Source: Fluviicola chungangensis
Lineage (GTDB): Bacteria > Bacteroidota > Bacteroidia > Flavobacteriales_D > Crocinitomicaceae
Direction: 5' to 3'
DNA length: 64,000 nt
NCBI RefSeq assembly: GCF_007558725.1
Contig: NZ_VLPL01000007.1
Coordinates: 62,001-126,000, forward strand
The position numbers were made by a program, and so were the translations under genes. Every line of letters starts with the position of its first letter. Position 1 is the first letter of the stretch. Positions 1 through 64,000 of the stretch are shown in pieces. The notes beneath the pieces were generated by a model. It was not told where the DNA came from. It did no database searches and was given only the letters and a program-made list of their open reading frames with translations.

Positions 1-129
1 GCGACTTACCAAGTCCATATGCCCCTGATGTAAAGCACCCATAGTTGGCACAAAACCAATGCTTTTACCTTCTTTACGAGCTGAATTTAGAGCTTGTTTT
101 AGCCCTTCAACCGTGTTGATTATTTCCAC
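1..129 (-). CDS. panC: Pantoate--beta-alanine ligase, N-terminal fragment
   Basis: This is the first 43 codons of a gene that runs off the left edge. I translated it by hand from the minus strand. Residues 25-37 read [13 protein letters not shown], the ATP-binding signature of pantothenate synthetase (ATP-dependent condensation of pantoate with beta-alanine, cytoplasmic, CoA pathway). The chosen start is GTG at 129, because the overlapping ATG at 130 leads to a stop after three codons. The gene is divergent from the GT5-like gene at 245. A candidate -7 box lies at 160-167 on the same strand. Family assignment is secure; the start codon is less so. Confidence 0.9.
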
Positions 130-159
130 ATTTCTACCCTTTCGTTCAAAACAAGCAGG

Positions 160-167
160 CAAAACTA
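160..167 (-). promoter_or_regulatory. Candidate -7 box for panC
   Basis: On the minus strand the bases read TAGTTTTG, matching the Bacteroidota -7 consensus TAnnTTTG, about 30 nt before the GTG start of panC. I see no clear -33 TTTG at the expected distance. Confidence 0.4.
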
Positions 168-177
168 TATTAATATC

Positions 178-208
178 TTGAAGATTCCGTCTTTTTTTCT
201 TAATTTTG
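178..208 (+). promoter_or_regulatory. Promoter of the GT5-DUF4270-glmS run
   Basis: TTG at 178-180 is followed after 20 nt by TAATTTTG at 201-208, close to the Bacteroidota pattern TTTG-N19-TAnnTTTG. It lies 36 nt before the ATG at 245. It probably drives three tightly packed genes. Confidence 0.5.
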
Positions 209-244
209 CACGTATAATATTCAAAAATTCCCCTATCGAATTCT

Positions 245-1075
245 ATGGAAAAGAAAAGAATTCTCTTTGTTTCTCAGGAAATTTACCCATTTCTTGCAAA
301 AACAGAAATTTCTCACAATGCTCGCAAGCTTCCGCAAGGAACGCAGGAGAATGGTAAAGAAATCCGTGTTTTCACACCTCGCTTTGGCAGTATTAACGAA
401 AGAAGACATCAGCTTCATGAAGTAATCCGCCTCTCGGGAATGAATATCATTATTGACGACAATGATCATCCGTTGATCATTAAGGTCGCGTCAATTCCGG
501 CTGCACGTTTACAGGTTTATTTCATTGATAACGATGAATTCTTCAAACGTAAAACAAATGTAACAGATGATAAAGGAGCTGATTTCACTGACAACGACGA
601 AAGAAGTATGTTCTTCTGCCGCGGTGTTTTGGAAACAGTTAAAAAATTAGGGTGGAAACCGGACGTGATTCATTGTCACGGATGGATGACTTCCCTGATG
701 TCTTTATACATCAAAAAAATCTACAACAAGGATCCGCATTTTGCAGATACTAAAGTAGTTTACAGTATTTACGATGATAAAGAAGGTTTCGAATCTCCAT
801 GGGATGAGCGCTTCCACGAAAAATTGAAATTTGACGGATTTGACGAAGAAGTCACAAATTTAGTTAAAACCCCTACCCTGGACGCAATAACTAAAGCTGC
901 TGTGACGTTCTCTGACGGAGTTATCCAAAGTAGTGAAGTAATTCAACCTGAATTGCAAAAAGTCTACGACGATGCAACGTGTTTAAAACTAAATTATTTA
1001 CCGGAAGAACACTTAACCAAAGGATTATCAGAGTTCTTTGATAAAGTAATAGAAGAAGGTATTTTGATACAATGA
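245..1075 (+). CDS. Glycogen/starch synthase-like GT5 N-terminal domain protein
   Basis: A 276-residue protein matching only the N-terminal half (GT5 catalytic domain) of glycogen synthase: [12 protein letters not shown] at the start, a central [11 protein letters not shown] segment, and no C-terminal GT1 domain. Full GlgA is about 480 residues. The family KxGGL loop that binds ADP-glucose appears here as KTEIS (after PFLA), so normal glucosyl transfer is doubtful. From general knowledge, similar short proteins sit beside panC in many Flavobacteriia. Its stop overlaps the DUF4270 start by 4 nt (ATGA), implying translational coupling. Real role unknown; it could bind a sugar nucleotide or be regulatory. 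Confidence 0.8.
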
Positions 1076-2433
1076 TGAATCTAAAAAAACTACATAATAA
1101 CTGGCGGAAAGGTGTTTTACTTTCCGCTTGTTTTGTCTTAACACTTTCCGTTTTACCAAGCTGTAAAAAAACATCTTCCAAATTCGGAACGGAAGCTCTG
1201 AACGTTGACGACTTGTTAGCCGCAGGTGGCGTGGATACTTTTCAACTGAAAACGTCCTCTGTTCTTTTTGATACACTTGCAACTGACAACCAGGTTTACG
1301 GAACTCTTGGTGCATATCACGATCCGAAATTCGGGATTGTCAATGCTTCTATTTACACTCAATTTTCAATTGCAGGGTCTATCTCTATGGGAACAGCCCC
1401 GATTGTTGATTCCGTAGTTCTAAGCCTGAACTATGGTGGTTATTACGGTAAACTGGATCCGCAAACATTCGAAGTGTACCAACTTGCAGATGCACTTCAC
1501 AAAGATTCTGTTTATAAAAGAAACACCGTAAAGGCAACTATGGGTAGCAATTTGGTAGACCCGGGATCCGCTACGCAAACACCCGTTACTGATGGAAAAG
1601 TGATTATTGCAGACTCGGACGGGGATGGGAATGCCGACACCCTAAATCCACAACTTAGATTAAAACTCAGCAACGCTTTGGGTCAGCAATTTTTGGATGA
1701 TATGGCTGCCGATAATCCTGCGTTCGAAAGCAGTGAAGCCTTTCTTAGTTCAGGTTACTTTAAAGGATTGAAAATAAATGTAGCAGATGCAACCCCTTCA
1801 AACGGGAAGGGAGCAGTTTTATATTTCAACCTAGGGAACGCCCAGACAAAAATGACGATTTACTACAAGCTTGCTGCCGAGCCTTCCGTATCACGAAATG
1901 TGGCCCTGATCATTAATTCTTCCTGCGGCGATTTCAACCATGTAGATATTGACAATTCCGGATACCACATTGCAGACGTTCTTGCAAATCCAATAAACGG
2001 ACAATCACAATTTTACAGTCAGTCATTCAATGTTATTCCTAAAATTGAACTCCCTACGATAAAAAATGTTCCGGGTAAATCGGTAATCAATAACGCTTTG
2101 CTTTATTTGCCTATTGCGTACCAAACCGGTAACGTTTATTATCCGACCCAAACATTTTTACTTGCTTACCTGGACGGGGAAGATTTCACCCTGATCGGTT
2201 ATAACGGAGCGGTTGTAACCGCCACATACGATAATAATCAAAAAGCATATGTCGTCGATCTGAGACATTATATCCAGGAACTGGTAAGTGGAAAAAAAGA
2301 AAATTCCGGAATTTATTTAATCCCGCAGGTTACTTATTTTAACTGTACCGCAGACCGTGTTGTTTTCAACGGTCCGGCATCTTCTTACAAAACAAAACCC
2401 AAATTAGTTATTAAATACACTGAATTCAAATAG
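1072..2433 (+). CDS. DUF4270 family lipoprotein
   Basis: 453 residues. The N-terminus is basic, then a hydrophobic stretch ends in LPSC, a lipobox, so the mature protein should be lipidated at the cysteine near residue 30. The body is beta-rich, with segments such as VDTFQLKTSSV, DPKFGIVNASIYTQF and GIYLIPQ that are typical of the Bacteroidota DUF4270 family. It overlaps the preceding gene by 4 nt and is 2 nt from glmS, so the three are probably one transcript. Two adjacent ATGs (1072 and 1075) could both start it. The molecular function of DUF4270 is not known; cell-envelope location is inferred from the lipobox. Confidence 0.85.
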   Translation: MMNLKKLHNNWRKGVLLSACFVLTLSVLPSCKKTSSKFGTEALNVDDLLAAGGVDTFQLKTSSVLFDTLATDNQVYGTLGAYHDPKFGIVNASIYTQFSIAGSISMGTAPIVDSVVLSLNYGGYYGKLDPQTFEVYQLADALHKDSVYKRNTVKATMGSNLVDPGSATQTPVTDGKVIIADSDGDGNADTLNPQLRLKLSNALGQQFLDDMAADNPAFESSEAFLSSGYFKGLKINVADATPSNGKGAVLYFNLGNAQTKMTIYYKLAAEPSVSRNVALIINSSCGDFNHVDIDNSGYHIADVLANPINGQSQFYSQSFNVIPKIELPTIKNVPGKSVINNALLYLPIAYQTGNVYYPTQTFLLAYLDGEDFTLIGYNGAVVTATYDNNQKAYVVDLRHYIQELVSGKKENSGIYLIPQVTYFNCTADRVVFNGPASSYKTKPKLVIKYTEFK

Positions 2434-2435
2434 AC

Positions 2436-4280
2436 ATGTGTGGAATTGTAGCATATATCGGAAAAAAAGAAGCTTATCCAATTTTAATTAAGGGATTAAA
2501 GCGTTTAGAATATCGTGGGTACGACAGTGCGGGAATTGCACTTTTGGATTCAGGAAAAGTGAATTTGTACAAACGTCAGGGAAAGGTATCTAACCTGGAG
2601 GAGTTTGCAGCCGGCAAAAACCTGGCAGGACATGCAGGAATCGGTCATACACGTTGGGCTACCCATGGTGCACCAAATGATATCAATGCGCATCCGCATT
2701 TTTCAAATGATGAAAAAATCGCATTGATCCATAACGGGATCATTGAAAACTATAACAGCTTAAAGGAAGAGCTGATCGTACGCGGATATCATTTCAGAAG
2801 TCAAACCGATACGGAAGTATTGGTACACCTGATCGATGATATTCAGAAGAAAGAAAAAGTAGATCTGGCTGAAGCAGTCCGTATGGCGTTGCAAAATGTG
2901 ATCGGTGCCTATGCCATTGTTGTTATTTCAGCTGATAACCCGAGCCAGCTGATCGCAGCCCGCAAAAGTTCTCCTTTGGTTGTCGGGATCGGTAAAGAAA
3001 ATGATTTCTACCTTGCTTCTGACGCTACACCGATTATCGAATACACGAATCAGGTAGTGTATTTGGAAGACGAAGAAATTGCCGTAGTGGATCTGGTAAA
3101 CGGATTAAACATCACAAATTTACGCAATCAGCCAAAGACTCCGTATGTTCAGGAATTGGAAATGCAATTGGAAACCCTTGAAAAGGGCGGATACGAACAT
3201 TTTATGCTGAAGGAGATCCATGAACAGCCCCGTTCCATCAAAGATTGTTTCCGCGGACGCTTAAATGCAGCCGAAGGATGGGTTTCTTTGGGCGGAGTAA
3301 AGGACTACGAACAAAAAATGATCAATGCACAACGCATCGTAATGGTTGCCTGCGGAACCTCCTGGCACGCATGTTTGGTAGGAGAATATTTGTTCGAAGA
3401 CCTTGCACGGATCAATGTGGAAGTAGAATACGCATCCGAATTCAGATACCGCAATCCAATCATCGGTGAAAATGATATTGTGATCGCTGTATCTCAATCC
3501 GGTGAAACAGCAGATACCTTGGCAGCGCTTGAACTGGCAAAGTCCAAAGGAGCAACTATTCTTGGAATCTGTAACGTAGTCGGATCTTCCATTTCGCGCA
3601 TTACGGATGCCGGCTCCTACACACACGCAGGACCGGAAATCGGTGTGGCCTCTACCAAAGCATTTACAGCACAAGTAACGGTTTTAACTTTGATGGCGCT
3701 TTCCCTTGCCCATAAAAAAGGTACATTGAGCGAATCCAAGTTCAGAACCATGCTTTCGGAGCTCGAAGTTATTCCGGAAAAAGTAAAACGGGTATTGGAA
3801 CGCAATGCAGAGATCGAAGAGATTTCCAGGATTTATAAAGATGCCAACAATGCGCTTTATCTGGGAAGGGGAAGTTCATTCCCGGTTGCACTGGAAGGTG
3901 CTTTGAAATTGAAAGAAATCTCTTACATCCATGCGGAAGGTTACCCGGCTGCAGAAATGAAACACGGCCCGATCGCATTGATCGATGAAGAAATGCCGGT
4001 GTTTGTGATCGCAACCAAAGGAACGTCTTACGAAAAAGTAGTCAGTAACATCCAGGAAGTAAAAGCACGTAAAGGAAAAATTATTGCCATTGTTACGGAA
4101 GGTGATACGGATGTAAAAGAAATGGCGGATCATGTAATCGAGATCCCGGATACGGACGAACACCTGGTTCCGATCTTGGCAACGATTCCGTTCCAGTTAT
4201 TGAGTTACCACATTGCAGTGATGAGAAATTGCAACGTAGATCAGCCACGAAACTTAGCCAAGTCGGTTACTGTAGAGTAA
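2436..4280 (+). CDS. glmS: Glutamine--fructose-6-phosphate aminotransferase (isomerizing)
   Basis: 614 residues, full family length. It starts MCGIVAYIGKK, with Cys2 as the N-terminal nucleophile of the class II glutaminase domain, followed by GIGHTRWATHG. Two SIS sugar-isomerase domains follow, with CGTSWHA and SQSGETADT in the first and LGRGSSFPVALEGALKLKE in the second, and the family C-terminus AKSVTVE. It makes glucosamine-6-phosphate from fructose-6-phosphate and glutamine in the cytoplasm, the entry step to peptidoglycan and LPS amino sugars. A strong hairpin terminator follows at 4300. I see no glmS-ribozyme-like leader, since only 2 nt separate it from the upstream gene. Confidence 0.97.
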   Translation: MCGIVAYIGKKEAYPILIKGLKRLEYRGYDSAGIALLDSGKVNLYKRQGKVSNLEEFAAGKNLAGHAGIGHTRWATHGAPNDINAHPHFSNDEKIALIHNGIIENYNSLKEELIVRGYHFRSQTDTEVLVHLIDDIQKKEKVDLAEAVRMALQNVIGAYAIVVISADNPSQLIAARKSSPLVVGIGKENDFYLASDATPIIEYTNQVVYLEDEEIAVVDLVNGLNITNLRNQPKTPYVQELEMQLETLEKGGYEHFMLKEIHEQPRSIKDCFRGRLNAAEGWVSLGGVKDYEQKMINAQRIVMVACGTSWHACLVGEYLFEDLARINVEVEYASEFRYRNPIIGENDIVIAVSQSGETADTLAALELAKSKGATILGICNVVGSSISRITDAGSYTHAGPEIGVASTKAFTAQVTVLTLMALSLAHKKGTLSESKFRTMLSELEVIPEKVKRVLERNAEIEEISRIYKDANNALYLGRGSSFPVALEGALKLKEISYIHAEGYPAAEMKHGPIALIDEEMPVFVIATKGTSYEKVVSNIQEVKARKGKIIAIVTEGDTDVKEMADHVIEIPDTDEHLVPILATIPFQLLSYHIAVMRNCNVDQPRNLAKSVTVE

Positions 4281-4299
4281 TCAAATGAGAGATAAAATG

Positions 4300-4334
4300 A
4301 AAGGCTGCTAATCATGAGATTGCAGCCTTTTTTG
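4300..4334 (+). terminator. Rho-independent terminator after glmS
   Basis: AAGGCTGC (4301-4308) pairs with GCAGCCTT (4322-4329), followed by a T tract to 4333. It closes the GT5-DUF4270-glmS run. Confidence 0.85.
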
Positions 4335-4494
4335 TTATTCAGTACAAAATATTTTGGCTTAAAAACAAATAAGTTAACAACAAACCTATTCGCAATTTAG
4401 CGAATTCACGAATTCTAAAATTCCACGTAAAAAGGATCATCCGCCATACGCGAATAATCCTTTCTCTTTTCATATTTGAGGTTGTTGGTAGAGC

Positions 4495-5193
4495 TTATTT
4501 ATATTCGTATTGGATATCTCCTTTTAACATTACTTCTTTCCGGTAAAGCGTAATTTTCATATTCCGGATCGACTTTTTCTCGTGAAATAAAATCGTGGAT
4601 GGGATTAAACCCTCGCCGCTGATATACAAAGAAGCAGGATTTTTCACCCAATTAAGCGGAAAATTAAATTTCCCATTTTCATTGGGTGTTACTTTCGCAA
4701 TCTCCTTACCACCATCGTCGAGTAATTGAATGGAAACAAGCTTATAACCTTTTCCATCTACCAGGATCGTCCCGTCGGTAAATTGCTCATCCGAGTGATC
4801 GTAATATTCAATGGCCAAGACCAGTCCATCTAGCGGCTCCCGGTAAATGACCTGCGTCGTATCAATCGGCGTTACTTGTGCATCCGCATGAATTGCAGAA
4901 AAAGTACTTAAGGCCAAACCGAATGCAACGGCTTTCAGATCAAATGAAAGTCCATGATGAGGTTTTGTAAGTAAGTATGTTCTATTCATTTGGTCCGGGT
5001 GAAATCTGCCGCAAACCGGCTCACCCTTTTTCCCCTCAAGGTAACTGACAATGGAAAAATCCGACATGGAACTGAAATCCACTACCGTTTTGCTGCAGGA
5101 TTCACAAAATCTTCCACTTACTTCAGGTTTCATCCGGGACCAGTCTTCATGACAAGGCTCTTCGATGGTATATTTGACTGTTTTTGTTTTCAT
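4495..5193 (-). CDS. Four-cysteine N-terminal module, membrane segment, beta-sandwich protein (copy 3)
   Basis: 232 residues, last of three tandem paralogues. Cysteines at 14, 30, 33 and 61 (C-x15-C-x2-C-x27-C) look like a zinc-binding module in the cytosol, with the local motifs GRFCESC and VCGRF. A hydrophobic stretch at about 86-103 follows basic residues, so the orientation is probably N-in, C-out. The segment ends HADAQ, which resembles a signal peptidase I site. The rest is beta-rich and resembles a carboxypeptidase-regulatory or CNA-B fold. The start is 1 nt downstream of the stop of the previous copy. Related N-termini occur widely in Bacteroidota as uncharacterised proteins. No function is assigned. 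Confidence 0.8.
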   Translation of the reverse strand: MKTKTVKYTIEEPCHEDWSRMKPEVSGRFCESCSKTVVDFSSMSDFSIVSYLEGKKGEPVCGRFHPDQMNRTYLLTKPHHGLSFDLKAVAFGLALSTFSAIHADAQVTPIDTTQVIYREPLDGLVLAIEYYDHSDEQFTDGTILVDGKGYKLVSIQLLDDGGKEIAKVTPNENGKFNFPLNWVKNPASLYISGEGLIPSTILFHEKKSIRNMKITLYRKEVMLKGDIQYEYK

Positions 5194-5194
5194 A

Positions 5195-5896
5195 TCAGTT
5201 AGTTTGGCGAACCACTTTACCTTTAATCATTGGGCGTTCGTGCAAGGTAACAGTCAAATTCCCCAATGCCTGGTGATTGCTGAAATAAATTGTTTCAGAG
5301 CCATATCCCGGAGCACTGATCCGAATAGACGCCGGGTTCTTTGACCAATCCAAAGGAATTTTAAACGTGTTGTTCTTCGATGCTGTAACGGATAACAATT
5401 CAACCGAACTTCCATCTACCAGAGTGATTTTGATAATTCCGGAATGTCCTCCGTCCAATTTGATCTTTCCGCTGACAAACTTTTCATTACTGTGATCATA
5501 AGACATGGCAACAGCTCCCTGGATCATCACTCTTGGTTCCTGAATGGAATCGTGCTGCTCCACCAATGTGGAAGTTTGTGCCTGAGAAGGAATGGCAGAA
5601 AATGTACTCAAAGCCAATCCCAAAGCAACTGCTTTCAAATCAAACTGAAAAGGTGAATGATTTTGTTTTGGAAGTAAATATGTTTTATCCAATTGATCCT
5701 CAGCAAAACGGCCGCAAACAGATTGATGTTTATTATTCTCCAGGTAGTTTACAATAGAAAAATCAGACATTGCACTAAAATCAACTACTGTTTTACTGCA
5801 TGAACTGCAGAAACGGCCCTGCGCTTCGGGTTTCATCTGATCCCAGTCCGCATGACAAGGCTCTTCGATCTGATAGTTTACTTTCTTCGGTTTCAT
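5195..5896 (-). CDS. Four-cysteine N-terminal module, membrane segment, beta-sandwich protein (copy 2)
   Basis: 233 residues, middle paralogue. The same cysteine spacing (14, 30, 33, 61) and the same motifs GRFCSSC and VCGRF are present. The membrane segment at about 86-105 ends PSQAQ, again like a signal peptidase I site inside a protein with a 60-residue cysteine module in front of it. The C-terminal half is a beta-sandwich-like region with DWSKNPASIRISAPGYG, matching the equivalent block in copy 3. It is coupled to copy 3 with a 1-nt gap and follows copy 1 by 55 nt, so one transcript is likely. Function unknown. Confidence 0.8.
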   Translation of the reverse strand: MKPKKVNYQIEEPCHADWDQMKPEAQGRFCSSCSKTVVDFSAMSDFSIVNYLENNKHQSVCGRFAEDQLDKTYLLPKQNHSPFQFDLKAVALGLALSTFSAIPSQAQTSTLVEQHDSIQEPRVMIQGAVAMSYDHSNEKFVSGKIKLDGGHSGIIKITLVDGSSVELLSVTASKNNTFKIPLDWSKNPASIRISAPGYGSETIYFSNHQALGNLTVTLHERPMIKGKVVRQTN

Positions 5897-5951
5897 GGCT
5901 TCGTTTTAATAGTTTACAACCCGGAATAAAAATGGTTCAATAGACCGTTCT

Positions 5952-6740
5952 TTATTCTTCACCTTTTTGAAAACCAACATTTCCCATTTCGATCGTTTGC
6001 AGGATCGGGTCCTCCGAAGAATCCTCCGTTGCCTTCACATCTCCCTGGATAACTTCGCCAAGGAATAGTTGTACCTCATCAAGTAACGTAATCTCGACGT
6101 TGCTCAATGAACGCATATAACAAAAATACATTTCCTGTGTTTCATAACCGATCCCCGAAATTTCGATGAAAGCCGGTTTCAATTTCCAATCCAGATCAAA
6201 TTCAAATTTCCCTTTCGCATCCGGATGAATCTCTTTCAGGATCTTTCCTTCAGACGTTTTCAATACCACATTGATTTCCTTAAAATCCGAAAGCGCATTC
6301 TGAATACTTCCACTGGCCTTTTTCTCTTTTTCATGATCAAAATGCACGTGAGCCACCGTTCCTACCACCACCGGTGGAACAATTGCTAAGGTATCCGTTT
6401 TAACGAGTTCCCGGGGGTCTGTCTTTGAAAAGCCATGAACAGCAGAAAAAGTAGTCAATGCCAAACCGAGTACAAATGCCCGCAAGTCAAAACTTGGTGC
6501 AAAAACCGGTTGATTCAACTGATAAACACGGTCCAGCTGAGGCTTGGTAAATCTTCCGCAAACTTTCTCCTGTTTATGATTTTCGAGGTAAGAAACGATC
6601 AAAAAGTCTGACATCCTTGTAAAATCAACCACCGATTTTTCACAGGCTCCGCAAAAACGACCGTTTGCTTCCGGCGTCATGGCTTTCCAGCTTTTGTCGC
6701 ATGGATCCTGGATGGTGTATTGAACCGTTTTAGTTTTCAT
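5952..6740 (-). CDS. Four-cysteine N-terminal module, membrane segment, beta-sandwich protein (copy 1)
   Basis: 262 residues, first in the tandem. Cysteines 14, 30, 33 and 61 are conserved (GRFCGAC, VCGRF). The membrane segment is around 86-104 and ends VHGFSK, so the AxA-like end of the other two copies is not kept here. The beta-rich C-terminal half shares FDLDWKLKPAFIEISGIGYET with the others. It then has an extra acidic tail of roughly 30 residues. The three copies are clearly homologous along their length but divergent, so the duplication is old. Divergent from the small gene at 6864. Confidence 0.8.
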   Translation of the reverse strand: MKTKTVQYTIQDPCDKSWKAMTPEANGRFCGACEKSVVDFTRMSDFLIVSYLENHKQEKVCGRFTKPQLDRVYQLNQPVFAPSFDLRAFVLGLALTTFSAVHGFSKTDPRELVKTDTLAIVPPVVVGTVAHVHFDHEKEKKASGSIQNALSDFKEINVVLKTSEGKILKEIHPDAKGKFEFDLDWKLKPAFIEISGIGYETQEMYFCYMRSLSNVEITLLDEVQLFLGEVIQGDVKATEDSSEDPILQTIEMGNVGFQKGEE

Positions 6741-6863
6741 AGCCGATTTTTTTTTGACAGTACAGTAAATAACTCCAAAAGTTCACTTCTATTTTGTTTA
6801 TTTATTAACTTCCTTAGGCATTCATTTGTTTTTTGTTTAAATTAGTTCAAAACAAGTAGGTCA

Positions 6864-7070
6864 ATGATTCGAATAAAACGATTTCAAAGAACACTAATTA
6901 TCCTGCTGGCAGCCATTAATTCGCTTTTCTACTCCAGTTCGCGTTCATATTCGTTGCCGGAGATTCTTTCCAATACCTTTATTTTTACCGGAATGGTCAC
7001 ACTGTTTGTATTTAGCTATGTATACATACAAAACAGTTCGCGCAGGAAGAAAGCAAAGGTTAAATCCTAG
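6864..7070 (+). CDS. Small two-helix membrane protein
   Basis: 68 codons: a basic N-terminus (MIRIKRFQR), a hydrophobic stretch at about 9-24, a second at about 41-56, and a basic tail SSRRKKAKVKS. The pattern predicts a hairpin of two membrane helices with both ends in the cytosol. No family recognised. It stands between the divergent four-cysteine operon and the S9 peptidase. Coding is plausible but rests only on composition and position. Confidence 0.5.
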   Translation: MIRIKRFQRTLIILLAAINSLFYSSSRSYSLPEILSNTFIFTGMVTLFVFSYVYIQNSSRRKKAKVKS

Positions 7071-7121
7071 TTAATCCCGTATTTCCTGCTTTTTTATAGT
7101 CCCCAAATTGACTTTTTTAGG

Positions 7122-7129
7122 TATTTTTG
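7122..7129 (+). promoter_or_regulatory. -7 box for the S9 peptidase gene
   Basis: TATTTTTG matches TAnnTTTG and lies 20 nt before the ATG at 7150. It argues that the in-frame TTG at 7108 is not the start. Confidence 0.45.
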
Positions 7130-7149
7130 AGCAACTTGAAAAAAAGCTA

Positions 7150-9180
7150 ATGGGTAAAAATTCTATTTTCCTGGCGCTGATTGCGGGCGCTCTTGTACTA
7201 TTTCAGGCAAAGGCGCAAGAATTTACTCCTGAAAAAATGTGGTCTCTCAATCGAATTTCAGGAACGACCGGTTCATCGAATGAAGAATGGATGATCTATC
7301 AGAGTACGAAAACGGATTACACTGTCAACAAAGGAAAAACAAGCACTTTTTTGGTTGAATTGAAGACCGGAAAAACAAGTGTTTTAGATCTGAATGGTGC
7401 CTGGAATTTCATCTGGAATGCAGAAAATCAATTGGTATTTCTTCAATCTGAAGGTTCGGAAATCCGGCTAAAAAGTTTAAATCCGTCCAATAAGGAAGTA
7501 AAAATACTTCACCATTTCGGGACAACTCAAGTCGAAGGAATTACCTTAAGTCCTGACGGAAAGCGATTTGCAACTCTGGAACCATTAAAAATAAAGCAAA
7601 CCGTTAAAGACATCTATCCGGATCTTCCCCAGACTTCCGGAAGAATTGAAACAGATTTAATGTATCGGCACTGGAATCAGTGGTCAACGGCTGAAGTGCC
7701 TCATTTGTATTGGTACGAATCATCCACAGATGGCGGATTCACCAAAAAAGCCGATGTGATGGAGAACGAAAACTTCCCTTCTGTTACAGGTCCTTTCGGC
7801 GGAATAGAAAGTGTTTGTTTCAGCAAAGACGGACAAACCATTTTTTACTCCACCAAGAAAATGTCCGGGAAAACATTTGCGCAGTCTACAAACTCTGAGA
7901 TTTATGCGTACCGGACATCCGATAAGATTACAACGGTCCTGTCTTCAGCACATAAAGGGTACGATACAAATCCCGCCATCAACTTCACGGGAAAAACCCT
8001 TGCTTGGTTAAGCATGGAAAAAGACGGTTTTGAAGCGGATAAAAACCGGATCCGTATCATGGACCTGGAAAGCAGACAAGAAAAGGATCTGACGGCAAGT
8101 ATGGATATCAGTGTGAATGAATTTGCATGGCATCCTTCCAAAGAGGTCATTTATTTTACAGCAACGACAAAGGCCACGAAACAATTGTATTCCATCGACG
8201 TTAAATCGGGAAAGATCCAGCAACTGACTTCCGATCGCTGTGATTACGTGAGTTTCAGTGTGATGAAAGACCGTATCCTGTTGGAAAGACAGGATATGAT
8301 CCATCCGACCGATATCTGGATCTTTACTCCCAAAACCGGCTTAAATGAACAATTGACACAGGCAAATAAAGAAGAATTAAAAGGAATTGCCGAACCGACT
8401 GTCCAGGAAAAATGGATTACTACAACGGATGGAAAAAAAATGCTTACATGGGTTATCTATCCTCCAAATTACGATCCCGCAAAAAAATATCCGGCATTGC
8501 TCTATTGCCAGGGTGGACCTCAAAGTCCTGTTTCCCAATTCTTTTCTTACCGCTGGAATTTCCGTTTAATGGCTTCTCAGGGGTATATCATTATTGCTCC
8601 CAACAGAAGAGGATTACCTGGATTCGGCCAGGAATGGAACGATGCCATTTCGAAAGACTGGGGCGGACAAGCCATGCGTGATTATTTGACCGCAACCGAC
8701 AGCTGTGTAGCACAAATATCATCAATTAACAAAGACAAACTGGGAGCCGTCGGAGCAAGTTATGGTGGTTACTCCGTTTATTACCTGGCAGGAATACACG
8801 AGAACCGGTTCAAAGCCTTTATTTCTCATTGCGGTTTATTCAACCTTGAAAGCTGGTACGGCACAACAGAAGAATTGTTCTTTGCAAACTGGGATATCGG
8901 CGGACCGTATTGGTTACCGGAGAACAAGGAATTATATGCAAAAAACAGCCCGCATAAATTGGTCGACAAATGGAATACTCCGATGCTGGTCATTCATGGC
9001 GGGAAAGATTTCCGCGTACCGGAATCAGAAGGAATGCAAGCATTCCAGGTACTGCAATTAAAAGGAATTCCAAGTAAATTCCTTTATTTCCCGGATGAAG
9101 GGCATTGGGTTACCAAACCACAAAACAGCATCCTGTGGAACAGGGAGTTTTTTGACTGGTTAAATACTTATTTGAAGTAA
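7150..9180 (+). CDS. S9 family prolyl oligopeptidase-type serine peptidase
   Basis: 676 residues from ATG 7150. The first 23 residues form a signal peptide ending AKAQ, so it is exported. An N-terminal beta-propeller (TolB/DPP-IV-like repeats, about 40-400) is followed by an alpha/beta hydrolase domain. The triad is visible: Ser537 in GASYGGY, Asp620 in HGGKDFRVPE and His652 in DEGHW. Family members cleave short peptides, often dipeptidyl or acylaminoacyl substrates; the exact specificity cannot be read here. An upstream in-frame TTG at 7108 would place 14 extra residues before the signal peptide and overlaps the -7 region, so I reject it. Confidence 0.92.
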   Translation: MGKNSIFLALIAGALVLFQAKAQEFTPEKMWSLNRISGTTGSSNEEWMIYQSTKTDYTVNKGKTSTFLVELKTGKTSVLDLNGAWNFIWNAENQLVFLQSEGSEIRLKSLNPSNKEVKILHHFGTTQVEGITLSPDGKRFATLEPLKIKQTVKDIYPDLPQTSGRIETDLMYRHWNQWSTAEVPHLYWYESSTDGGFTKKADVMENENFPSVTGPFGGIESVCFSKDGQTIFYSTKKMSGKTFAQSTNSEIYAYRTSDKITTVLSSAHKGYDTNPAINFTGKTLAWLSMEKDGFEADKNRIRIMDLESRQEKDLTASMDISVNEFAWHPSKEVIYFTATTKATKQLYSIDVKSGKIQQLTSDRCDYVSFSVMKDRILLERQDMIHPTDIWIFTPKTGLNEQLTQANKEELKGIAEPTVQEKWITTTDGKKMLTWVIYPPNYDPAKKYPALLYCQGGPQSPVSQFFSYRWNFRLMASQGYIIIAPNRRGLPGFGQEWNDAISKDWGGQAMRDYLTATDSCVAQISSINKDKLGAVGASYGGYSVYYLAGIHENRFKAFISHCGLFNLESWYGTTEELFFANWDIGGPYWLPENKELYAKNSPHKLVDKWNTPMLVIHGGKDFRVPESEGMQAFQVLQLKGIPSKFLYFPDEGHWVTKPQNSILWNREFFDWLNTYLK

Positions 9181-9336
9181 GAGCAATCGTTGTTTCCGAT
9201 AAAAATTCGCGGCGGCGGATTAATGCAGTTTAGAATGAAGCACTCCTTGAGATAAAACGGGTTGTGCGGAGTAATAAAAAAGTAACAAGAACAGGCCCTC
9301 TAACATGGTCTGATTAAAAATAAAAGCTAAAGAGAT

Positions 9337-12024
9337 ATGTGGAATAGAATAGCCAATATCATCCTGAGAAATCGTTTTATTATACTGGCGATCATGGCCC
9401 TATTGACCGTTTTATTCGGTTATTATGCGCTTACAAGCCTAAAGATCGATAATAAGTATGGAAACATGCTTCCGAAAGATAGTCCGACTCAAATCACTTA
9501 CTTGAAGTTCAAAAAAATGTTCGGGGAGGACGGATCTGCGCTGATTATTGCAATCCAGGATAAAGATCTCTATACCAAAGAAAAATTCATGCTTTGGAAA
9601 AATCTCGGAGATTCCATTCTTCAGATTGATGGTGTTATTTCCGTTATTTCAGAAGCAAAGCTCTTCAACCTGATCAACGATACGGCAAATAGCCAATTTA
9701 CGATTAAACCTATTTTCTCGGACGTCTCTTTCAAAGAAAAGTCCATCGAGCAGATCAAAAGTGAAATTCGCAGAAACCCAATTTACAATGGCGTCATGTA
9801 TAACGATTCGACCAATGTAAGTTTGATGATGGTTACCCTGGATGAGAATTTCCTGATCGACAAAGAGAAACAAAAGGTTGTGATCGAAATTGAAAACCTC
9901 GCAAAATCCTACGAAAAGCAGTTCAATCAGATCCACTTCGCCGGATTACCGCATATGCGTGTATTAATCGGGAAACGGGTAATGGGTGAAATGTACATTT
10001 TTGTGGTGCTTTCCATGCTGATTTCTTTTGGGATCATGTACTTCTTCTTCCGTTCGATCCGTGTAACACTTATCAGTCTCCTGGTAGTTGCAATTACCGT
10101 GATCTGGGCAATGGGAACGATTGGATTGTTCAATTACAACATTTCCATCATGATGGCCCTCATCCCTCCGTTAATGATCGTTATCGGGATCCCGAATTGT
10201 ATTTACCTTTTCAATAAATACCATTACGAATTCAAACAACACGGGAATAAAATCAAAGCCTTAACGCAGGTAATCCGTAAAACAGGAACAGCCATGTGGT
10301 TAACCAATGTGACCACAGCGATCGGTTTCATGACTTTCCTCTTGACGAATTCCTCCAAGTTCTTCGAATTCGGTGTTATTTCATCGGTGAACATCATGTT
10401 GTGTTACGTGGTCTCTCTTTGCCTGATCCCAATTTTTGCATCCTTTTCCAAGCAACCAAAAACACGTCACCTAAAGCATCTTGATCGCAAAGCGGCAGTG
10501 AAATTCCTTGAGAAACTGGTATACATTACAGCACACAAGCGGAGAGCCGTTTATCTCATTACCATTCTATTGACTGTTGGAACCGGCATCGGGATTTTCT
10601 TTATAAAAGTGACCGGGAATATTACCGGAGACTTGCCGGCACGGGATCCCATCCTCAAAGATATCCAGTTCATGGAAGCGAATTTTGGCGGAGCGGTACC
10701 TTTTGAAGTGCTGATTGACTACAAGGAAAAAGGACGTCTGTTCGGGAAGAATACCATGAAGAGCGTAGAACAAATTCAGGAAATGCTTGCTGAGGACACC
10801 CTGTTTGCCAAAAGTCTTTCCATTGTCGATTTCGTGAAGGTTGTCAACATGGCTTATTACAACAACAATCCTGCACAATACAAAATATTCGCAACCAAGG
10901 ATAAGTTGCGTTTGAACAGTTACCTGAAAAATCTGTCTACAACCACCAATAATTCAACTTTATCCATCAAAGAATTGGTCGATACAACCAATCACATTCT
11001 CCGCATCCGGACTTCCATGAAAGATTTGGGATCCTATGAGGTAGAAGACCAGGTTCATCTGATCGAACACCGCATTGACAGCATTATGAATCCGGATAAA
11101 CCTTTGCTGGAGAAATATTATTCCAAATTTGAAAAGGGTAAGAAGGATTACATCGATTCCATTTTTGATCTGTCGAGTGGAGTTTACAACAACCTGACCG
11201 CTTTGCTGTCAAATGGCGACGACAAAAAACAGTATGCTTTCGATTCCGACCCCGAATTGGTAAGAAATTATTTCGGAAAACCGACATTCAAAAAAACACT
11301 GCGTGAAGCGATCAATAAAGAATATTATGATGTGACATTGACCGGAACATCCGTAGTGGCATCCGAGGGTACCAAATACCTGGTCAGCAACCTGACATCG
11401 AGTATCGTTTTTGCCGTTATTTCGATTGCTGCATTGATGAGTATCCTGTTCTATTCATTCCGGATGGTTATTGTTTCCATGATCCCGAACTTAATTCCGA
11501 TGGCGATTACGGCTGGAATTATGGGAATATTCGGAATTCCGTTGAAACCATCTACCCTATTGATCTTCTCCATTGCTTTGGGGATTACAGTCGATAACAC
11601 CATTCACTTCCTGGCCCATTACCGCCACGAATTAAAAACGAAAAAATGGGATCTCAAAGAATGCATTGCGATCTCCATCCGTGAAACAGGTCTGAGTATT
11701 ATCTATACTTCCGTGATCCTCTTCTTCGGATTCATCGTATTCGTATTCTCCGATTTCGGAGGTACTCAGGCTTTGGGTTACCTATCTGCAATTACTTATT
11801 TTGTGGCCCTTTTCACCAACCTGATCCTGCTGCCTTGTTTGCTTTTAAGTTACGAACGCAGACTGACGACCAAATCGTTTGAAGAACCTTTGTTTGAAAT
11901 TTACGATGAAGATTCTGATGTGAGCTGGGATTTATTGGAAATAGAAACATCAGAAGACTCAGACTCCGAAAAACCGGCTTCTGACAATAAAAAAGACGAC
12001 TCAAACGAAACAAAAGAAGTTTAG
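9337..12024 (+). CDS. RND/MMPL superfamily exporter
   Basis: 895 residues with two repeats of one N-terminal helix, a large periplasmic loop and a bundle of membrane helices, the RND/MMPL layout. Landmarks are IANIILRNRFIIL at the start, the TM bundle near 215-390, a second start near 410, and a second bundle near 690-850 with FSIALGITVDNTIHFLAHYRHE. The last 40 residues are strongly acidic. It is a proton-driven inner-membrane exporter; HpnN-like lipid exporters are the nearest group I can name. It is 3 nt from rfbA, which overlaps the GGPP synthase, so an isoprenoid or envelope lipid substrate is a fair guess only. Confidence 0.88.
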   Translation: MWNRIANIILRNRFIILAIMALLTVLFGYYALTSLKIDNKYGNMLPKDSPTQITYLKFKKMFGEDGSALIIAIQDKDLYTKEKFMLWKNLGDSILQIDGVISVISEAKLFNLINDTANSQFTIKPIFSDVSFKEKSIEQIKSEIRRNPIYNGVMYNDSTNVSLMMVTLDENFLIDKEKQKVVIEIENLAKSYEKQFNQIHFAGLPHMRVLIGKRVMGEMYIFVVLSMLISFGIMYFFFRSIRVTLISLLVVAITVIWAMGTIGLFNYNISIMMALIPPLMIVIGIPNCIYLFNKYHYEFKQHGNKIKALTQVIRKTGTAMWLTNVTTAIGFMTFLLTNSSKFFEFGVISSVNIMLCYVVSLCLIPIFASFSKQPKTRHLKHLDRKAAVKFLEKLVYITAHKRRAVYLITILLTVGTGIGIFFIKVTGNITGDLPARDPILKDIQFMEANFGGAVPFEVLIDYKEKGRLFGKNTMKSVEQIQEMLAEDTLFAKSLSIVDFVKVVNMAYYNNNPAQYKIFATKDKLRLNSYLKNLSTTTNNSTLSIKELVDTTNHILRIRTSMKDLGSYEVEDQVHLIEHRIDSIMNPDKPLLEKYYSKFEKGKKDYIDSIFDLSSGVYNNLTALLSNGDDKKQYAFDSDPELVRNYFGKPTFKKTLREAINKEYYDVTLTGTSVVASEGTKYLVSNLTSSIVFAVISIAALMSILFYSFRMVIVSMIPNLIPMAITAGIMGIFGIPLKPSTLLIFSIALGITVDNTIHFLAHYRHELKTKKWDLKECIAISIRETGLSIIYTSVILFFGFIVFVFSDFGGTQALGYLSAITYFVALFTNLILLPCLLLSYERRLTTKSFEEPLFEIYDEDSDVSWDLLEIETSEDSDSEKPASDNKKDDSNETKEV

Positions 12025-12027
12025 GTA

Positions 12028-12891
12028 ATGAAAGGAATCATTCTTGCGGGAGGCTCAGGAACACGGCTTCATCCATTGACATTAGCAATCAGTAAGCAGC
12101 TAATGCCTATCTACGACAAACCCATGATTTACTATCCTTTGTCGATTCTGATGACAGCGGGAATTCGTGAAATCCTGATTATTTCCACACCACACGATCT
12201 TCCACAGTTTAAAAAATTACTGGGTGACGGAAGCCAGCTCGGCTGCTCTTTCTCCTATGCCGAACAAGCAGAACCGAACGGACTGGCTCAGGCCTTTGTC
12301 ATCGGTGAGTCATTTATCGGAAACGATTCCGTCGCTTTAATCCTGGGTGACAATATTTTCTACGGAGTAGGAATGGATGAATTGCTGAAGGAAAATGCGA
12401 ATCCGAACGGAGGTGTCGTGTACGCCTATCATGTAAGCGATCCCGAACGTTATGGCGTTGTGGAATTTGATGAGGTAATGAATGTGCTTTCCATTGAAGA
12501 AAAACCGGCAAAGCCGAAATCAAACTACGCCGTTCCGGGCTTGTACTTCTACGACAATGATGTCATTGAAATTGCAAAGAACTTAAAACCATCTGCCCGC
12601 GGAGAATATGAAATTACCGATGTAAATGCCGAATACCTGAAACGTGGAAAATTGAAAGTCGCCGTTTTGAGCAGAGGAACTGCCTGGCTGGATACCGGTA
12701 CCTTCCCTTCTCTAATGCAAGCAGGACAATTTGTCCAGGTCATTGAAGAGCGACAAGGTTTGAAAGTAGGATGCATTGAAGAAATTGCCTACAGAAACGG
12801 ATTCATCTCCGCCAATCAATTAAAGGAAATTGCTCAACCTCTTGTAAAAAGCGGTTACGGTTCTTATTTGTTGCAGTTACTGAAAAAATAA
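12028..12891 (+). CDS. rfbA: Glucose-1-phosphate thymidylyltransferase
   Basis: 287 residues, standard RmlA length. The N-terminal nucleotidyltransferase signature [11 protein letters not shown] is followed by [18 protein letters not shown], then LGDNIFYG and the [20 protein letters not shown] block. It converts glucose-1-phosphate and dTTP to dTDP-glucose, the first step of dTDP-rhamnose synthesis. The other rml genes are not in this window. The stop overlaps the start of the next gene by 1 nt (TAATG), so it is co-translated with the GGPP synthase, although the pathways differ. Confidence 0.96.
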
Positions 12892-13859
12892 TGAATGGCC
12901 TTGCCCCATACGCGGCTTACGTAAAAAATCAAATCTCAAGCCTGGAACTTGCCGACGGACCAAAAAGTTTATTTGATCCGCCACGCTATTTCCTTTCCTT
13001 GGGAGGAAAACGCATGCGGCCGATCCTGACATTGATGAGCGGTGAAATTTTCAATGTTCCGAAGGAAGAAAGTATTCATGCAGCTTTGTGTGTTGAGCTA
13101 TTTCACAATTTTTCACTGATCCACGACGACATTATGGACGGAGCTCCGGTTCGCAGGGGAAAAGCAACCGTACACACCAAATGGAGCCCTGAAGTTGCTA
13201 TTCTTTCAGGTGATGTGCTCTTTGTGGAAGCTTACCGGCAGCTGATCCGTTATTCCGATAACCGGCTTCCGCTTTTATTGAAACGATTCAACGAAACGGC
13301 AATCGAAGTTTGCCAGGGACAGCAGATGGATATGGATTTCGAAAAACTGGACACAGTTTCAGAAGCGGAATACATTGAAATGATCCGTTTAAAGACTTCC
13401 GTTCTGCTGGGATGTGCGTTGGAGCTAGGCGCAATCTTAGGAAATCAGGACGAAGCTATCCGAAAACATTTGTATGAATTCGGAGTTTCATTGGGAATCG
13501 CTTTTCAGATTCAGGACGATATCCTCGATTTGTATGGAGATCCGGAATTATTCGGTAAACAAGTCGGCGGAGACATCCTTTCCAATAAAAAAACCTTGCT
13601 TTTCCTGAAGGCAAAAGAACTATCCGAACTCCATTCGGACGAGCGGTTCCTGGTTTTGACCCAAATGGGAGCAACCGCCGACAAAATTGAGCAGGCTAAA
13701 AAACTGTTTGAAGAAACCGGTGCAAAAAAGGCAACACTCGACACGATGGATGGGTACTACTTCCGGGCGATGCAGAACCTGGAAAAACTGGAAGAAAAAG
13801 GACTGCATGTTGAAGCGCTTCGGGAACTGGCTAATTTTCTGATCACCCGCGTTCTCTGA
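12891..13859 (+). CDS. Polyprenyl (probably geranylgeranyl) diphosphate synthase
   Basis: 322 residues. The first aspartate-rich motif is DDIMD at 79-83 and the second is DDILD at 209-213, so this is an active-type trans-prenyltransferase. Phe74 lies five residues before the first motif, the position that caps chain length in type I GGPP synthases, which fits a C20 product. It would feed CrtB at 49830 and is 2 nt from the convergent carotenoid operon. It could also serve quinone or other prenyl lipids. The crtE label is plausible but not provable from sequence alone. Confidence 0.88.
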   Translation: MNGLAPYAAYVKNQISSLELADGPKSLFDPPRYFLSLGGKRMRPILTLMSGEIFNVPKEESIHAALCVELFHNFSLIHDDIMDGAPVRRGKATVHTKWSPEVAILSGDVLFVEAYRQLIRYSDNRLPLLLKRFNETAIEVCQGQQMDMDFEKLDTVSEAEYIEMIRLKTSVLLGCALELGAILGNQDEAIRKHLYEFGVSLGIAFQIQDDILDLYGDPELFGKQVGGDILSNKKTLLFLKAKELSELHSDERFLVLTQMGATADKIEQAKKLFEETGAKKATLDTMDGYYFRAMQNLEKLEEKGLHVEALRELANFLITRVL

Positions 13860-13861
13860 TC

Positions 13862-14566
13862 TCACAATTTTTCAATCAGTTTTTTCACACGATACTGTTT
13901 CAACACTTCATGGATCAAAACGATCGGAAGCAGCATGCTTAAGTTGTAGTAAATATCCTCCAAAGGAATGGTTCCGATGCGAATTCCTACGATGTGATTT
14001 TCTGAATACCAAACAATGGGTTCATCCGTAAAGAAACCGGTCAAAATTCCATTTACAATCAAAAAAGGGACCAGGCAGACCAGGAATGTCAGCGCAAAAT
14101 AATTAAACCACTTTGCTTTCGCACGGAAGTGAATCCCAATGATCAATAAGCTCGAAAGCGAACATGCAGTTAATGTATACCAATTCCGGATATAGAAAAT
14201 AGTCAGAAGCAAACCAGAAAGGACCATAGCGAAGGCAAAAGCCCTGCCTAAGAGATCCAGTTTCAAATCCGGAAAATAACCCCGAATGACCTCATAAACA
14301 AACATACAGGCATATGGGACGACCAAAAAAAACAGAACTTCTTCTATTGGTAAACGAAATAGGTAAATTCCCCGGATATATTTCGGGTTGAACCCCCAGA
14401 TTTTGTGCTCGGTGAAATAATTGTCCCACAGCAAAAAAAACATTCCTACCAGAAATATGGCAGAAAAAATGGTCTTCCAATGGGTATAAAAATGGATTTT
14501 CTTATCGAAACTCAATAAAAACGGAAACACGATCGTCCCTGAAATGATCCAAAAATATAGACTCAT
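13862..14566 (-). CDS. Lycopene cyclase, fused CrtYc-CrtYd type
   Basis: 234 residues with about seven hydrophobic segments. Two internally similar halves each carry the heterodimeric-cyclase signature: RLPIEEVLFFLVVP in the first and IGTIPLEDIYYN in the second. Actinobacterial CrtYc and CrtYd are separate proteins; here both are in one chain, as in archaeal and other fused forms. It cyclises the psi ends of lycopene to beta rings in the membrane. Its ATG overlaps the crtZ stop by 4 nt. The operon runs from cruF through crtZ to this gene. Whether it acts on one or both ends decides gamma- versus beta-carotene and cannot be read here. Confidence 0.9.
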   Translation of the reverse strand: MSLYFWIISGTIVFPFLLSFDKKIHFYTHWKTIFSAIFLVGMFFLLWDNYFTEHKIWGFNPKYIRGIYLFRLPIEEVLFFLVVPYACMFVYEVIRGYFPDLKLDLLGRAFAFAMVLSGLLLTIFYIRNWYTLTACSLSSLLIIGIHFRAKAKWFNYFALTFLVCLVPFLIVNGILTGFFTDEPIVWYSENHIVGIRIGTIPLEDIYYNLSMLLPIVLIHEVLKQYRVKKLIEKL

Positions 14567-15048
14567 TTACCCGTCTTATTTTGTTGGTAGCTCTTTCTTG
14601 CTTCCATGTAATATTTAAACGGGACAATCAACAGACCGAAACATTCTCCGTCTTCCTTATTCAAATGCTTGTGGTGCATTTTGTGTGCTCGCCTGATCGC
14701 TAAGAAATAAGGCGTATTGATTTCACGGATCCATTTGAAACGGCGGTGAATAAATACGTCGTGAATTAAAAAATAAGTAAATCCGTAAGCCATGATCCCA
14801 AATCCCATCCAGACAAAAGCGTATTGCTTGTACATTAGTCCCAGCATAATTCCAAGCCAGCTTGGAACTGCAAAAATGAGGAAAAAGACATCATTCCGCT
14901 CAAAAAAACCGGGTTCACCCTGGTGATGGTCCTTGTGGAAATACCACATAAAACCATGCATCGCGAATTTATGCGCAGACCACGCAGCAAATTCAGTCAG
15001 GAAAAATGTCACTATAAAAATCAATATGCCGACCCAAGTTGGAATCAT
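14563..15048 (-). CDS. crtZ: Beta-carotene 3-hydroxylase, CrtZ-like
   Basis: 161 residues of the fatty-acid-hydroxylase/sterol-desaturase superfamily. Histidine clusters that bind the di-iron centre are all present: HKFAMHG, HKDHH, HDVFIHRR and HKMHHKH. Four hydrophobic segments place it in the membrane. It adds 3-hydroxyl groups to beta-ionone rings (beta-carotene to zeaxanthin, or gamma-carotene derivatives). It overlaps cruF by 4 nt upstream and crtYcd by 4 nt downstream. Confidence 0.93.
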   Translation of the reverse strand: MIPTWVGILIFIVTFFLTEFAAWSAHKFAMHGFMWYFHKDHHQGEPGFFERNDVFFLIFAVPSWLGIMLGLMYKQYAFVWMGFGIMAYGFTYFLIHDVFIHRRFKWIREINTPYFLAIRRAHKMHHKHLNKEDGECFGLLIVPFKYYMEARKSYQQNKTGK

Positions 15049-15671
15049 CTGTTTAAAATTGCAAAAAATATTACTAAGATCACAAATAATCCAACAGTAA
15101 CTTTATTTGTTTCTACTGTTTTCCGGTTCAATACCCAAAAAGCAAAGACCGATGAGAAGCTCATCCAGCAAACATAGTTATACAAAGGTATTTCATTAGT
15201 TTCCCAAAACCAAAACCCGGAACGGATTGCAACCGGTTCGAGAATCCAATCCAGCCCTGTCATCAATGCTCCGGCAATCAATGCTTTCAATACCAATGGC
15301 AATTTCCATTTGTAGACAATTGCAGTGGAGGTAAAAGTCAGCAAGACCCAATTTAAGGCAATGGTCAACGGAATTCCATCCCATTGATACCCCAACACAC
15401 TGCCGTAGTGATAATGGCCAAAAAGCACCGACGTGTGAACACCGATCCATTCCAGGGAATAACCTACCGCTGCAATCAGGAGTATGTCCACGTGTTTTTT
15501 CAATGAATAATCTTTGAATGACAGGTAAAGACATCCGAATGAAAGCAACAAATTGAACGGGGTTAAATTCAAAAAGTAGGTTCGGTAATCGGTGTGTAAT
15601 CCGATCAGTCCGACGGAATAAAAAATAATCAATACGATTAACAGCAGGTTCTGCTTTTTTAAAGGACTCAT
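15045..15671 (-). CDS. cruF: Carotenoid biosynthesis protein, CruF-like 1',2'-hydratase
   Basis: 208 residues, six or so membrane helices, matching the DUF422/CruF family. The signature block GLDWILEPVAIRSGFW followed by WMSF is clear. CruF adds water to the 1',2' double bond of an acyclic carotenoid end, a step to saproxanthin and myxol in marine flavobacteria. With CrtZ and CrtYcd this predicts a monocyclic hydroxylated pigment. The 3',4'-desaturase CrtD is not in this window. The start is only 3 nt after the stop of the PP2C gene, so both may share a promoter upstream of 17876. Confidence 0.87.
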   Translation of the reverse strand: MSPLKKQNLLLIVLIIFYSVGLIGLHTDYRTYFLNLTPFNLLLSFGCLYLSFKDYSLKKHVDILLIAAVGYSLEWIGVHTSVLFGHYHYGSVLGYQWDGIPLTIALNWVLLTFTSTAIVYKWKLPLVLKALIAGALMTGLDWILEPVAIRSGFWFWETNEIPLYNYVCWMSFSSVFAFWVLNRKTVETNKVTVGLFVILVIFFAILNR

Positions 15672-15674
15672 TCG

Positions 15675-17876
15675 CTACGTTAATTTAACTCCGAACAAAC
15701 ATACATCATCAACCTGCGCCAGATCTCCTTTCCATGTATGGAAGTGTTCTTTCAACAGGTCGTTTTGTTCGGTTATTTTTTCAGTGGAAATACGCAGCAG
15801 GTATGCATGCAGATTGGTCAGCTTCAGTTTTTTTCCCTTCTCTCCCCCAAACTGGTCGGCATATCCGTCGGTATAGGCGAATAGTTCATCTCCTGCTTGC
15901 AGGTCAATCGTGTAAGTCTGGAATTCGGTCATCAGGTCACTTTTTCCAACAGGCATTTTATCTGCCGGAAACTTGATCAATTCACCAGCGCGTACCACAA
16001 CCGGGTTGTTGTATGCAGCGGCATAAGCCAATTTCCGGGTTGTTTCATCAAAACAAAATAAAACTCCGTCCATCCCATCCCTTGCTCCGTCATGTGAGAT
16101 TGATTCGACCAACCGTTTTCGAACATGATCAAAGATTTTTCCCGGCTCCATTATTCCCAGCTGATTGATCGCTTCACTCAAAAAAGTAATATTCAATGCA
16201 CTCATAAACGCTCCTGGAACTCCATGCCCGGTACTGTCACAAATAGCCAGGTAAAACTTCCCGCCCCGCTTGGTTGCCCAATAAAAATCTCCCGAAACAA
16301 TGTCTTTCGGCTGAAAGAAAATAAACGACTCGGGAAGTGCTCCCTTCAGTAATTTTTGCTGAACCAGCAGCGATTCCTGGATGCGTTTGGCATAGTGAAT
16401 GGAATCCAGAATTTCAGTCTGCTTCTCCTCGATAAGTGATTTTTGATCTTCAATTTCTTCATTTTTCCTGTTCAGCAATGCATTCGCCTTTTTCTTTTGC
16501 TGATTGGATTTAAAACTGATTCCAAGAGAGATCACGATCAATCCTCCGATCAGGAACAATCCCAGAATGAGGTTGCTTTTCCGGTTGTTTTCAGCTCTGA
16601 TCAATTGGTTGGTTTGTTTGAACAGTGCCAGGTCCTGTTCCTTCCGCTCCAGTTCGTTCAAAGAGTTTAGTGTCGCAATTTGATTGGTAACTGCTTCCAG
16701 ATCTGTTTTTTCCTGCAGTGAATTCGCTTTCTCGAAATACTCCAGCGCCAGTTGATAATTACCGGCTTTTTTCCAAATCTCAGACAGGGTATTGTATGTC
16801 CGGACCAGTGCATTGGCATCTTCTGTATCCTTAAAGGCATCCAATGCGGTCTCTGCATGCTGAATCGCCAGTTTGGACTGTCCCATTTGCTGATAAATGA
16901 TTGCCTTGGTTAATTGTATTTCGGCATAATCGAGCAAATCAGCTTCCTGGTTCGACAATTTCTCAGCCATTTCGGCCATTTTAAGAGCTTCCGGGTATTT
17001 TTTTATATCCAAGAGGTAATTTGCCTGTGATCTGTAATAGGTGAACCAAACTCCATCCTCGTTGAGACGCTGAGCCACTTTTTTCAATTCAGCCAGCATT
17101 TGCTTTGCCTTGACGAATTGTTTTGTTTGGCGATAATCCAGACTCAAATTGTACAAAATGGTTTCCAATAACCGATAATCTCCCGATTTCTCCACTTCTT
17201 TTTTTGCAATCAAAAAATACCGGATCGATTGGGCATTCATTTGCCGGTCATGATAAACTGTTCCCAAATTGAGATAAATAGATGCTTCTTCTCCTTTGAT
17301 CCGTTTACTTAATTTCAGACCGTCCTCAAACTCAGCAATTGCCTGATCATACAATCCGATCGCTTTGTAGGTGACTCCAAGATTTGTACACAGAACCAAT
17401 GTTCGTTCATCATCTTTCAATTTTTGGGCCTGCTCTTTGGCTTTTTGGTAATTTTTTAAAGCCAGGGCAAAATTTCGCTGTTCATAATAAACAGAACCCA
17501 GGTTGGAATATCCTCCGATGAGTTTTTCTTCCTGGTGGTATTTCTTTCTTAAGCGAATAAGTTCCTCATAGATGCTGATTGCCTCAGCATATCTTGAATT
17601 CAGTCGGTAATAGATTCCCAGCGTATTTTTGGCATCCATGATTCCGTTCGGATAATTTTTCTTCCGTGCTAAAACCATTGCTTTTTGAAGGTAGAAATAG
17701 GTGGAATCCAGCGAATAATCGAGGTAGGTCCAGGCAATTTCGTTGTACTGGAATACGCGCATGGTATCGGAAGAAACAGGTTTTTGAAGTGCATTCTTTA
17801 AACTGTCCAGGTATTCCGTTTGACCGAAAGACAGTGAACAGGTAAATAGCGTTATTCCTAAAATCCAATTTCGCAT
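15675..17876 (-). CDS. TPR-repeat membrane protein with SpoIIE/PP2C phosphatase domain
   Basis: 733 residues from ATG 17876. I chose this over the ATG at 17909 because it gives a clean signal peptide (MRNWILG...SFGQ). Order: periplasmic TPR array of about 8-9 units (roughly 35-400), one membrane helix near 445-465, a coiled coil with QQKKKANALLNRKNEEIEDQ, then a PP2C/SpoIIE domain in the last 200 residues with KDIVSGDFYW, DSTGHGVPGAFMS and a DELFAYTDGYAD end. The architecture suggests that outside protein-protein sensing controls a cytosolic serine phosphatase, as in partner-switching systems. No anti-sigma or antagonist gene is adjacent; instead the carotenoid operon follows 3 nt later. Confidence 0.88.
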   Translation of the reverse strand: MRNWILGITLFTCSLSFGQTEYLDSLKNALQKPVSSDTMRVFQYNEIAWTYLDYSLDSTYFYLQKAMVLARKKNYPNGIMDAKNTLGIYYRLNSRYAEAISIYEELIRLRKKYHQEEKLIGGYSNLGSVYYEQRNFALALKNYQKAKEQAQKLKDDERTLVLCTNLGVTYKAIGLYDQAIAEFEDGLKLSKRIKGEEASIYLNLGTVYHDRQMNAQSIRYFLIAKKEVEKSGDYRLLETILYNLSLDYRQTKQFVKAKQMLAELKKVAQRLNEDGVWFTYYRSQANYLLDIKKYPEALKMAEMAEKLSNQEADLLDYAEIQLTKAIIYQQMGQSKLAIQHAETALDAFKDTEDANALVRTYNTLSEIWKKAGNYQLALEYFEKANSLQEKTDLEAVTNQIATLNSLNELERKEQDLALFKQTNQLIRAENNRKSNLILGLFLIGGLIVISLGISFKSNQQKKKANALLNRKNEEIEDQKSLIEEKQTEILDSIHYAKRIQESLLVQQKLLKGALPESFIFFQPKDIVSGDFYWATKRGGKFYLAICDSTGHGVPGAFMSALNITFLSEAINQLGIMEPGKIFDHVRKRLVESISHDGARDGMDGVLFCFDETTRKLAYAAAYNNPVVVRAGELIKFPADKMPVGKSDLMTEFQTYTIDLQAGDELFAYTDGYADQFGGEKGKKLKLTNLHAYLLRISTEKITEQNDLLKEHFHTWKGDLAQVDDVCLFGVKLT

Positions 17877-17973
17877 ACCCGAAGATACTGAAAATTCAAA
17901 ATGATGCATGTAAAATTCAAAAACAGGCTACTCAGGAATAATTTAGTGTGCTATTCTTAAAAGACCTTTTGCA

Positions 17974-19155
17974 TTAATACAAGAAATTATTGAACGGATA
18001 CCGGATCGCGAAAATGCGTTTGATCTCGGAGTACATCGTTTCTTTCAACTCTTCCACATTTTCTTTGTCGGTTGCAGAAATAAACACACATTTCGTCGCC
18101 GGTAAGCGATTCATCCAGGTTTTTTTCAATTCTTCCAGGGTCATGTTTGCACCGTGTTCGTTCTCCGGGTTATACTGGTATGCATCGATCTTATTGAAGA
18201 CCAGGATCATCGGTTTGTCTTTGTTGTCCAGTTCGGCCAGTGTTTCATTCACAATATGCAACTGATCTTCGAAATTGGGATGAGAAATATCCACGACATG
18301 AATCAGTAAGTCTGCTTCGCGGACCTCATCCAAAGTAGATTTAAACGATTCCACCAGTTGATGAGGTAATTTACGAATGAATCCGACGGTATCCGTAAGT
18401 AAAAAAGGCAGGTTTTCGATCACTACTTTCCGGACAGTGGTATCCAGGGTTGCAAACAACTTATTTTCGGCAAACACCTCTGATTTACTCAACAAGTTCA
18501 TCAGGGTACTTTTGCCTACGTTGGTATAACCAACCAAAGCAACACGCACCAATTGTCCGCGATTACTTCGCTGAACACTCATTTGCTTGTCGATCTCTTT
18601 TAATTTTTCTTTCAAGAGCGCTATACGCGTTTGAATAATCCGTCGGTCGGTTTCGATCTGGGACTCCCCCGGACCACGCAACCCGATCCCTCCTTTCTGA
18701 CGTTCAAGGTGAGTCCACAGGCGTTTCAGTCGCGGAAGCATGTATTGCATCTGGGCCAGTTCAACCTGCGTTTTCGCATGGGAAGTTCGTGCCCTGGAAG
18801 CAAAAATATCCAGAATCAGGATATTCCGGTCCAGGATCTTACATTCGAGTTCCTTCTCAATATTCCGCAGTTGGGAAGGAGAAAGCTCGTCATCAAAAAT
18901 AACCAGCTCAATTCCATTTTCTTGGATGTATGCTTTGATCTCCTCCAGTTTCCCCGTTCCCACAAAAGTACGCGGGTTTGCCATCGGAAGTTTTTGCGTG
19001 AATCGTTTGACAGCAGTTGCTCCGGCAGTTTCTGCAAGAAATTCCAATTCGTCGAGGTACTCTTGAGCCTGTTCATCCGTCACCGCAGAGGTAATAATTC
19101 CAACAAGAACGCAAGTTTCTTCAACTGCATCGACTAAAACGTGACCTTCACTCAT
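17974..19155 (-). CDS. hflX: GTPase HflX
   Basis: 393 residues. The N-terminal HflX domain contains NPRTFVGTGKLEEI and DDELSPSQLRNIE; the GLRGPGESQIETDRR linker follows; then the G domain with GYTNVGKST (G1), DTVGFI (G3) and NKID (G4). HflX is a ribosome-associated GTPase that splits stalled or stressed 70S ribosomes. It is the last gene of a three-gene minus-strand run, 3 nt after the cytochrome c lipoprotein stop. A short tail IRYPFNNFLY ends the protein. Confidence 0.96.
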   Translation of the reverse strand: MSEGHVLVDAVEETCVLVGIITSAVTDEQAQEYLDELEFLAETAGATAVKRFTQKLPMANPRTFVGTGKLEEIKAYIQENGIELVIFDDELSPSQLRNIEKELECKILDRNILILDIFASRARTSHAKTQVELAQMQYMLPRLKRLWTHLERQKGGIGLRGPGESQIETDRRIIQTRIALLKEKLKEIDKQMSVQRSNRGQLVRVALVGYTNVGKSTLMNLLSKSEVFAENKLFATLDTTVRKVVIENLPFLLTDTVGFIRKLPHQLVESFKSTLDEVREADLLIHVVDISHPNFEDQLHIVNETLAELDNKDKPMILVFNKIDAYQYNPENEHGANMTLEELKKTWMNRLPATKCVFISATDKENVEELKETMYSEIKRIFAIRYPFNNFLY

Positions 19156-19158
19156 TTC

Positions 19159-19506
19159 TTATTTTCGTAAATTTTGGACGAATTTTACCAATCCTTTTAT
19201 TTCCGGTGTACTCAGCATGTCTTCATAAGGCATCATCCCCTTATCGTTTCCTTTCCGGATCATTTTTTCAATGGCTTTTTCATCCAGGGTACTGATGGAC
19301 AAATCCTTTGCATTGGAGGCCTTCAGCGTTCCATCGGGTCCGTGGCAAGAAGCACAATTCAGCGTATACACCGCCCGTGCGTCTTCCAGGGAGATCGGTT
19401 CATTTGAAACAGGTTCACTGATTTTTTCCGGTTTTTCCGTTTCACCGCAAGCTGTACTCAGCAAACAAACGGAAAGAAGTATTCCGATACGCGTTTTTAG
19501 AACCAT
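19159..19506 (-). CDS. Cytochrome c lipoprotein
   Basis: 115 residues from ATG 19506. This start gives a lipoprotein signal (MVLKTRIGILLS then LLSTAC), unlike the earlier in-frame ATG at 19578. One CASCH haem-c site (CxxCH) lies near residue 50 and a distal methionine is available in GMMPYEDML, which fits class I cytochrome c. It should be a small periplasmic-face electron carrier anchored to a membrane by lipid. Its start overlaps the upstream membrane protein by 10 nt, so the two are co-translated and may form a redox pair. Confidence 0.87.
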   Translation of the reverse strand: MVLKTRIGILLSVCLLSTACGETEKPEKISEPVSNEPISLEDARAVYTLNCASCHGPDGTLKASNAKDLSISTLDEKAIEKMIRKGNDKGMMPYEDMLSTPEIKGLVKFVQNLRK

Positions 19507-19934
19507 GATCCTCCCAATGCTGTTCTGAACGGCCATGGAATCGCAAGGAAAATGATTACCAATACAATCACATACCAAATCAAAATGGTTTTGTGTTTTT
19601 TAGCCGGATCAATCGCTCTTTCCGCTTTCTTTCTACCAATAGTGATCAACGTAACGGCAATTACCATCAACAGGATGTGTTCCAACCCGAAGAAACGGTA
19701 CTGGGGGTTTTTCATCCATCCTTCCGCATAAGAAATCTTTCCGGTTAAGAAGGAAAGAACCGTTCCTATCAAAATTTGGATGTGTAATAGCACCATTGCA
19801 AACAAGTTCAGCATTTTATCGCTTTTCTCGTATTTACCACTTTTCAATTTCAGAATAGCGTTTACGATTGCGAAAAACAACAATGCCAGTGCCAACCAGC
19901 GTAATCCCGAATGTACATGTATCAATGCTCCCAT
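19497..19934 (-). CDS. Four-helix membrane protein, possibly haem-binding
   Basis: 145 residues from ATG 19934. Four hydrophobic segments are visible. Histidines sit near helix ends (IHVHSGLRW, LLHIQI, LEHILL), a pattern like small b-type cytochromes, but no defined signature is present. The start is set by the -7 box at 19953-19960, which overlaps the in-frame ATG at 19955 and so excludes it. Overlap with the cytochrome c gene supports a redox role. That role is inference; the family is otherwise uncharacterised to me. Confidence 0.7.
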   Translation of the reverse strand: MGALIHVHSGLRWLALALLFFAIVNAILKLKSGKYEKSDKMLNLFAMVLLHIQILIGTVLSFLTGKISYAEGWMKNPQYRFFGLEHILLMVIAVTLITIGRKKAERAIDPAKKHKTILIWYVIVLVIIFLAIPWPFRTALGGSWF

Positions 19935-19952
19935 AATATGTTTCTTTTTTGG

Positions 19953-19960
19953 CAAAATTA
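19953..19960 (-). promoter_or_regulatory. -7 box deciding the start of the 19934 gene
   Basis: On the minus strand the bases are TAATTTTG (TAnnTTTG). Transcription would begin about 19945, after the ATG at 19955 and before the ATG at 19934. Confidence 0.5.
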
Positions 19961-20049
19961 CCGAAAAAATGACCTCATTGGTCGAACTGAATCACTTATT
20001 TCCCATAGAATCACTATTTTTCAGCCCTTAAAACCAGAAGTTACCGAAA

Positions 20050-23000
20050 ATGATTCGCTATATTGTTGCTCTCTTATTTCCAGTGAGCGTTTTTTCGCAA
20101 GCTGAAAAGCCTCAGAACGGTGTCAAAGCTCCCGATCAAAACTCCTTTGTCCTGACCAATGTGACCATTATCATTTCCCCGGAAAAGACCATCGAAAACG
20201 GTACGATTACAGTCAGAAACGGCAAGATTACTGCCGTGGATAAATTCATGCTGTCTGCTCCAAAAGATTTGATGGTGATTGATGGGAATCATGCCGTAGT
20301 GGTTCCTTCTTTTATAGAAGTCAATTCCACGATGGGAATTCCTGCCGATCAAAAAGCGGAAAACAAAACCGGACCTTATTACTGGAACCATGCGATCCGA
20401 GCGGAATTCGATGCGATCGACTGGTACAAAACCGACGAGAAACTCACAGTCGAATATCAAAAAATGGGATTCGGTTCGGTATTGGTCCACAGAAACGATG
20501 GGTTGGCCCAAGGTTACGGAGCATTCATGCAATTGGGAACAACAGCTGCAGACCATCAGCCCTATTTAAGCAAAGCCGCTTCCTTCTATTCTTTCCGAAA
20601 AGGAAGTTCTCCACAAGATTATCCAAGCTCTTTGGTAGGGTCTATCGCTCTGTTAAGACAATCCTTCTACGATGCCCAATGGCATGCGGAATATGGAAAA
20701 GATGCCAACTATACCTTAGATGCCTTAACAACCCAACTGAAAAAACCTGCCTTTTTCAGCCTGGATGATAAATCCGATGTTTTTCGTGTTAAGTCATTTA
20801 TGCGCGAATTCAAACGCGACTTTATCGCGATCGGCACGGGCCAGGAGCAATTTTTAGGCAATGCATGGGACACACTGAAAATTCCGTTGGTGATTCCCAT
20901 CAATTTCCCGGAAGCGTTTGATTTAAAAGATCCGTACCTGGCACATGAAATTCCATACAGCGAATTGAAAATATGGGAAATGGCTTCCAGGAATCCGGGT
21001 TTCCTGTACAAGCACAAAGTTCCTTTCATTACTTCAGCGGCAGGCCATACAACAGCAGCAGATTTTTGGAAACACATTCACCAGGCTCTGGCAGCAGGCT
21101 GGTCCGTAAACGATGTATTGCGTTCCCTGACTGTTGCTCCGGCAACTCTTCTGGGTATTCAAAAGGAACTGGGAACCATCGAAACGGACAAATGGGCGAA
21201 CTTTACGGTGTACGATCAGAATCCCTTTCTTTTCCAGGCAAAAGTACTGGAAGTATTTTCAAAAGGAGAACGGAAAATATTTCAAAATGCCCCGATCTCT
21301 GACATCCGCGGAACATATAGCCTGAACATCGACGGGACAAAATACTGGCTGGAAATTGCCGGAACACCGAACCAACCGGAAGGAAAAGTGAAACTGGTGC
21401 GCATCATCCAGGATTCGCTGACCCTGGCAAACAAATCGGACACGCTGACTTCGAATGCGAAGCTTTCATTGGTAAACAATGATATTTCGATCCATTTCGT
21501 GCAACAACTTGACGGTGAAAAACAACCCTTCAGTTTAAAAGGAGAGGTCAATCCGCGGGTATTCATTTTTGAAGGCGAGGGAACGAATAACAATGGAAAA
21601 TGGATCAAATGGAGTGCTTTACGCAATAAAAAATACGAAGTGAAAGAGGAAACCAAACAAGCCTGGATACCAGATACCGTAAGTATCCCGGGTGTTCGTT
21701 TCCCGAACAGTGCCTATGGCTTCACTACCCCGCCGAAGCAATCAGTCATTATTTTCGAACAAGCTACCATCTGGACAAACACCGAAGAAGGAATTATCCA
21801 GGAAGGAACCGTGATCGTTGAAAACGGAAAGATCAAAGCAATCCACAAAGGGTCCGGAACATACCTGAAACCGCATGATGCGATTGTGATCAATGCACGT
21901 GGAAAAATCCTGACGACAGGAATCATTGATGAACATTCCCACATTGCCCTGACACGCGGTGTCAATGAAGGCGGACAGGCAGTTACCTGCGAGGTACGAA
22001 TGGAAGATGCGATCAATGCCGAAGACATCGATGTGTACCGCCAATTGGCCGGTGGTGTAACTGCGGCCCAATTACTGCACGGATCCGCCAACCCGATCGG
22101 TGGACAATCTGCTTTGGTGAAACTGAAATGGGGACATTACCCGCACGAATACGTGATTAAAAACGCTCCGAAATTTGTCAAGTTTGCATTGGGAGAAAAT
22201 GTCAAACAATCCAACTGGGGAGTAAGTAACCGTTTCCCGCAAACACGGATGGGTGTAGAACAGGTTTACATCGATGCATTTTCCAGGGCTTTGGCTTATC
22301 ATCAGGCAAAAAGCAGTCACCAGGCCGGAAAACACAAGGACAAGAATACAGCTCCCCCTGCAGTGGACCTCGAGCTGGAAGCTTTATATGAAATTGTTTC
22401 CGGCGAACGAAGAATTACCTGCCACAGCTATGTACAATCCGAAATCAATATGCTCATGCATGTAGCGGATTCATTCGGTTTCAAAGTCAATACCTTTACA
22501 CACATCCTGGAAGGGTACAAAGTGGCCGATAAAATGAAAGAACACGGCGTGGGGGCTTCTACTTTCTCCGATTGGTGGGCTTATAAGTTCGAAGTAATGG
22601 ATGCCATTCCTCAAAATGCTTCTTTGATGACGGACATGGGACTGATTGTTGCGATCAATTCGGATGATGCGGAAATGGGAAGACGTTTGAACCAGGAAGC
22701 TGCGAAAACGATCAAATACGGTGGCGCAACAGAGGATGAGGCATGGAAAATGGTCACCCTGAACCCGGCAAAACTGTTGCACCTGGATGATCGCATGGGA
22801 ACCGTACAAGTCGGAAAAGATGCTGATCTGGTCCTGTGGACAAACAATCCTTTAAGCATTACTGCAAAACCGGTTTATACGGTCGTAGACGGAGAGATCC
22901 TGTTCGACGCACAAAAAGATTTCCTTATTCAGCAGGAAATTGCAGCCGAACGGGTACGCATCATTGCAAAAATGTCGGAAGAAAGCAAGAAAGGCGAACC

Positions 23001-23088
23001 GACGAAACCCTTCACGCGTAAACGCAAAGGTCACTTTCATTGCAACACACTTGGTGAGGAGGCATCTTTCGAAACAAATGAACACTAA
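20050..23088 (+). CDS. Double-domain amidohydrolase, first domain degenerate
   Basis: 1012 residues with a signal peptide (MIRYIVALLF...VFSQ). Two amidohydrolase-type TIM-barrel modules are joined by a beta-rich linker (about 420-550). The second is complete at the entry motif: His629-Ser-His631 in IIDEHSHIAL, with later ITCHSY and NSDDAEMGRR metal-site blocks. The first has Asn92-Ser-Thr94 in IEVNSTMG where HxH should be, so it should not bind metals. The next gene shares the NST variant. Family members include imidazolonepropionase-like and prolidase-like enzymes; the substrate is unknown. Probably periplasmic. Confidence 0.87.
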   Translation: MIRYIVALLFPVSVFSQAEKPQNGVKAPDQNSFVLTNVTIIISPEKTIENGTITVRNGKITAVDKFMLSAPKDLMVIDGNHAVVVPSFIEVNSTMGIPADQKAENKTGPYYWNHAIRAEFDAIDWYKTDEKLTVEYQKMGFGSVLVHRNDGLAQGYGAFMQLGTTAADHQPYLSKAASFYSFRKGSSPQDYPSSLVGSIALLRQSFYDAQWHAEYGKDANYTLDALTTQLKKPAFFSLDDKSDVFRVKSFMREFKRDFIAIGTGQEQFLGNAWDTLKIPLVIPINFPEAFDLKDPYLAHEIPYSELKIWEMASRNPGFLYKHKVPFITSAAGHTTAADFWKHIHQALAAGWSVNDVLRSLTVAPATLLGIQKELGTIETDKWANFTVYDQNPFLFQAKVLEVFSKGERKIFQNAPISDIRGTYSLNIDGTKYWLEIAGTPNQPEGKVKLVRIIQDSLTLANKSDTLTSNAKLSLVNNDISIHFVQQLDGEKQPFSLKGEVNPRVFIFEGEGTNNNGKWIKWSALRNKKYEVKEETKQAWIPDTVSIPGVRFPNSAYGFTTPPKQSVIIFEQATIWTNTEEGIIQEGTVIVENGKIKAIHKGSGTYLKPHDAIVINARGKILTTGIIDEHSHIALTRGVNEGGQAVTCEVRMEDAINAEDIDVYRQLAGGVTAAQLLHGSANPIGGQSALVKLKWGHYPHEYVIKNAPKFVKFALGENVKQSNWGVSNRFPQTRMGVEQVYIDAFSRALAYHQAKSSHQAGKHKDKNTAPPAVDLELEALYEIVSGERRITCHSYVQSEINMLMHVADSFGFKVNTFTHILEGYKVADKMKEHGVGASTFSDWWAYKFEVMDAIPQNASLMTDMGLIVAINSDDAEMGRRLNQEAAKTIKYGGATEDEAWKMVTLNPAKLLHLDDRMGTVQVGKDADLVLWTNNPLSITAKPVYTVVDGEILFDAQKDFLIQQEIAAERVRIIAKMSEESKKGEPTKPFTRKRKGHFHCNTLGEEASFETNEH

Positions 23089-23106
23089 GCATCCAACATT
23101 CTGAAT

Positions 23107-24381
23107 ATGAAGACAAGTATCGCAACTTTTTTGATCCTGCTGATTGGTTTGAACGGCTACGGACAAAAGAAATACAACAAGATCCTGATTGAAGGGGCCA
23201 CTCTGCATATCGGGAACGGACAGGTGATTCCTACCGGATCTGTCGGAATTGAGAACGGAGTTATCACCCTGGTGAAGAATACATTGGCCTATACCTATAA
23301 CAAAACAGACTGGGATACGGTCATCAACTTGAGCGGACAGCACCTCTATCCCGGATTTGTTGCCCCCAATTCTACTTTGGGTTTAACAGAGATCGACGCC
23401 GTCAGAGCTTCCCGTGATTTTCATGAAATGGGAACCTTCAATCCGCATGTACGTGCTCAAATCGCCTACAATTGTGAATCATCCGTTATTGAAACGGTTC
23501 GAACCAACGGTATTCTTATCATCCAAACGACACCACGCGGCGGACGGATTTCCGGACAATCGAGCCTGATGGCAAGTGCGTGCTGGAACTGGGAAGACGG
23601 GACACTGAAAGCAGACGACGGAATTCACATCGAATGGCCTTCTGCTTATAGTCGCAATTGGGGTGACCCGATCACCAAACCGAACGAAGCCTACGAAGAT
23701 CAAAAACGCGAACTGATTGCCTATTTGACTAATGCAAAAGTCAGTGCAAACAATAAGGATAAGAACACCCCCCTTCAATTCAGTGCCTTGAGTGAAGGTT
23801 TTACCGGGGAAAAACGGCTTTATTTCCATGCAAATGAAGTACAGCAGATCAATGACATCCTGGATCTAATTACCGAATTGGAAATCAAATTCCCGGTGAT
23901 CGTGGGCGGATACGAAAGCTACCTGGTTGCCGACCGGTTGAAAATCAAAAAAATTCCGGTTATGCTGGGTCGTTTGCATTCCTTGCCGCAACACGATGAC
24001 GATCCTTTTGACTTGCCTTATAAATTGCCGTTCCTATTACAACAGGCGGGTGTGCAATTCTGTTTGCAAAACGAAGGAGACATGGAAGCAATGAATGCAC
24101 GTAATTTGCCTTTCCTGGCAGGAACAGCCATGTCTTATGGCTTGACCGAAGAGGAAGCAATTCGCTCAATCACCTTAAGTACTTGCGAGATCATGGGGAT
24201 TTCAAAAAACTACGGAAGCATTGAGGTCGGTAAAAAAGCTACGCTTTACGGTTCGGTTGGTTCTGCTTTGGAAATGAAAGGAAACCAGGCATCACTCTTG
24301 ATGATTAACGGAGCTTTTGTTCCGACTACGAATTTCCAAACGGAGCTTTATAATAAGTATAAAACGAAGTACGGGAAGTAA
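23107..24381 (+). CDS. Amidohydrolase-like protein lacking the HxH motif
   Basis: 424 residues with a signal peptide (MKTSIATFLILLIG...YGQ). It is homologous to the first module of the preceding gene: the block YPGFVAPNSTLGL carries Asn88-Ser-Thr90 instead of HxH. It keeps the family C-terminus with LTEEEAIRSITLS and GSIEVGKKATLYGS. Loss of the metal ligands suggests a non-catalytic partner for the 1012-residue protein. The 18-nt spacing makes an operon likely. Confidence 0.82.
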   Translation: MKTSIATFLILLIGLNGYGQKKYNKILIEGATLHIGNGQVIPTGSVGIENGVITLVKNTLAYTYNKTDWDTVINLSGQHLYPGFVAPNSTLGLTEIDAVRASRDFHEMGTFNPHVRAQIAYNCESSVIETVRTNGILIIQTTPRGGRISGQSSLMASACWNWEDGTLKADDGIHIEWPSAYSRNWGDPITKPNEAYEDQKRELIAYLTNAKVSANNKDKNTPLQFSALSEGFTGEKRLYFHANEVQQINDILDLITELEIKFPVIVGGYESYLVADRLKIKKIPVMLGRLHSLPQHDDDPFDLPYKLPFLLQQAGVQFCLQNEGDMEAMNARNLPFLAGTAMSYGLTEEEAIRSITLSTCEIMGISKNYGSIEVGKKATLYGSVGSALEMKGNQASLLMINGAFVPTTNFQTELYNKYKTKYGK

Positions 24382-24554
24382 GACGAATTACATCCTGTTT
24401 TGTCAATTCGAGTACACCCACAACAGTGTCGATTTTCGGATTTTGGAAAGGTGTTTATCGCTTATTGTATCTGACCCCGAAAAAATTTAACAACTTATTA
24501 AAACTAATTATTCCTATCTCTATGTAATTTCACTTGCACCCTAAATTAGAAACA

Positions 24555-25520
24555 ATGAAAAAAAATTACCTTTTAGCCACTTTATTGCTTTTAAGTGGAT
24601 CTTTGTCCGCTCAATCACTCAACCGATCAGATATTTTTTTTCAACCCGGTGAATCGTATACCCGGTATTACTGTGATTCCATTGATCCCGGACCGGGTGG
24701 TAATGGCGTCACCTGGAACCTATCTTCTTTAAGTAGTTATGCTAATGAAACACAAATGGTTACGGATTATTCAGGAGCTACTTATCCAAGTGCAAGCATC
24801 CAAGTAGCTATCCCTTCATCAGAGGATTACTATCAAGTTTCCGATACACTTATTCAATTGGTAGGCAGACATTCTCTTGGTTTCCCCGGCTATTATTCGT
24901 TTACCGATGCTATGGATTATCTGAAATTTCCCATTACCTCCTTATTGAACTATTCAGACACGTATTCCTGCAATTATGTAAACAATATTGGTCATAGTAT
25001 GTCAGAAACCGGTTCCATTCAACGCGAATTCTCAGGATCCGGAGTGCTGATTACTCCAATCGGTACTTTTACGGATGTCGTACGAATTAAATCCATACAT
25101 ATTCTCAGTACAACAGATAATACTAATGGGAATATTTATCCCGACACGCTCATTACCTACTATTGGTATAAAGCAGGAGTGCATCACGAGTTGGCAAGTG
25201 TCATACATGGAAACTCATTTTCAGGACCGTATGCCATTTCAACCTACCTGGATGTTCCGGCAGATTTAGGAATGGAAGAAAATCCTTCCATTCGGTTCTC
25301 CTTATTCCCTAATCCATCAGCCACATTCATAACCATTCAATCCGATGAGGTGATTTCCAAAGTAGAAGTATATCAACTCTCAGGAGAATTGGAAATGGGA
25401 CAAACTGTGAACAGTACTTCTTCCCAAATAGATCTTTCCACTTTGAACGCGGGAATGTACCTGGTGAAAATATACAGAAAAGACGAGGCCGTTTCTGTGA
25501 AGCGCATTACAAAGAATTAA
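24555..25520 (+). CDS. T9SS cargo protein with type A sorting domain
   Basis: 321 residues from ATG 24555, which gives a signal peptide (MKKNYLLATLLLLS...LSAQ). The in-frame TTG at 24534 is less likely. The C-terminal 75 residues form a Por-secretion-type sorting domain: FSLFPNPSATFITIQ, then VEVYQLSGE, then LSTLNAGMYLVKIY. The mature part (about 20-245) is not a family I recognise. It should be secreted across the outer membrane by the type IX system. A weak terminator follows at 25540. Confidence 0.83.
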   Translation: MKKNYLLATLLLLSGSLSAQSLNRSDIFFQPGESYTRYYCDSIDPGPGGNGVTWNLSSLSSYANETQMVTDYSGATYPSASIQVAIPSSEDYYQVSDTLIQLVGRHSLGFPGYYSFTDAMDYLKFPITSLLNYSDTYSCNYVNNIGHSMSETGSIQREFSGSGVLITPIGTFTDVVRIKSIHILSTTDNTNGNIYPDTLITYYWYKAGVHHELASVIHGNSFSGPYAISTYLDVPADLGMEENPSIRFSLFPNPSATFITIQSDEVISKVEVYQLSGELEMGQTVNSTSSQIDLSTLNAGMYLVKIYRKDEAVSVKRITKN

Positions 25521-25539
25521 CCGGTTTAAAAATCGTTGA

Positions 25540-25573
25540 GAAATCCTTTTCCCCCAAAACAGAAGGGTTTTTC
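25540..25573 (+). terminator. Terminator after the T9SS cargo gene
   Basis: AAATCCTT (25541-25548) pairs with AAGGGTTT (25563-25570) with one wobble pair, followed by a short T run. Confidence 0.6.
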
Positions 25574-25671
25574 GTTTCTAAAGAGAAAAACAATGTTCTT
25601 TTACAGTTTGTTTTAACCTTTCCTAACAAAAGCTTCTCTCGTCTGAAACAAGCATTGTCAATTTTGTTTCC

Positions 25672-25679
25672 TATTTTTG
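25672..25679 (+). promoter_or_regulatory. -7 box for sodA
   Basis: TATTTTTG matches TAnnTTTG, 26 nt before the ATG at 25705. No convincing -33 TTTG at the usual spacing. Confidence 0.45.
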
Positions 25680-25704
25680 TTAGACAACATAAAAAATAAT
25701 TGTT

Positions 25705-26304
25705 ATGGCATTTGAATTACCAAAATTAGCATACGCATACGATGCATTAGAGCCACATATTGACGCTCGCACGATGGAGATCCACTATTCAAAACACCAC
25801 CAGGCATACGCAACAAACCTGAATAATGCGATTGCAGGAACGGATTTGGAAGGAAAATCAATCGAGTATATTTTACAAAACTGCAAAGACAAGCCAGCTG
25901 TTCGCAACAACGGAGGTGGTTTCTGGAACCACAACCTGTTTTGGGAGATCATGGCTCCGAATGCCGGAGGAACTCCAACAGGAGAATTGGCGCAAGCTAT
26001 CAACGACGCTTTCGGAACATTTGAGCATTTCAAAGATGAATTTTCAAAAGCAGGTGCTACCCGTTTCGGTTCGGGTTGGGCATGGCTGTGTGTTGAAGGA
26101 GGGAAATTGGTGATCTGTTCTACTCCGAACCAGGACAACCCGATTATGGGTGAAGGGTGCAAAGGGACACCGATTTTGGCTATGGACGTTTGGGAACATG
26201 CTTACTATTTGCATTACCAAAACCGTCGCCCGGATTACATCAACGCATTCTTCAATGTAATCAATTGGGATGCCGTTGCGAAGAAATACGCAGCAGCGAA
26301 ATAA
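25705..26304 (+). CDS. sodA: Superoxide dismutase, Mn type by sequence
   Basis: 199 residues. Metal ligands are visible in [18 protein letters not shown] and DVWEHAYY. Two residues that separate Mn from Fe enzymes favour manganese: Gly instead of Gln before the FWNHN histidine ([10 protein letters not shown]), and the Gln of [10 protein letters not shown], the position of E. coli SodA Gln146. No signal peptide, so cytosolic. It dismutates superoxide. It is monocistronic, with its own -7 box and a bidirectional terminator. Cambialistic use of iron cannot be excluded. Confidence 0.95.
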
Positions 26305-26322
26305 TTAATCAGACCATTTTAT

Positions 26323-26363
26323 AAAAAAGTAGGGCTGCAATTAATCGCAGCCCTACTTTTTTT
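26323..26363. terminator. Bidirectional terminator between sodA and the choice-of-anchor gene
   Basis: AAAAAAGTAGGGCTGC (26323-26338) pairs perfectly with its complement at 26347-26362, with A and T tracts on opposite sides. It sits between convergent genes. Confidence 0.9.
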
Positions 26364-26377
26364 ACGTAAACAACGAA

Positions 26378-28021
26378 CTATTGCTTCGTCACAACCAATC
26401 GTTTTGGTGCCGACTGATCCATGCGAACCAGGTAAACCCCTTGTTTCAAATTGCTGATATCGAAGCTTGTTTTAAAACCGCCTCCTGACGGATAAATTTC
26501 GGTTACCACTGCTCCGTCGATCGTTAAAATCTGAATCAGTTTCACTTCTTTGTCTGAAGTGATTTCCACGATCTTATCTGCCGGGTTCGGAGCTATGCTC
26601 CATTGCATTTCTTTGTACTCTTCCAAGCCCAGGTAAGGTGTGCCGTTGATCGTAATTCCTTCGGTGAGGATCGCATAATCCGCGTCCATCAGGATCCCTC
26701 CTGCGGGAACATCAAAGAATAAGGTATCCGTATGCGGAATGTATGGCACATCGACCAATAAATAATAGGAACCTGCTTCTACATGATTGATGGTATACGT
26801 TCCGTCTGAAGCGGTGTAAGCAAACCCTCTTGTTTCATGTGTTTGTGCATTTTTCAGCAACATCAAAGCTCCTTCAAAAGGCACATTCAGTGATTTTAGG
26901 TATGAAGTATCCACTACGATTGTTCCCGAAACGCTTCCGGATGCGCTTAATACATCCAGTGTATCCGCATTGATGTTGGCGCTATTTAGGAAACATGGCA
27001 ATCCGATCGCATCTGCTCCTGTCCAGGTAGAACTGGTAGCAAAATAAAGCGGAACTGCTCCGGGGAATAACACCGGATCAGGTGTAAAACGCACGTGGTA
27101 CAATCCTGTCGGCAAGCTGTCTGCTACATAACTTCCATTCGTTACATTTACCGTTTCTACCGGTGTGGCAACCAAGGTATCCTGAACGAAATTGAACACT
27201 TCCAGGACTCCTTCGGCCGGTTGTCCGTTTACGGTCAAACTTCCTGAAATATCGTTGTTTGCCTCTTGCTCGTCCAAAAAGATTGCAGAATCATAAACCC
27301 CATCGGAAACATCTGAAATAACCAATTTGATGTGGTAAGTATTTCCTACCTGTGCAAAGAATTTTGCCTCCAAAGGAACCGTATATGCATCGAATACAAA
27401 ATTCGTGGAATTCATTCCAGTCGAATTGTCGACGTAATATTGCGAATTGACAAACTGGTTGATCGAATTGATCTCTACCGGAACAGTAGTTCCCGGCACA
27501 TTGGCAATGTTCACAGGCACTCCCCCGTTCTCAGATACTAGGAACAGAAAGCGGTCCGTATACTGCGTATTCGAGTATTCCGGATATTCTTCCGAAGCAA
27601 AAATGTAGTTGAATCGAATCGTATCCGTAATGATCGGAGTAAAATCAAATTGGACGGAGACCGCATCGTAACTGTAAGCACCTTGCCCGGTGATATTCCC
27701 ATATTGGATAATATCGTAATCCCCCGGCATGTTCATGTTGACACTTGCAAAACTTGTAGAAGGTGCACTGGACAAGTTCGGATACCCCGTTGAAAGCACC
27801 AAACCACTGTTTACCCCAAGGGATGAACCGTTTTCAAAACGGGCGATCTGGTTTTGTGTTCCCTGGAGACCTACATTGGTAATTCCCTGACATTGAACAC
27901 CGAAGATATTCGTGATCAGTACTTCCAGGTCGGAAACCCCCGAATAGATTAATTGGGAATTGGAATAATTGGAATAAGTAAGCAGGAGAGCAATTACAAA
28001 TGTAGTTTTCAATTGTTTCAT
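26378..28021 (-). CDS. Choice-of-anchor L domain protein with T9SS sorting domain
   Basis: 547 residues. Signal peptide at 1-22 (ending NSNSQ). A choice-of-anchor L domain follows (about 25-250), recognised by SSLGVNSGLVLSTG, FNYIFASEEYPEY and KLVISDVSDGVYDSAIFLDE. Then come one or two carboxypeptidase-like or CNA-B beta-sandwich repeats (about 255-455, for example GTYTINHVEAGSYYLLVD). A C-terminal type A sorting domain has WSIAPNPADKIVEI and LKQGVYLVRM. It should be surface-exposed or secreted, possibly adhesive. Function is not defined. Confidence 0.87.
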   Translation of the reverse strand: MKQLKTTFVIALLLTYSNYSNSQLIYSGVSDLEVLITNIFGVQCQGITNVGLQGTQNQIARFENGSSLGVNSGLVLSTGYPNLSSAPSTSFASVNMNMPGDYDIIQYGNITGQGAYSYDAVSVQFDFTPIITDTIRFNYIFASEEYPEYSNTQYTDRFLFLVSENGGVPVNIANVPGTTVPVEINSINQFVNSQYYVDNSTGMNSTNFVFDAYTVPLEAKFFAQVGNTYHIKLVISDVSDGVYDSAIFLDEQEANNDISGSLTVNGQPAEGVLEVFNFVQDTLVATPVETVNVTNGSYVADSLPTGLYHVRFTPDPVLFPGAVPLYFATSSTWTGADAIGLPCFLNSANINADTLDVLSASGSVSGTIVVDTSYLKSLNVPFEGALMLLKNAQTHETRGFAYTASDGTYTINHVEAGSYYLLVDVPYIPHTDTLFFDVPAGGILMDADYAILTEGITINGTPYLGLEEYKEMQWSIAPNPADKIVEITSDKEVKLIQILTIDGAVVTEIYPSGGGFKTSFDISNLKQGVYLVRMDQSAPKRLVVTKQ

Positions 28022-28107
28022 AGCGCGGATTATTTTTCTTTCGACATGAACTAGACGCTACGTTCAGAAAGAAAGTTGCACTGCGTTTTTTTTAAACAAC
28101 AAAAAAA

Positions 28108-28353
28108 CTAGTTTACCGCTTCTACAGCAACGATCTCAGGAGCAACCTTTTTTACTGCTTCTTCCAATCCTGCTTTAATTGTCATGACACTCATGGAACA
28201 ATCGCTGCAAGCACCGAGTAATCTCACCTGTACGACGCCCTCATCAGTAATATTAACCAATTCCATGTCTCCTCCGTCAGCAATCAGATGAGGTCTTAAC
28301 TCACCCAGCGAAAGGTTAATCTTATCGGTTAATTCGGATTTATTTAACACCAT
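28108..28353 (-). CDS. NifU C-terminal domain iron-sulfur scaffold protein
   Basis: 81 residues consisting only of the NifU-like/Nfu domain. It contains RPHLIADGGDMELV and LLGACSDCSMSVMTIK; the CSDC pair (CxxC) ligates a 4Fe-4S cluster in Nfu dimers. Its start overlaps the end of the mrp gene by 14 nt. The pair should assemble and transfer iron-sulfur clusters to apoproteins in the cytosol. Confidence 0.93.
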   Translation of the reverse strand: MVLNKSELTDKINLSLGELRPHLIADGGDMELVNITDEGVVQVRLLGACSDCSMSVMTIKAGLEEAVKKVAPEIVAVEAVN

Positions 28354-29434
28354 CTTTTTGTGTTTTTATTGCTTTACGCGCTTTCAGCACGTTTACCTCT
28401 TCTACAAAGATACGCACTAATTCTTCAAATGCTAATGCAGTCGGTGTATTTTCCTGAAATACAGCAGGTCTGCCCACGTCTCCGGACTCACGCACGCCCT
28501 GAACCAATGGAATATGACCCAAAAATGTTTCATTCATTCCCGCAGCCAGATTTTTAACTCCGTCTCTCCCGAAAATGTAATATTTGTTTTCGGGTAATTC
28601 AGCCGGGGTAAACCACGACATGTTTTCTACCAAACCAACAATCGGAACGTTGATTGTGTCCAGCTTGAACATATTCACTCCTTTACGCGCATCTGCCAAA
28701 GCCACTTCTTGCGGCGTACTGACAATCACAACACCATCCAGCGGAACAGTCTGTACCAATGACAGATGAATATCGCCGGTTCCCGGAGGAAGATCGATCA
28801 ATAAGTAATCCAGTTCTCCCCAGTATGCATCCGTAAATAATTGGGTCATGGCTTTTGCTGCCATCGGGCCCCTCCAGACAATCGCCTCATCATTCTGTGA
28901 AAAGAATCCCATTGACAAAATCTTGATCCCGTAGCTCATGACCGGATTGATCATTGGTTTTCCATCAACATCCAGCATCGTTGGGCGTTCTCCTACCACA
29001 TCAAACATAGTCGGAATACTTGGTCCGTAAATATCTGCATCCACAATCCCCACCCGAAATCCTGCTTTCGCAAGCCCTCCGGCCAAATTCGCAGTTACGG
29101 TAGATTTCCCTACTCCTCCTTTTCCGGATGCAACGGCAATAATGTGCTTCACTTCCGGAAGGATTTTGCGATGGGTTTCACGCGCTTCGGAGGGCAGTCC
29201 TTTTACCATACACGTTATTTCAACAGACTCACCGAAAACGCGTTTCAGGTTAAACTCAACGGCTTCCTGCATCCGTTTCCGTGCATGCAGCGCCGGATTG
29301 GAAACATAAATCGTAAGGATTATTTTCGAATCTTCGATTTGCAGGTCTTCTACAAAATTAAGCGTTACGATATCTTTCTTTAAATCGGGTTCCAAAATGG
29401 TCCCCAATACTTCCAAAACTGCTTCCTTGGTCAT
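28340..29434 (-). CDS. mrp: Mrp/ApbC/NBP35-type iron-sulfur carrier ATPase
   Basis: 364 residues. The N-terminal 90 residues are a DUF59/MIP18-like domain (EVLGTILEPDLKKDIV). The P-loop ATPase follows with the deviant Walker A GKGGVGKST, VDADIYGPSIPTMF, and LLIDLPPGTGDIHLS. Mrp proteins bind and deliver 4Fe-4S clusters in an ATP-dependent way. The typical C-terminal CxxC of the family is not evident near the end of this chain; the adjacent Nfu protein supplies one. It has a -7 box at 29453-29460. Confidence 0.93.
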   Translation of the reverse strand: MTKEAVLEVLGTILEPDLKKDIVTLNFVEDLQIEDSKIILTIYVSNPALHARKRMQEAVEFNLKRVFGESVEITCMVKGLPSEARETHRKILPEVKHIIAVASGKGGVGKSTVTANLAGGLAKAGFRVGIVDADIYGPSIPTMFDVVGERPTMLDVDGKPMINPVMSYGIKILSMGFFSQNDEAIVWRGPMAAKAMTQLFTDAYWGELDYLLIDLPPGTGDIHLSLVQTVPLDGVVIVSTPQEVALADARKGVNMFKLDTINVPIVGLVENMSWFTPAELPENKYYIFGRDGVKNLAAGMNETFLGHIPLVQGVRESGDVGRPAVFQENTPTALAFEELVRIFVEEVNVLKARKAIKTQKDGVK

Positions 29435-29452
29435 GGTAATTTATTTACATTG

Positions 29453-29460
29453 CAAAAATA
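29453..29460 (-). promoter_or_regulatory. -7 box for mrp-nifU
   Basis: On the minus strand TATTTTTG (TAnnTTTG), 19 nt before the mrp ATG. Confidence 0.45.
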
Positions 29461-29576
29461 GCTATTCGTACGCGGAACTTTCTTAAAACAGGCAATTTTG
29501 TTACAGAATATTCCAGATTTGCATATTTCCGGCAGATCCTGCTGATTGCGCAGCTAACCTGTGAAGGGATTAAATC

Positions 29577-29608
29577 AAAAAGTCCCTCCGCCGAAGCGAA
29601 AGGACTTT
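29577..29608 (-). terminator. Terminator of the 1614-residue repeat protein gene
   Basis: Read on the minus strand, AAAGTCC and GGACTTT flank a GC-rich centre (CGC-TTCG-GCG) and are followed by TTTTT. The stem has two internal mismatches. Confidence 0.6.
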
Positions 29609-29631
29609 CTGCACCATTGTTTCTTTTAAGC

Positions 29632-32600
29632 TTACGGTCTTCCCGTTGGTCTTGTCGGAGTGGTTATTGGTGTTGTTGGTCTGGTAGTTGGAGTTCCCGT
29701 GGCACCGGGTCTGGTTGGTCTGGTTGGATTGGTAGTTTTCCCACCGTTACCGTTACCGCTGCCATTTCCGTTCTCATCATCCACTGTTCCGTTCGTTCCA
29801 CCGTTAGGGCCACCTGAACCTTGCCCCGGATTGGATTCATCCGTTCCATCCGTATTGTTTCCATGCCCGTTATTCCCGTTTCCAGATGGAAGGGCCGCAT
29901 TGATCAAACAAAACTTCCTGTCTGATCCGCTTGCATTGGTTGCTGTAACAAGCAACGGAATGGAAAGGGTAGTCGCGGTAATATTAACCTGAAAAGAGAA
30001 GCTCAATACATTGCTCTCAATACTGGAAGTAAACACCACATTCTCCCCGTTGTATAGAATACTCACCTGGCTCGCACTGGATACGTTTTGAACCATTCCC
30101 GTTATCACTGCAGTCCCGATCTGGAATGTTGCAGGACAGCGATTTGGATTCTTGAAAGTAATCACAGGAGCTGGAATTACTTCCGGTGCATTGTAAATAA
30201 CAATTTTGGAATCTGTTGCCGTTCCTCCGGGTGTAACTGCAGTTGCTACAATCACGTTTTGTCCCAGTACGTAAGTTGCATTGAACTTAATTCCCCCGGA
30301 AGCTTTGTACTCAAAGTTCGTCGCTACCCCGTTTAAAGTCACCGAAACCTGTGATGCTGAAGTAACACCTGTCGTTACGATCTGAACGGTCTGAGCAGAC
30401 TGGTCTGTCTCCAGGGGCGACATGAAAGGACTGGTGATTTGAATCGTCGGAGCAGGAACTGTAATCACTTCGTTTCTTAACACATTAATCGTTTTACTAT
30501 TCTCCCCACATTTGTTTTTGGAAAGGATCACAAAGGCATTTGCCCCAAGCACCAGATTTCGGTCCAAGCTAAGAACCCCTGTTTGCTGGTTATAGACGAA
30601 TCCGATTACTTGTCCGTTTTGCGTTACTGTGATTTCCGACTGGTTTTCCACGTTTGAAACTGTAGCAGACAGATTAAATCCATCCGAAGTCACCACAGAG
30701 CCATTTGGAGTAGAGCTTTCTGTAATGGTAACAACAGGTGGTCTGCAGACCTTACGTGTTATTTTCCAGGTTACCTGTTGTGATCCACATTCGTTTCTCA
30801 CATAAATAACAATCGTATGTTCACCTTCTGTTACTGCCATCGTTGCAGTAACTGTGTGAGAAGCCTCATCGTAATTGAACGGAATAGTCACGCCATCCAA
30901 TTTACATTGGATTTGAGATGCCTGGCTTACATGGTTTACCGTTGCAGCCACTGCTACTGATTCACTTTCCGTGAGGATTGTTTCTGTTCCCGGTTTTATA
31001 CGGATCACTTCAGGAGCAATACATGGAATCACTTTGGGTTCCATTACAACAACCGTTGTACTTGTTGCCGTTCCGCATGTATTAGTGGATTTAATCTCAA
31101 TTGAATTGGACCCTTCAATCAAAGTCACCATTTTCTCCATCAGGGAAGTACCGGTATTGAAGGTTCCGGCAGATTGCAGGTTTCCATTCAGATATACTTC
31201 AACCTGGTTCACCGAAGTGATATTTGCAATACTTGCTTTTACTGCAAATTGTGCATTCTCTACGGTTGTATTTGGCGCAACCGGATTACTAAATGCAATT
31301 ACAGGTTTGTTACATGGAACTTCAACTCTTTTGAAGATCACCGAAGTGGAAGCGGTGTGACTTCCTCCTGCATTCGTCGCAGTAATTTCAAAAATGTTGT
31401 TTCCTGCATTCAAGGTATGATTGAAAGTAACTTCCAAAGTAGCAGGGTTAAACGTCCAGAAACCAGGATTTACAATAACACCATCTTCTTTCAGTACAAT
31501 CTGAGATTGATTTGTCACATTGGTTACATGCGCTCTCACAACATACGGTGCCAAAGAAACAGTTTGTCCCGGACTTGCCGGATTAATAAAGCTTACAAAC
31601 GGCGGTGGAACAATTACATCGCGTTTATAAATAATCTGAGTTGCATCTGATGCCGTTCCTGCACTGTTTGTTGCCGTAATGACCACATTGTTTCCCCCCG
31701 CAATCAACGGAACATTCATAGTCAGCACTTTTGTTGAACTGGAATAAGTGAACGCGGAATATGGAGCACCGTTTAATGTTACCTGAATTTGCTGCTGGTT
31801 GTCAATGTTCAGAACAGTCGCTGCTACATTGCTTGTCGCTACGTTCACCGTTTGAGGATCCATAGCCGGATAAGTAATGGTTACTACAGGAGGCAGGGTC
31901 GGATTTGGTGCCCTGTAATTGATCACAGTTGTTTCCATATCCGAACCGGCAGCATTGGTCGCTGTGATTTCAATGACGTTTGCCCCGTTCACCAAACCGG
32001 TGGTGAATTCCATTAATTCACTGGATGCGGTATAGATGAAATTCGTTGAAGTAACTCCATTGATTTTCAAACCGATTTGGCTTGCCGTGCTTACAAAACG
32101 GACACGTGCTTTTACCGGATAAGAAGCATTCAGAGAAACAGCCGGGTTCAAACTCGGATCGATAAAAGAAACAATCGGAGGTTGAACAGAAACCGGCTTT
32201 CTGTAAATGATTGTTTGTGTTTCACTTGCAGTTCCCGCAGTATTGGTTCCCGTTACTGTAATAATGTTTGCCCCTTCTATCAGTGTTACCGGGAATGAAG
32301 CTGCACTGTTCACGAATGAGAAGTTGGTCAGGTTCGTTCCATTGACATTGACGTTTACACCACTTTGGTTTGTAACATGAAGCACGGACGCAACGACATT
32401 GTAGGTTGCGGATGAGGTCGTATACGGATCTACATTCGGACTGGTAAACTGCACAACCGGTGGCTGAACTGTTTCAACGCGTTTATAAATGATTGTTGTT
32501 TGCTTGGAATCAGTTCCATCCACATTGGCCCCTGTAACGCTTACTACATTCGCCCCTACTACCAAGGTCAGCGCCTCGGTTACTCCGTTTGATGCTGCGT

Positions 32601-34476
32601 TATAAGTAAAATTGGGCAGGTTGACACCATTCAGCGTCACTTTGATCTGGCTCTTCTGAGTTACATTCAATACTGTAGCATTCAGGTTAAATACCGCACT
32701 GGATGTTTCGTATGGGTTTGTTCCCGGATTGGTAATTGTTACAATCGGGGGTTTCGGAGCAACGCGGTTGTAAATAATAATCGTTGTAGCCGAAGCAGAA
32801 CCTGCCGCATTCGTACCGATTACTTCAAACACATTTTGCCCTGGGTTCAGGATCACATTGCTGGTGAATTTGTCTGTCTGCGCATTGTATGCGAAATTGT
32901 TGTTGATCGTTCCGTTTTGCTTGAAGCTGACATGCTGAGCATCCGCAACATTTAATACATCCGCCGTCAAAGCAAACGTATTTTGGCTCACCGTGTAAGG
33001 GTTGATGTTCGGATTTACGAAATAAACTACCGGTGGCTGGATCGTTTGTTGCGGCTGGTAAATAATTGTAGCAGTTTCTGTATCCGATCCATACTGATTG
33101 GTTCCCGTCGTGCTCACCACGTTTGAACCTGTCACCAAATTCAATGTAGTAGCGATTCCTCTTGTCGAAGTATTGTAAGTAAACGTTACCGGGGTCCCAT
33201 TCAAAGTCATAACAATCTGATCCTTTCCGGTAACGTTCAACACCGTTCCGGTTAAATTGAATACCGGGTTCTGAACGGTTGTCGGGTTCGATGCCGGATT
33301 TGAGTAAGTTACTACCGGCGGTGTCGGTGTTTCGCGCACATAATTGATCACCGTTTGGTCCATATCCGAACCGAAGTCATTTGTTCCTGTTAATTCAAAG
33401 GTATTCTGACCTGGAACCAGTGTTACGGTGCTTTGAAATTCCTGTGTGGAAGGGTTGAATGAAAAGTTGGTGATGTAATTCCCGTTTTGTCTGAAAACTA
33501 CGTTTGAACTTGAATTCACATGCTGAATTCGTCCTCTGATGACATAGCTGCTTGAATTAACCGTTGTTCCGCTGGTACCCGGATTCGTGAAATCCACAAC
33601 AGGAGGAGTTCTATCCGCTTGTGTCCAGTTCGGATTTGTAACAACCGGTGTGTGAGCTGTGTCCTGATAAGTAGTATGTTCATAGTGACTTCTGATATGG
33701 AATTTCAGGTAGACACTGGTATAATGATACCAATCATTGGCATATTTCCCTTTTGACAAGACGTGACCGTCGAAGTTATCAGCCAGTGTAAACGTTGTTT
33801 TGTGCTCGATTCCCAGTGAAACACCTTTCGCAATCTGGTATCCGATACCAATACCTACGCTTGGCATGAATTTTCCCATGCTTGCAGGTGAATTCAGGTC
33901 TGTATCGAATTTTTTATCCGTCATCGAATGGATTTCAGTTTGTGTATAAGAGCCCGATGCCAATTTGGTTGAGTCATAGAGATAAGTAAACCCGTCGGAT
34001 CCGTATAAATCTCCTTTGGTGCGGTACCAAGTGTAACCAATACCTCCGAAAATGTAAGGATCCCAACCTGTTCGCTCTCTGAGCCTGTTCAAATGGATCG
34101 CCAATTCCAGGCTTAATTCATGCAGCCTGGTTCCGAAATTCAGCACAACCGGTTGTCCTGCGGTATTGTAATCCTGGTAAATTGCATTGGAGGAAACATT
34201 TGTTGAGTCGGTGTTGTATCCTTTCCAAAGTCCTGTCAAATAACGTAACCGCACATCAAAACTGATCGGTTTTCCATAGTTGTAGTTGAATTGACGTCCC
34301 AACACCAAACCATATCCCAGGTCCAATTTGTAAGGAACATCCGTTTTCGTCCAGGTGCCCCCAATGTTTAGCCCCCAAAACCAACGACTGTCATTGTCGT
34401 AGTTGACTTTTTCATTCTGAGAAAATAAGGTGGTAGTTAATAGCAGACCTACAATTAGCGTGTAAAAATATTTCAT
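29632..34476 (-). CDS. Outer-membrane barrel-like protein with 13 tandem Ig-like repeats
   Basis: 1614 residues. Signal peptide 1-19 (LTTTLFSQ). Residues about 20-270 look like an outer-membrane beta-barrel of the OmpA/OMP_b-brl type: alternating strands with WFWGLNIGGTW, IFGGIGYTWYRT and MPSVGIGIGYQ. From residue 291 to about 1532 there are 13 repeats of 92-99 residues, each with P-x-V-x-F/I-x-x-P near the start, a V-x-N-V/H-x-x-x-x-Q-I/V core, x-N-G, and T-N-x-x-G-x near the end. The last 82 residues are low complexity, rich in G and N then T, P and R. There is no T9SS sorting domain. Repeats are diverged, so the array is old. Probable surface filament or adhesin anchored by its own barrel. 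Confidence 0.85.
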   Translation of the reverse strand: MKYFYTLIVGLLLTTTLFSQNEKVNYDNDSRWFWGLNIGGTWTKTDVPYKLDLGYGLVLGRQFNYNYGKPISFDVRLRYLTGLWKGYNTDSTNVSSNAIYQDYNTAGQPVVLNFGTRLHELSLELAIHLNRLRERTGWDPYIFGGIGYTWYRTKGDLYGSDGFTYLYDSTKLASGSYTQTEIHSMTDKKFDTDLNSPASMGKFMPSVGIGIGYQIAKGVSLGIEHKTTFTLADNFDGHVLSKGKYANDWYHYTSVYLKFHIRSHYEHTTYQDTAHTPVVTNPNWTQADRTPPVVDFTNPGTSGTTVNSSSYVIRGRIQHVNSSSNVVFRQNGNYITNFSFNPSTQEFQSTVTLVPGQNTFELTGTNDFGSDMDQTVINYVRETPTPPVVTYSNPASNPTTVQNPVFNLTGTVLNVTGKDQIVMTLNGTPVTFTYNTSTRGIATTLNLVTGSNVVSTTGTNQYGSDTETATIIYQPQQTIQPPVVYFVNPNINPYTVSQNTFALTADVLNVADAQHVSFKQNGTINNNFAYNAQTDKFTSNVILNPGQNVFEVIGTNAAGSASATTIIIYNRVAPKPPIVTITNPGTNPYETSSAVFNLNATVLNVTQKSQIKVTLNGVNLPNFTYNAASNGVTEALTLVVGANVVSVTGANVDGTDSKQTTIIYKRVETVQPPVVQFTSPNVDPYTTSSATYNVVASVLHVTNQSGVNVNVNGTNLTNFSFVNSAASFPVTLIEGANIITVTGTNTAGTASETQTIIYRKPVSVQPPIVSFIDPSLNPAVSLNASYPVKARVRFVSTASQIGLKINGVTSTNFIYTASSELMEFTTGLVNGANVIEITATNAAGSDMETTVINYRAPNPTLPPVVTITYPAMDPQTVNVATSNVAATVLNIDNQQQIQVTLNGAPYSAFTYSSSTKVLTMNVPLIAGGNNVVITATNSAGTASDATQIIYKRDVIVPPPFVSFINPASPGQTVSLAPYVVRAHVTNVTNQSQIVLKEDGVIVNPGFWTFNPATLEVTFNHTLNAGNNIFEITATNAGGSHTASTSVIFKRVEVPCNKPVIAFSNPVAPNTTVENAQFAVKASIANITSVNQVEVYLNGNLQSAGTFNTGTSLMEKMVTLIEGSNSIEIKSTNTCGTATSTTVVVMEPKVIPCIAPEVIRIKPGTETILTESESVAVAATVNHVSQASQIQCKLDGVTIPFNYDEASHTVTATMAVTEGEHTIVIYVRNECGSQQVTWKITRKVCRPPVVTITESSTPNGSVVTSDGFNLSATVSNVENQSEITVTQNGQVIGFVYNQQTGVLSLDRNLVLGANAFVILSKNKCGENSKTINVLRNEVITVPAPTIQITSPFMSPLETDQSAQTVQIVTTGVTSASQVSVTLNGVATNFEYKASGGIKFNATYVLGQNVIVATAVTPGGTATDSKIVIYNAPEVIPAPVITFKNPNRCPATFQIGTAVITGMVQNVSSASQVSILYNGENVVFTSSIESNVLSFSFQVNITATTLSIPLLVTATNASGSDRKFCLINAALPSGNGNNGHGNNTDGTDESNPGQGSGGPNGGTNGTVDDENGNGSGNGNGGKTTNPTRPTRPGATGTPTTRPTTPITTPTRPTGRP
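29881..33606 (-). repeat. Array of 13 protein-coding repeats, about 287 bp each
   Basis: Thirteen in-frame units inside the gene at 29632-34476. Each starts near PPVV, PPIV or APxI and ends near a conserved IIY-K/N-R stretch. Units are similar in protein but clearly divergent in DNA. Confidence 0.85.
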
Positions 34477-34634
34477 AGTCCAAAGTTTAATCTATTTTGT
34501 GCCCTAACCATTCCTATGCCAAAAAAACACAAAAAGGTTTCCATTTAACAAAATTGACGGGGCGAAACTACGAAAAAACGATTAAAATATCCCTGAATGT
34601 ATTAGTTTTACAATCATATACGCATTTTTTGCAC

Positions 34635-35924
34635 ATGAATTTCAGGGCTGTTAAAGTATTGTTAATCTCATTTTTAAGTGTGACTTCCGGGTTCTCCCAG
34701 TTGACAAACGATGGATGTTCATCGGCAATCCCTTTATGTCCGAATGTTACTTTCTCCGGTTCCAATATCGGGGCAACCGCAACCGTTTGCCCGGATTGTG
34801 AAGACGACTTCACCTTTTGTTTTTCAGGAACAAATAGTGTTTGGTACCAATTTAACACCAATATAACCGGCGGCGATGTGACTTTTAATTTCAGCAATAT
34901 CCTGTTTAACCTTCAGGCTACGCGCGGCACCGAATTGCAGGCTGCAATTGTTCAGGCAATTGTTCCGTGTGATGCGGCAACCTATTCATTGGTCAGCAAC
35001 TGTGAAGCAGGTTCTGCGGGAGCTTTCAACTTAACTGCTCTCGGACTCCCTGCAAATACAACGTATTACCTCGTTGTCAACGGAGCCAAAAACGGAGGCG
35101 CTGTTTTGCCTGCTGAGGCTACTTTTGACCTGATCGGATCGGGAACAGGATTTGACCGTCCGCTTCCAACGATCTCAATTGGCGGACCAACGATTACCGT
35201 TTGCCCGGAAACGCCGACCTCATTCACAGCCTATTTGACCAATTGCACTGATACCAGTGATTTCCGTTGGTATATTAACGGAACACTGACTGCAGTAACC
35301 CATACTTCTTTGTGGATCACCAGTAATTTGCAAAACGGAGATGTCGTTTCTGTTGAATGCAGTTGTTTTGACATTTGCCCCGACACCTTAAACTATTTTT
35401 ATCCTGCGGTTACAGTAGATCCTTTAACCGTTGACGCAGGACCCGATTATACCATTCAGGCAGGAAGCAGTGTGCAGATTACCGGTTCTTCAAATGGAAC
35501 TGATTTTATGTGGAGTCCTACTCAAACACTGAATACTCCGTATTCGATTACAACCTACGCTACACCGGAAGAAACTACCATCTACACCTTAACTGCATTG
35601 GATTCAAACTGTTCGCTTTCGGATGAAATGACCGTGTTCGTTTCCAATAACCTGGACATTCCCGGCAGCTTCTCCCCGAACGGAGACGGAACAAACGATA
35701 AATGGGTTATTGACGGGATTAGTTTTTATCCCGATGCCCAAGTGGTTATTTACGATCGCTGGGGACAAAAAATTGCAGATATCGCGGGTTACAGCCTAAC
35801 CAAAGCTTGGGATGGGACCAATAAAGGCAAACCTGTTTCGGACGGCGTTTATTTCTACTCATTGGACCTTCGCCAAAACAATGACACAAAACCGCTTAAA
35901 GGAAGTATTACCGTAATCCGCTGA
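34635..35924 (+). CDS. Gliding motility-associated C-terminal (CHU_C) domain protein
   Basis: 429 residues from ATG 34635, which gives a signal peptide (MNFRAVKVLLISFLSVTSGFSQ). The in-frame ATG at 34497 would add 46 non-signal residues. The mature start has NDGCSSAIPLCPN, a cysteine-rich pattern seen in related surface proteins, and then Ig/PKD-like regions (about 190-330). The last 85 residues are a type B sorting (CHU_C) domain: SFSPNGDGTNDKWVI, VVIYDRWGQKI, WDGTNKGKPVSDGVYFY. It should be exported by T9SS. The PorP/SprF gene overlaps it by 1 nt, the usual partner arrangement. Confidence 0.9.
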   Translation: MNFRAVKVLLISFLSVTSGFSQLTNDGCSSAIPLCPNVTFSGSNIGATATVCPDCEDDFTFCFSGTNSVWYQFNTNITGGDVTFNFSNILFNLQATRGTELQAAIVQAIVPCDAATYSLVSNCEAGSAGAFNLTALGLPANTTYYLVVNGAKNGGAVLPAEATFDLIGSGTGFDRPLPTISIGGPTITVCPETPTSFTAYLTNCTDTSDFRWYINGTLTAVTHTSLWITSNLQNGDVVSVECSCFDICPDTLNYFYPAVTVDPLTVDAGPDYTIQAGSSVQITGSSNGTDFMWSPTQTLNTPYSITTYATPEETTIYTLTALDSNCSLSDEMTVFVSNNLDIPGSFSPNGDGTNDKWVIDGISFYPDAQVVIYDRWGQKIADIAGYSLTKAWDGTNKGKPVSDGVYFYSLDLRQNNDTKPLKGSITVIR

Positions 35925-36850
35925 TGAAAAAGAACCTGCTTTGCATCCTTGTTTTAATCACTTTTTGTTCTTTCGGACAACAGGTGAGCCACATGTCGCA
36001 ATGGATCCATCATCAATACGCAATCAATCCAGCATATACGGGAATCAAAACCTGCCTGGAAGCACAATCGACATTCCGGGGCCAATGGATTAAAGTAGAT
36101 GGAGCTCCTTATTCCGGCTGGGTAAGCGTACACGCTCCCTTGCAGTCAAAAAGAAGAAAATTCCTGAGCGGAAGACATGGTTTGGGCGGAATGGTCTATT
36201 TAGACAACATCGGTCCGTTCCAGGATATCCGTGTGCAGCTATCTTATGCGGGACATTTCAACTTTTCACTTACCAACCGGTTATCCTTAGGATTAGCAGT
36301 AGGCGCAAGGCAGCTTTCCTTTGATTTGAACGAGGCGAAACCATTGACACCTGATCCGACCATTAACGGAAGCGCATCTCAAATCCTTCCGACAGCCACT
36401 TTCGGAGCATGGTGGAATGGGAAAAACTATTTTGCGGGTTTCACTTTATATGAATTGATTCCCCAAAAATGGAATGTGATCGGTACGAACGCAGGGTCGC
36501 AGATGCATGCAATGGTAACAGGTGGTTACAAATTCAACATCAACCCGAAAGTCGACGTATTCCCGGGAATGTATGTAGCATATACCAAAAACACACCCAT
36601 TGAATTGCAAATCCACGCATTGGTCGAGTTCCAGAAGAAATTCAATCTTGGTTTGGGTTTAAGAAATACCGACGCGTTGATCGCCATGATTGGTTTCCGG
36701 TTCAAAGAAAAATGGAAACTGGGATATTCGTACGATTTTATTCTTTCCAAGATGCGACCGAACACCTTCCATTCGCATGAGATCACCCTTTCTTTTTCAC
36801 CCTGTAAACAACGTGTCGAGAGCACTTCGGGGTGTGCTGATTTCGATTAA
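35924..36850 (+). CDS. PorP/SprF family type IX secretion membrane protein
   Basis: 308 residues with a signal peptide (MKKNLLCILVLITFCSFGQ). The family opening QQVSHMSQWIHHQYAINPAYTGI is present, then AQSTFRGQWIKVDGAPYSGWVSVHAPL. The remainder is alternating outer-membrane strands, ending with YSYDFILSKM. PorP/SprF proteins bind type B sorting domains and attach or hold the cargo at the outer membrane. The 1-nt overlap (TGATG) with the CHU_C gene strongly suggests a dedicated cargo-anchor pair. Confidence 0.94.
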   Translation: MKKNLLCILVLITFCSFGQQVSHMSQWIHHQYAINPAYTGIKTCLEAQSTFRGQWIKVDGAPYSGWVSVHAPLQSKRRKFLSGRHGLGGMVYLDNIGPFQDIRVQLSYAGHFNFSLTNRLSLGLAVGARQLSFDLNEAKPLTPDPTINGSASQILPTATFGAWWNGKNYFAGFTLYELIPQKWNVIGTNAGSQMHAMVTGGYKFNINPKVDVFPGMYVAYTKNTPIELQIHALVEFQKKFNLGLGLRNTDALIAMIGFRFKEKWKLGYSYDFILSKMRPNTFHSHEITLSFSPCKQRVESTSGCADFD

Positions 36851-36947
36851 GTAACCGGGCTATTCCCATTTCACTGTTTATAAGTATCTCTTTCCCTTCT
36901 CTTTCCCGGCCGATTTCTTTCGAAATTTGAACATAAAGCATTTTTGA

Positions 36948-37913
36948 ATGAAAAAACAACTTTCTATAATCGCATTAACTTGCGCATTGGCAGCATGCGT
37001 ACCCGCAAAAAAGTACAACGAATTGCTCGAAAGAGAAAAGATTTGCAGCGAAGAATTGAGTAAATACAAAACTTCAAGTATCGAAAATGAAGGAAAAGCA
37101 AAGGATTTGCAGGTCATGGTCGATCAGTTCCGCAAAGACATTATTTCATTGAAAAAAGACACCCTCGAATTGGGGTCCAATCTTCGCTTCCTGCAAACAC
37201 AATACGATTTAATGGTTGCACAAAATGAAGCTTATGAGCAAAAACTGGATCAATTGCGCATGAAGGGACAAAAGGAATCTGCCAATTACCAGGCGGATAT
37301 TGATGCGAAGAACCAAGAACTCCAACGCAAGGAAGATGCATTGAAGACATTGGAAAGCGAATTGATTGCCAAAGAAAAATTGCTGATCGAACGGGAAGAA
37401 CGTGTAACGGAGCTGGAGGAAATGATCAAACGAAAGGATGATGCCATGAAACAGTTAAAAACGCGCGTTTCGAATGCTTTAAAGGGTTTTGAAAATATGG
37501 GATTGACCGTTATCGAAAAAAATGGAAAAATCTATGTTTCATTGGAAGCCAAATTGCTTTTTGCATCGGGAAGTACAACTGTAGAACCTGATGGAAAAAA
37601 AGCATTGGTTGATCTTGCAAAAGTGCTGGAAAACGAGAAAGATTTGGAAATCATCGTTGAGGGACATACCGATACCGATAAATTGGCAAGTTCTGCACAT
37701 CCCAAAAACAACTGGGAATTGAGTGTCCTTCGTTCGACGGCAGTTGTAGAAATCATGATCGGGAACAGTAAAATGAACCCGATGCAGCTAATGGCAGCAG
37801 GAAGAGGAGAATACCATCCGGTAGATCCGAAAGACAAGGCAAAGAACCGACGTATTGAAGTGATCATTTCACCGAACTTAAACGAACTCTATCAGATCCT
37901 GGAAGGAAAATAA
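36948..37913 (+). CDS. OmpA-family lipoprotein with coiled coil
   Basis: 321 residues. A lipobox LAAC at about residue 18-21 marks it as a lipoprotein. Residues about 25-185 are a long coiled coil rich in E, K, Q and L heptads (ELLEREKICSEELSK, LIEREERVTELEEMIKRK). The C-terminal 120 residues are an OmpA domain: LFASGSTTVEPDGKKAL, EGHTDTDKL, ELSVLRSTAV and KNRRIEVIISP, with Asp and Arg needed to bind diaminopimelate. It should tie the outer membrane to peptidoglycan across a coiled spacer. A terminator follows. Confidence 0.93.
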   Translation: MKKQLSIIALTCALAACVPAKKYNELLEREKICSEELSKYKTSSIENEGKAKDLQVMVDQFRKDIISLKKDTLELGSNLRFLQTQYDLMVAQNEAYEQKLDQLRMKGQKESANYQADIDAKNQELQRKEDALKTLESELIAKEKLLIEREERVTELEEMIKRKDDAMKQLKTRVSNALKGFENMGLTVIEKNGKIYVSLEAKLLFASGSTTVEPDGKKALVDLAKVLENEKDLEIIVEGHTDTDKLASSAHPKNNWELSVLRSTAVVEIMIGNSKMNPMQLMAAGRGEYHPVDPKDKAKNRRIEVIISPNLNELYQILEGK

Positions 37914-37934
37914 TTCCCCGGATGGACTTTCAAT

Positions 37935-37962
37935 AAAGACACTCTTTTGGGTGTCTTTTTTT
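37935..37962 (+). terminator. Terminator after the OmpA coiled-coil gene
   Basis: AAAGACAC (37935-37942) pairs with GTGTCTTT (37951-37958), followed by a T tract. Confidence 0.85.
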
Positions 37963-38008
37963 GTGAAATAATTCGTAATTTAAAATATCTATAGAAAAGG
38001 TCATTCAC

Positions 38009-38368
38009 ATGGAACAAACATTGGTCATAGGAGCTACAACGAAAGAGGATCGTTATGCAAACAGGGCGATTCGTGCATTGCGCAGTCATAAATATCCGGT
38101 AGTTGCTTTCGGGCAGAAAGCAGGAAAAGTAGAGGACATAGAAATTGAAACAGAATGGAACCCGAATTGGGATATTGAAACCGTTACGTTGTATTTAGGA
38201 CCTCAAAACCAGGAAGAGTATATCGATAAGATCATCGCATTAAAACCAAACCGGGTGATTTTCAATCCTGGAACTGAAAATCCGGCATTTATTCAAAAAC
38301 TGAGAGCTGCCGGTATCCACCCTGAAATAGCATGTACACTCGTCATGTTATCGATTGGAACTTACTAA
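38009..38368 (+). CDS. CoA-binding domain protein
   Basis: 119 residues forming a single Rossmann-type CoA_binding_2 domain of the YccU group: LVIGATTKEDRYANRAIRALR, YPVVAFGQKAGKV, and KPNRVIFNPGTENP. It is shorter than succinyl-CoA synthetase subunits and has no catalytic domain. The role is unknown beyond probable nucleotide or CoA binding. It has a strong terminator directly after the stop. Confidence 0.9.
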   Translation: MEQTLVIGATTKEDRYANRAIRALRSHKYPVVAFGQKAGKVEDIEIETEWNPNWDIETVTLYLGPQNQEEYIDKIIALKPNRVIFNPGTENPAFIQKLRAAGIHPEIACTLVMLSIGTY

Positions 38369-38370
38369 AA

Positions 38371-38409
38371 ACAAAAATCTTGCTCTTCTGCAGCAAGATT
38401 TTTGTTTTA
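38371..38409 (+). terminator. Terminator after the CoA-binding gene
   Basis: ACAAAAATCTTGCT (38371-38384) pairs with AGCAAGATTTTTGT (38392-38405). It also lies 7 nt from the end of the convergent Fic gene and may serve both. Confidence 0.88.
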
Positions 38410-38415
38410 ATGCAC

Positions 38416-39486
38416 CTAACCGCAAAGTGCAATGTGTTCCTTTAATGCATAAATCACCGTTTCTGCTATTAGCGTATAGAATGCATTCTTATTATCTTCA
38501 GAGGCCGTTTCCAATGCATTGTAATAACGAAGCCGGTTTTCCAGCTCTCCTTTTATATTTGCGATCGGATAACCATGCTGCATCAGAATGAGGTTCATGA
38601 TTAATCTGCACGTTCTGCCATTGCCATCAATAAACGGGTGTATACGAACAATACGCTCATGCATTTCTGCAGCAAGAATAACAGGATGAAGTACCGTTTT
38701 GTTTTCTTTATAGTACACGAAGACTTCTTCCATAAGAGGATTAAGCAGATAGGGTTCAGGTGGCAAATGAGTACTCCCTGAAATACGAACACCGATTGCA
38801 CGATAAACACCGGCATTTTCACGATCGATTCCTTTCAGAATTAAATAGTGGATTTCTTTTAAGACGCGTTCCGAAAAAACGGTTTTATTCTGAATAATTT
38901 CCCCCAGGTAAGTGATCGCTTCAGCATGATTAATGGCTTCTAAATGTTCCCGGACAGATTTCCCGCCGACAGTAATTCCATCGTTAACTACCAGGTAAGT
39001 TTCCTGTAAGGTTAATGTATTGCCTTCAATTCTATTGCTTTCATACGTATAATTCAAATTGAAATATTCTTCCATTTTTTGAAGCTGCAATTGATTCAAA
39101 GGGCGCTTTGACGACCAAATGCTCAATAAATCAGAACACTCCTTAAGCAATTCACTTAATTGGGAAGAAATAGCTTTCTCATGCTCGGTTTTGCTCTTGC
39201 GGTTATATTTAACCCGTTTCTCCGCAACTTGCATTGCCTTTTCAAACAAACGGCTGTCATCATCAAATAAAGCATATATCCGCTCACCTATCCAGGTTGC
39301 TTTGGTGTCATCTTCGTTTAGTTTCAAATAAGAGATTAACAACTGAAGATGTTTTTCAGAAGGTTGCCTTTCCCCTTTTTCATATTTATTTAATAAAGCG
39401 GTATCTATTCCTGAAAGATTTGAAAGTTCTTTCAAGGTGTAATTGAAACGCATACGTGCTTCCTTAAAAACAGATCCCAAACTCAT
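38416..39486 (-). CDS. Fic domain protein with N-terminal XRE-type helix-turn-helix
   Basis: 356 residues from ATG 39486. An XRE helix-turn-helix occupies about 4-55 (TLKELSNLSGIDTALLNKYEKGERQPS). A helical linker follows, then the Fic domain: inhibitory motif SNRIEGN (S/T-x-x-x-E-G/N) before it, and the active site HPFIDGNGRTCR complete. Fic enzymes transfer AMP or other nucleotides to protein hydroxyls, and the inhibitory glutamate lies in the same chain (class II). Start choice: an upstream ATG at 39519 lies inside a palindrome that overlaps the promoter. The DNA-binding head and the adjacent operator suggest autorepression. Confidence 0.9.
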   Translation of the reverse strand: MSLGSVFKEARMRFNYTLKELSNLSGIDTALLNKYEKGERQPSEKHLQLLISYLKLNEDDTKATWIGERIYALFDDDSRLFEKAMQVAEKRVKYNRKSKTEHEKAISSQLSELLKECSDLLSIWSSKRPLNQLQLQKMEEYFNLNYTYESNRIEGNTLTLQETYLVVNDGITVGGKSVREHLEAINHAEAITYLGEIIQNKTVFSERVLKEIHYLILKGIDRENAGVYRAIGVRISGSTHLPPEPYLLNPLMEEVFVYYKENKTVLHPVILAAEMHERIVRIHPFIDGNGRTCRLIMNLILMQHGYPIANIKGELENRLRYYNALETASEDNKNAFYTLIAETVIYALKEHIALCG

Positions 39487-39487
39487 T

Positions 39488-39519
39488 TTGACAAAATATT
39501 TATAGACAAATTTAGTCAA
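39488..39519 (-). promoter_or_regulatory. Palindromic operator over the Fic gene promoter
   Basis: Arms TTGACAAAAT (39488-39497) and ATTTAGTCAA (39510-39519) are inverted with one mismatch. On the minus strand TAAATTTG (TAnnTTTG) lies within it. The operator ends 1 nt before the ATG at 39486, so bound protein would block initiation. The XRE domain of the Fic protein is the obvious ligand, by inference. Confidence 0.55.
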
Positions 39520-39530
39520 TTTTTTCGGGT

Positions 39531-39558
39531 AAAAAAATCCCCGAACAAATTTCGGGGA
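39531..39558 (-). terminator. Terminator of queA
   Basis: TCCCCGAA (39538-39545) pairs with TTCGGGGA (39551-39558). The A run at 39531-39537 gives a T tract on the minus strand. Confidence 0.88.
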
Positions 39559-39563
39559 ACTTT

Positions 39564-40613
39564 TTACAATATCAACATCGCATCGCCGTACGAGTAGAAC
39601 TTATATTTTTCTTTAATGGCTTCGTGATATGCCTCCATCATTAGATCATGACCACAGAAAGCAGAGATCATCATCAATAAGGTAGAAAGTGGTGTATGGA
39701 AATTCGTTACCAAACTATCTGCAATACTGAAATCATATGGAGGGAAAATGAATTTGTTTGTCCAACCGTCGAACGCTTTTAACATGTTATCCGTAGAAAC
39801 TGAAGTCTCAACTGCACGCATGGAAGTTGTTCCGATCGCACAAACGCGCTTCTTATTTCTTTTTGCTTCGTTTACAATATTTGCAGCCTTCTCTGTAATA
39901 ATTACCTGCTCGGAATCCATTTTATGCTTGGTTAAATCCTCCACCTCAACGGAACGAAAAGTGCCTAAACCAACGTGCAGGGTTACTTCTGCAAAGTTTA
40001 CCCCTTTTAGTTCCAAACGCTTCAACAATTCCCGTGAAAAATGCAATCCTGCAGTCGGTGCTGCAACAGCTCCTTCTTCTTTTGCATAAATGGTCTGGTA
40101 TCGCTCTTCATCAGCTTCTTCCACCTCACGCTTGATATATTTTGGAAGCGGTGTTTCTCCAAGTTCCGTAATTTTTGCTTTGAACTCTTCGTAAGGTCCG
40201 TCGAATAAGAATCTCAAAGTTCTTCCACGGGAAGTTGTATTGTCGATTACCTCTGCAACCAATGAATCATCATCACCGAAATACAATTTATTTCCGATTC
40301 GGATCTTACGCGCCGGATCAACCAACACATCCCACAAAAGGCTTTCGCGGTTCAATTCCCTTAACAGGAACACTTCGATCTTAGCACCCGTTTTTTCTTT
40401 ATTTCCGTACATCCGAGCAGGGAATACACGCGTGTTGTTCATAATCATCACATCACCTTCTCCGAAGTAATTGATAATATCCTTAAACAACCGGTGCTCG
40501 ATTTTTCCGGTATCCCGATGGACTACCATTAATCGTGCTTCATCACGGTTTTCACTTGGGTATTCGGCAATCAGTTCATCCGGAAGGTCAAAACTGAATT
40601 CAGAAAGCTTCAT
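39564..40613 (-). CDS. queA: S-adenosylmethionine:tRNA ribosyltransferase-isomerase
   Basis: 349 residues from ATG 40613 (an ATG three codons earlier at 40622 is also possible; the family usually starts MKLS). Family blocks are all present: [41 protein letters not shown] and TTSMRAVE. It transfers the ribosyl part of SAM to preQ1 in tRNA, making epoxyqueuosine at the wobble base. Good -33/-7 promoter at 40660-40690, inside the end of truB. Confidence 0.96.
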
Positions 40614-40659
40614 TTTATTCATACAAGCTGTATTTTATCTGCTTTAAATCAAAAGAGGG

Positions 40660-40690
40660 CAAAATTACAAAAAATCAGGCTATTTACAAA
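40660..40690 (-). promoter_or_regulatory. queA promoter
   Basis: On the minus strand TTTG (40690-40687), 19 nt, then TAATTTTG (40667-40660): an exact match to the Bacteroidota -33/-7 pattern. It lies partly in the truB 3' end, so queA is transcribed separately. Confidence 0.7.
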
Positions 40691-41379
40691 GGTTGTTCTT
40701 CAATGAATGCGATCCAATCTTCCACACTCCTGGAATCTTTGATATCGTAAATTCCGGATTTGGTTCTTCTCAAAGCAATTAAGGTAGCTCCGCAACCCAG
40801 CCTTTGTCCGAAATCATGAGCAATTGAACGAATATAGGTTCCTTTTGAACAGGAAATTTCGAAATCAATTTCGGGGAAACGGGTCGCATCAATCTTGAAA
40901 TCCATCACCTCGATTGTATTGGCTTTCAACTCCTTTTCAATTCCTGCTCTTGCATAATCGTACGCGCGTTTCCCGTCAATTTGCTTTGCGGAAAAAAGCG
41001 GCGGGACCTGTTCTTGAATTCCTAAAAAACTCGCCCGTACTTCTTCCAGTTGTTCCGGGGTAATTCCTTCTGTTCCTTTATCTGAATTATATTCCGTTTC
41101 CAGGTCGTAAGAAGGAGTTGTTTTACCCAAAAGAAAAGTTCCGGTGTATGTTTTAGCGTCAGAAGTGAGTCCTTCGATCAGTTTGGTATGTTTTCCGATA
41201 CAAATTACCAACAATCCGGTTGCCAAAGGATCCAATGTCCCGGCATGGCCCACTTTCAGTTTTTTGACACCCAGTTTTTGACGCAAATGCCAACGCAGTT
41301 TGTTGACTGCATCAAAAGAAGTCCATTTGAAAGGCTTATCTACCAAAATAGTGCTCCCTTGCGCAAATTCCGTAATCAT
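40684..41379 (-). CDS. truB: tRNA pseudouridine-55 synthase
   Basis: 231 residues from ATG 41379, which overlaps the uppP stop by 1 nt (TGATG). The earlier in-frame ATG at 41406 is less likely. The catalytic block KVGHAGTLDPLATGLL has the aspartate nucleophile. Downstream PPLFSAKQIDGKRAYDYAR and CSKGTYIRSIAHDFG are typical. It makes psi55 in the T loop of tRNAs. Last gene of the ftsX-DUF3098-uppP-truB operon. Confidence 0.96.
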   Translation of the reverse strand: MITEFAQGSTILVDKPFKWTSFDAVNKLRWHLRQKLGVKKLKVGHAGTLDPLATGLLVICIGKHTKLIEGLTSDAKTYTGTFLLGKTTPSYDLETEYNSDKGTEGITPEQLEEVRASFLGIQEQVPPLFSAKQIDGKRAYDYARAGIEKELKANTIEVMDFKIDATRFPEIDFEISCSKGTYIRSIAHDFGQRLGCGATLIALRRTKSGIYDIKDSRSVEDWIAFIEEQPL

Positions 41380-42173
41380 CAGAGAATCGTTAATTCGTAA
41401 CCGCAAAGCAACAAGATTAAAATAATCCCGCCGACAACGATGCGATACCAGCCAAAAAGCTTAAATCCATGTTTGTTCAGAAAACCGATAAATCCTTTAA
41501 TCGCAATAATAGCAACCACAAAAGCAACTACGTTTCCTATAATCAATAAGTTTACCTGATCACCCGACAATGAATCGTGCTTTTCAAAATAATCCAATGT
41601 CTTTTTAGCGGTCGCTCCCAACATTGTTGGCAAAGCTAAAAAGAAGGAAAATTCCGCGGCCAGTTTTCTGCTCATTTTCTGGCTCATTCCTCCCACAATG
41701 GAAGCCCCCGACCGGGAAACTCCAGGAATCATAGCAATGCATTGAAAAAAACCAACTTTTAGTGCATCCAGGTAAGTCATTTCTTCCATTTCATTAATTC
41801 GTGGCTTATTAAACCAATTATCCACAAACAACAAAATGATCCCTCCAGCTAATAAGGAAATTGCTACAGCCATTGGGCTTTCCAATAACTGATCTATATA
41901 ATCTGAGAGCAAAACCCCCAACACCACTGCGGGAATGAATGCTACGATCAATTTCAGGTAAAATTGAACACTTTGAAAAAAGCGCTTAAAGTACAAAGCA
42001 AAAACGGCGAGAATCGCTCCCAATTGGATTACAATCATGAACAATTTCGTGAAATCATCATTTTCAACACCCATTGCTGCTGATCCTAAAATCATATGTC
42101 CTGTTGATGAAACAGGTAAAAACTCAGTTAGGCCCTCAATGAGAGCCAATATAATTGCTTCAAACCAATTCAT
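41379..42173 (-). CDS. uppP: Undecaprenyl-diphosphate phosphatase
   Basis: 264 residues, about eight membrane helices. Both catalytic motifs are present: EGLTEFLPVSSTGHM near residue 13 and PGVSRSGASIVGGM near 150. It dephosphorylates undecaprenyl diphosphate for reuse in peptidoglycan and glycan synthesis. It lies 3 nt after the DUF3098 gene stop. Confidence 0.96.
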   Translation of the reverse strand: MNWFEAIILALIEGLTEFLPVSSTGHMILGSAAMGVENDDFTKLFMIVIQLGAILAVFALYFKRFFQSVQFYLKLIVAFIPAVVLGVLLSDYIDQLLESPMAVAISLLAGGIILLFVDNWFNKPRINEMEEMTYLDALKVGFFQCIAMIPGVSRSGASIVGGMSQKMSRKLAAEFSFFLALPTMLGATAKKTLDYFEKHDSLSGDQVNLLIIGNVVAFVVAIIAIKGFIGFLNKHGFKLFGWYRIVVGGIILILLLCGYELTIL

Positions 42174-42176
42174 GGA

Positions 42177-42425
42177 TTATTCTTGAGAATTTGAATCTTT
42201 TGCTTTCTTCATGATGCCGTAGATCATTACGACAAAACCTGCTACGATCAAGATCGGAGCAACGGTAATTCGAACAGTGGAAAACAACTCCTTTTCATGA
42301 AACTCAGACGGACTATCAGCGCCACCTCCAATCATTAAGAGGTAGCCAATAATATTGATTGCCAACCCAATGAAAATGATTCTCAGGTTTTCTTTTTTTA
42401 TAGGAAAGTCGAATTTATTGTTCAT
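42177..42425 (-). CDS. DUF3098 family small membrane protein
   Basis: 82 residues with two membrane helices (about 15-33 and 52-71) and a short loop; start FDFPIKKENLRIIFIG matches DUF3098. It sits between ftsX and uppP, which is its usual context in Bacteroidota, hinting at a cell-division or envelope role. No function known. Confidence 0.85.
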   Translation of the reverse strand: MNNKFDFPIKKENLRIIFIGLAINIIGYLLMIGGGADSPSEFHEKELFSTVRITVAPILIVAGFVVMIYGIMKKAKDSNSQE

Positions 42426-42449
42426 GATATAACTGAATGGGTTGCTAAA

Positions 42450-43340
42450 TTAATATAAATCATCCAATTTCGCACGTAAATATTTGTTTAGCGCAAACCA
42501 GGTTGAAACAACGGTTAAAAGACAACCGATTACCAGGAGCGATGCAAAAAGGAGCAGTACATCCTTTAGCTTCATATCAATTTCAATAATGTCGAGCACA
42601 TTGTTCAAAGCAAAAAATACAGTCATCAGAAATGCCATTCCAATAATTCCGGAAACCAAGCCCTGATAGATCGCCTGTTTCAAAAACGGCCTTCTGATAA
42701 ATCCACTGGTAGCACCAACCAATTGCATGGTTTTAATGGTAAAGCGCTTGGAGTAAAGCGCCAACCGAATCGTATTATTAATCATCGCAACAGCAATCAC
42801 GATCAATAATGAAGCAACCACCAGGATCAGGAAAGCAAATTGTTTGAATCCCAGGTTCACTTCTTCCAAAGCTACTTTATCGTAATTCACTTCTGCGAGC
42901 ATATCGCCGTAGGCGTTGTTCAACCGGGTTTCAATCTCTTTCATTCCCTTTTTGGTCACGAATGAACTAACAGGCCTGAAGTTAATGGTTGGAGGAAGCG
43001 GATTCTCTCCCTCAAAAATAGCAAGGATCTCTTCTGAATTTTGATCGGCACCTTTAAATTCGTCAATTGCTCGCTCCGGTGAAACAAAAACAACTTCCTT
43101 AAAACAATCCCACGATTTCAACTCTTGAGCAACTTGTTTGATATCTGCAGAATTGTATTCCGATTTAAAGAACAAATCTCCATGCAAATTTTCCCGGGCT
43201 TGTTTTTGCAGTGAATCCAAACCGATCACACCGGCTAAAACCAAACCGATCATAAACAGAACCAACGAAATTCCAATTACGGTTGAAATGTAACTGGTTC
43301 GCAGCCCCTTCTTTCCTGTTTTTTCGATTCCTTTACTCAT
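42450..43340 (-). CDS. ftsX: Cell division protein FtsX
   Basis: 296 residues: a helix at about 17-38, a large extracellular loop (about 40-165), then three helices. Loop blocks ELKSWDCFKEVVFVSPERA and the membrane block MINNTIRLALYSKRFTIKTMQLVGATSGFIRRPFL are FtsX-like. With the FtsE ATPase (not in this window) it controls septal peptidoglycan hydrolases. First gene of the operon. Confidence 0.93.
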   Translation of the reverse strand: MSKGIEKTGKKGLRTSYISTVIGISLVLFMIGLVLAGVIGLDSLQKQARENLHGDLFFKSEYNSADIKQVAQELKSWDCFKEVVFVSPERAIDEFKGADQNSEEILAIFEGENPLPPTINFRPVSSFVTKKGMKEIETRLNNAYGDMLAEVNYDKVALEEVNLGFKQFAFLILVVASLLIVIAVAMINNTIRLALYSKRFTIKTMQLVGATSGFIRRPFLKQAIYQGLVSGIIGMAFLMTVFFALNNVLDIIEIDMKLKDVLLLFASLLVIGCLLTVVSTWFALNKYLRAKLDDLY

Positions 43341-43492
43341 CTCTACGAAATTACACTTTTTCGTTACACGCTCCTTTACCTTCTTCGAGAAGCTATTAAC
43401 GAAGAAATGAACAAATCTTCAGCTTTCGGGTATTTTGCGGTTATTGAAACCAAAAAAACGCATATTTTGCACCAACTTTAATTCCAATAACG

Positions 43493-44110
43493 ATGAAGAA
43501 AACATTTTTTTACGCCGCAGCGGTAGCGCTGATCGCATGGGGAATGACTGCTTGCGGGGCTTCAACAGAACCAGCCGAAGCTACGGCAACAACTTACCAA
43601 CTGGATGGAAATGCAACAACCTTGAAATGGAAGGGAACGTACGCCGGTGACGGACATTCGCATTCCGGAACGGTGAAAATTTCAAAAGGATCAATCAGTT
43701 ATATGGATGATACCTTTGATTCGGGCAGCTTTACAATCGATATGAAAACCATTCAGAATGAACTGACCTTGGAAATGGGATCGGAAGATTTGAATAGCTC
43801 CATCATGGGAGAAGGATTGTTTAATACCACTCAATTCCCGAACGTTGATGTGGTAGTAAACAGCATTTCCGACAAAGAAATTGATGCGACTTTAAAGGTT
43901 GCAGGGAAAGCGGTTCCTGCAAAAATGCCCCTGACCATTAAGAAAACGACCAATGAGTTTACTGCAAAAGGGAAATTCACCATTGATTTTTCACCCATGG
44001 ATGCAGAAGGCTTTAAACCCGGAACCGAAAAAGGAAAAGAAATGCAATACATCAAACCAGGTGTTGAGTTTGAATTGAACTTGGTAATGAAAGCAAACGC
44101 TTCCAAATAA
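43493..44110 (+). CDS. YceI-family lipoprotein
   Basis: 205 residues. A lipobox (GMTAC) around residue 20 precedes the mature protein. The YceI lipocalin-like barrel is recognised by YQLDGNATTLKWKG, SGSFTIDMKTI and FNTTQFPNVDV. YceI proteins bind polyisoprenoids in a hydrophobic pore, and the substrate here is unknown. A shortened -7 box TATTTTG lies at 43463-43469. A hairpin follows the gene at 44126. Confidence 0.92.
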   Translation: MKKTFFYAAAVALIAWGMTACGASTEPAEATATTYQLDGNATTLKWKGTYAGDGHSHSGTVKISKGSISYMDDTFDSGSFTIDMKTIQNELTLEMGSEDLNSSIMGEGLFNTTQFPNVDVVVNSISDKEIDATLKVAGKAVPAKMPLTIKKTTNEFTAKGKFTIDFSPMDAEGFKPGTEKGKEMQYIKPGVEFELNLVMKANASK

Positions 44111-44125
44111 AAACTTCCATCCTTG

Positions 44126-44155
44126 TGTACCGTGTGTTTTCTAACATACGGTACA
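44126..44155. other. 13-bp hairpin after the YceI gene
   Basis: TGTACCGTGTGTT (44126-44138) and AACATACGGTACA (44143-44155) form a 13-bp stem with one G-T pair and a TTCT loop. There is no T tract, so a simple intrinsic terminator is not clear; it may still end transcription or protect the 3' end. Confidence 0.6.
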
Positions 44156-44325
44156 TATAGGATAAAAAACAAAACCGACCTTCATGATGATCAGTTTCCG
44201 GTATGAGCCGGATATTTATTTATCCAACCATCCAGATGAAATTTATTCTTTTTACAACACTTTGTTTTATATTTAAAAATTGGTGAATATTTATTACTAA
44301 CGAATCGTCGGATTTGTTTTTGGGT

Positions 44326-44333
44326 TATTTTTG
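44326..44333 (+). promoter_or_regulatory. -7 box for aspartate kinase
   Basis: TATTTTTG matches TAnnTTTG and lies 18 nt before the ATG at 44351. Confidence 0.5.
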
Positions 44334-44350
44334 CCAAAATTTAATTTCAG

Positions 44351-45622
44351 ATGAATGTTTTCAAATTTGGTGGAGCTTCTGTGAAAGACGCCAATGCGGT
44401 AAGGAATGTGTCACACATCCTTTCTCTTTTTCCTAAAGACCAATTGATTGTTGTAGTGTCCGCAATGGGAAAGACTACCAATGCAATGGAAGAGATTGTC
44501 GATTCTTTATGGAAAAGGAATGAAAAACGGTACATGGAATTAATTGAGGACCGGTATCAGTTCCATCAACTGATTGTTGCAGAATTATTCCCGGAAAAAC
44601 ATTACTTCATTTATCAGCAGATGGATGAATTGTTCGAATCGCTGAAAAACCGGTACTATCTCCCGATTTCCGACAATTATAATTTTGAGTACGACCAGAT
44701 CGTTTCATTGGGCGAAGTATTATCGACCATGATTGTAGAAGCTTTCATGAGAGAAGAAGGCCATTTGACAACCTGGGTCGATTGCCGAAAAATTATCCGG
44801 ACCAACCATGATTACCGTGAAGCGGAAGTGGATTGGGCAAAAACGGAAGCATTGGTAAACGAGCGACTGCTGCCTCTGTTCAAGGAAAAACGCATTGCAA
44901 TTACACAAGGGTTTATCGGTCATACCTCCGAAGGATTCACAACCACATTGGGAAGAGAAGGTTCCGACTTCACTGCCGGAATCCTGGCATACTGCACCAA
45001 CGCCAAGGGTGTTACCATTTGGAAAGACGTTCCCGGAATGCTGAACGCCGATCCGAAATGGTTTGATGATACCATCAAGCTTCAGAAAATTTCTTTCAAG
45101 GAAGCCATCGAACTTGCTTATTACGGGGCCAGTGTTATTCATCCGAAAACGATTAAACCACTCCAAAACAAAGGTATTCCGTTGTATGTCAAATCATTCA
45201 TTGAACCGAATGCAGAAGGAACCGCAATCCAGGAATCCATGGATTTTGATCACCTGGTACCCTCATTCATATTCAAGATGGACCAGGTATTGATGTCCTT
45301 TACCCCAAAAGATTTCTCCTTCATCGTAGAGGAAAACCTGGGTGATATCTTCCAGCAGCTCGCATTCTACGGGGTAAAAATTAACCTGATGCAGAATTCG
45401 GCCCTGAGCTTTTCCATTTTATTTGACCGGTCGAAAACAGACCCAATGAAACTAGTGGAAAAATTCAAAGACCAATACACTGTACGTTACAATGAAGGAG
45501 TCGAGCTGGTTACGATTCGTCATTATGACCAGGCAACGATCGACCGGGTAACCATCGATAAAGAAATACTGCTTGAACAGCGAACACGACAAACCATTCG
45601 CATGGTCATGAAAAATAAGTAA
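44351..45622 (+). CDS. Aspartate kinase (monofunctional)
   Basis: 423 residues. N-terminal kinase block VFKFGGASVKDANAV, then TQGFIGHTSEGFTTTLGREGSDFTA and VTIWKDVPGMLNADP, all typical of aspartokinase. The ACT-like regulatory region at 300-423 is shorter and more divergent than in LysC. There is no homoserine dehydrogenase domain. It phosphorylates aspartate for lysine, methionine, threonine and diaminopimelate synthesis. Monocistronic, with its own -7 box and terminator. Confidence 0.95.
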   Translation: MNVFKFGGASVKDANAVRNVSHILSLFPKDQLIVVVSAMGKTTNAMEEIVDSLWKRNEKRYMELIEDRYQFHQLIVAELFPEKHYFIYQQMDELFESLKNRYYLPISDNYNFEYDQIVSLGEVLSTMIVEAFMREEGHLTTWVDCRKIIRTNHDYREAEVDWAKTEALVNERLLPLFKEKRIAITQGFIGHTSEGFTTTLGREGSDFTAGILAYCTNAKGVTIWKDVPGMLNADPKWFDDTIKLQKISFKEAIELAYYGASVIHPKTIKPLQNKGIPLYVKSFIEPNAEGTAIQESMDFDHLVPSFIFKMDQVLMSFTPKDFSFIVEENLGDIFQQLAFYGVKINLMQNSALSFSILFDRSKTDPMKLVEKFKDQYTVRYNEGVELVTIRHYDQATIDRVTIDKEILLEQRTRQTIRMVMKNK

Positions 45623-45629
45623 ATTCAGC

Positions 45630-45659
45630 ATCCCTTCCCCATGGAAGGGATTTTTTTTG
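45630..45659 (+). terminator. Terminator after aspartate kinase
   Basis: ATCCCTTCC (45630-45638) pairs with GGAAGGGAT (45643-45651), then eight T. Confidence 0.9.
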
Positions 45660-45697
45660 TAACCGATTGCAACGAATGGTATTATTAACTTGAACTT

Positions 45698-46462
45698 ATG
45701 AAGGGACTTTTACATTCACTTTTCATCCTCGCACCTGTTTTGTTGTTTGCTCAAGCGAAACCGCCTGTTGATTCAATGTCTTTCTATTTTGAGTTTAACA
45801 GCCACGAGATCCATTTTCAGAACAAACGCAATTCAGAAACAAAAGCAAAGCTTGCACAACTCAATGATCAATCGCTCATTCTCCGGGCCTATACCGATTC
45901 AATCGGCTCCAAAGAATACAACATCAAGCTCGCGGAAGAACGCCTGGAAGCAGCCAAAAAGTTTCTTAATGAATCTTTCCCGGGCCGGTTTTCCATCCGG
46001 ACAGAAGTTGCCATGGGTGAAGATCTGTCACAAAAAGCAGATGCAGACAAGCGGCGGGTCGATATTTTGATTTCCGTTGTTGTAACAACCAGACAGCCGG
46101 CAAAGAAAAAACGCACCTTTGAATTGAACGTACCGATCCAATTAAATATTCAATTCGTTTACGGACGTGATGAGGTACTCAAAAGCTCCTATGAAGACAT
46201 CCAATTCCTGATAGAGGCAATGCAGGAAGATAAATCATTGTATGTGACACTCGCCGGGCATGTTTGTTGTGGTACAGACACCAAAAATCTTTCCGGGATG
46301 CGGGCCGACCGGATCAAACAGATCCTGGTGATGGAAGGAAATATTTCCGGGAGCCGCATTCATGCCCTTGGCTTCGGAAACAAAAAGCCCCTGTTTGTGG
46401 AAGATTCGGAAGCACACCGGCAGGCGAACAGGAGAGTTGAAGCTACATTTTATAAAAAATAA
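45698..46462 (+). CDS. Protein with two tandem OmpA-like domains
   Basis: 254 residues with a signal peptide (MKGLLHSLFILAPVLLFAQ). The first OmpA-like module spans about 25-130 (SFYFEFNSHEIHF, YTDSIGSKEYNIKLAEERL, KRRVDILISV). The second spans about 145-254 (IQFVYGRDEVLKSSYEDI, AGHVCCGTDTKNLSGMRADR, NRRVEATFYK). In the second the usual GHTD is GHVCC, so the aspartate that holds diaminopimelate is missing and two adjacent cysteines replace the segment. There is no barrel or lipobox. It is probably periplasmic and peptidoglycan-binding through the first domain. Confidence 0.85.
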   Translation: MKGLLHSLFILAPVLLFAQAKPPVDSMSFYFEFNSHEIHFQNKRNSETKAKLAQLNDQSLILRAYTDSIGSKEYNIKLAEERLEAAKKFLNESFPGRFSIRTEVAMGEDLSQKADADKRRVDILISVVVTTRQPAKKKRTFELNVPIQLNIQFVYGRDEVLKSSYEDIQFLIEAMQEDKSLYVTLAGHVCCGTDTKNLSGMRADRIKQILVMEGNISGSRIHALGFGNKKPLFVEDSEAHRQANRRVEATFYKK

Positions 46463-46530
46463 TACGGACACGCAAAAACAAACAGGGACGCGTCGCGTAT
46501 CTGCTTGTTTACAACTTGCGGTCGCACCGA

Positions 46531-46571
46531 TAATTAAAAACCCCGGCAAAAATTGCCGGGGTTTTTAATTA
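46531..46571. terminator. Bidirectional terminator, 19-bp perfect stem
   Basis: TAATTAAAAACCCCGGCAA (46531-46549) and its exact complement at 46553-46571 with an AAA loop. It serves the convergent genes on both sides. Confidence 0.93.
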
Positions 46572-46573
46572 AA

Positions 46574-47155
46574 TTATGAATTTCCTTTCAATGGTTTCAC
46601 TGATTTGATCGATTTGGCCATTAAATCAATAATTATTTTCTCAAATCCATCGTCGCGGCTTCTGAATACATACGTAATTCCGTCAATTACTTTTTGTCCG
46701 TATACATGATAGGTTTTGTGTTCTACTCCTACTGACTTGGAAGCACCTTTCTTTCCATCTACTTTCAGCTCACGTTCGTATAAAATGAAATCAGGTTCAT
46801 CCACCAGGTATTTGATCTTGTAAAAATTCAGACCTGCCAGGCGCTTTTTCTCAGATGAAACCATTTCACGATCAGAGCCCCAATCGTCAATGATCATATG
46901 AAAATTCGGGCCCACCATTAATTCCCATTTGAAATCATCTTCCACGTGAATAATCTCAGGTTGAGTCGAGGCTCCGATATTCGCAGTTTCATCCGGTAAC
47001 ATGATCATAACCGGAATATCGTACGGCTTCATGGAAAAACCCTGGAATTCGTATAATTCCTCGTCAGTCAATTCTTTACCCTCCTCAGAATCACCGCAGC
47101 GAACTGCCAGCATGGAAACGGTCAAAAGCAATAAAAAGATTGAAAATTTTTTCAT
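46574..47155 (-). CDS. Lipoprotein of unknown function
   Basis: 193 residues. The start MKKFSIFLLLLTVSMLAVRC ends at a cysteine, consistent with a lipoprotein signal, although the -1 residue Arg is unusual. The mature part is mixed alpha/beta, with a VMIMLPDETA segment and a YHVYGQKVIDGITYVFRSRDDG segment. No family recognised. It ends at a shared terminator and is divergent from the MerR regulator gene. Confidence 0.75.
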   Translation of the reverse strand: MKKFSIFLLLLTVSMLAVRCGDSEEGKELTDEELYEFQGFSMKPYDIPVMIMLPDETANIGASTQPEIIHVEDDFKWELMVGPNFHMIIDDWGSDREMVSSEKKRLAGLNFYKIKYLVDEPDFILYERELKVDGKKGASKSVGVEHKTYHVYGQKVIDGITYVFRSRDDGFEKIIIDLMAKSIKSVKPLKGNS

Positions 47156-47310
47156 ACCTGTTTTTTATTTTCCATTCGGTTAGAATCCAAACGGAACGTA
47201 ATTAGGACAAATATAGTTTTTTTATCAATTTTGACCCAAAATCACGTTTTCAATTAATTGTAACGCAAAAAATCCGTTCTTTCCGGATTACTTAAGAACT
47301 TCAAAAAATA

Positions 47311-48183
47311 ATGGCAGCTTACAAAATTCGGGACTTGGAAATTCTGACTGGAATTAAGGCGCATACGATCCGTATGTGGGAAAAAAGATATGGCTTGCTG
47401 AAACCCCAAAGAACGACCACCCAAATAAGGACTTATTCAAACAATGACTTGCTGCTGCTTTTAAACGTTTCCCTGCTGTATAAAAAAGGCATTAAAATTT
47501 CGCGGATTGCCGATATGAGCAACGAGCAAATTTATCAGGCTTCCAGGTCTCTTCAGCATTCGGAAGACACAGATACAGCCATAGAACAATTCATCGTTTC
47601 CGTATTGCAGCTTGATGAACAATTATTTCAGAAAACATTTCAGGAATTGACCTATAAATCAGATCTGTCCGTCATTTTTTCCGAACACATCATTCCCTTT
47701 CTCAATCGCATTGGTGTGATGTGGCTCGTAGGAACAATCAATCCGGCGCAAGAGCATTTTATTTCTAACCTCATCCGGCAAAAAATCATTGCAGCGATTG
47801 ACCAACTGCCTGTTCCCGATTCGAAACAGGTGAAAATAATCCTTTATCTACCTGAACACGAGTGGCACGAAATCAGTTTGCTCGTTTATCATTATCACCT
47901 CAGGTCCAAAGGACTGAACAGCATTTATCTGGGCCAGGCCCTTCCTTATGACGCGCTCATTAAAGCTGTCACAATCCTGGAACCGGAATGCCTTGTTTCC
48001 AGCTGGCTGACAGCGATAGAACCTCAAAAAATCAGGGATCATTTCCATCAGCTGGAAACTGATCTGGGTCCTGTGACACTCATTGCCGGAGGATATCAAA
48101 TCGATCAACTGGAATCTTTCCTTTCCAAAAAAATAAAACGGATTCGTACTCTAAGCGACCTGGAGCTGTTCATCTCGCCCTAA
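47311..48183 (+). CDS. MerR-family cobalamin-binding regulator, CarH/LitR type
   Basis: 290 residues. MerR helix-turn-helix at about 3-70 (YKIRDLEILTGIKAHTIRMWEKRYGLL). The helical bundle (about 90-165) contains Trp138-x9-Glu148-His149, the W-x9-EH signature of adenosylcobalamin photoreceptors of the CarH/LitR group, where the Trp and His contact the upper face of B12. The Rossmann-type B12 domain at 172-290 has Glu184-x-His186 in the ExHxxG position, the lower-ligand His, but the final Gly is Ser189. In known members, the dark AdoCbl form represses carotenoid genes and light releases it. Here it lies directly before crtI-crtB-idi. Light response is inferred, not shown. Confidence 0.87.
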   Translation: MAAYKIRDLEILTGIKAHTIRMWEKRYGLLKPQRTTTQIRTYSNNDLLLLLNVSLLYKKGIKISRIADMSNEQIYQASRSLQHSEDTDTAIEQFIVSVLQLDEQLFQKTFQELTYKSDLSVIFSEHIIPFLNRIGVMWLVGTINPAQEHFISNLIRQKIIAAIDQLPVPDSKQVKIILYLPEHEWHEISLLVYHYHLRSKGLNSIYLGQALPYDALIKAVTILEPECLVSSWLTAIEPQKIRDHFHQLETDLGPVTLIAGGYQIDQLESFLSKKIKRIRTLSDLELFISP

Positions 48184-48212
48184 TTCAATATCTTCTTCGA
48201 ACGATTTATTCA

Positions 48213-48248
48213 TTTTGTTTAATCTTTTTTTATATTTGTTAAACAAAA
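48213..48248 (+). promoter_or_regulatory. crtI promoter with inverted-repeat operator
   Basis: TTTTGTTTAA (48213-48222) and TTAAACAAAA (48239-48248) form a perfect 10-bp inverted repeat with a 16-nt spacer. TATATTTG, a -7 box, occupies 48231-48238, just before the right arm. The nearest TTTG (48214-48217) is only 13 nt upstream, shorter than the usual spacing of about 19, and lies in the left arm. A regulator bound here would cover the promoter; the MerR protein encoded just upstream is the likely candidate. Confidence 0.6.
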
Positions 48249-48337
48249 TAGAGTTATGATCCTGATCCGATTAAAAGTGTAAATTCATCATCGGTAGGAT
48301 TCTGGTCACTATTTGATAATCTAATTTGAACGGCAAC

Positions 48338-49819
48338 ATGTCAGGAAAAAAAATTGCACTAATCGGTTCGGGTATCTCAAGTCTGTCCTGTGCCTCTTTT
48401 CTGGCAAAGGAAGGTCACGAGGTTGTTATTCTGGAACAGAATGACAGCATCGGCGGAAGAGCGCGCCAGTTCCAAACGGACAATGGATTCACCTTCGACA
48501 TGGGGCCAAGCTGGTATTGGATGCCGGATATTTTTGAGAACTTTTATCAGCAATTCGGTTACACCACTTCGGATTTCTATGAATTGGTCCGGCTGGATCC
48601 GTCCTACCAGGTAATTTGGGATAAAAACGACATTGATCCGATTCCCGCATCCCTGAAGGAACTGGAGGAATATTTTGAAAAACTGGAAATCGGAAGCAGT
48701 ATCAAACTCAGGCAATTTTTAGCTGATGCTGAAAAAAAATACAGGATCGGGATGAAAGACCTGGTTTACAAACCCAGTTTGAAACTCACCGAATTTGCAG
48801 ATACACGTGTTCTCACAGGGTTATTTAAAATGCATTTGTTTACTTCATTTGCCTCCTTCATCCGCAACTATTTTACACACCCGAAAATTATTTCCCTGCT
48901 TGAATTCCCGATTTTATTTCTGGGAGCCACACCAAAAGACACCCCTGCACTTTATTCTTTAATGAACTATGCAGACATCCAATTGGGAACTTGGTACCCG
49001 ATGGGTGGAATGTTTGAATTTGTCAAAGCTTTTGAAACAATTGCATTGGAACAGGGCGCCACTTTTTCATTAAACACGAGCGTTTTGGGATTCAACACCT
49101 CCAAAGGAAAAATTACCTCCATCAACACATCGAAAGGCGAAATCGCATGTGATTATGTTATTTCCGGTGCAGATTACCGCCACACAGAACAACTATTGAA
49201 AAACAACGCCAATTATTCTTCATCTTATTGGGAAAAACGCATCATGGCCCCTTCCTGCCTGATTTTTTATGTCGGTTTGGATTGTAAAGTACCGAACTTA
49301 GAACACCACAACCTATTCTTTGATGAAGATTTTGACACACATGCATCAGAAATTTACAAAAACCCGAAATGGCCGCAAAAGCCGCTTTTTTATGCCAGTT
49401 GTCCTTCAAAGACAGATCCCTCCGTGGCACCGGAAACCGGTGAGAATCTATTCCTGTTAATTCCAATTGCCCCGGACTTGCAAGATTCTGAGGAAAAGCG
49501 GGAAATCTATTTCGAGGTACTCAAAAAACGCCTCAATGAAAAAATTGGTTTTGACATCAATCCGCATATCATTTACAAACGTAGTTATTGCATCTCCGAT
49601 TTTGTGAATGATTACAATGCATTCAAAGGAAACGCTTACGGATTAGCAAATACATTAAGACAAACTGCTTTACTTAAACCCCGCATTAAGAACAAGCATT
49701 TATCAAACCTGTTTTATACAGGGCAATTGACGGTACCGGGCCCAGGAATCCCACCTTCAATTGTTTCGGGGGAAGTGGTCGCAAAACATGTGATCCGGCA
49801 AATAAAAAAATTGAACTAA
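48338..49819 (+). CDS. crtI: Phytoene desaturase
   Basis: 493 residues from ATG 48338 (an in-frame TTG at 48326 is less likely). The N-terminal FAD motif is LIGSGISSLSCASFLAKEGHEV, where the third glycine is Ser, followed by the EQNDSIGGRARQF block. The C-terminal signature FYTGQLTVPGPGIPPSIVSGEVVA is complete. It desaturates phytoene to lycopene. The promoter lies about 100 nt upstream, leaving a fairly long leader. It is 10 nt from crtB. Confidence 0.95.
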   Translation: MSGKKIALIGSGISSLSCASFLAKEGHEVVILEQNDSIGGRARQFQTDNGFTFDMGPSWYWMPDIFENFYQQFGYTTSDFYELVRLDPSYQVIWDKNDIDPIPASLKELEEYFEKLEIGSSIKLRQFLADAEKKYRIGMKDLVYKPSLKLTEFADTRVLTGLFKMHLFTSFASFIRNYFTHPKIISLLEFPILFLGATPKDTPALYSLMNYADIQLGTWYPMGGMFEFVKAFETIALEQGATFSLNTSVLGFNTSKGKITSINTSKGEIACDYVISGADYRHTEQLLKNNANYSSSYWEKRIMAPSCLIFYVGLDCKVPNLEHHNLFFDEDFDTHASEIYKNPKWPQKPLFYASCPSKTDPSVAPETGENLFLLIPIAPDLQDSEEKREIYFEVLKKRLNEKIGFDINPHIIYKRSYCISDFVNDYNAFKGNAYGLANTLRQTALLKPRIKNKHLSNLFYTGQLTVPGPGIPPSIVSGEVVAKHVIRQIKKLN

Positions 49820-49829
49820 AGGCCCTGCT

Positions 49830-50666
49830 ATGAAACAACTATTCGACACATTATCTCTTGAAATAAGTGCCATGACCACCAAAAGGTACAGCACTTCTTT
49901 CTCTCTTGGAATTCATTTCCTGAGCAAAGACCTCCAGGCACCTATCCATGCGATTTACGGATTTGTGCGCTTTGCAGACGAAATTGTAGACACATTTCAT
50001 GAGTATGAAAAGGAAGAATTACTCCGGGAATTCAAACACGAAACCTACAAAGCGCTTGAACGCGGAATTTCCCTGAACCCGATACTGAACAGTTTCCAAT
50101 GGGCTGTTAATACGTATAAAATTGATCCGGAACTGATCGAAATTTTTCTGCAATCAATGGAAATGGACCTGGAAACCACCCAATACGAACGCAACGTTTA
50201 CGAACAGTATATCCTGGGTTCTGCAGAAGTCGTTGGATTGATGTGCCTGAAAGTTTTTGTAAGAGGCGACCATCAAATGTATTTAAAACTGAAAGATTCT
50301 GCCATGAAACTGGGATCCGCTTTCCAAAAAATCAATTTCTTGCGCGACCTGAATGCAGATTATTTCCAATTGGGAAGAACGTATTTTCCTGAAATGAATT
50401 TCGATTTATTTGACCAATCCATGAAAACAAAAATTGAGCACGAGATCGAACTGGATTTTAAAGCTGGGTACGAAGGAATTAAAAAACTTCCCAAAGATGC
50501 GCGATTCGGGGTTTACATGGCTTATCGCTACTACATCAAATTGTTCCATAAGATCCAAAAAACGGATGCACACATTATTTTGGGACAACGTATCCGGATT
50601 CCTGACAATAAAAAGGTTCGTTTGCTATTTACTTCTTATCTTCGTCACAACTTGAATTTATTGTAG
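49830..50666 (+). CDS. crtB: Phytoene synthase
   Basis: 278 residues. The first aspartate-rich motif lies in FVRFADEIVDTFHE and the second in NFLRDLNADYFQLGRTYFPE, both typical of phytoene synthase. It condenses two GGPP into phytoene. The stop is TAG at 50664-50666; the next in-frame codon is the TTG start of idi, with no intervening base. Confidence 0.95.
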   Translation: MKQLFDTLSLEISAMTTKRYSTSFSLGIHFLSKDLQAPIHAIYGFVRFADEIVDTFHEYEKEELLREFKHETYKALERGISLNPILNSFQWAVNTYKIDPELIEIFLQSMEMDLETTQYERNVYEQYILGSAEVVGLMCLKVFVRGDHQMYLKLKDSAMKLGSAFQKINFLRDLNADYFQLGRTYFPEMNFDLFDQSMKTKIEHEIELDFKAGYEGIKKLPKDARFGVYMAYRYYIKLFHKIQKTDAHIILGQRIRIPDNKKVRLLFTSYLRHNLNLL

Positions 50667-51188
50667 TTGGAAACAGTTGTATTGGTAAATGACCGGGATG
50701 AGGCGATCGGGACCATGGAGAAAATGGAAGCCCATCAAAAAGGAGTATTGCATCGCGCGTTCTCTGTTCTCCTATATCAAAACGGAAAAATCCTGCTTCA
50801 GCAACGCAGCCTGAACAAATACCATTCAAGCGGACTGTGGACCAATACCTGCTGTTCGCATCCCAGACCGGATGAAACGCTTGAAAATGCCGGAAACAGA
50901 AGGTTAAAGGAAGAAATGGGAATTGATTGTGCGGTTACGCCCCATTTTCATTTTATTTATAAGGCGCAATTGGACGGAGGTTTAGTGGAACACGAACTGG
51001 ATTATGTCTTGTTCGGTTCGTATGACGGTGCTATTTATCCGAATCCGGAGGAAGTAATGGATTATAAATGGATTAACTGGAATGAATTGGTAGAAGACAT
51101 TACCGAACATCCCGAACGCTATACCGCATGGCTTCAAATTCTGGTAGAAGATTACAAACAAAACATAGAAGAAATCCTTTTCTCATGA
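50667..51188 (+). CDS. idi: Isopentenyl-diphosphate delta-isomerase (type 1)
   Basis: 173 residues, a Nudix-fold type 1 enzyme. The catalytic blocks are LHRAFSVLLY, WTNTCCSHPRP (Cys and His) and RRLKEEMGI. It interconverts IPP and DMAPP for prenyl chains. The start is TTG at 50667, chosen because the family begins just before VVLV-D/N-D; the next ATG is 17 codons in and would cut the fold. It is in the same frame as crtB with a single TAG between them. It overlaps the QueD-like gene by 4 nt (ATGA). Confidence 0.93.
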   Translation: METVVLVNDRDEAIGTMEKMEAHQKGVLHRAFSVLLYQNGKILLQQRSLNKYHSSGLWTNTCCSHPRPDETLENAGNRRLKEEMGIDCAVTPHFHFIYKAQLDGGLVEHELDYVLFGSYDGAIYPNPEEVMDYKWINWNELVEDITEHPERYTAWLQILVEDYKQNIEEILFS

Positions 51189-51589
51189 AAATCTTTCGTG
51201 TCGAACAATTTAATGCAGCACATCGTTTGTTTAACCCCAAATGGGATGATGAAACAAACAACCGTATTTTCGGAAAATGTAACAACCCCAATTTCCATGG
51301 ACACAACTACAAACTGGAAGTAGAGCTGGAAGGACTGATCAATCCGGATACAGGTTACGTCATGGACATGAAACAGCTTTCCGACATCATGAAACTGGAA
51401 ATTCTGGAGCGCTTCGATCACCGGAATTTAAATTTGGATTGTCCGGAATTTGCCCATTTAATTCCTTCTGCTGAAAATATTGCACTGGTTTGCTGGAACA
51501 TTCTTCGCGACAAACTTCCTTCTGAATTAATCTTGAAGGTCCGCTTATGGGAAACTCCTAGAAATGGGGTTGAATATGATGGAAAGTAA
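51185..51589 (+). CDS. 6-pyruvoyl-tetrahydropterin synthase/QueD-like enzyme
   Basis: 134 residues from ATG 51185, which overlaps the idi stop. Zinc histidines lie in FNAAHRL and HGHNY, and the catalytic-site cysteine in GKCNNPNFHGHNY; ENIALVCW is present near residue 98. The family makes 6-carboxytetrahydropterin for queuosine (QueD) or pyruvoyl-pterin. Its place between idi and photolyase in a light-type cluster suggests a pterin for a light-harvesting cofactor as an alternative. The two roles cannot be separated from sequence. Confidence 0.9.
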   Translation: MKIFRVEQFNAAHRLFNPKWDDETNNRIFGKCNNPNFHGHNYKLEVELEGLINPDTGYVMDMKQLSDIMKLEILERFDHRNLNLDCPEFAHLIPSAENIALVCWNILRDKLPSELILKVRLWETPRNGVEYDGK

Positions 51590-51727
51590 ATACTAAAGGA
51601 AAAAACAGTTTTTTAACACACACTAATGATCGCACCAAGGTTTATCCATATCAAAAACGAACATTTTCCCTCAAAACAATACTTTGTAAACCAATTTTTC
51701 GTCTTCAAAAGCAAAGCTTTTTCTTCT

Positions 51728-51735
51728 TATTTTTG
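51728..51735 (+). promoter_or_regulatory. -7 box for the small membrane protein gene at 51754
   Basis: TATTTTTG matches TAnnTTTG, 19 nt before the ATG. Confidence 0.45.
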
Positions 51736-51753
51736 TCAGACACAGTATAAATC

Positions 51754-52074
51754 ATGAGAGCTCTTTCGGCAATAGGTTTTGTAATCAGCGTTATTGGCTT
51801 GCTGTTGGTTTGTTACAACCAATTCGCGATCATCCCGTTCCTGACAGATTTGAACAGTAATGCGGACATCAAAGACAATGAATTCACCCAGGCATTGCGA
51901 TTCAATTATGAAAACCAATTGTTCTTCTTGAGTATGCTCAGCATCATTATCGGTGTCTTTTCTGTTCTGTTCTGCTCCATTGTTTACCTTAAAAAGCGGA
52001 CCCGAATGACTTTAATCGGAACCATTTTGGGTGTTTTTGTCGCGGTAATGGGAATTATACATTCCTGGTATTAA
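51754..52074 (+). CDS. Three-helix membrane protein of unknown function
   Basis: 106 residues: hydrophobic segments at about 5-28, 56-77 and 84-103, with an extracellular loop of polar residues (DLNSNADIKDNEFTQ). No family recognised. It lies inside the light/carotenoid island between the QueD-like and photolyase genes and has its own -7 box. Whether it belongs to the system is unknown. Confidence 0.7.
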   Translation: MRALSAIGFVISVIGLLLVCYNQFAIIPFLTDLNSNADIKDNEFTQALRFNYENQLFFLSMLSIIIGVFSVLFCSIVYLKKRTRMTLIGTILGVFVAVMGIIHSWY

Positions 52075-52106
52075 ACAAATTCAAATTGTTGAAATGGTTC
52101 AAAAGT

Positions 52107-52130
52107 TTAAACGATAAATCAATCGTTTAA
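52107..52130 (+). promoter_or_regulatory. Inverted repeat upstream of the photolyase gene
   Basis: TTAAACGAT (52107-52115) and ATCGTTTAA (52122-52130) form a perfect 9-bp inverted repeat with a 6-nt spacer. The outer TTAAAC half is shared with the crtI operator repeat. Confidence 0.5.
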
Positions 52131-52176
52131 TTCAAATTTGAACTCTGCGCCGATGCTAAAGCTTTAGCGCAAGCAT

Positions 52177-52210
52177 TTTGAACTCTTTGAACCCTTTTAA
52201 CTCTTTGAAA
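52177..52210 (+). repeat. Short tandem repeat before the photolyase start
   Basis: Four degenerate copies of TTTGAACTC with about 9-bp period (near 52177, 52186, 52195 and 52204) end 8 nt before the ATG. A further copy is at 52137-52145. Confidence 0.5.
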
Positions 52211-52218
52211 GAAAATCC

Positions 52219-53544
52219 ATGAAAAATTTGACCTTATTCTGGCACCGAAGAGATTTGAGAATTCACGACAATGCCGGACTTTTCAAAGCCTTGAAACAAG
52301 GAAAAAATGTTCAGCCCGTCTTTATTTTCGATACAAACATCTTAAATAAGCTTCCGAAAAACGACCAGCGCGTTTTATTCATTTACCAAACAATCAAAGA
52401 ATTAAGCGCTTCTTACAACAAATACGGATCTTCTTTATGGGTATTTCATGGAAACCCGACACAGCTTATTCCCGAACTGGTGAAACGGCACGGTGTGGAA
52501 AAAGTCTTTTGCAACAGGGATTATGAACCTGCAGCCATTCAGCGCGACAAGTTTATCCATGAAGCACTTCAAAACCTGAACTGCAGCTTTTCGGGTTCAA
52601 AGGATCAGGTTATTTTTGAAAAGGATGAGGTTGTAAAACCGGATGGAAATCCCTACCATGTATTCACACCTTATATGAGACGATGGAAGGAAAAACTGAC
52701 TGACTTTTACTTAAAAACTTATCCGGTAGAAAACTATATTTCCAACCTGAACAAAGGAACCGAACTTTCGATACCCGATCTGGAAGCGTTCGGTTTCAGC
52801 GACATTCAAACACAGGCTTTCCCCCCTCTTCGAATCCCGAAGAGCATTATCCGGGACTACCACAACACCCGCGACATTCCTTCTCTTGATGGAACTTCCC
52901 GCCTAAGCGTTCACCTGCGGTTTGGAACCATTTCTATCCGCGAACTGGCGAAAACCGCCCGGGAAACCAATGAAAAATACTTTAACGAGCTGATTTGGAG
53001 AGATTTTTATCAAATGATCCTGTTTTGGTATCCGAAGAGTATGAATCATGCGTTCAAAGCGGAGTACGATCGTATCGAATGGGAATTTGACGAAGTACAA
53101 TTCCTGGCATGGTGCGAAGGAAGAACAGGTTATCCTTTGGTTGACGCCGGAATGCGTGAACTAAATGAAACCGGCCATATGCACAACCGAATCCGGATGG
53201 TTGTTGCGAGTTTTTTGTGTAAACACCTATTGCATGACTGGCGCTTGGGTGAGCGTTATTTCGCAGAGAAATTACTGGATTTTGATTTGGCAAGTAATGT
53301 TGGCGGATGGCAATGGGCTGCAGGATCTGGTGTAGACGCGGCACCTTATTTTCGTATTTTCAATCCGACCAGTCAGCAGGAAAAATTCGATCCGGAATTT
53401 GAATACATCAAAAAATGGGTACCTGAATTCGGAACAGCTGATTACCCAAAACCGATAGTAGAACACAAATGGGCGCGCGAACGAGTTTTGGAACGGTATA
53501 AAAAGGCACTCAATACTAATTCTTTCGGGATTTTGAAAAAGTAA
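52219..53544 (+). CDS. phrB: Cryptochrome/DNA photolyase, class I type
   Basis: 441 residues. The N-terminal antenna-binding Rossmann domain starts LTLFWHRRDLRIHDNAGL. The C-terminal FAD domain has LSVHLRFGTISIREL, NELIWRDFYQMILFWYP, GYPLVDAGMRELNETGHMHNRIRM and DLASNVGGWQWAAGSG. It should repair UV pyrimidine dimers with blue light. The blocks fit a class I CPD photolyase more than a cryptochrome, but this is not certain. The pterin-enzyme gene nearby might supply an antenna, by inference. It stands at the end of the island and is convergent with the next gene. Confidence 0.93.
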   Translation: MKNLTLFWHRRDLRIHDNAGLFKALKQGKNVQPVFIFDTNILNKLPKNDQRVLFIYQTIKELSASYNKYGSSLWVFHGNPTQLIPELVKRHGVEKVFCNRDYEPAAIQRDKFIHEALQNLNCSFSGSKDQVIFEKDEVVKPDGNPYHVFTPYMRRWKEKLTDFYLKTYPVENYISNLNKGTELSIPDLEAFGFSDIQTQAFPPLRIPKSIIRDYHNTRDIPSLDGTSRLSVHLRFGTISIRELAKTARETNEKYFNELIWRDFYQMILFWYPKSMNHAFKAEYDRIEWEFDEVQFLAWCEGRTGYPLVDAGMRELNETGHMHNRIRMVVASFLCKHLLHDWRLGERYFAEKLLDFDLASNVGGWQWAAGSGVDAAPYFRIFNPTSQQEKFDPEFEYIKKWVPEFGTADYPKPIVEHKWARERVLERYKKALNTNSFGILKK

Positions 53545-53565
53545 AAAAATGATCTCCGAATATCA

Positions 53566-53611
53566 ATAAGTACTTATACCTTAATGAGGTATTTTCGTTA
53601 TATAACGAAAA
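53566..53611. other. Two palindromes between convergent genes
   Basis: ATAAGTACTTAT (53566-53577, 12 bp) and TTTTCGTTATATAACGAAAA (53592-53611, 20 bp) are perfect palindromes between the photolyase gene and the convergent gene at 53647. They could form weak bidirectional terminators; they are AT-rich. Confidence 0.55.
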
Positions 53612-53646
53612 CGGCAGCTATTGGGGAAATTATCCGCTTTTGATTG

Positions 53647-54279
53647 CTACTGACGTCTTAACTCACCCGATCGCCATTTCTGCAGGAAAGTAGCCCACGC
53701 AAACGGATTCAGTAAGTTATTTACCGGAGATTGCCCCATTGTATACAAGCGGGTATTGTTCTGGTTGGTCACATTCCCGAAAGAAAGGGACGCATCGTTC
53801 GGAACCAGAGAAGCAATGTTTGCCAAAGATTGACCGGACAATTGTTTTTGTGCTCTCAGCATAGCATCCTCATATGGATTCATCTCAACGAATGCCTGGG
53901 CAAATGCTTCTTTGGATGGCCATGGATAAATGACTACTTCACTCAATTGAATTGTGTCGACAGTCATCATATGAATAATCGAATAACGGCTTTCACTCAA
54001 CGTATCGGGAACGATGTAGGATGACGGTTTATGTCCGTAATAACGGAACATGATCGTATCGCCGGGTTGAACGACCATTGAAAAGAAACCGTAGATGTCT
54101 GCTATTGTCCCTCTATGAACCGTTTTATTATAAACAGCGGCGTATGGCATTTCCTGTAAACTATCCGAAGAAACAACCACACCCGACAATTGAACCAACT
54201 TCTCTTCTTTCTGAGAGTTTGCGTTCAGTGAAATGGCAAAGACCATTCCAATAAGTCCGTATTTCAACCAATTATTCAT
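53647..54279 (-). CDS. Carboxypeptidase-like regulatory domain protein
   Basis: 210 residues with a signal peptide (MNNWLKYGLIGMVFAISLNANSQ). Residues about 30-105 form a carboxypeptidase-D regulatory-like beta-sandwich (VQLSGVVVSSDSLQEMPYAAVYN, GTIADIYGFFSMVVQPGDTI), the fold found at the head of TonB receptors. There is no TonB plug or barrel. The remainder is helical and polar. Probably periplasmic or outer-membrane associated; no function assigned. Confidence 0.82.
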   Translation of the reverse strand: MNNWLKYGLIGMVFAISLNANSQKEEKLVQLSGVVVSSDSLQEMPYAAVYNKTVHRGTIADIYGFFSMVVQPGDTIMFRYYGHKPSSYIVPDTLSESRYSIIHMMTVDTIQLSEVVIYPWPSKEAFAQAFVEMNPYEDAMLRAQKQLSGQSLANIASLVPNDASLSFGNVTNQNNTRLYTMGQSPVNNLLNPFAWATFLQKWRSGELRRQ

Positions 54280-54385
54280 ACAACAAGAATACGGAATTTT
54301 CGATAATCATCGAAAGCTTTCACTTCGTTTAACATTAATTATACCCTGAAAGTCGAAAAGTTAACAGAAAGTTTAACTAAACCGA

Positions 54386-54415
54386 TTTGTTTGTGATCGA
54401 AAATAATTACTTTTG
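54386..54415 (+). promoter_or_regulatory. guaB promoter
   Basis: TTTG (54386-54389), 18 nt, then TACTTTTG (54408-54415): a clean -33/-7 pair. It excludes the in-frame ATG at 54413 as start and supports ATG 54446. Confidence 0.7.
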
Positions 54416-54445
54416 CGAGAATTTATTTCAAAAGTAGGTTCACAC

Positions 54446-55918
54446 ATGGCACTGTCCAATCTTAATTCAGTCAGAGAAGGTCTTACATACGACGACGTAC
54501 TCTTAGTCCCAGCATTTTCACAAGTTCTACCTCGCGACGTTCAATTAAAAAGTAAAATTACTCGCAACATTGAGGTCAACACACCGATCGTTTCCGCAGC
54601 AATGGATACCGTAACGGAAGCCAGTTTAGCTATTGCGCTTGCCCAGCACGGAGGAATTGGAGTGATTCACAAAAACATGAGCATTGCCGACCAGGCACTG
54701 GAAGTAAGAAAAGTGAAGCGTTCCGAAAGCGGAATGATCTTAGACCCGGTGACACTTTCCGAGCATGCTGTAGTCCGTGATGCGCTTGACTTAATGGCCG
54801 AATTCAAAATCGGTGGAATTCCGGTGGTGGATGAGAACAGAAAATTAAAAGGAATTATTACCAACCGTGATTTGCGTTTTGAAAAGAATCATTCACGACC
54901 GGTCAGAGAGGTGATGACCTCAGAAAACCTGATCACAACCAAAGATGGTACAAGTCTTTCTACTGCTGAAGAAATATTACAAGAAAAGAAAATCGAAAAA
55001 TTACCTGTTGTTGATGCAAACAATACCTTAATCGGGTTGATCACTTACAGGGATATCATCAAAGTAAAAACACATCCGAATTCCTGCAAGGATCAATATG
55101 GAAGATTACGTGTTGCTGCTGCGGTTGGTGTTACGCACGATACGATTGAACGTGTGCAGGCACTTGTTGAAGCAGGTGTGGACGCCATTGTGATTGATAC
55201 CGCTCACGGACATACGGAAGGAGTTGTTGTTAAACTCAAAGAAGTAAAAGCCCAATTCCCGAACCTGGATGTAATCGTAGGAAATATTGCCACGGCTGCT
55301 GCTGCAAAATACCTGGTAGAAGCAGGTGCAGATGCGGTAAAAGTTGGAATAGGTCCGGGATCCATTTGTACGACCCGTATTATTGCAGGAGTTGGTGTTC
55401 CACAGCTTACCGCTGTCAATGATGTTGCTTTGGCATTGGAGGGAACCGGAGTTCCTGTAATTGCAGACGGAGGAATCCGCTACACCGGAGATATCGTAAA
55501 AGCAATTGCCGCCGGAGCAGACGTAGTTATGATCGGTTCCATGTTTGCAGGAGTAGAAGAATCTCCGGGTGAAACGATTATTTACGAAGGAAGAAAATTC
55601 AAGTCTTACCGTGGAATGGGTTCTTTGGAAGCCATGCAAAAAGGTTCGAAAGACCGCTATTTCCAGGATGCGGAGGATGACATCAAAAAATTGGTTCCGG
55701 AAGGAATCTCAGGACGCGTTCCGTACAAAGGAAACTTATTCGAAGTGGTTTACCAGATCGTTGGTGGTTTGAGAGCCGGAATGGGTTATTGCGGAGCAGG
55801 TTCGATCGAAAAACTGAAAGGTGCGGAATTTGTACGCATTACTTCAGCAGGAATGCGCGAATCACATCCACACGATGTAACAATTACACGGGAAGCACCG
55901 AATTACAGCTTGAAATAA
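54446..55918 (+). CDS. guaB: Inosine-5'-monophosphate dehydrogenase
   Basis: 490 residues from ATG 54446. Layout: N-terminal part of the TIM barrel ([20 protein letters not shown]), two CBS domains at about 95-210, and the catalytic loop [11 protein letters not shown] containing the active cysteine, then [16 protein letters not shown] and [11 protein letters not shown]. It oxidises IMP to XMP, the committed step to GMP. Clear promoter and terminator. Confidence 0.97.
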
Positions 55919-55925
55919 TTTCAGT

Positions 55926-55960
55926 AAGCGGGTTAATAATTCATTAATCCGCTTATTTTT
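55926..55960 (+). terminator. Terminator after guaB
   Basis: AAGCGGGTTAAT (55926-55937) pairs with ATTAATCCGCTT (55943-55954) with one G-T pair; T tract follows. Confidence 0.9.
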
Positions 55961-55986
55961 GCTTCTGAAAATTCAACCTTCAACTA

Positions 55987-56043
55987 ATGAAATTACGCCT
56001 CTTACTAATCGCTCTGACAGTTATTTCACAAATATTCCGCTGA
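55987..56043 (+). pseudogene. Possible gene remnant: signal-peptide-like start with immediate stop
   Basis: ATG at 55987 begins a typical signal peptide (MKLRLLLIALTVISQ) but TGA ends it after 18 codons. A neighbouring frame then stays open for about 80 nt (NIPLISYGEIPLSL) before TAA. This looks like a decayed secreted-protein gene. The rest of the gap 55919-56338 holds the guaB terminator, no other gene I can support, and the -7 box at 56300. Confidence 0.35.
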
Positions 56044-56299
56044 TATCTTATGGAGAAATTCCGCTTTCTTTAAGAGAAGACTTCGGATGCAGTTTCCTTT
56101 TTACATGCAAATATTAAAGGAAAAATGACTAGTGATAGAAGGTGGATACGAAGCATAAGTTGTTATTTAGGTTTCAAATCTAGCAAATTATCTTTATGTA
56201 TGGCTTTCACAAACAAACTCAAAGAATAAGATTCATTGAATCAATCCTTAATTTTTTCTTAAATCATTCGATTTTACTTTCAAACCCGAAACAATGTGT

Positions 56300-56307
56300 T
56301 ATTTTTG
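56300..56307 (+). promoter_or_regulatory. -7 box for the PpiC chaperone genes
   Basis: TATTTTTG matches TAnnTTTG and lies 32 nt before the ATG at 56339. Confidence 0.45.
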
Positions 56308-56338
56308 GCGTTCTTGGTTTGAATAAAGTATTATATAC

Positions 56339-58294
56339 ATGAAAAAACGACTAGTATTAGCCTTAGGAATTCTATTTTCCCTAAACACCATAGCTCAAAC
56401 AGATGACGTGGTTATGGAAATTGATGGTAAAAAGGTTACCAAAACCGAATTTTTACAGATCTATTTGAAAAATAATACCAATCCGAAATACGATAAACAA
56501 TCATTGGATGAGTATATGGAATTGTTCAAAAAATTCAAGCTGAAAGTTGCAGAGGCAGAAGCGCTCGGATACGATACGATTCCCAAGTTAAAAAAGGAAC
56601 TGGCAGGTTACAGAAAACAGTTGTCTCAGCCTTACCTGATCGATTCTACTAAAAACAGTTCCCTGGTAAAACAAGCATATGAACGCATGAAAAATGAAGT
56701 TCATGCAGCGCACATTTTAGTCAAGGTTGCTGAAAACGCTTCTCCGGAAGATACCCTTGCAGCTTACAACCGAATTATGGCGATCAAAAAACGGATCGAA
56801 AACGGGGAAGATTTCAGTACGGTTGCCAAAGGAAAAAACGGCTCTGATGATCCTTCAGCTGCAAGAAACGGTGGTGATTTGGGGTATTTCACAGCATTTC
56901 AAATGGTTTACCAGTTCGAAGAGGCGGCATACAATACTCCGATCGGGAAAATTTCCAACCCGGTCCGCACCAAATTCGGCTACCACATCCTGAAAGTAAT
57001 CGACATGCGTCCTGCAAGAGGAACTATGAAAGCAGCACACATTATGGTTGCAACCGGAAGAGATGCAAGTGCGGAAGAAATTGAAACTGCTCACAAAAAG
57101 ATTGATGAGATTTATGCCAAATTACAAGCAGGAGAATCTTTCGAAAAACTGGCAAGTGAGTTTTCAGATGACGCTCAAACAGCTGAAAAAGGTGGTGAAC
57201 TGCCTTTATTCGGAACGGGAACAACCACTCGAATGGTCCCTGAGTTCGAAGAAGCCGCATTCCAGTTAAAAGAAAACGGAGAAGTTTCGCAACCGGTTCA
57301 AACGGCATTCGGATACCATATCATCAAACGTCTGGATTTAGTTCCATTGCGTTCATTTGAAGAATTGAAGAAAGAGATCCAAGGGAAAGTAAACAAAGAC
57401 GAACGTTCAATTGTAACGCAACAGTCCTTTATTGAGAAGTTGAAAAAAACATATGCTTTGAAGGATAATTACAGCAAAACAAGCAAGTGGTTTGTACAAA
57501 ACATCGACACCAATTACTTCAAAGGAACCTGGACCGCTGACGGATTGAAGTCAAACTCAGCCATGTTTACTTTAGACAAAAAAGCATTTACGCAAAAAGA
57601 CTTTGCAGCATACCTTCAAAAAAATTACCGCGCTTATAAAAACATGGATGCAAACGCATTGGTTAAAAAACAATATGCGGCGTGGCAAAACAGCGAAATC
57701 CTTGCTTATGAAGAGAGCAAACTCGACAGTAAATATCCTGATTTCAAAGCATTAATGCAGGAATATCACGATGGTATTTTATTGTACGAAATTATGTCTG
57801 ATAAAGTGTGGAACAAAGCAATTAAAGACACTTCGGGTCTGAAAACATTCTTTGAAAACCATAATGCGAATTACACCTGGGGAAAAAGATACAATGCCTA
57901 TATCTACGAATGTTCCAACGAAGATATTTCCAAAAAAGTTGCCGCCATGCTGAAAAGTGATACCATTTCTTCCCGCACGGTTATCAATGCCATCAACAAA
58001 GATTCCGAATTGAATCTGCGTGTAAGAACGGGTAAGTTCGAAATCGAATCTACTCCTTACTTGAAAGGCCATGACCTGAAAAAAGGAGTCAATCCGGCTT
58101 ATGTATCGGACGGAAAATATTACATCGTTAAAGTGGATGAGATTCTGGAACCGACACAGAAGACACTGACCGAAGCAAAAGGAGCTGCAACTTCCGATTA
58201 TCAAACCTATCTGGAAAAAGAATGGTTGACGGAAATTGCCAAAAAGCATCCGATCGTCATTCATGAGCAAGTCCTTTACAGTTTAGGAAAATAA
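56339..58294 (+). CDS. SurA/PpiD-like peptidylprolyl isomerase with two PpiC domains
   Basis: 651 residues with a signal peptide (MKKRLVLALGILFSLNTIAQ). An N-terminal helical chaperone region (about 22-118) is followed by PpiC (parvulin) domain 1 at about 121-222 (VHAAHILVKV) and domain 2 at about 230-330 (MKAAHIMVATG), each ending with FGYHI. The C-terminal 300 residues are a helical and mixed region. It should assist folding of outer-membrane proteins in the periplasm. It is followed by a terminator and a second PpiC gene. Confidence 0.92.
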   Translation: MKKRLVLALGILFSLNTIAQTDDVVMEIDGKKVTKTEFLQIYLKNNTNPKYDKQSLDEYMELFKKFKLKVAEAEALGYDTIPKLKKELAGYRKQLSQPYLIDSTKNSSLVKQAYERMKNEVHAAHILVKVAENASPEDTLAAYNRIMAIKKRIENGEDFSTVAKGKNGSDDPSAARNGGDLGYFTAFQMVYQFEEAAYNTPIGKISNPVRTKFGYHILKVIDMRPARGTMKAAHIMVATGRDASAEEIETAHKKIDEIYAKLQAGESFEKLASEFSDDAQTAEKGGELPLFGTGTTTRMVPEFEEAAFQLKENGEVSQPVQTAFGYHIIKRLDLVPLRSFEELKKEIQGKVNKDERSIVTQQSFIEKLKKTYALKDNYSKTSKWFVQNIDTNYFKGTWTADGLKSNSAMFTLDKKAFTQKDFAAYLQKNYRAYKNMDANALVKKQYAAWQNSEILAYEESKLDSKYPDFKALMQEYHDGILLYEIMSDKVWNKAIKDTSGLKTFFENHNANYTWGKRYNAYIYECSNEDISKKVAAMLKSDTISSRTVINAINKDSELNLRVRTGKFEIESTPYLKGHDLKKGVNPAYVSDGKYYIVKVDEILEPTQKTLTEAKGAATSDYQTYLEKEWLTEIAKKHPIVIHEQVLYSLGK

Positions 58295-58300
58295 GAAAAG

Positions 58301-58329
58301 AAAGCCGGCAAAGCCGGTTTTTCTTTTTG
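58301..58329 (+). terminator. Terminator between the two PpiC genes
   Basis: AAAGCCGGC (58301-58309) pairs with GCCGGTTTT (58313-58321) with one G-T pair; T-rich run follows. Confidence 0.75.
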
Positions 58330-58433
58330 TAAAAAACACAGAATTCTTAAAATAATGTAATTTGCTATGCGTTATTGATTGAATCTCAAAAAAGAACACG
58401 AAATTAGCAACTCATTTGCTTGACAAAAAGAAC

Positions 58434-59813
58434 ATGAAATACAGCATATTCCTAAGTTTATTCTTCCTACTGGCATTTACCAGGTCCTTTGCCCAGCCAA
58501 AATTAATTGATAAAGTAATTGCCCAGGTCGGCGACAACATTGTGCTTTATTCTGAAATTGAAGGCCAAAAGCAATCGATGAAACAAAATGGTGTGGCAGC
58601 TGAAGACATTGACGAATGCGCCATCCTGGAGCAAATGCTGTATAATTTCCTGTTGGTGAACCAGGCCGAACTGGACTCCATCCAGATCAGTGACGAACAG
58701 GTGGATGCGGAAATGGAAAACAGGCTTCGCATGATCGAAAGTCAGATGAAGAATGTGAAAGACGAAAAAGGCAATCCGATCACCATCGAATCCTTTTACG
58801 GAAAAACAAAGCTCCAGATTAAAGAAGAATTCAGGACGACTATTAAAAAACGATTGCAAGGTCAGGAAGTAGAACGCGGAATTACCTCTTCCATAGACGT
58901 TTCACCTTTAGACGTAGAGAATTTTTTCAATTCCATTCCGAAAGACAGTCTTCCGTATATCAATTCACAACTGTCTTTTCAGCAAATTGCTGTTTTCCCA
59001 ATGATCACAAAAGAAGATAAAGACCTTGCTTTCAAACAAATTTCTGATATCCGGAAACAAATTGTATCCGGTAAAACTACCTTTTGTGCTGCGGCCTCTT
59101 TTTATTCCGAGGATCCTGGAAGTGCAAAAGCTTGTGGCCGGATCGAGGCCACACGCGGAGCAATGGTGCGTCCGTTTGAAGCAACAGCTTACAGTTTAAA
59201 GGTAGGCGAAATCAGTGAAGTTTTCGAAACGGAATTTGGGTATCACTTCATGCAATTGATTGAACGAAAAGGGGACGATTATGTCGTTAACCACATTCTC
59301 ATTGCACCGAAATTCAGTTTGGACAACCTGGATGCAGCCAGTAAGCGAATGGAAAAGTGTTACGAGGAACTCAAACAAAATAAAATCACCTGGGAAGAAG
59401 CGGTTAAAATCTATTCCAACGATGTAAACACTAAAGAAAACAAAGGATATATTACAAACCCGATCACCGGAGAAATTAAATGGAGTGTCGAACAGGTGAA
59501 CCAGGTCGATCCGATGATGTTCCAGTTGACTGACGGTTTGGAGTTAAACCAAATCACTTCACCACTCCTTTATTACGATTACAACGAACGCAAAGAAGCT
59601 ATCCGTATCGTGCGTGTTGCTGAAAGAACACAGCCCCATGTTGGGAACCTGACGGACGATTACAACCTGTTCCGTATGATGGCATTGGAGCAAAAGAAGC
59701 AAAAAGCAATTGCCAACTGGACGAAATCCAAAATTTCAACCGCTTACATTCGCATCGACGATTCTTTTAAAGATTGTAAATTCGAAAATCAGTGGGTTCC
59801 TAAAGCACCTTAA
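58434..59813 (+). CDS. SurA-like peptidylprolyl isomerase
   Basis: 459 residues from ATG 58434, giving a signal peptide (MKYSIFLSLFFLLAFTRSFAQ); an in-frame TTG at 58416 is rejected. The SurA N-domain is clear: LIDKVIAQVGDNIVLYSEIE. A PpiC-like domain (about 175-285) ends ETEFGYHFMQLIERK, and a second, weaker parvulin-like repeat follows with NHILIAPKFS. Periplasmic outer-membrane-protein chaperone. It is 17 nt from the MoxR gene. Confidence 0.9.
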   Translation: MKYSIFLSLFFLLAFTRSFAQPKLIDKVIAQVGDNIVLYSEIEGQKQSMKQNGVAAEDIDECAILEQMLYNFLLVNQAELDSIQISDEQVDAEMENRLRMIESQMKNVKDEKGNPITIESFYGKTKLQIKEEFRTTIKKRLQGQEVERGITSSIDVSPLDVENFFNSIPKDSLPYINSQLSFQQIAVFPMITKEDKDLAFKQISDIRKQIVSGKTTFCAAASFYSEDPGSAKACGRIEATRGAMVRPFEATAYSLKVGEISEVFETEFGYHFMQLIERKGDDYVVNHILIAPKFSLDNLDAASKRMEKCYEELKQNKITWEEAVKIYSNDVNTKENKGYITNPITGEIKWSVEQVNQVDPMMFQLTDGLELNQITSPLLYYDYNERKEAIRIVRVAERTQPHVGNLTDDYNLFRMMALEQKKQKAIANWTKSKISTAYIRIDDSFKDCKFENQWVPKAP

Positions 59814-59830
59814 AGAAAAACTATAAAACT

Positions 59831-60787
59831 ATGTCAGACGTTGCTGCTATTGAACAACTAGTAAAAGACTATAAAGCTCTCAAAAACGAAATTCACCAGG
59901 TAATTGTTGGTCAGGAAGAAGTTGTTGACCAGGTTTTGATTTCCATTTTTTCCCGCGGACATTGTTTGCTTGTCGGGGTTCCCGGATTGGCAAAAACGCT
60001 ATTGGTAAATACCATTGCAGATACTTTGGGATTGTCCTTCAACCGCATTCAGTTTACTCCCGACTTAATGCCTTCGGACATTGTAGGTTCTGAAATCCTG
60101 GACGAAAGCCGCCAGTTTAAATTCATTAAAGGCCCTTTGTTCAACAATATCATCCTGGCAGATGAGATCAACCGTACACCTCCGAAAACGCAATCAGCGT
60201 TGCTGGAAGCGATGCAGGAGCGAAGAGTGACTGCTGCCGGAACAACGTATACACTTCCTCATCCCTTCTTTGTTTTGGCGACCCAAAACCCGATTGAACA
60301 GGAAGGAACATACCCTTTACCTGAAGCTCAACTGGATCGTTTCATGTTCAATATTTGGGTAGACTATCCTACATTTGTGGAAGAACTGGCAATTGTAAAA
60401 AGCACCACTTCAGATACCAAGATCCAATTGAAGCAAATCGTTTCGGGAGAAAAAATTGCAGAATACCAGGAGTTGGTGCGCCGTATTCCCGTTCCGGACA
60501 ATGTACTGGAATATGCCGTTAAACTGGTAGCAAAAACGCGTAAAGACAATCCGATGGCGCCACAGTTGACAAAAGACTTTATTTCATGGGGAGCAGGCCC
60601 AAGAGCATCTCAATACTTAATTGTAGGAGCAAAATGCCATGCAGCACTGCATGGTCGTTTTTCTCCGGATATCGATGATGTGAAAGCGGTAGCTTTACCG
60701 ATCTTAAGACATCGTATTGTGAGGAACTACCGGGCGGAAGCGGAAGGTTTTTCGAATGACAGATTGATTACAGAATTGATGAAGTAG
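59831..60787 (+). CDS. MoxR-family AAA+ ATPase
   Basis: 318 residues. Walker A is GVPGLAKT, Walker B is IILADEINR, and the sensor block ATQNPIEQEGTYPLPEAQLDRF is typical of MoxR. The AAA lid follows. MoxR proteins act as chaperones with VWA-domain partners, often with DUF58 and BatA-like genes alongside. None of these is adjacent here; the next gene is on the other strand. Confidence 0.95.
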   Translation: MSDVAAIEQLVKDYKALKNEIHQVIVGQEEVVDQVLISIFSRGHCLLVGVPGLAKTLLVNTIADTLGLSFNRIQFTPDLMPSDIVGSEILDESRQFKFIKGPLFNNIILADEINRTPPKTQSALLEAMQERRVTAAGTTYTLPHPFFVLATQNPIEQEGTYPLPEAQLDRFMFNIWVDYPTFVEELAIVKSTTSDTKIQLKQIVSGEKIAEYQELVRRIPVPDNVLEYAVKLVAKTRKDNPMAPQLTKDFISWGAGPRASQYLIVGAKCHAALHGRFSPDIDDVKAVALPILRHRIVRNYRAEAEGFSNDRLITELMK

Positions 60788-60805
60788 ATTCAGTCGAATT
60801 ATATT

Positions 60806-60847
60806 AAAAAACGTAGGGGCAGAAAATTTTCTGCCCCTACGTTTTTA
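60806..60847. terminator. Bidirectional terminator, 20-bp perfect palindrome
   Basis: A 20-nt left arm (60807-60826; core ACGTAGGGGCAGAAAA) and an exactly complementary right arm (60827-60846) flank no spacer, with A and T tracts at the ends. It serves moxR and the convergent lipoprotein gene. Confidence 0.92.
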
Positions 60848-60867
60848 TTGATTGATTTATTTAATAC

Positions 60868-61716
60868 TTAAACGTTGATCGTATACGTATGTCCGTCGAT
60901 CTCGATGGTGAACGTTCCATCACAGGCACCGGAACCATAATCAATCGTTCGCATGGATTTTCCTGTAGGTGTGATTTGCAATGTACCTTTTGTAATGTAC
61001 GGACATCCGATTTTCACATGGAGCGGACTTGTAATGTTTGCCACGTAACCATCACCATTCACTACTTGTGCCGTTGCAGTTCCCGTAACATCCCATTCAT
61101 CGTCATAAATATTCAAGACTGTGTTGTACCCGGTTGTAAATGTCCGGACCTGGGAAGAGACATAGGTTGCGATCTCACCGGTAGTCAACGTAACAACTCC
61201 ATTGATATTTACATTGTAATAAGGTTGCTGTGATCCATTTACTCCCATGTTCTCAACGGTCATCAATCCTTCTACTTTGATGTCATTCACGTAATAATTA
61301 ACCGGTGTGTAACGGATAATTGTTCCCTGCTGATAATACGGTCCGTTGTATGCAATAATCAGTTTACCGCGACGCTGTTTGTAATCCTGGCAAGTACAGT
61401 TGTTTGTACCCCAATCAATTGTAATCGTATCCTGGGAACCAACAGTATCAATCGTAATAATCACATTGCAGTTTGCCTTTTCAGCTTCAGTTACTTCATG
61501 ACTGTCCTGGTAGCGGTAAGTTGGCTTTCCAATTCCGTAAATGAAAGTCCCTCCTTTGTATGCCTGATCGGACATATTTGCCATTTCAGCGAACGCATTT
61601 TCCACAATTGCGTTTGTTTTAGGTGCATTACTTTCGTCGTACTTCCATTTTTTCTTACAAGATGTAACTTGAACGATAGCTGCTAAAGAAAGGCTTAGAA
61701 TCAATAGTTTTTTCAT
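60868..61716 (-). CDS. Lipoprotein of unknown function
   Basis: 282 residues. The signal ends VTSC, a lipobox, followed by basic KKKWKY. The body is beta-rich with repeated YYV/NVNI patterns and two CxC-like spots (NNCTCQD). Conserved end block GSGACDGTFTIEIDGHTYTI. No family recognised, though similar beta-sheet lipoproteins are common in the group. Convergent with moxR. Confidence 0.78.
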   Translation of the reverse strand: MKKLLILSLSLAAIVQVTSCKKKWKYDESNAPKTNAIVENAFAEMANMSDQAYKGGTFIYGIGKPTYRYQDSHEVTEAEKANCNVIITIDTVGSQDTITIDWGTNNCTCQDYKQRRGKLIIAYNGPYYQQGTIIRYTPVNYYVNDIKVEGLMTVENMGVNGSQQPYYNVNINGVVTLTTGEIATYVSSQVRTFTTGYNTVLNIYDDEWDVTGTATAQVVNGDGYVANITSPLHVKIGCPYITKGTLQITPTGKSMRTIDYGSGACDGTFTIEIDGHTYTINV

Positions 61717-61946
61717 ATTGTCGTAGTTTTAGTGATGCGAATATCGTTGATAACAAATAACATACCAAACGTTTTTGGTATAAATGAGTAAATATCACTT
61801 TTAACCGATTATTTGACTAAAAGTTACACGATTTGTTATTTTTTCTATGATAAAAAACGTCCTGTTTAAACGATTTTAATTGGTTGTTCACATTCCAGTA
61901 TTAATAGTTTCAACGAAAGAATTCAAAATCCGAATTCAGCTTCCCA

Positions 61947-61954
61947 TATCTTTG
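61947..61954 (+). promoter_or_regulatory. -7 box directly before the SirB1-like gene
   Basis: TATCTTTG matches TAnnTTTG and ends 4 nt before the ATG at 61959. If used, the transcript would have almost no leader. Confidence 0.35.
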
Positions 61955-61958
61955 TTTC

Positions 61959-62834
61959 ATGAAAGATCTCAAATCTTTACAAGCCCTAATTGCACTCATG
62001 GATGATCCGGATGAGCAAGTTTACGCGCATGTAAGAGATCGTTTGCTGGAGATCGGACCTGATGCTGTTCAATTACTGGAATCCTCCTGGGAAGAAAAAG
62101 ATTACGGTTTGCTCTTTCAATCGCGGATTGAAACCCTGATCCACGAAATTCAATTCGAAGAATGCAAGCGCCAGCTGATTTCCTGGTATCGCAGTTCCAC
62201 CAAAGATTTATTGAAAGGTGCTATCATTGTTGCAAAATACCAATATCCGGGTTTAGACGAAAAACACATCTACGAGTTCATTGAACGCGTTCGCAGGGAT
62301 TGCTGGCTGGAGTTAAATCCGAATATGACGGCTTTTGAGTCAATTCGTATCATTAACAAGGTACTTTTCGGTCAGTACGGTTTTTCCGGGAACTCCAAAA
62401 ATTACAATTCACCGCTAAATTCCTTCCTGAATACGGTCATTGAAACCAAGAAGGGAAATCCGCTGAGCCTGAGTATCCTTTACAGCGTCATTGCGCAGGA
62501 ATTAAAACTCCCGATCTACGGAGTAAACCTTCCGAACCATTTCATCCTGGCTTATATGGATAACAACGGGGTGAACCAGTTTATTTCGAACGGGAACGAA
62601 TACGGGGTTTTGTTCTACATCAATGCCTTTTCCAAAGGGAGTATGCTTCAGAAGGACGATATTGTACAATTCCTGACGAGTATTCAGGTGGCACCGCAGG
62701 CAAGCCATTTTCAACCGTGTTCCAATTCAGATATCATTCGCCGCATGTTAACCAACCTGATCTCATCCTTCCAGCAGGTAGGAAACCTGGAGAAAGTAAA
62801 TGAACTGATTGAATTACGCAGTTTACTCGACTGA
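61959..62834 (+). CDS. SirB1/transglutaminase-like family protein
   Basis: 291 residues. A short HEAT-like N-terminus (about 1-60; DDPDEQVYAHVRDRLLEIG) precedes the SirB1-type transglutaminase-like domain: LNSFLNTVIETKKGNPLSLSILYSVIAQELKLPIYGVNLPNHF, given here in pieces (LNTVIETKKGNPLSLS, then LPIYGVNLPNHFILAY). The catalytic Cys of true transglutaminases is not at the expected spot, as in other SirB1 proteins. Function unknown. Confidence 0.87.
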   Translation: MKDLKSLQALIALMDDPDEQVYAHVRDRLLEIGPDAVQLLESSWEEKDYGLLFQSRIETLIHEIQFEECKRQLISWYRSSTKDLLKGAIIVAKYQYPGLDEKHIYEFIERVRRDCWLELNPNMTAFESIRIINKVLFGQYGFSGNSKNYNSPLNSFLNTVIETKKGNPLSLSILYSVIAQELKLPIYGVNLPNHFILAYMDNNGVNQFISNGNEYGVLFYINAFSKGSMLQKDDIVQFLTSIQVAPQASHFQPCSNSDIIRRMLTNLISSFQQVGNLEKVNELIELRSLLD

Positions 62835-63023
62835 TTCCTTTTTCGACAAGCTTAATTCACGGATTCTCCAAAAAATGCACCGCGTGAATCCGTCTGTCAT
62901 TCTGGAAAAAACACTACTTTTGAAAACGCTTTTCGCTTCGATTATGAAAAGAATCCGCACTATACACTGAAAAATAATATAACCATGTTACGAAAACTGA
63001 ATGACAAATTACCACTGTCAGCA

Positions 63024-64000
63024 ATGAAAACCTTGAAAATAAACCATTTATTTTTATCAACTCTTTTATTTCTCCCACTTTTCAGCTACTCACAAGTCCA
63101 GCTTGGAATGAAAGCCCCGGAAATCCATCCCGAAGGAACCTATAACTGCGGAAACATTTCCCTTCAACCGGAATCGCTCAAAGGAAAAATTGTAGTCCTC
63201 GACTTTTGGGCAACCTGGTGTTCTCCTTGCGTTGCAGCTTTCCCCGAGAACAATGAACTCTCCGCCAAATACAAGGATAAAGGTGTGGTGTTTATTGCCA
63301 TCACAGATGATCCGAAAGAGAAACTGGAAAATTTCCTAAAGAAAGTGAAAATCGACTTTTGTGTCGGGAGAGACGATGACCAGCAGGATTTTAAGAACTA
63401 CAGTGTTACAGGCCGACCGGCCATGTTCATTATCAACAGAGACGGAATCCTGGTTTACCGGGGCAATCATTTAACGGAGGAAACTCTTTTGGAAGTTGTC
63501 AACACAAACGGAATTGCTCCCGAACAAAAAAGCAGTCGCCCGGAAGTAATCCTGAACGGTGGATTCCGTGGAGGAGAGGATCCGCTGTACAACGGAATGA
63601 AAATGATGACCGGAAACACTCAATCCTGTACTCCTGAATTGATCGATCAACTGATCATCCGGCCTTCCCTGGAAACAAACTCGACAGGGTCCTTTGGCTA
63701 CCGGATGAAGCAGGATCACGTTGGTATTACCTACAGTTCGGGAACACTCGAAGACATTTTTGTTTTTTTGCATGACCTTCCGTCAACCGTGTGGATAGCA
63801 AACATGGTAAACGACAGTTGCAGGTATGACGTTATTTACTGGAGAAAAAACGACAGTTTTGAAAAAGCGGTTTCGGAAATTGAGCACGCGTTGACAAGTG
63901 GGTTATCAATCACATTCGACAGTATTTCGGAAAAAAGGCCTGTAACGGTTTTGTCATTGAACAAATCAAATGGATCTGTCATCAGCCCGGAACAATTGGA
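63024..64000 (+). CDS. TlpA-like thioredoxin with a DUF3738-like C-terminal region (truncated by the window edge)
   Basis: Start of a gene cut by the right edge; 325 codons are visible from ATG 63024, which gives a signal peptide (MKTLKINHLFLSTLLFLP...YSQ). An earlier in-frame ATG at 62985 is less likely. A TlpA/ResA-like thioredoxin domain spans about 35-165, with active site TWCSPC and cis-Pro in GRPAMF. After residue 175 comes a region with IDQLIIRPS, TLEDIFVFLHDLP and RYDVIYWRKND, resembling DUF3738/TIGR03435. Membrane-facing thiol-disulfide function is inferred for the first domain; the second is of unknown role. Confidence 0.85.
   Translation, partial: MKTLKINHLFLSTLLFLPLFSYSQVQLGMKAPEIHPEGTYNCGNISLQPESLKGKIVVLDFWATWCSPCVAAFPENNELSAKYKDKGVVFIAITDDPKEKLENFLKKVKIDFCVGRDDDQQDFKNYSVTGRPAMFIINRDGILVYRGNHLTEETLLEVVNTNGIAPEQKSSRPEVILNGGFRGGEDPLYNGMKMMTGNTQSCTPELIDQLIIRPSLETNSTGSFGYRMKQDHVGITYSSGTLEDIFVFLHDLPSTVWIANMVNDSCRYDVIYWRKNDSFEKAVSEIEHALTSGLSITFDSISEKRPVTVLSLNKSNGSVISPEQL

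Follow-up and report, generated by a model that had tools for sequence, protein, structure and literature searches.

A probable CarH-controlled carotenoid and pterin gene operon with a candidate inverted-repeat operator in Fluviicola chungangensis

B12-based control of gene expression by light is well understood from work on Thermus, Bacillus and myxobacteria. Many CarH regulators, though not all, carry a histidine directly after the tryptophan of their Wx9EH motif, and in Thermus thermophilus CarH (TtCarH) this residue, H132, is the light-state histidine required for full break-up of the tetramer. In Streptomyces, the regulator LitR is reportedly paired with the ECF sigma factor LitS. Bacteroidota are abundant in sunlit waters. 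Published CarH operators consist of 11-bp direct repeats with the sequence nAnnTnnACAn, according to the accessible part of PMC8156234. In Pseudomonas (P. putida and P. mendocina), class II LitR light regulons include a photolyase together with folE, folM and folX, as described in the accessible part of PMC9758184.

The window analysed here, a stretch of 64,000 nucleotides from F. chungangensis, contains seven forward-strand ORFs at positions 47311-53544, all where they were first placed. These are the regulator gene carH (47311..48183), a crtI-type phytoene desaturase gene (CrtID; 48338..49819; NCBIfam NF058655, 701.4 bits, cut-off 640), a crtB gene of the phytoene synthase type (49830..50666; Pfam SQS_PSY), the type I isopentenyl-diphosphate isomerase gene idi (50667..51188; NF002995, 169 bits, cut-off 127; TIGR02150, 125.3 bits, cut-off 105.8), a gene that by homology encodes an animal-type 6-pyruvoyl-tetrahydropterin synthase (PTPS; 51185..51589; 134 aa; Pfam PTPS, 120 bits, cut-off 22.4), a gene for a membrane protein of 106 aa (MP106; 51754..52074) and a class I-type photolyase gene (phr; 52219..53544). 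For crtI we took the ATG at 48338 as the start, where the ORF list has a TTG at 48326. The PTPS start, ATG 51185, overlaps the idi stop by 4 bp. The gene set, order and overlap given in the preliminary description are confirmed. MP106 had zero matches in Pfam or NCBIfam, and relatives of it turned up within the genus only. Both crtB and phr scored under all NCBIfam cut-offs listed; the phr product has the photolyase and FAD-binding Pfam domains, with class I enzymes closest, as expected of a class I CPD photolyase. No RNA family in the window scored above its gathering score. Among 51 loci with a PTPS of the window type (window counted), idi lay less than 100 bp from this gene in 35, or 34 under a stricter rule, and 33 had a photolyase gene no further than 4.5 kb away, on the same strand in 32. 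Because this linkage recurs, the island appears to be more than a chance grouping, with the caveat that many of these loci are related and the counts are not independent.

The carH product (290 aa) consists of a MerR DNA-binding domain, a four-helix bundle and a B12-type Rossmann domain (Pfam MerR_1, PF13411, and B12-binding_2), a domain order and predicted fold like those of TtCarH (5c8d, 5c8e). In a sequence comparison with solved structures, TtCarH is among the two top matches (5c8d, 1.7e-20; 3whp, 1.5e-20), and a fold search with an AF2 model (mean pLDDT 90.8) returned 5c8d and 5c8e as top matches, with a TM of up to 0.86 for the B12 domain. Reading the sequence directly, we found W138-x9-E148-H149; these residues and H186 correspond to W131, E141, H142 and H177 of Thermus CarH, in the numbering of the accessible part of PMC10442372. 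The Wx9EH motif is intact in 33/33 Bacteroidota CarH proteins. The B12 motif D/ExHx2G/P-x41-SxT/V-x22-27-GG is present as E184, H186, S231 and G260-G261, with spacers of 41 and 26 and two conservative departures (S189 for G/P, L233 for T/V); its GG is not universal among the 33 proteins. Their recognition helix, RMWEKRY in the window, has invariant R, W, E, R and Y, and an RxWERRY-like motif is given for the CarH/LitR family in the accessible part of PMC9304148. In contrast to H132 of TtCarH, the residue after the tryptophan is Leu139 in the window and is histidine in none of the 33 Bacteroidota proteins. The product scored 96.1 bits against a cut-off of 400 for the NCBIfam CarH equivalog NF052513, so we regard it as CarH-type and not as that equivalog. 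By its domains, its retained B12 residues and its match to TtCarH by predicted fold, the assignment to the CarH/LitR-type B12 regulators is supported, as had been claimed.

Between carH and crtI lies an operator-like dyad, TGTTTAA-N16-TTAAACA (48216..48245; extended arms 48212-48249), the sole exact copy in the window's genome. This candidate operator is an inverted repeat with a fixed 16 bp between its arms, whereas the known CarH operators in the accessible part of PMC8156234 are tandem 11-bp direct repeats; that design, absent here, describes known cases and is not a family criterion. Across 181 loci, the arms were 16 bp apart in 80 cases and 17 bp apart in six, with at most one case at any other spacing in the range 8-26 and 0-1 in the reversed control. 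Of the 86 sites listed, nearly all precede SIG, crtI, PTPS, carH, FAS1 or crtB. Genome-wide, 79 relatives yielded 101 dyad sites against 6 control sites. The dyad tracked carH in these relatives, occurring in 50/62 genomes with the gene and 2/17 without it (p 3e-7), although related genomes are not independent in such counts. The two exceptions without carH are incomplete assemblies (59% and 82%), and among genomes at least 90% complete the dyad was found in 47/57 with carH and 0/11 without. Our searches, which covered open-access literature, turned up no account of the dyad or of CarH together with PTPS.

In relatives, carH and crtI are separated by an ECF sigma gene, which in 41 loci overlaps crtI or lies at most 27 bp from it. 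This resembles the Streptomyces LitR-LitS arrangement, in which a CarH/LitR regulator is said to stand beside an ECF sigma gene, but in a different phylum and with the window lineage itself lacking the sigma gene. Orthologues (62-100% identity) occurred in only 4/14 genomes of the genus; the best match in the window's genome had 34% identity. Comparison of these loci shows that the window lineage lost the sigma gene and kept its predicted dyad promoter. Since the dyad persists where the sigma gene is gone, the sigma factor is not the dyad's reader.

The window PTPS gene probably belongs to the CarH light regulon, because the dyad of the carH-crtI interval also precedes PTPS(-folE) operons that lie away from the crt cluster, 3-57 bp before the PTPS gene in 17 loci. 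Genomes with such sites had the dyad at the carH locus too (12/12 carH loci examined), against 7/18 among the others examined. The encoded protein keeps C-x5-HGH and the D-H pair, and among solved structures it comes closest to 6-pyruvoyl tetrahydropterin synthases (6.7e-35). The closest of these, 1b66 and 3i2b, are presumably animal enzymes and have the same motifs; the window gene differs in standing in a bacterial operon, and its predicted type follows from homology. It scored below the cut-off of the NCBIfam PTPS subfamily TIGR00039 (82.9 bits against 125.5). That it is the QueD of the queuosine pathway is very improbable: it shares the Pfam family (PF01242) and weakly matches the QueD equivalog TIGR03367 (64.3 bits), but it misses the cut-off of 89.25, solved QueD chains match at about 1e-7 only, and QueC (PF06508) had 0 matches in the window's genome in a search positive in 12/14 controls. 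The earlier suggestion that the enzyme does not serve queuosine is supported on these grounds, and the proposed survey for another queD with queC found three PTPS genes, one beside folE, with QueC absent. Supply of tetrahydrobiopterin to phenylalanine hydroxylase is quite unlikely as its role; the window's genome does have one hydroxylase gene (G000:C14:50035), but the PF00351 gene is absent from 31/51 genomes with the window-type PTPS and present in 14 genomes without it, and a further PTPS gene stands beside folE in the window's genome. Synthesis of a pterin antenna cofactor for the adjoining photolyase, raised in the preliminary description, is unlikely too, if slightly less so. The photolyase linkage noted above fits this role, seven of the 33 loci having no crtB, as do the order PTPS-folE-SDR-PHR in locus L178 (also in L189, with a flavin reductase) and the window photolyase residues A105 and A106, which replace what we take to be the MTHF contacts N108 and E109 of the E. 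coli enzyme and would allow another antenna. However, class I photolyase occurs in 47/51 genomes with the window-type PTPS and 24/28 without (p 0.44), four PTPS genomes lack it (G006, G015, G032 and G033, the last 59% complete), and the residues compared, at positions we take to form the antenna site, are alike in 46 PTPS-linked and 32 unlinked photolyases. For the SDR of PTPS-folE-SDR operons, we dropped the name sepiapterin reductase, which was absent among the best 60 of 640 solved-structure matches, and left it as an unspecified SDR.

How far the regulated unit extends is a related question. MP106 and phr are preceded by gaps of 165 bp and 144 bp, neither with a dyad, and probably form a separate unit or are reached by read-through from the genes upstream. 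The preliminary description had placed the pterin enzyme and the membrane protein in one light regulon; its first half is supported by the PTPS sites described above. CarH control of MP106 and phr finds no support in the window DNA; read-through may occur. We lean modestly against the whole island being one CarH-regulated unit in the window's genome. All genes share a strand, the PTPS-phr gap is 3-29 bp in several relatives, and the MP106-PHR pair is retained in genus members without the window-type PTPS (L094-L096); against this stand the two gaps and, by eye, inverted repeats between the two genes in four genus members that could end transcription. At about 52107-52133, ahead of phr, there is an inverted repeat that we rejected as a second operator, as its arms and spacing differ and, partly by eye, genus sisters lack it. 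We also consider it unlikely that the dyad is recognised by a regulator other than CarH. The exact dyad is missing from 12/62 carH genomes and departs from the known operator design, yet within the window's genus it disappeared where carH did (present in 10/10 genomes that have the gene and 0/4 that do not) and it adjoins or precedes carH in many loci. Its arms also hold TnnACA, the core of the repeat in the accessible part of PMC8156234.

We therefore favour CarH as the reader of the dyad, and think it likely that crtI-crtB-idi-PTPS is a CarH-controlled photoprotection operon of this Crocinitomicaceae bacterium, with the dyad as candidate operator and an ancestral sigma gene lost. In the dark, CarH with adenosylcobalamin would occupy the inverted repeat and block the promoter of these four genes; in light, breakage of the cobalt-carbon bond would release CarH, and carotenoid and tetrahydropterin synthesis would rise together. 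Judging from homology, the substrate of PTPS would be dihydroneopterin triphosphate supplied by a folE at another site in the genome, and its product would be 6-pyruvoyl-tetrahydropterin, leading to a biopterin-like reduced pterin and not to queuosine. Comparison with relatives shows an ancestral operon that began with the ECF sigma gene, whose predicted CarH promoter drives crtI directly after the loss. Our opinion is evenly balanced on a broader proposal: that B12 light control forms a branch of its own in Bacteroidota, in which CarH proteins lacking the light-state histidine read a MerR-like inverted repeat, TGTTTAA-N16-TTAAACA, and command a phylum-wide light regulon. This regulon would join carotenoids, a tetrahydropterin operon (PTPS-folE-SDR), photolyase or cryptochrome, fasciclin proteins and the supply of isoprenoids, with a microbial rhodopsin added in at least two genomes. 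If the dyad is the Bacteroidota CarH operator, light regulons could be read from genomes of this phylum, rhodopsin control included, and these proteins would test how a CarH works when it lacks the histidine on which full disassembly of the TtCarH tetramer depends. The Pseudomonas class II LitR regulons likewise join photolyase and pterin genes (accessible part of PMC9758184), but with a LOV photoreceptor partner and folE, folM and folX, where the window has retained B12 residues and a PTPS beside carotenoid genes. This raises the question of why unconjugated-pterin synthesis falls under a LitR/CarH-type light regulator in two groups so distant from each other.

Only exact dyad sites carry weight, as relaxed searches stayed at or below control: two mismatches gave 13 sites in the window's genome against 18 in the control, and with three, dyad-like sites in the window were no commoner than in shuffles. 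Within the window dyad, TATATTTG (48231..48238, forward strand) matches TAnnTTTG, presumably the Bacteroidota -7 consensus, and is a candidate -7 promoter element; we rejected it as a general feature, with TAnnTTTG in this place in only 8/79 dyads. Some dyad sites stand before genes without an evident link to light.

All seven genes of the island (window positions 47311-53544), carH, crtI, crtB, idi, a PTPS gene, MP106 (a 106-residue membrane protein) and phr (a class I-type photolyase), were confirmed as the preliminary description had presented them. The window is part of contig C17 of its genome (G000). The regulator, described as a B12-binding CarH/LitR-type protein, indeed carries a MerR domain, the Wx9EH motif and a B12 motif, the last with two conservative departures. 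The best structural match of its AF2 model (mean pLDDT 90.8) was full-length Thermus thermophilus CarH, with a TM score of up to 0.86 for the B12 domain. Because it reached 96.1 of the 400 bits required by the NCBIfam CarH equivalog, it is a CarH-type regulator that lies outside this equivalog. A histidine directly after the Wx9EH tryptophan was found in none of 33 Bacteroidota CarH proteins, in contrast to Thermus CarH, where H132 is described as ligating cobalt upon light in place of the former ligand, and where the bulk of the protein lacking H132 is reported to be still tetrameric after light (PMC10442372). A histidine at this position is stated to occur in "many" CarH proteins (PMC9304148).

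The carH-crtI gap contains a dyad, TGTTTAA-N16-TTAAACA (48216-48245), a candidate CarH operator. Across 181 loci (2,148,314 bases, including a few duplicate records), its exact arms occurred 80 times at spacing 16 and six times at spacing 17, whereas none of the remaining spacings between 8 and 26 gave more than one occurrence; reversed-letter controls gave no more than one. The next gene downstream of the listed sites was nearly always an ECF sigma gene, crtI, PTPS, carH, FAS1 or crtB. The nearest gene had no assignment in four loci (L094, L132, L157 and L158); in L157 and L158, PTPS starts 30-31 bp from the dyad. Genome-wide, 79 relatives contained 101 dyad sites versus six control sites, and ten genomes searched separately contained 31 and none, respectively. 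The exact dyad was present in 50 of 62 genomes with carH, being absent from the other 12, versus two of 17 without carH, whose assemblies are 59% and 82% complete. Within the window's genus, these counts were 10/10 and 0/4. Points against the link are the 12 and the two exceptional genomes just given, and the lack of any excess once two or three mismatches were allowed. Dyads were frequently paired (L044, L049, L135, L141, L143, L150, L178, L185 and L227-L239), with a separation of 34-35 bp upstream of sigma or PTPS and of 44 bp at carH loci, an arrangement that might arise if two dimers or one tetramer bind there.

The proposal that the pterin gene belongs to the light regulon gained support from 17 loci where a dyad lies 3-57 bp upstream of PTPS with no adjoining crt gene; PTPS is then mostly followed by folE, often with an SDR gene. 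These comprise 16 of 80 loci from named genomes, mainly Cyclobacteriaceae, plus L075. We detected carH in all 36 named genomes searched. Over 30 carH loci, a count that leaves outside those of four further PTPS-dyad genomes, the exact dyad was found in 12/12 PTPS-dyad genomes versus 7/18 others. As the dyad occurs at both PTPS and carH loci, the predicted regulon membership rests on more than neighbourhood. A PTPS tree built from 146 rows and 138 columns, with a rough bootstrap, places the window PTPS in a 52-row clade (97/91), nested in a 126-row clade (90/100, under the starring rule) that includes dyad-bearing PTPS and leaves out the folE-linked second paralogue; dyad-bearing rows were not resolved as a single clade. 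That a LitR light regulon can include pterin genes was already known, since Pseudomonas class II LitR regulons are described as including folE, folM and folX together with photolyase (PMC9758184). As far as the open-access papers searched show, the novelty here lies in having PTPS as the pterin gene, in the dyad and in a regulator of the B12 type. Tandem PTPS pairs upstream of folE, often with photolyase close by, were also observed, mostly in Chitinophagaceae-type genomes (L165, L177, L179, L188, L191, L195, L199, L201, L202 and L212).

Among solved structures, the window PTPS is closest to animal PTPS (6.7e-35), with QueD chains distant (about 1e-7). It is one of three PTPS genes in the Fluviicola genome, where the remaining two adjoin folE genes and no QueC was found. 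This agrees with the suggestion that the enzyme does not serve queuosine, and its sequence points to a 6-pyruvoyl-tetrahydropterin synthase product. The phenylalanine hydroxylase gene was missing in 31 of 51 genomes with window-type PTPS (identity 53% or more, plus context). The suggested role in making a photolyase antenna cofactor was not borne out: photolyase occurs independently of this PTPS (47/51 genomes with it versus 24/28 without), and the compared antenna-site residues, at positions that we take to be important, are alike. The third PTPS (G000:C3:1-3000; L003, L084) adjoins a second folE, an FNR-like reductase, a DoxX-like gene and a divergent ECF sigma gene, an order shared by G008 (L082); this locus has no dyad within two mismatches.

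Inclusion of MP106 in the same regulon found no such support, as no dyad lies upstream of MP106, or of phr, in the window. MP106 relatives were seen in the genus only. Between MP106 and phr, the sister loci L034, L035, L036 and L037 carry near-perfect inverted repeats that may be terminators. Divergent to carH is a lipoprotein-like gene (46574-47155) without a family match; its relatives are divergent to the same PTPS type at crt-less loci (L053, L057, L058, L059, L068, L069 and L074), as if the intervening crt genes had been deleted.

An ECF sigma gene directly precedes crtI in 41 loci, the two overlapping by up to 16 bp or standing up to 27 bp apart. Its orthologues (62-100% identity) occur in four of 14 genus genomes; the Fluviicola genome has only a 34% paralogue. 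The window and four sisters have, upstream of crtI, a dyad promoter nearly identical to the one that precedes sigma in L039. These sequences are most simply read as a deletion of the sigma gene that left its promoter in place, which would have turned a two-step cascade into direct control. In L040 (G003), an unrelated 277-residue ORF replaces carH before crtI (about 4.2-5.0 kb, in PTPS orientation), and the dyad and sigma are absent along with carH.

Exact dyads were also found upstream of HMG-CoA reductase (L279), glutathione peroxidase (L281) and aldehyde dehydrogenase (L284) genes, and before a DUF2805 gene followed by a split photolyase-like gene (L276). Other dyads precede genes with no evident light link, encoding secreted proteins (L275, L282, L287) or an ABC transporter (L280), as well as L278. 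Large fasciclin-domain proteins repeatedly bear dyads (L066 10477, L070 12484, L109 2630, and exact dyads upstream in L277 and L283), one of them with a type IX secretion tail. An exact CarH-type dyad also lies some 80-115 bp ahead of each of two microbial rhodopsin genes (PF01036; L285 2001-2863 in G082 and L286 1173-2030 in G068). The rhodopsin gene of L285 is followed by another gene, by eye a lycopene cyclase.
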